Below are positions 1 to 15,264 of a stretch of DNA of 15,264 nucleotides, piece by piece. How positions within the stretch are numbered: the first letter of the stretch is position 1; each line of letters starts with the position of its first letter. The DNA is from a bacterium (lineage in GTDB: Bacteria > JAJVIF01 > JAGGVT01). The position numbers were made by a program, and so were the translations under genes. Location of the stretch: assembly GCA_021157815.1 (NCBI GenBank), contig JAGGVT010000122.1:1-15264 (forward strand), read 5' to 3'. The notes under the pieces were generated by a model that ran no database searches, was not told the origin of the DNA, and worked only from the letters and a program-made list of their open reading frames with translations.

Positions 1-46
1 CAATATATCTGATCTATATACTATCGAAGGGGAGAAACAACACTCT

Positions 47-80
47 CCCTCCCCGCTCGCGGGGAGGGCTGGGGTGGGGG
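47..80. repeat. GC-rich hairpin of dispersed intergenic type
   Basis: Arms CCCTCCCCGC (47-56) and GCGGGGAGGG (59-68) are perfectly complementary over 10 bp. They are followed by a G-rich tail (GGGGTGGGGG, 71-80). From memory, this kind of element recurs between genes in many environmental bacterial genomes. No T-run follows, so it is not an obvious terminator. The rest of 1-248 shows no gene; a 15-base dispersed repeat fragment is listed separately. Confidence 0.6.
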
Positions 81-106
81 CTTCTTGCTTGCGATGCCTT
101 TCCTCC

Positions 107-121
107 TTTCGCGGGAATGAC
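107..121 (-). repeat. Dispersed GTCATTCCCGCG-type repeat fragment (left copy)
   Basis: The reverse complement of these 15 bases is identical to 15060-15074 near the other end of the window. Only a short piece is present, in non-coding DNA. It resembles GTCATTCCCGCG-type intergenic repeats that I recall as common in environmental genomes. Copy number in this genome cannot be judged from the window. Confidence 0.5.
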
Positions 122-248
122 GTTTTTCTTGCTGTTTGGAGGTTCTGAGACAGCTTTCTAACACACTCTCGCGCTGGACGATATCAGGCACTGATGATAA
201 ACTTTAAGTGTTATTAATCCTTTATGTTTTCCAATCAGGGAGGAGCTC

Positions 249-1349
249 ATGGCTAAATCACAAAAACCGGAAAATCAGGAATCAAAAAAAGCACCTTCCT
301 TTGGAGGGCTTGGATGTTTCCTGTTTATACTTATCATTATCGCAGCCGGTATTGTGGCGTATCCCTATTACAAGGATTATCTAAACCTCCCGGAAATTAC
401 AATTACGCCTCCGGTCAAACCGCCAACTGAACAGCCGCCATCCGAACTTGTCCTGGAACAGTACGACTGCCTTCCGGTATATTACTACAATGGAGACGCC
501 CAGTTTTTTGTCCCGATTCACCTTCCAATCGAAAGCGAGAATGAACCCATCGATATCCGCGCGAAAAAAGTTCTTGATAAGATTATCGCGGGACCTCCTG
601 TGGATGGCTTGATGAAAATCATCCCCGATGGCACTAAAATCAATTCGGTAAAAACCGATGGCGACCTCGTTATCGTTGATTTGTCCAGCGACATCATATC
701 GTACGGCGGGGGATCAACCTGGGAAAGGGGAATTGTCCGCTCAATTGTTCTTTCTCTTACCGAACTTCCCGGAATCAGGCGCGTTCAGTTTTTAATCGAT
801 GGCAAGCAGGTCGAATACCTTCCTCAGGGAACCATAATTTCCAAACCAATGTCCCGAGAACGCGGGCCTAATTCCAACGAATATATGCCGGAAGGGAAAA
901 CATCAGGTTATCTATATTACCTTGAAAGGACCGGTCGATACATTGTGCCGGTTTACTGGGTATGGGACGGGGACAAAGCTGATCCTGCCGCGAAACTAAA
1001 AGCGCTTTACTCTCCTCCGGTACCACCGCTATCGAACAGCCTTATCAGTCCGGCGCCAAGTGGAATCAGAATTGAAAAGTGCGAAATCAAGAGAGATAAA
1101 CTGACTTTAATAATCGATCATCACGATTTCGCATCCGCATTTCACAAACTCTCAGCCATAAAATTTCTCAAGGCAACGCTGCTGACACTTCATCAATTCC
1201 AGTCATTCACAAAGATTGACATCCGGGTTGGCGATGAAACAAACAATCGCCCGATATGGACATACTCAACTTTTGCCGATTTGAAAAATATTGAAATTCC
1301 GCCAAAATGTTACAACACGCTGAATGTGTCAATGAAACCGATTGTGTAA
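249..1349 (+). CDS. Membrane-anchored protein with two GerMN-like domains
   Basis: This 366-residue envelope protein has a short lysine-rich N-terminus, one transmembrane segment (about residues 20-40) and a proline-rich linker (50-65), so the C-terminal part should face the periplasm. Residues about 76-195 match the GerMN pattern: a start like VYYYNGDAQFFVP, a helix around AKKVLDKIIAGPP, IPDGTKI, then LVIVDLSSD, and a closing VQFLIDGKQVEYLPQG strand. Residues about 218-340 look like a second, more diverged GerMN module (YLYYLERTGRYIVPV, then KLTLIIDHHDF and IDIRVGD). GerMN domains are known from the spore germination protein GerM and from LpqB, and also occur in envelope proteins of non-sporulating bacteria, where the role is unclear. 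A strong ribosome site (GGGAGGAG, 238-245) precedes the ATG. The next gene starts 14 bases after the stop, so the two are probably co-transcribed. The second module is less certain than the first. Confidence 0.8.
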   Translation: MAKSQKPENQESKKAPSFGGLGCFLFILIIIAAGIVAYPYYKDYLNLPEITITPPVKPPTEQPPSELVLEQYDCLPVYYYNGDAQFFVPIHLPIESENEPIDIRAKKVLDKIIAGPPVDGLMKIIPDGTKINSVKTDGDLVIVDLSSDIISYGGGSTWERGIVRSIVLSLTELPGIRRVQFLIDGKQVEYLPQGTIISKPMSRERGPNSNEYMPEGKTSGYLYYLERTGRYIVPVYWVWDGDKADPAAKLKALYSPPVPPLSNSLISPAPSGIRIEKCEIKRDKLTLIIDHHDFASAFHKLSAIKFLKATLLTLHQFQSFTKIDIRVGDETNNRPIWTYSTFADLKNIEIPPKCYNTLNVSMKPIV

Positions 1350-1363
1350 AAGGAAACAGAATC

Positions 1364-2182
1364 ATGTCCGCACCGGATGAAATACAGGACATAACCCATG
1401 AGATGTCGAATGAAGTCGCAGGAGCGTTTTATCCAACCGACCCCGCGCATCTCAAACGGACGATTGACACCTACCTTCGCGAATCTCGCATTGTTGAAAT
1501 TGGAGGCAAACTTCGCGCCCTGATGGTTCCCCACGCCGGTTATGTTTTTTCCGGCACAATCGCCGCGACAGGTTATCGCCTGATTAGAAATCTCGACCAG
1601 CAAAAAACATGGCGGATTATCCTGCTTGGACTGTCGCATTTCAAGCCGTTTAGCGGAATAAGCATCGGGGCGTATGGCCACTACGCCACACCGCTTGGAC
1701 CTGTATCGGTTTCACCTCTTGCCAAAACTCTGCTTGAATCGTACGGCTCATTCATACCGGATGCTCATCTGAATGAACATTCGATTGATGTCCAACTGCC
1801 GTTTTTAAAAGTCGCGTTGAAGCATTTCGAGATTGTGCCAATCCTTACCAGCAATTCCAAGCCGGATGAAATAGCGGACATCCTTGAGCCGCACATGGAT
1901 GATTCAACGCTTCTGATTGTGTCATCCGACCTCAGCCACATGCTCCCGTTCGACCGCGCGGAGGAAATCGACAACAAGACAATGAAATGGATTATCGACG
2001 GCGATGAAGCAAACGTAAAAAAACATGGTCAGGCATGCGGACTCATTGGAATCCTGGCAATGATTACGCTCTCCAAGCGCCTGAATTGGAATCGTGAAAT
2101 AATAGGCTACGCCACAAGCGCAAATACCCATGGTGAAAGAAACCAGGTGGTCGGCTACGGCTCAATCGCTTGTTATAAGTAG
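1364..2182 (+). CDS. MEMO1 family protein (AmmeMemoRadiSam system protein B)
   Basis: This 272-residue protein has the hallmark MEMO blocks: AFYPTDP (21-27), PHAGYVFSGTIAATGY (56-71), LSHF (90-93), EHSIDVQLPFL (138-148), SSDLSHM (187-193), ACG (224-226) and a terminal VVGYGSIA. Family metal-site residues are present as H57, H92, H192 and C225, with D189 nearby; in human MEMO1 the equivalents bind copper or iron. MEMO proteins have a dioxygenase-like fold, and in prokaryotes are often found with an AMMECR1 protein and a radical SAM enzyme. Neither partner is in this window, and the biochemical role remains uncertain. The ATG at 1364 is preferred: it has AGGA at 1351-1354, and the family homology begins just after it. 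An in-frame ATG at 1307 would lie inside the upstream gene. No signal peptide is seen, so the product should be cytoplasmic. Confidence 0.9.
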   Translation: MSAPDEIQDITHEMSNEVAGAFYPTDPAHLKRTIDTYLRESRIVEIGGKLRALMVPHAGYVFSGTIAATGYRLIRNLDQQKTWRIILLGLSHFKPFSGISIGAYGHYATPLGPVSVSPLAKTLLESYGSFIPDAHLNEHSIDVQLPFLKVALKHFEIVPILTSNSKPDEIADILEPHMDDSTLLIVSSDLSHMLPFDRAEEIDNKTMKWIIDGDEANVKKHGQACGLIGILAMITLSKRLNWNREIIGYATSANTHGERNQVVGYGSIACYK

Positions 2183-2224
2183 TGTTGCCATACGACACCC
2201 AATCCAATATAGGCATGATTTTGT

Positions 2225-2250
2225 GTCATTCTGAGCGCAACGAAGAATCT
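2225..2250 (+). repeat. Dispersed GTCATTCTGAGCG-type repeat fragment
   Basis: The stretch starts GTCATTCTGAGCG and ends CGAAGAATCT. This resembles a short intergenic repeat I recall from many environmental genomes. It directly abuts the octamer array that starts at 2253. It shares the GTCATTC start with the piece at 15060, which lies next to the second octamer array. Confidence 0.5.
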
Positions 2251-2252
2251 AT

Positions 2253-2372
2253 CCAACCTGCCAACTTGCTAACTTGCTAACCTGCCAACTTACTAACCTG
2301 CTAACCTGCTAACTTGCTAACCTGCTAACTTGCTAACTTACTAACCTGCTAACCTGCTAACTTGCTAACTTG
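2253..2372 (-). repeat. Octamer tandem array, 15 units (left array)
   Basis: Fifteen contiguous 8-bp units read CTAACCTG, CTAACTTG, CTAACTTA or CCAACNTG-like variants on the + strand. On the - strand they read as CAGGTTAG, CAAGTTAG and TAAGTTAG. The array fills most of the gap between the convergent MEMO and MscS genes, and its last unit contains the MscS stop codon (TAG at 2365-2367 on the - strand). A second array of the same unit lies at 14833-15020 in the opposite orientation. Every unit contributes TAG on one strand and usually TAA on the other. Because 8 is not a multiple of 3, a few units close all six reading frames. Confidence 0.95.
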
Positions 2373-3450
2373 CTACCTTTCCAGCAATCTCTCGCAGAAG
2401 CTCCTCGTGCTTGGGCTGAATGTCGAGTGTCGTTAACGGGTATGGAATCACAATTCCCTCTGTTTTGAAACGGCTGTGTATGCGCTTTATCATTTCATGG
2501 GTTAAAGTAAAATGCCCCTGGAAATTTCTTGAGCGCATTATAATGCAAAAGTTGATGCTGGAATCGGCGAATTGCTCATATCTAAACCACGAATTGAAAG
2601 TCTTATCAACCGTATCCAGTTCCTGCTCCGCCTTGCGGACTTCCTCCATGACAGTCTTTTCAACTTGATCCAAATCGCTTTCGTAATGGACCCCGCAGCG
2701 AATATAGATTTTCATTGAGGCTTCAGGAGTTTCGTAGTTTGTTACGATGCTGTCAACCAGTTTTGTATTTGGAATCACAATAACATTATCAGAACGAAGC
2801 CGGACACGGCTCGCACGCCATCCGATGTCCATGACATAGCCCTTTTCACCATTCTCCAGCTGGATTAAATCGCCGACCTCGACAGAGCGGTCGAGGCTGA
2901 CTGAAAGCCCGGAAAACAGGTTCGACAATGTCGGTTGCAGCGCAAGAGCGATTGCGAGGGAACCGATACCAAGGCTGGTCACAAGAGGTGTGATATTCAC
3001 GCCGAAACTGTCCATCACTATAAGCAATCCAAGCATGAAAATAATTCCTCGAACCACCCCCTGTATCGCGCTCTGGCTCAGATGCCTGAACGCTGATTTC
3101 TGGCTGAACTCAATCAACAGAACCTTGATTATTTGATCGAGCAGGAACATGACTGCCATTATGAGAACAATCTTCGTTGTGTAATTGAGGTATGCGTTAA
3201 ACTCACCCTCAAGAGGCATTATTTTCTGCATGAATGACAGTCCGATAAACACTATCAGCAGGTTTAATGGCAGATTGAGCACATCGAGGATTATGTCATC
3301 GATTTTCATCTTTGTTTTCTGGGTATAAACCTGAAGGCGTTTAAGCGTTTTTCTTTTCAGGAAAAAAGCCAGAAAGAGCCATAGGATAAAGATGATTACT
3401 CCACCAGCCCATCCGGTAGTGAGTATTGCAAAGATATCGTTCCAGTTCAT
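2365..3450 (-). CDS. MscS family mechanosensitive ion channel
   Basis: This 361-residue inner-membrane channel protein has about five transmembrane segments: 12-32, 58-76, 92-114, 130-148 and a pore-like 154-180. The MscS core is clear: a glycine- and alanine-rich pore helix (LGIGSLAIALALQPTLSNLFSG, from about 160), then the beta domain DRSVEVGDLIQLENGEKGYV, WRASRVRLRSDN and VIPNTKLVDSIVTNYE. A mixed cytoplasmic domain follows to the C-terminus. MscS-type channels open under membrane tension and release solutes during osmotic downshock. The length exceeds that of E. coli MscS (286) by extra N-terminal helices. GGAGGT lies 8 bases before the ATG (complement of 3459-3464). The upstream ThiD2-type gene ends 59 bases before this start, so the two probably form an operon. 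The stop codon lies inside the octamer array; the last residues (VAS) are encoded where the repeat meets the gene. Confidence 0.92.
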   Translation of the reverse strand: MNWNDIFAILTTGWAGGVIIFILWLFLAFFLKRKTLKRLQVYTQKTKMKIDDIILDVLNLPLNLLIVFIGLSFMQKIMPLEGEFNAYLNYTTKIVLIMAVMFLLDQIIKVLLIEFSQKSAFRHLSQSAIQGVVRGIIFMLGLLIVMDSFGVNITPLVTSLGIGSLAIALALQPTLSNLFSGLSVSLDRSVEVGDLIQLENGEKGYVMDIGWRASRVRLRSDNVIVIPNTKLVDSIVTNYETPEASMKIYIRCGVHYESDLDQVEKTVMEEVRKAEQELDTVDKTFNSWFRYEQFADSSINFCIIMRSRNFQGHFTLTHEMIKRIHSRFKTEGIVIPYPLTTLDIQPKHEELLREIAGKVAS

Positions 3451-3484
3451 GTAAGATTACCTCCGTGTGGTTGCAGTATCAGTT

Positions 3485-3522
3485 CAAGCTGGCTTGTCAA
3501 GCTGGCTTGTCAAGCTGGCTTG
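3485..3522 (-). repeat. Three-copy 13-bp tandem repeat in operon gap
   Basis: The unit CAAGCTGGCTTGT occurs at 3485-3497 and 3498-3510, with a third copy minus its last base at 3511-3522. Each unit is a near-palindrome (CAAGC-TG-GCTTG). In the mRNA sense, the first copy encodes the last residues (KPA) and the stop codon of the ThiD2-type gene, and the other two fill the gap before the MscS ribosome site. Confidence 0.95.
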
Positions 3523-4043
3523 AAATAGAAGAAGTAAATCACTGCCGCGGCTATCAGAATTAAAACTATTATAGGGGTAACGCAGTCTGGTGATTGCCTC
3601 TTATCACCTGAAGAAGCCGCCCCATCTTTCGCAACATTAAACGCCTTTTCAAGTGTGTAAACATGATAGCGAAGATTTTTTATTTTATCCGCCGCGTCCT
3701 GATTAACCGGCCTGCCGTATTCCTCAATCACTCTAAGAGCTTCTTCAACCCTCGAAAAATTCGCCGCGATTATATCCTTCAAACCACTGCGTTCAATTTC
3801 AAGTTTTCCCTTCTGCTCACGGCCGACATCCGATTCGCTGTCACGGGCGTCAAGAAGTTGAAGGTAATCAAAACCGAATTCCTTTACAGTGGCCACTATA
3901 TCATGGCGAATGTCTTTAATCTGTTTCGCCATGCTGCCATCATCGTTGATAAATCGCGCTGTCTCCTCCAGCACTCTTGAACCTTCGCGAGCGCGATTGA
4001 GGTTGGCATCGATTATTCTTGCTATTTTGCGTTTATCTGTCAT
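3510..4043 (-). CDS. ThiD2-type protein (HMP-P kinase-like) with C-terminal membrane anchor
   Basis: This protein has 177 residues. Residues about 7-135 follow the ThiD2 pattern, which is usually the N-terminal part of ThiD2-ThiE thiamine synthesis fusions or a stand-alone protein: ARIIDANLNRAREGSRVLEE (8-27), KDIRHDI, LLDARDSESDVG, then IIAANFSRVEEALRVIEEYG. Characterised ThiD2 proteins phosphorylate hydroxymethylpyrimidine phosphate for thiamine assembly. No ThiE domain follows. A short polar linker (about 139-153) leads instead to a hydrophobic segment (about 157-174) ending FKPA, so the protein looks tail-anchored in the membrane, which is unusual for this family. It is probably the first gene of an operon with the MscS channel. 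The start region has no clear Shine-Dalgarno site, but homology begins within 10 residues of this ATG. Whether the kinase is active, or has been reused for another job, is open. Confidence 0.78.
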   Translation of the reverse strand: MTDKRKIARIIDANLNRAREGSRVLEETARFINDDGSMAKQIKDIRHDIVATVKEFGFDYLQLLDARDSESDVGREQKGKLEIERSGLKDIIAANFSRVEEALRVIEEYGRPVNQDAADKIKNLRYHVYTLEKAFNVAKDGAASSGDKRQSPDCVTPIIVLILIAAAVIYFFYFKPA

Positions 4044-4101
4044 TGATGTTAATTTTTGTACGTAGGAATTATATCAGCTTTGAATGATTCCATACATTCG
4101 C

Positions 4102-4130
4102 TTGAATACATCTTTAAGCCCGTATAAAAT
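4102..4130 (+). promoter_or_regulatory. Sigma-70-type promoter candidate for the export gene
   Basis: TTGAAT (4102-4107) and TAAAAT (4125-4130) are separated by 17 bases, matching 4 of 6 and 5 of 6 positions of the housekeeping consensus. Transcription would begin near 4137, about 55 bases before the chosen start at 4191. The site lies in the gap between two divergent genes. Confidence 0.45.
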
Positions 4131-4190
4131 TGATTGGCTTTCAATTGCGATAAAAACCCCATGAGCAAATCATGGATTGAGGATATCAGA

Positions 4191-5510
4191 ATGAAAAAGA
4201 AGATTCTTTTCATAATTGGGATATTTACGGTTCTTACATTGCCAGTATTCGCGCAGGGCGATTTGACCAGCATAATGCAAAACGAAAGCGCGATACCTGA
4301 ATCGCCCACAGCCGCCAGGTTTTTCGACCTTACAGCCGAGCCGATTATCAAATCGATCGGCGATGATTACCTGCTTGGTCCCGGCGACATTCTCACAATC
4401 AACATTGGGAATATTACCGCGGATGAAATCCAGCAGCAGATTTCCTCTCAGGGCGATGTCATGCTGCCCACGATTGGAAAAGTCAAAATCGAGGGCTTAA
4501 CTGTCGCTGATGCCGAGGAGGCTGTGAATGAGGCGTGCGGAAAATATTTCCGTAATTTCGATGTCCGAATCCAGATAAACCAGGTTCGTAAAATTGAGGT
4601 TTATCTTGTCGGGCAGGTTCACCTGCCGGGTATTTACCTTTGCTATTCAGGCACTACTCTCTCCCAGTTCATGCAGCTGACAAGCCGACTTGTTTTCTCT
4701 GATCCGTCAATCGCGGGATACGGTGAGAGAGCGTTCTATAATCGCACAAATCCGCTTTTCACACAGGTGCTTCCCGAGGGCAGCATACGACAGGTTCAAC
4801 TCAAGCGAAATGACAATGTTGAAACAGTAGATTTAACCGATGTCATAATTTACGGAATCAAGGACAACGACCTGAAACTCGAACACGGCGATGTTGTTTA
4901 CATTCCGAGAGTTGAAAAATCAATTATAGTAAAAGGCGGAGTTAATCCCGGACGCTACGAGATTCTTCCCGGCGATGCAATCGATGACATAATCAAAATC
5001 TCCGGCGGGTCGGGCTCAATGAATTTAAGCGAGATTATCGCGGTGGAAAATGTCAATGACCTTTCGCGTACCACACGAACAGTCAATCTGGCATCAACGA
5101 CCTACAGCGATGATGATTCCGCATTTGAACTGAAAGACAACATGATAATCCGCATTCCCCAGCATCAGGAATTTGTTTATATAATCGGCGCGGTGCCATA
5201 TCCGGGTACGCAGGATTTCGTTGAGGGCGACACTCTGATGGACTACCTTGGTCGAAGCGGCGGATTCCACAAGGGCAATCAGATGGGTGAAACCGATATC
5301 ATCCGCCGGGCAGGTTTCGGCATGAAAAGGGAAGTAATCCATATCGACCTGAAAAAAGTAATGAAAAGCGAGAAAATCGGTGATATCACCGTATTTCCCG
5401 GCGATATAATCTTCGTTCCGCCGAAAAACCAGCCGTTTAACGGTCGGGATGTTGTCATGTCGCTGCTCACATTCGGCGGATTGCTCAATGATATAATCGG
5501 CGGGATATAA
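4191..5510 (+). CDS. Wza-type polysaccharide export protein (SLBB domains)
   Basis: This 439-residue secreted protein has a Sec signal peptide (about 1-21, MKKKILFIIG start, cleavage near VFA-Q). A polysaccharide export (Poly_export) domain follows (about 56-131: YLLGPGDILTINI, GDVMLPTIGKVKIEGLT, then DVRIQI). Three SLBB-type beta-grasp domains come next, near 135-237 (VYLVGQVHLPGIY), 244-322 (IIVKGGVNPGRYEILPGD) and 328-409 (VYIIGAVPYPGTQDF). A C-terminal hydrophobic or amphipathic helix (about 418-437) could cross the outer membrane as in Wza. Such proteins form the outer-membrane exit channel for capsule or exopolysaccharide. There is no lipobox cysteine, unlike E. coli Wza. GAGGA at 4179-4183 supports ATG 4191; upstream in-frame ATGs would place a polar stretch before the signal peptide. 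No glycosyltransferase, Wzc or Wzx gene is adjacent. Confidence 0.9.
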   Translation: MKKKILFIIGIFTVLTLPVFAQGDLTSIMQNESAIPESPTAARFFDLTAEPIIKSIGDDYLLGPGDILTINIGNITADEIQQQISSQGDVMLPTIGKVKIEGLTVADAEEAVNEACGKYFRNFDVRIQINQVRKIEVYLVGQVHLPGIYLCYSGTTLSQFMQLTSRLVFSDPSIAGYGERAFYNRTNPLFTQVLPEGSIRQVQLKRNDNVETVDLTDVIIYGIKDNDLKLEHGDVVYIPRVEKSIIVKGGVNPGRYEILPGDAIDDIIKISGGSGSMNLSEIIAVENVNDLSRTTRTVNLASTTYSDDDSAFELKDNMIIRIPQHQEFVYIIGAVPYPGTQDFVEGDTLMDYLGRSGGFHKGNQMGETDIIRRAGFGMKREVIHIDLKKVMKSEKIGDITVFPGDIIFVPPKNQPFNGRDVVMSLLTFGGLLNDIIGGI

Positions 5511-5513
5511 AGA

Positions 5514-5650
5514 CTGTTGGAAAAGCACTATATGTAGGGGCAGCCCTCCGTGGCTGCCCAAAGGATGGCATAAATACAGGGCAACCCACTAGTGGGCAAC
5601 CACGGTGGTTTTCCACTGCGACACTGAAAGAAGCAAGCTTTTTCAACAGC
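5514..5650. repeat. Inverted-repeat cluster with internal hairpins
   Basis: CTGTTGGAAAAGC (5514-5526) faces GCTTTTTCAACAG (5637-5649), imperfectly complementary. Inside lie three further dyads: GGGCAGCC/GGCTGCCC (5538-5545, 5552-5559), the perfect palindrome CCCACTAGTGGG (5585-5596) and AACCAC/GTGGTT (5598-5603, 5605-5610). It starts three bases after the stop of the export gene. It may be a small non-autonomous repeat element or act on the 3' end of that transcript. There is no open reading frame. Confidence 0.55.
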
Positions 5651-5770
5651 TCCTTATGTAAAGTTCCAGGTTGTTTCTTACATAGAAAATTCCTTATGTA
5701 AAGTTTATACGTTTTCCTTACATATGGAATTCCTTATGTAAAGTTTATGTGTGTTTTCCATATTAATTAT
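5651..5770 (+). repeat. Three 40-bp direct repeats
   Basis: TCCTTATGTAAAGTT begins at 5651, 5691 and 5731, an exact 40-base period. The rest of each unit is less conserved. The first two units also hold TTACATA, the complement of TATGTAA in the same unit, so each could form a short stem. The third unit is degraded toward its end. Three copies with diverged rather than unrelated intervening sequence do not make a CRISPR array. Confidence 0.85.
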
Positions 5771-5818
5771 TCTTTCTACTGTGGAAACAGGAAAATGAGT
5801 GATGGTTATAAAAAAAAC

Positions 5819-6028
5819 GGCGCTTCAATAAACTGTGTGGGTTATTTGCACCCCGTAAAAAAAGGGGCATTCCCCGATAACGGGGTACGTCCACATGAGG
5901 CTTCAAATCAGATGTTATCAATATACTATGCTGTAACCCCTTATTTATACTGTGTTTATTCACTTTGTTGGGACAATCCCCTTTTTTTACTCAATCTAAA
6001 CTCAACCCACACGATTTATTGAAGCGCC
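5819..6028. mobile_element. MITE-like element, 210 bp, with 25-bp inverted ends and 8-bp duplication
   Basis: The terminal inverted repeats are 5819-5843 and 6004-6028, matching at 23 of 25 positions, with ends starting GGCGCTTCAATAAA. The exact 8-base sequence AAAAAAAC lies immediately outside both ends (5811-5818 and 6029-6036), as expected for a target duplication, although it is A-rich. Pairing continues inward (GTAAAAAAAGGGG near 5855 faces CCCCTTTTTTTAC near 5978), so the whole element could fold as a long hairpin. There is a small extra stem CCCCG/CGGGG (5872-5876, 5881-5885). It has no credible gene, so it would depend on a transposase elsewhere. Eight-base duplications and GGC-starting ends would suit ISL3-like or similar families, but this assignment is a guess. 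Confidence 0.75.
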
Positions 6029-6091
6029 AAAAAAACAAAAAGGTGTTTGAAAGACGAATTTTAAAAAAAGCGAAAAAAGAATTGAATAACA

Positions 6092-6337
6092 CTACTCTCT
6101 ATCTTTAAGTACTTGTGGTTCAATTGCGAAAAACTCGAGGTAGCCGCATTGGTCGCAGCGGAAAGCGGTTATGTGATAATTCTGCCTGTCACTGAAAGCC
6201 ACGGCGCCGATAAATGTTTTTTCGGGTTTACCCTCAACCCATCTGGTGGCAGTCTGATTTTCCTTATAAAAGTCCAGGATGAAACCCTCGACCATCACTC
6301 CACCGCATATTGAGCATCGCCTGTCACCTTTTTCCAT
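6092..6337 (-). CDS. Small zinc-ribbon protein of unknown function
   Basis: This 81-residue protein has two zinc-knuckle pairs, C8-x2-C11 (CSICGG) and C61-x2-C64 (CDQCGY), which should bind one zinc ion. Between them lies the segment RWVEGKPEKTFIG (about 32-44). The overall plan (CxxCG, MVEG, WxxGxPEK, AFRCxxCGYLE) is one I recognise from widespread short uncharacterised proteins, but I cannot name the family with certainty. No signal peptide or membrane segment is seen. GGGAAGG lies about 7 bases before the ATG on the - strand, supporting this start. It stands alone, divergent from the flagellin gene, with no partner to suggest a role. Confidence 0.75.
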   Translation of the reverse strand: MEKGDRRCSICGGVMVEGFILDFYKENQTATRWVEGKPEKTFIGAVAFSDRQNYHITAFRCDQCGYLEFFAIEPQVLKDRE

Positions 6338-6539
6338 TTTGGCACCTTCCCGGTAATTGCATCAGCAAGTATGACTTGGATTATATCAGAAAGATGCAGG
6401 GAAGAACTCTTGTCGGCAAATAGCGAGACACAATCAGAGCAAATCGAACTACATCTATCCATATATACTTCAATCTAATCCAACCAGTTCATATTGGAGT
6501 TTATCCAACTGAAAATATCTAAAAGAAATTAAATCAGGC

Positions 6540-6566
6540 TAAAGTTTTCTTTAAAACATTCGAAGT
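6540..6566 (+). promoter_or_regulatory. Weak sigma-28-like promoter candidate
   Basis: TAAAGTTT at 6540-6547 matches the sigma-28 -35 box exactly. Eleven bases downstream lies TTCGAAGT (6559-6566), which shares only the CGA core with the -10 consensus GCCGATAA. Use of this site would give a leader of about 210 bases. Confidence 0.22.
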
Positions 6567-6664
6567 AACTTAATGTAAATGAATCAAATCCAAAGAAGAG
6601 CGGGGTGATGAGAGTTCGACATGATGAATAATTAACACAACGTCGTTTTATGCATTAAGCGAAT

Positions 6665-6695
6665 TTGTACCGTAGTATTTTGTTTTTTTGATAAT
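6665..6695 (+). promoter_or_regulatory. Proximal promoter candidate for flagellin
   Basis: GATAAT (6690-6695) resembles a housekeeping -10 box. The overlapping TTTGATAA (6687-6694) matches 5 of 8 positions of the sigma-28 -10 box, with a weak -35 (TACCGTAG, 6668-6675; 4 of 8) at the right 11-base spacing. A start near 6702 would make a leader of about 78 bases beginning just before the two hairpins, which is why I prefer this site over 6540. Confidence 0.35.
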
Positions 6696-6709
6696 TTAAT
6701 TACCACGCA

Positions 6710-6771
6710 TCGGGCAGGATGCCCGAACATCGGTTCAGAGTGAACCGAATTACCTAAGTCTTTCAAGGAGG
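6710..6771 (+). promoter_or_regulatory. Structured flagellin leader: two hairpins plus Shine-Dalgarno, possible CsrA target
   Basis: Hairpin 1 pairs TCGGGCA (6710-6716) with TGCCCGA (6720-6726) around a GGA loop (6717-6719). Hairpin 2 pairs TCGGTTCA (6730-6737) with TGAACCGA (6741-6748) around a GAG loop. The Shine-Dalgarno AAGGAGG (6765-6771) lies 8 bases before the ATG. CAGGATG with GGA presented in a loop matches the core of the known CsrA binding consensus, and AAGGAGG also contains GGA. This arrangement parallels the hag leader of Bacillus subtilis, where CsrA binds an upstream hairpin and the ribosome site. The hairpins are seen directly; the regulator is inferred. Confidence 0.6.
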
Positions 6772-6779
6772 AAAGAGCT

Positions 6780-9371
6780 ATGGGTGTTCTTCAGATTAAC
6801 CAGAACATTATCGCGTTTAACGCTCTTCGATCCCTATCACAGACATCACGGGAATTGGAACGTTCTGTCGAGCGGTTGTCAAGCGGCTTGCGGATAAACC
6901 GCGCATCGGATGATGCCGCCGGTTTGACCATTTCAGAACGTCTTCGCGCGCAGGTTCGCGGCCTGACTCGCGCGTCACAAAACGCAGCTGAGGGTATCTC
7001 TTTTATACAGTCGGCGGAAGGCGCCTTGATTGAGAACAACACTCTCCTGCAGAGGATTCGCGAACTTGCAATTCAGGCGGCAAACGGAATTCTTACCGCC
7101 AACGATCGGCTGGAAATCCAGAAAGAGGTTGACCAGTTGATCCAAGAGATAGACCATATCTCAACAATGACGGAATTCAACACCAGGAAACTGCTTGATG
7201 GTTCCGCCGCCGCGCTTATCAGCGTGAATGATCCAACTCGAATGGATGTTATTGTAAATGGAGATGTTGGCAAAGGTGGAAACTACCAGATCAGAACACA
7301 GCTTCTCGACCCGCCGCAGCTTGGTATCTGGAAATCCGACCAGTTCAACACAATCGCAGGGGAGGACAGGGTCGGCGACCTTAACAGCCTTACCACTTTC
7401 CTGAACAACGCGTCTTTTACCGGAGGAATAAGCCAGACAGGCATCAACGAGATTGAAATTCAGTCTCTGGATGTCAATGGCAGGATGATGGTGTCAGGAG
7501 GAAACGCTACACTGTCCATTCTTGGAATCACCGAGGCTGTCGGTACGGATAATATCGTTGACCTGTTCCAGGCAAAAGGGCTGACAACAGGTACGGACAT
7601 GATTCATTTCACAGGATACAATTCCGCTGGCGCTATCATTGACCAAACCATTCTGATTACCGCGGCATTAACAGTAGGCGAACTTGAGGGTTTCCTCTCG
7701 ACCGCACTGTTTGCTGGCGCGGGCGAGGGATTGGTAAGCATCGGCGCGAACGGACGGCTTTTCGTATCAAACGCCGCAGGTACCAGTATCGTTGTTTCAG
7801 ACATTGAGCTTAATGACATTGACTTCTCCAGCAGCAGCTTGAACCTGAGTGTCTCAGCGTTCTCACTTCCTGCAGGAACTAACAGCGGATACATGGGTAA
7901 CGCGCTGATTGCCGGAGCAAGTGTCGCGTTAACAGCAAATGGCACTCGCATACTTGATTCAGTAACCACCGGAATCAACTCAATTGGTACAGTAGGTACC
8001 GGCGCTCTTAATGTCAGATTTGATGAAACTGTCACTGCAGCCTCAACTGATCAAATTATATTTGACACGGTTGGACTGAACGAGTTGTCCGAGTATGGCA
8101 CAATCACACAGGTTTCAGCTGTCGCGGGTGATTATGTATTTATGATATCCGCGGTTTCAAACGATACCTATCGTGTCACCAACCTGACAACCGGCAGTGT
8201 TTCAAACACGATTAGCATCAACGGCGCTGGAACAGACACCAGTTTGAATCTCGATTCAATGCAGGGACTCAGGCTGGCGTTTGACGCTATCCTTGTTGAG
8301 GGTGAGACAGCTATTTTCCATGTCAGCACAAACAACGTGCTTCAGGCACAGCGCTTAACACAGCTTCACTCAATCTCTCGATTTATTGAAGAGGATGTGT
8401 TTGCCGGACGGGATACAGTGGAACTTGGAATCGCAGTTCCGGGTACAGGCAGGATGACAAGAATCTATATCAACGCCACTGACTCAGTTGATGAGCTGGT
8501 TGGGAAGATAAGCCTTGCGCTCGCCAACCCGAACAGCTCTACCGATTTGAATCTCGAACAGGCGCTCGCGGGTGGGCATTTCCCGAATCTTGTTAATTTT
8601 AATCTCACAGGACCCGCGCGCGGAACGATGTCAATTACATCGCCGATACCCGGTGCTGATCTGGCATTCTTCGGTGATGAGGGACTTCTTAACGCATTGA
8701 GCCTCATGAACATTCAGGAATCCCGTAAAGCCAATTACCAGGTGAGCATAGTTAATCTGCACACAGGAGAACTCGTTGAGCAGACAACCACGCCTACAGG
8801 TGTGTTAAACGGAATTCTTCCGGGCCTTGAAGTCAGGCTTGACACAAATCAGGGATTCAAGGTTGATCCCAATGACAACGGCATGACAGGTGGGGCTTAT
8901 AATCTTGATCCATATCTCACACCATTGATATCGGTCTCTCAGGATTTTATTGGAAGCAGCTTCCTGCATGTTGTTCCAAACGGAATTAATTTCCAGATTG
9001 GCGCTAACCAGAATCAGGGGCTTAAGGTTGCAATTGCCCAGATGGATGCCCTGGCGATTGGTGTGAGGGGATTGACTCTCGCATCAACAAAGTCGGCGGA
9101 ATCAGCTATTACAAAAGTTGATACTGCCATCGACAAGGTTTCAAGCCTCAGGGCAATGCTTGGTTCGATTCAGAATCGCCTGGAAAGCACTATCAGGAAT
9201 CTTGATATCAGCCGACAGAACCTCGCAGGTGCGGAAAGCGGAATCCGTGATTTGAACATCGCGGAACAGAGTATCGCGTTTACAAGAGAGCAAATTCTGC
9301 TGCAAAGCGGTATGGCTGTGCTTGCACAGGCTAACGGGCTGTCGCAGAATGTTTTGCAGTTGTTACGATAA
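6780..9371 (+). CDS. fliC: Flagellin, unusually long
   Basis: This 863-residue filament subunit is exported by the flagellar type III apparatus. The N-terminal D0/D1 region (1 to about 140) is canonical: INQNIIAFNALRSL, RLSSGLRINRASDDAAGL, QNAAEGISFIQSAEGAL, QRIRELAIQAANG (91-103) and EFNTRKLLDG. The C-terminal D1/D0 region (about 757-863) is also intact, ending LAQANGLSQNVLQLLR. Between them lie about 615 residues of Thr-, Ser-, Gly- and Asn-rich beta-type sequence, presumably surface-exposed extra domains; many flagellins total 270-550 residues. Segments such as SVDELVGKISLALA and TVGELEGFLSTALF recall flagellin hook-IN modules. AAGGAGG supports the start, and a hairpin-rich leader precedes it. 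It is monocistronic by context: a perfect 13-bp stem-loop lies about 90 bases downstream. The gene could equally be called hag or flaA; no other flagellar gene is nearby. Confidence 0.95.
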   Translation: MGVLQINQNIIAFNALRSLSQTSRELERSVERLSSGLRINRASDDAAGLTISERLRAQVRGLTRASQNAAEGISFIQSAEGALIENNTLLQRIRELAIQAANGILTANDRLEIQKEVDQLIQEIDHISTMTEFNTRKLLDGSAAALISVNDPTRMDVIVNGDVGKGGNYQIRTQLLDPPQLGIWKSDQFNTIAGEDRVGDLNSLTTFLNNASFTGGISQTGINEIEIQSLDVNGRMMVSGGNATLSILGITEAVGTDNIVDLFQAKGLTTGTDMIHFTGYNSAGAIIDQTILITAALTVGELEGFLSTALFAGAGEGLVSIGANGRLFVSNAAGTSIVVSDIELNDIDFSSSSLNLSVSAFSLPAGTNSGYMGNALIAGASVALTANGTRILDSVTTGINSIGTVGTGALNVRFDETVTAASTDQIIFDTVGLNELSEYGTITQVSAVAGDYVFMISAVSNDTYRVTNLTTGSVSNTISINGAGTDTSLNLDSMQGLRLAFDAILVEGETAIFHVSTNNVLQAQRLTQLHSISRFIEEDVFAGRDTVELGIAVPGTGRMTRIYINATDSVDELVGKISLALANPNSSTDLNLEQALAGGHFPNLVNFNLTGPARGTMSITSPIPGADLAFFGDEGLLNALSLMNIQESRKANYQVSIVNLHTGELVEQTTTPTGVLNGILPGLEVRLDTNQGFKVDPNDNGMTGGAYNLDPYLTPLISVSQDFIGSSFLHVVPNGINFQIGANQNQGLKVAIAQMDALAIGVRGLTLASTKSAESAITKVDTAIDKVSSLRAMLGSIQNRLESTIRNLDISRQNLAGAESGIRDLNIAEQSIAFTREQILLQSGMAVLAQANGLSQNVLQLLR

Positions 9372-9398
9372 CCCTTCCTTAGTTATATGAAGGGAGGG
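9372..9398 (+). other. Stem-loop directly after the flagellin stop
   Basis: CCCTTCCTT (9372-9380) pairs with AAGGGAGGG (9390-9398) over 9 bp with one G-U pair and a 9-base loop. No T-run follows, so it is more likely a 3' stabilising structure than the terminator. Confidence 0.5.
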
Positions 9399-9461
9399 GA
9401 GTCGTAGAATGGAGAAAAGACCAGGTTGAATATGCGTGGGATGCAATAGATCTGTGTTCTT

Positions 9462-9500
9462 CAAGGGGAAAGCTGAAATATTAGCTTTCCCCTTGTTATT
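9462..9500 (+). terminator. Probable flagellin terminator
   Basis: CAAGGGGAAAGCT (9462-9474) and AGCTTTCCCCTTG (9483-9495) are perfectly complementary over 13 bp around an 8-base loop. TTATT follows. The T-tract is short, but the stem is strong and correctly placed about 90 bases after the flagellin stop. Confidence 0.7.
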
Positions 9501-9511
9501 ACATAATTGTT

Positions 9512-9545
9512 AACAGAATTGTGAATAAAATTTAACAATTCTGTT
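9512..9545. other. Second perfect stem-loop
   Basis: AACAGAATTGT (9512-9522) and ACAATTCTGTT (9535-9545) are perfectly complementary over 11 bp with a 12-base AT-rich loop. It lies 16 bases after the preceding stem. It could back up termination or be an operator; no T-run follows on either strand. Confidence 0.5.
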
Positions 9546-9643
9546 CACGCCTCCTCTGGAAACGCTTCAAGAAATCTCTTCCTTTTTATACTAAAGCATT
9601 ATTAATCACCATCTCAACAACATTGCCCCATATTTTTACTCGC

Positions 9644-9659
9644 TGGCATACTATTTGCT
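9644..9659 (+). promoter_or_regulatory. Sigma-54-type promoter candidate for the propeller lipoprotein
   Basis: TGGCATA-CTAT-TTGCT fits the -24/-12 consensus TGGCACG-N4-TTGCW, with GG at 9645-9646 and GC at 9657-9658 exactly 12 bases apart. Only two positions of the -24 box differ. Transcription would start near 9670, giving a leader of about 100 bases before the lipoprotein start at 9772. Sigma-54 promoters need an enhancer-binding activator; no such gene is in the window. Confidence 0.6.
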
Positions 9660-9771
9660 ATATTTATTTGTCGCGTCGCCAATGTTACGGTACAATAGTA
9701 TTGGTTTGCTTAATATAAGACAGGGTTGCTTTTTATAAAAGTATAACAATTTTAGATCGAAGGTGATTCAA

Positions 9772-11994
9772 ATGATCAGGAATAACATTACTATTATAAT
9801 CCTGGCAATAGGATTATTCATTCTTGGATGCTCCTCCAACAGCACTAATCCCGTTACGCCCATAAATGAGGAAAACAATTTGCCGGGCGTGACAACATCG
9901 GATTCAAGCCAGGCAGGGCATGAGCTTGCTGGAATCTGGACTATTAATTTCGACCCGATTTCAAATGATATTTCAATGGAGCCTTTTCGTGACGCCGCAT
10001 ACCATTATTCAGCTCTCTGGCACCTTCTCCCGCCCCGTTGCGAGGACTGCGTTCAAATCCATGTTAATTCATGGAATTCAGGCACGAATGTTATTGATGC
10101 GGATGTTACGTTGAAAAATCCGTACATTCTGATTGCCTATGACGTTCGTGGAATTGTTTTCACAGATGAGCTTGGACATATGCTTGTCAACGATGACGCA
10201 TGGACAGGTTTGTTCGATATCCCCGGCGGTGAGGATATTAACCCGTTCAAGGCTTTCGCAAAGGATGTTGCTCGACGTGCTGCTGTGCCATATGCGTATA
10301 ATACGGAGAATTTCAAAATCCATTGTCCTGAACCGGGAGACATTCATTACGCGGTTGATGTCTCAATTAACAACAACTGCTTTGAACCATACGCGATTGA
10401 GAATTTCCTGCAAAATGAACTCCTGGAAGACATCGGCTCAACTGCGGATTTGAGTGTCGATGTTTATGATTGGCAGGATGATGTCGATATCGTGAAAATC
10501 GCCGCTGAGGTTATCACCGGAGAGGAGTTCAGCTATTTCAGCCATTCAAGCGGATGTACATGGACTTATGAGATTACAAACAACTCAGGCGCGCCAAACG
10601 GGAATTACACCGTTTTAATGACTGCTGAATCAAACACATTACCGCTTTATAAATTTGTGAAAATCCGTGTAGGCCCAAAAGAGGGCTGGGTCCGAACATG
10701 GGGTGGAACTGGCGTTGACCATGCTATCCTCTCCGTGACAGATGATACAGGCAACATATACACAACAGGTTATTTCAGTGATGCAGTTAATTTCGGTGGG
10801 GAAATTTATTATGAATCAAACGGGCAGGCGGATGTTTTCCTGAGCAAATATGATTCCAAAACTGGTTTGTATTGGGTAAATGTCTGGGGTGGTTCAGGTT
10901 CTGATTCAGGCACGGATATAGCTCTGGACGATATGGGGCATGTTTATATATCCGGACGATTTGAGGAAACAGTCGATTTTAATCCTGGCGAGGGTATTGA
11001 TGAACATACTGCTATGGGTAACGAAGATTCCTATTTCAGCAAATTTGATACCGACGGCAATTTCATTTATGCAAAAACCTGGGGAAGCTCAGGTCAGGAT
11101 TATAGTGAAGGCATCGCTACTGATGATTGGAATGATATCTTTGTCGCAGGTTCATTTCAGAGCACAGCTGATTTTGACCCCGGCGCTGGAGAGGTAAATC
11201 TAACAAGCAACGGGATGTGCGATGCTTATGTAAGCAAATTCGATTCAGCAGGAACTTTCCAGTGGGTTGGCAGTATAGGTGGCGGTTCGGATGATGGCGC
11301 CTATTCTGTTTGCACTGACAGCGCAGGCGATGTGTATGTTACCGGGCAGTATCCAGGCTACTATTATACCCACCTTACCAAGTGGGATGGTGAAGGAAAT
11401 TATCAATGGACAAAAACATGGGGTGGTGGACACACTAACGGTGGTCATGCTATTGCAGCTGATGATTCGGACTATATATATGTTACAGGCTGGTTTGTTT
11501 ATACAGTGGATTTCGATCCGGGTACCGGCACTGATTCACATTCATCAAATGGTGAACGAGATGCATTTGTAAGCAAGTTTGACACAGATGGCAATCACTA
11601 TTGGGCAGCAACATGGGGCGGCTCAGGCAGAGAATTCGGCCAGGGTGTTGCATTCGATGATTCAGACAACGTATATGTATCCGGCTTTTTCCATAACAGT
11701 GTGAATTTCGATACAGGCGGGGGTTCGGATATTCACGACTCCGCGGGTGGAAGTGACGCTTATATAATCAAATTTGATTCATCCGGCAACTATATTACAG
11801 CTCAAACATGGGGCGGTCCAGGGAACGATGTCGGCACTGGAGTCACTGCATATGATGATAATTCCCTGTATGTCGCGGGATGGTTTTCCGATACGGCGGA
11901 TTTCTTTCCGGGGATGGGAATCGAGGAACATGAATCAAACGGCGCAGATGATTGCTTCCTGCTGAAGCTCAATTCCAACTGCGGCTGGGATTGA
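9772..11994 (+). CDS. Lipoprotein with shared N-terminal module and seven-bladed SBBP-type propeller
   Basis: This protein has 740 residues. A type II signal peptide ends in FILGC-SS, so the mature protein should be lipid-anchored in the envelope. Residues about 45-300 form a module also present in the downstream lipoprotein: C90-x2-C93, TLKNPY, YDVRGI, INPFKAF, FKIHCP and VYDWQ (D233). From about 305 to the end are seven SBBP-type beta-propeller repeats, each marked by (T/V)WGG-like starts at residues 309, 371, 436, 501, 549, 614 and 679, then DxxxNxYVxGxF, (D/N)FDPG and DAFVSKFD motifs. Six intervals are 62, 65, 65, 48, 65 and 65 residues; the fourth repeat is short, lacks the Trp (SIGGG) and lacks the FDPG segment. 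SBBP propellers are usually extracellular; ligand and role are unknown. ATG 9772 is chosen because AGGTGA lies just before it; an in-frame GTG at 9763 overlaps that site. Confidence 0.85.
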   Translation: MIRNNITIIILAIGLFILGCSSNSTNPVTPINEENNLPGVTTSDSSQAGHELAGIWTINFDPISNDISMEPFRDAAYHYSALWHLLPPRCEDCVQIHVNSWNSGTNVIDADVTLKNPYILIAYDVRGIVFTDELGHMLVNDDAWTGLFDIPGGEDINPFKAFAKDVARRAAVPYAYNTENFKIHCPEPGDIHYAVDVSINNNCFEPYAIENFLQNELLEDIGSTADLSVDVYDWQDDVDIVKIAAEVITGEEFSYFSHSSGCTWTYEITNNSGAPNGNYTVLMTAESNTLPLYKFVKIRVGPKEGWVRTWGGTGVDHAILSVTDDTGNIYTTGYFSDAVNFGGEIYYESNGQADVFLSKYDSKTGLYWVNVWGGSGSDSGTDIALDDMGHVYISGRFEETVDFNPGEGIDEHTAMGNEDSYFSKFDTDGNFIYAKTWGSSGQDYSEGIATDDWNDIFVAGSFQSTADFDPGAGEVNLTSNGMCDAYVSKFDSAGTFQWVGSIGGGSDDGAYSVCTDSAGDVYVTGQYPGYYYTHLTKWDGEGNYQWTKTWGGGHTNGGHAIAADDSDYIYVTGWFVYTVDFDPGTGTDSHSSNGERDAFVSKFDTDGNHYWAATWGGSGREFGQGVAFDDSDNVYVSGFFHNSVNFDTGGGSDIHDSAGGSDAYIIKFDSSGNYITAQTWGGPGNDVGTGVTAYDDNSLYVAGWFSDTADFFPGMGIEEHESNGADDCFLLKLNSNCGWD

Positions 11995-12262
11995 TAAGCA
12001 ATCAGGATAACAACTGGCAATTTAAACAAAAATGGCTTATAATTTATAGATGAGGGCACATCGCGCGGGTTGATAGGAATCTCAGGTGTGCTAGTTTGGC
12101 ATTTCAGTACACCGGCCGATAATGTTAATGTGATTTAATGATTTGCGCCGGAGTCTAAAATGCTTATAATCTTCCGGGGATTCTGTTTCATTTGTAACCA
12201 AAGATGGGAATCGACATTAAAACGAAATGTTTCTTTAAATCAACGATACGGAGGTGCCCTTC
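11995..12262 (+). promoter_or_regulatory. Intergenic region with candidate promoters for the second lipoprotein
   Basis: No gene is seen. GCTTATAAT occurs twice (12035-12043 and 12162-12170), each holding a perfect TATAAT; the upstream -35 matches are weak (TGGCAA at 12015, 17 bases away; TTGCGC at 12143, 16 bases away). GCCGATAA (12115-12122) is identical to the sigma-28 -10 box, but nothing like TAAA stands 11 bases upstream. GGAGGTG (12250-12256) is the ribosome site of the next gene. I cannot choose between the promoters. Confidence 0.35.
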
Positions 12263-14767
12263 ATGAAGGGTAAACGTATTCTATTCACAATTCTGGCCCT
12301 TGTCGCAGCAGCTGTCCTTTTAATCGGATGCAGCAGCGGGAATGGGACACGGGGAATCACGACACCACAGGATACGCCTCCAGGGAACGATGTAATACCT
12401 TTAGGCTCAGATGGCTACTCAGGCACAGCCAGCCTGGGGGCTTTCGAGGTTGTTCTGAATACCGATGACATGACGTACGAGGTCAATCCGGTTCCACGCT
12501 CAGCAAGTGTTATAGGAGATAACTACCAGCTGGATGCGACCAAATTCTTTATCGATGAGCCTTGCGCCAATTGTTTTCGCATGGATGGTTTTGGAATAGA
12601 TCCAAGCGGAAACCTTTTGGTTCAGTTCTCATTGAAGCATCCTTTCGAGGATACAACCAAACGGCTTGATCTTGACGCGTTTGATGTGAAACTGATTATC
12701 ATCAACGCGGCTGATTCTGAATTTGGAGACACCGAGTTTCCATTAAGCGGTGAGGTTGACACTAATGGCGACGGATTGCCGGAGGTGCTCAGGGGGAATA
12801 CGCAGTTCCTCTTAAACGCCGATGGTTACACAACTCATCTGGATATGATCGCCGAACTGCCGGAGTATTATCCCCCTGAAGGTTTGGGGCTGGACGGTAA
12901 TCTCAATCCATTCAAGTATTTCTTCATTGAGGATGATCCCGACCCGGCTGTTGACGGTGTGGAAATTCCAAACCATCGAATGCAGCAGGGAGCCGGCTGG
13001 GATACGAAGGAATTTGAAATTAAATTCCCGTCAGGCGGCGGGTTTGTTAAATTCGTTACCGCTATCGAGGTGGCATACGGCCAATCCGCGGTTCGATACA
13101 CAAGGCTCTTCCCTGTTTACTGGCTTCCCCAGTATAACCAGAAAGAGGCATACTCAGTCTCTGTTGCCGATACAACAAATTCACTGAACACACAGTATGA
13201 TTCGACAACTACACTTCATATTGAGGTTCTTGACTGGCAGCATGGTTACATTGAGGATATCATGTATCCTGATGCTGACAACCTGATTGGGCTTGATTAT
13301 ATCAGCGACATAGACAGGTGCGTTGTCGAGATTCCGGGAATTACAGCGTACGCGCTGACAAAAAACGCTCCGGGATCAGGCGGTTCGGGGCATACCGGCG
13401 ATCCAATGATGTTTGATATCGTTGTCGCAAATCAGTCAACACCACTGGCCGTGGCGGGAACATATCCCGGCTTGGTGACAATTGTTGACACGCATCATCC
13501 CCACCAGATATCAATACCGGATGATCCATTCTATCCTGAATATATTGAGGACATTCGAGCATACCAGTTATTCGAGGTCAATATTTACCCGATGACGAAT
13601 TTCAATGTTGTAGCAACCTGCGAGGGCGTTGATACCGGGCTTACACAGGGCCCAGCGCCGTACGCAAATTCACTAGTCGGACAATGCGACCTTGGGGTTT
13701 ACAACGACGGTGTGCATAGCGGTGTTCTCATGGCGGATGAAGACAACGACATCATTCGGTTTGAACTCGATTACACCAATGCTCCGGGTGGCACATTTTA
13801 TACGGACGGCGCAATGATTGTTGACACATGCCCGCCGACAGTGCATCCGGGAAACACCGGAGGCCCGTTGCCTAACCAGGCGGTTTACAGAATAGATGCC
13901 GCTGCTACTGGCGCGTTTATTATTTCAAACAGCGATGATAATTTCACAGTTAATGGTGGACCTGTTGGACTGTTACGTTGTCTGCCAAATTCAGCTCTTG
14001 TCAGACCGTATGATATGTTCGGAACCGGCAGTGCTTTCTTTACTGGTGGACACGGAAGCGCTCCTGGGCCTGCTCTTGGTGAAAGGATTTGGGAGGTTTT
14101 CGAGGATGCATCTGATCACGGCGGGGAAAACCCTCTCTGCTACTTCTCAGCGGGACCTAATACTGAGAAAGACGGTAGTGACACTATCGATTGCTATTAT
14201 ATTGAGGAACCATATAGTGCAGGCTATGATGTATTTCGCAAATCGAATCTTAACTACCTCTTGATGCCGGGACCTTATAACTGGGCAGACCTTGAGTATC
14301 TTGCAGCGGACACAGGAACGTTCAAAGGCGGAACGGAAAAACTTCTGTGGATACTTGTGCCTGATCCGGCGAATCCGGGTGTTAAAGGAATCAACATTCT
14401 GGATGATCCGATAGCTGCGGATACCGTATTCTTCCTGACCGATCCTCTGCTGAACGCTGTTGATCTTGAAGTTCTGGAATATGATCCGGATAATCCGCGC
14501 GCGCTTAACGGAATCGGGCAGACATCCGACTGGATTTGCATTCTCTACAGCCAGGGCATTATAGATATCTTTGATGAAGCAGGCGTTGCGATGGATCGAA
14601 TTGACGGCACCGCCGCTTCACTTACTGAAGATAACGGCACGTTGTTCTATGGCGAATCGATGCATCTTGACGTCGATGATTATCTCTATAGAATCCACGT
14701 AACAATGGACGCCAACGGTTATAACAACGCCGCGGGCGCTATTCGAGTTAGCGTGTTTACACTGTAG
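12263..14767 (+). CDS. Large lipoprotein sharing the N-terminal module; unknown C-terminal half
   Basis: This 834-residue protein has a type II signal peptide with lipobox LLIGC (C23). Residues about 80-330 match the N-terminal module of the neighbouring lipoprotein: C101-x2-C104, SLKHPF, DAFDVKLI, LNADGY, LNPFKYF, FEIKFP and VLDWQ (D324). The landmarks are spread wider, so this copy has insertions, one holding DTNGDGLPE (166-174), which resembles a calcium-binding loop. An Ig-like stretch probably follows (about 335-430). The last 400 residues contain repeated beta-strand patterns with Asp, Gly and Pro that might form a propeller, but I recognise no family. The ATG at 12263 follows GGAGGTG by 6 bases; an in-frame GTG at 12254 lies within that ribosome site. 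It is co-directional with the propeller lipoprotein but has its own upstream region, and a strong terminator follows. The function is unknown; an exported, surface-associated role is inferred. Confidence 0.8.
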   Translation: MKGKRILFTILALVAAAVLLIGCSSGNGTRGITTPQDTPPGNDVIPLGSDGYSGTASLGAFEVVLNTDDMTYEVNPVPRSASVIGDNYQLDATKFFIDEPCANCFRMDGFGIDPSGNLLVQFSLKHPFEDTTKRLDLDAFDVKLIIINAADSEFGDTEFPLSGEVDTNGDGLPEVLRGNTQFLLNADGYTTHLDMIAELPEYYPPEGLGLDGNLNPFKYFFIEDDPDPAVDGVEIPNHRMQQGAGWDTKEFEIKFPSGGGFVKFVTAIEVAYGQSAVRYTRLFPVYWLPQYNQKEAYSVSVADTTNSLNTQYDSTTTLHIEVLDWQHGYIEDIMYPDADNLIGLDYISDIDRCVVEIPGITAYALTKNAPGSGGSGHTGDPMMFDIVVANQSTPLAVAGTYPGLVTIVDTHHPHQISIPDDPFYPEYIEDIRAYQLFEVNIYPMTNFNVVATCEGVDTGLTQGPAPYANSLVGQCDLGVYNDGVHSGVLMADEDNDIIRFELDYTNAPGGTFYTDGAMIVDTCPPTVHPGNTGGPLPNQAVYRIDAAATGAFIISNSDDNFTVNGGPVGLLRCLPNSALVRPYDMFGTGSAFFTGGHGSAPGPALGERIWEVFEDASDHGGENPLCYFSAGPNTEKDGSDTIDCYYIEEPYSAGYDVFRKSNLNYLLMPGPYNWADLEYLAADTGTFKGGTEKLLWILVPDPANPGVKGINILDDPIAADTVFFLTDPLLNAVDLEVLEYDPDNPRALNGIGQTSDWICILYSQGIIDIFDEAGVAMDRIDGTAASLTEDNGTLFYGESMHLDVDDYLYRIHVTMDANGYNNAAGAIRVSVFTL

Positions 14768-14797
14768 TAACTGTTTACGATGGATATAAAATTTACA

Positions 14798-14828
14798 AAC
14801 CCACCTGTGTATCACGGGTGGTTTTTTT
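14798..14828 (+). terminator. Rho-independent terminator of the second lipoprotein gene
   Basis: AACCCACCTGTG (14798-14809) pairs with CACGGGTGGTTT (14813-14824) around a 3-base loop, with one mismatch and one G-U pair. Seven Ts (14822-14828) follow. It lies about 30 bases after the stop codon. Confidence 0.88.
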
Positions 14829-14832
14829 ATAC

Positions 14833-15020
14833 GTTAGCAGGTTAGTAAGTTAGCAGGTTAGCAGGTTAGTAAGTTAGCAGGTTAGCAGGTTAGTAGGTTA
14901 GTAGGTTAGTAGGTTAGCAGGTTAGTAGGTTAGTAAGTTAGCAGGTTAGCAGGTTAGTAGGTTAGTAAGTTAGCAGGTTAGTAGGTTAGTAAGTTAGCAG
15001 GTTAGTAGATTAGTAGGTTA
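14833..15020 (+). repeat. Octamer tandem array, 23 units (right array)
   Basis: Twenty-three contiguous units of GTTAGCAG, GTTAGTAG or GTTAGTAA, plus one ATTAGTAG, end in a partial GTTA. Variation is confined almost wholly to the sixth and eighth bases. All five GTTAGTAA units are followed by GTTAGCAG, which suggests growth by duplication of multi-unit blocks. The array begins 4 bases after the terminator T-run. It is the inverse orientation of the array at 2253-2372. Confidence 0.95.
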
Positions 15021-15223
15021 TACCAAAGTTACATCAAACAATATGCAGTCATACATAATGTCATTCCCGCGAAACTCGACTTTCGACATTTATTTACTTT
15101 CTGTATTTTGTGGCTCTGGGCAATATGGTACGTTCATTGGAAAAGAAACGACTTTAAATTCGGCTGTGTTTTTATTTGAGTGTAGTAAAACAACAAGAGA
15201 TCGAATTTATAAACCTCGGGTGC
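15021..15223. other. Non-coding stretch beyond the octamer array
   Basis: I see no credible gene here. It contains the repeat fragment at 15060-15074. The open frame that crosses it has no ribosome site and runs into a hairpin. Confidence 0.5.
15060..15074 (+). repeat. Dispersed GTCATTCCCGCG-type repeat fragment (right copy)
   Basis: GTCATTCCCGCGAAA is the exact reverse complement of 107-121. It lies 40 bases after the right octamer array, just as a related GTCATTC piece adjoins the left array. Confidence 0.5.
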
Positions 15224-15259
15224 CGCCCACACATCACGTCTTTTTGTGATTTGTGGGTG
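15224..15259. other. Stem-loop at the right edge of the window
   Basis: CGCCCACACATCAC (15224-15237) pairs with GTGATTTGTGGGTG (15246-15259) over 14 positions with one mismatch and one G-U pair, around GTCTTTTT. It may be a dispersed palindromic repeat, or a terminator of a gene outside the window. Confidence 0.5.
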
Positions 15260-15264
15260 AAATG

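Follow-up and report, generated by a model that had tools for sequence, protein, structure and literature searches.

The leader of the flagellin gene in the window (the whole stretch of 15,264 nt analysed here) is, in all likelihood, a two-site CsrA operator at which translation would be repressed by CsrA and the repression relieved by FliW. This interpretation is derived from a combination of several lines of evidence: the adjacency of csrA and fliW, the hexaloop that presents the Shine-Dalgarno (SD) sequence, conservation of the leader within the class, covariation, the genome background, the contrast between genomes with and without fliW, a loop motif control, and the precedent of Campylobacter jejuni flaA. 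Flagellin synthesis is therefore very probably held in check by a feedback switch of the Bacillus/Campylobacter kind. The CsrA-FliW flagellin switch, proven in these two bacteria, would thus extend to an uncultivated class, in which the leader is conserved enough for in vitro testing. Control of this type had been proposed by a sequence-only reading, and csrA-fliW, the class leaders and the covariation all support that proposal.

Fold of the flagellin leader

The entire leader has a predicted folding energy of -33.4 kcal/mol (z -3.5 to -4.3), which is equalled by none of 200 dinucleotide shuffles. The sequence-only reading had described two tight hairpins upstream of the flagellin SD, and both stand in this fold; a third hairpin, which that reading had missed, encloses the SD itself (Table 1).

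Table 1. Features of the flagellin gene and its leader (window coordinates)
Feature	Position	Strand	Basis
GATAAT, merely possible -10 element	6690..6695	+	read by eye; promoter scan gives no support
Distal hairpin, GGA 6717-6719 in loop; proposed distal CsrA site	6710..6726	+	fold; GGA hairpins in eight class leaders; CsrB repeat
Middle hairpin, GAG loop; proposed spacer between two proposed CsrA sites	6730..6748	+	fold; class leaders
Outer helix, 6751-6758 with 6778-6786, around the SD hairpin and over the start codon	6751..6786	+	predicted fold
SD hairpin, ANGGAN hexaloop 6765-6770; proposed CsrA site blocking the ribosome	6759..6776	+	fold; covariation; genome rarity
Flagellin gene, 863 aa, proposed to be under leader control	6780..9371	+	Flagellin_N and Flagellin_C; class homologs

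The distal hairpin, TCGGGCA-GGA-TGCCCGA, has 7 bp and, folded alone, -11.3 kcal/mol (z -4.4). The GGA in its loop lies, as had been noted, within CAGGATG, which exactly matches the CsrB repeat CAGGA(U/A/C)G (PMC7652899). The loop, a tight GGA triloop or an AGGAU pentaloop, has a C in position -2 and differs from the optimal 6-nt ANGGAN; selected CsrA ligands have mainly 6-nt loops and short stems, whereas this hairpin is stable with a smaller loop. The SD hairpin, UCUUUC-AAGGAG-GAAAGA (arms 6759-6764 and 6771-6776), presents the SD AAGGAG as a hexaloop closed by C-G. Its ANGGAN form is the one in which CsrA sites are classically presented, and AAGGAGG, earlier suggested as a possible second GGA site, has a better form than had been guessed. 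The middle hairpin, TCGGTTCA-GAG-TGAACCGA, has 8 bp. Enclosing helices similar to the outer helix of the window appear in the minimum-energy folds of the remaining class leaders.

The two GGA motifs are 50 nt apart in the window, or about 31 nt with the 19-nt middle hairpin folded out. Elsewhere in the class, the spacing rises to 71-81 nt, in most cases with an intervening hairpin, compared with 15-34 nt in most of the other phyla sampled. A single CsrA dimer can bridge sites 10-63 nt apart (PMC7652899), and the 71-81 nt of some class leaders are longer than the 63 nt spanned in vitro unless the middle hairpin is folded. Given the long spacing, the limited bridging range and the intervening hairpin, the GAG hairpin is taken to be a structural spacer between the CsrA sites. 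The sequence-only reading had left it as either structural or a decayed site; the former is favored, because the middle loop mostly lacks GGA in the class, and the latter fits less well, although one class leader has GGA there. A hairpin separates the two GGA sites in most class leaders, and its loop contains GGA just once: among the orthologous leaders of sister genomes, the middle loop has GGA in G003 (L039 near 3600) and GGG in G001 (L037 near 2530), a difference that might mean that a third CsrA site was acquired in one lineage or lost in the other.

A scan of the window against Rfam at gathering thresholds matched no family. The sigma-70 and sigma-28 consensus promoter scans found nothing convincing upstream of the flagellin gene; if GATAAT were a -10 element, the transcript would start just 5' of the distal hairpin. 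The possibility that the hairpins form a terminator was rejected because no T run lies 3' of them and the terminator scan lists none here.

Conservation in the class and occurrence in the genome

A search of the genome from which the window derives identified csrA (C30:179-334, E 1.3e-22) and fliW (C30:543-911, E 9.4e-30), the latter adjoining both csrA and flgL in a flagellar operon with the gene order flgN-flgK-flgL-fliW-csrA on contig 30 (flgN and flgK were identified by sequence and gene order). The presence of the two genes, which the sequence-only reading had named as a check, is thus established, together with their adjacency. The 82-aa CsrA retains L4 and R44, residues reported to be critical for RNA binding (PMC7652899), and also the C-terminal extension, where FliW would bind; its residues 2-79, this extension included, align with the CsrA chain of the solved FliW-CsrA complex (5dmb_D). 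The FliW protein matches the solved FliW structures 2aj7 and 5dmb_A, and fliS is present in the genome as well.

The class was sampled with four genomes, the window's own and G001-G003, each of the latter three with one csrA and one fliW. Comparison of the eight leaders of full-length flagellins in these genomes (window included) shows that in all eight a short hairpin presents the SD in its loop and a GGA hairpin stands upstream. Under a strict criterion (ANGGAN hexaloop, stem of at least 4 bp), with the expectation obtained from shuffled flanks in which every GGA core was kept, the SD hexaloop passes in six of the eight leaders (0.28 expected) and a distal hexaloop in five (0.39 expected), a count to which the distal hairpin of the window, with its triloop or pentaloop, does not contribute. 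The second flagellin of the same genome has the SD hairpin GAAGC-AAGGAA-GCUUC. Covariation in the class SD stems is 0.444, compared with 0.216 for shuffled stems; 2 of 500 shuffles are as high, and all slid registers give lower values. The other check that had been suggested, on orthologous leaders, therefore also came out in favor of the proposal, with GGA-loop hairpins kept throughout and SD-stem pairs that covary.

The SD element is rare in the genome and linked nearly exclusively to flagellin-type genes. Among ORFs with a GGA-type SD, those with the SD in an ANGGAN hexaloop on a stem of at least 4 bp number 2 of 247 in 522 kb of the genome, exactly the two flagellins, and 6 of 595 in 1.19 Mb, where three of the six are flagellin-type, both full flagellins included. 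Of the remainder, one is a poorly supported ORF (L240) and two are non-flagellin genes with 4-bp stems (L245, L276). It is extremely improbable that the arrangement arose by chance, that is, that GGA is simply inherent in strong SDs and upstream GGA hairpins are common enough. AAGGAGG does supply ANGGAN unaided, and about 9% of the ORFs in the 1.19 Mb have an upstream GGA-loop hairpin of at least 5 bp, but such an origin is contradicted by the shuffles, the genome background, the orthologs and the covariation.

The third flagellin-type member of the six is a 307-aa ORF on contig 51 (L232:9778-10701), with the SD hairpin CTTTC-ACGGAG-GAAAG, the same element as at the second flagellin, and without a clear distal GGA hairpin. 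In a BLASTP comparison, its product is similar to the window flagellin in the N-terminal (E 1e-11) and C-terminal (E 2e-5) parts, which are colinear; the Pfam Flagellin_N match falls under the cut-off, and no orthologs were found in the three class-mates besides the flagellins themselves. On this similarity, the product is a degenerate flagellin paralog. Because the ORF was picked up via the RNA element rather than the protein, it indicates independently that the element accompanies flagellins.

Link to fliW across phyla

The association of the leader structure with fliW was surveyed in 27 genomes from many families in which the flagellin start was readable. At least one flagellin gene has an ANGGAN hexaloop hairpin with a stem of 4 bp or longer, either at its SD or farther upstream, in 20 of the 21 genomes with fliW compared with 1 of the 6 without it (Fisher p 0.0004), under criteria that, for the leader tests, were fixed after the first leaders had been seen, and for genomes that are not phylogenetically independent and include few that lack fliW. 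Flagellin genes with GGA-hexaloop hairpins 5' of them occur in nearly all sampled fliW-containing genomes and in few of those without fliW (L006-L034, L163-L222). One genome (G011, 2.5 Mb) has 19 Flagellin_N matches (L019, L180, L203-L216), most of them with leaders that have no GGA hairpins, and one leader (L180) whose distal hairpin has 10 bp and whose SD hairpin has 5 bp.

Within the distal region of the leaders from fliW-containing genomes, 28 of 63 ANGGAN words lie in hexaloops of the kind defined above, in contrast to 56 of 2028 other AN-xyz-N words, the next best triplet in this control reaching 5. The 55 SD stems from across the phyla, taken in register with no selection for pairing, show a covariation of 0.478, compared with 0.183 when shuffled (0 of 500 shuffles as high), with the maximum at the true register.

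These results bear on two alternatives. CsrA could act at the SD hairpin alone, with the upstream hairpins just protecting the 5' end of the mRNA or keeping the SD region folded. Single-site CsrA targets such as hfq are known (PMC7652899), the distal loop of the window is not the optimal hexaloop and the degenerate paralog has the SD hairpin without a clear distal partner; nevertheless, this explanation is unlikely considering that distal GGA hairpins are found in all class leaders and that ANGGAN is by far the favored loop word upstream of the SD where fliW is present. Even less probable is a function independent of CsrA, in which the hairpins would either slow translation in general or respond to temperature by masking the SD and the start codon, or else would stabilize an abundant mRNA. 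The SD and the start codon are indeed both inside the predicted structure, but such a function leaves unexplained why, among all triplets, GGA occupies the upstream loops, as well as the fliW link and the location of csrA-fliW inside the flagellar operon.

The survey, although small, points to an old and general partnership between fliW and flagellin leaders with GGA hairpins. This outcome agrees with the proposal that the control of flagella may be the older role of CsrA-FliW (PMC4894983).

Comparison with known flagellin switches

At Bacillus subtilis hag and C. jejuni flaA, CsrA bound at two sites blocks translation, FliW relieves the block and flagellin competes for FliW (PMC7652899, PMC4894983); flaA, where CsrA binding is proven, is the described Gram-negative precedent (PMC4894983). 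By analogy with these two systems, we infer that CsrA binds and bridges the two-site operator of the window and represses translation, and that FliW relieves this repression. A CsrA dimer would contact the GGA loop of the distal hairpin (6710-6726) together with the loop of the SD hairpin (6765-6770), probably bridging both sites across the folded middle hairpin, and occupancy of both GGA loops would keep the ribosome off the flagellin mRNA. Export of flagellin would free FliW, which would then bind CsrA and lift the block; when flagellin accumulates, it would take up FliW, and CsrA would repress again.

The flaA leader of C. jejuni is the closest in layout, with two GGA-loop hairpins in a Gram-negative bacterium, the second over the ribosome-binding site, compensatory changes that preserve them, and a fliW gene (PMC4894983). 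Its 45-nt 5'UTR, however, has two adjoining stem-loops, whereas the sites of the window have a third hairpin between them. The window leader is thus laid out like that of C. jejuni flaA plus an extra hairpin, and the local feature is the long spacing with a folded hairpin in between. The distal CAGGAUG of the window also sits in a tighter hairpin than in flaA, for which binding is proven, whereas in the window it is predicted. Like the window, hag has two CsrA sites with the downstream one over the SD, and fliW-csrA lies beside flgK-flgL (PMC7652899, PMC8523840), but about 25 nt separate BS1 (A51-A55) from BS2 (C75-G82), rather than 50 nt with a hairpin between. In Escherichia coli glgC, CsrA is likewise tethered by a site in an upstream hairpin loop and from there reaches across to a second site over the SD (PMC7652899); this is a metabolic gene, however, and the antagonists are the CsrB/C RNAs, not FliW.

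More tentatively, the class might possess a three-hairpin variant of the CsrA operator, in which the folded spacer would bring distant GGAs within the reach of one dimer, the outer helix would close the start codon, and the same SD element would control the degenerate flagellin-derived protein. This elaborate form appears somewhat doubtful as a whole. No description of the leader was found for this lineage in the open-licence literature, which is weak evidence of absence. The sequence-only reading had pointed to translational feedback control in a Gram-negative-type lineage. The genome encodes the outer-membrane ring protein FlgH, in keeping with an outer membrane in this bacterium. Such control is not new for a Gram-negative, given flaA of C. 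jejuni.

The window flagellin contains the Flagellin_N and Flagellin_C domains and, unlike the B. subtilis hag product, a long middle part; its class homologs are 56-68% identical. The protein had been called giant, but its size is not special, because most class homologs are similar in length and the PDB contains a flagellin of 793 aa. Downstream of the flagellin gene, the window encodes two large putative lipoproteins (9763-11994 and 12254-14767), one with a match to beta-propeller (SBBP) repeats and the other without any Pfam match.
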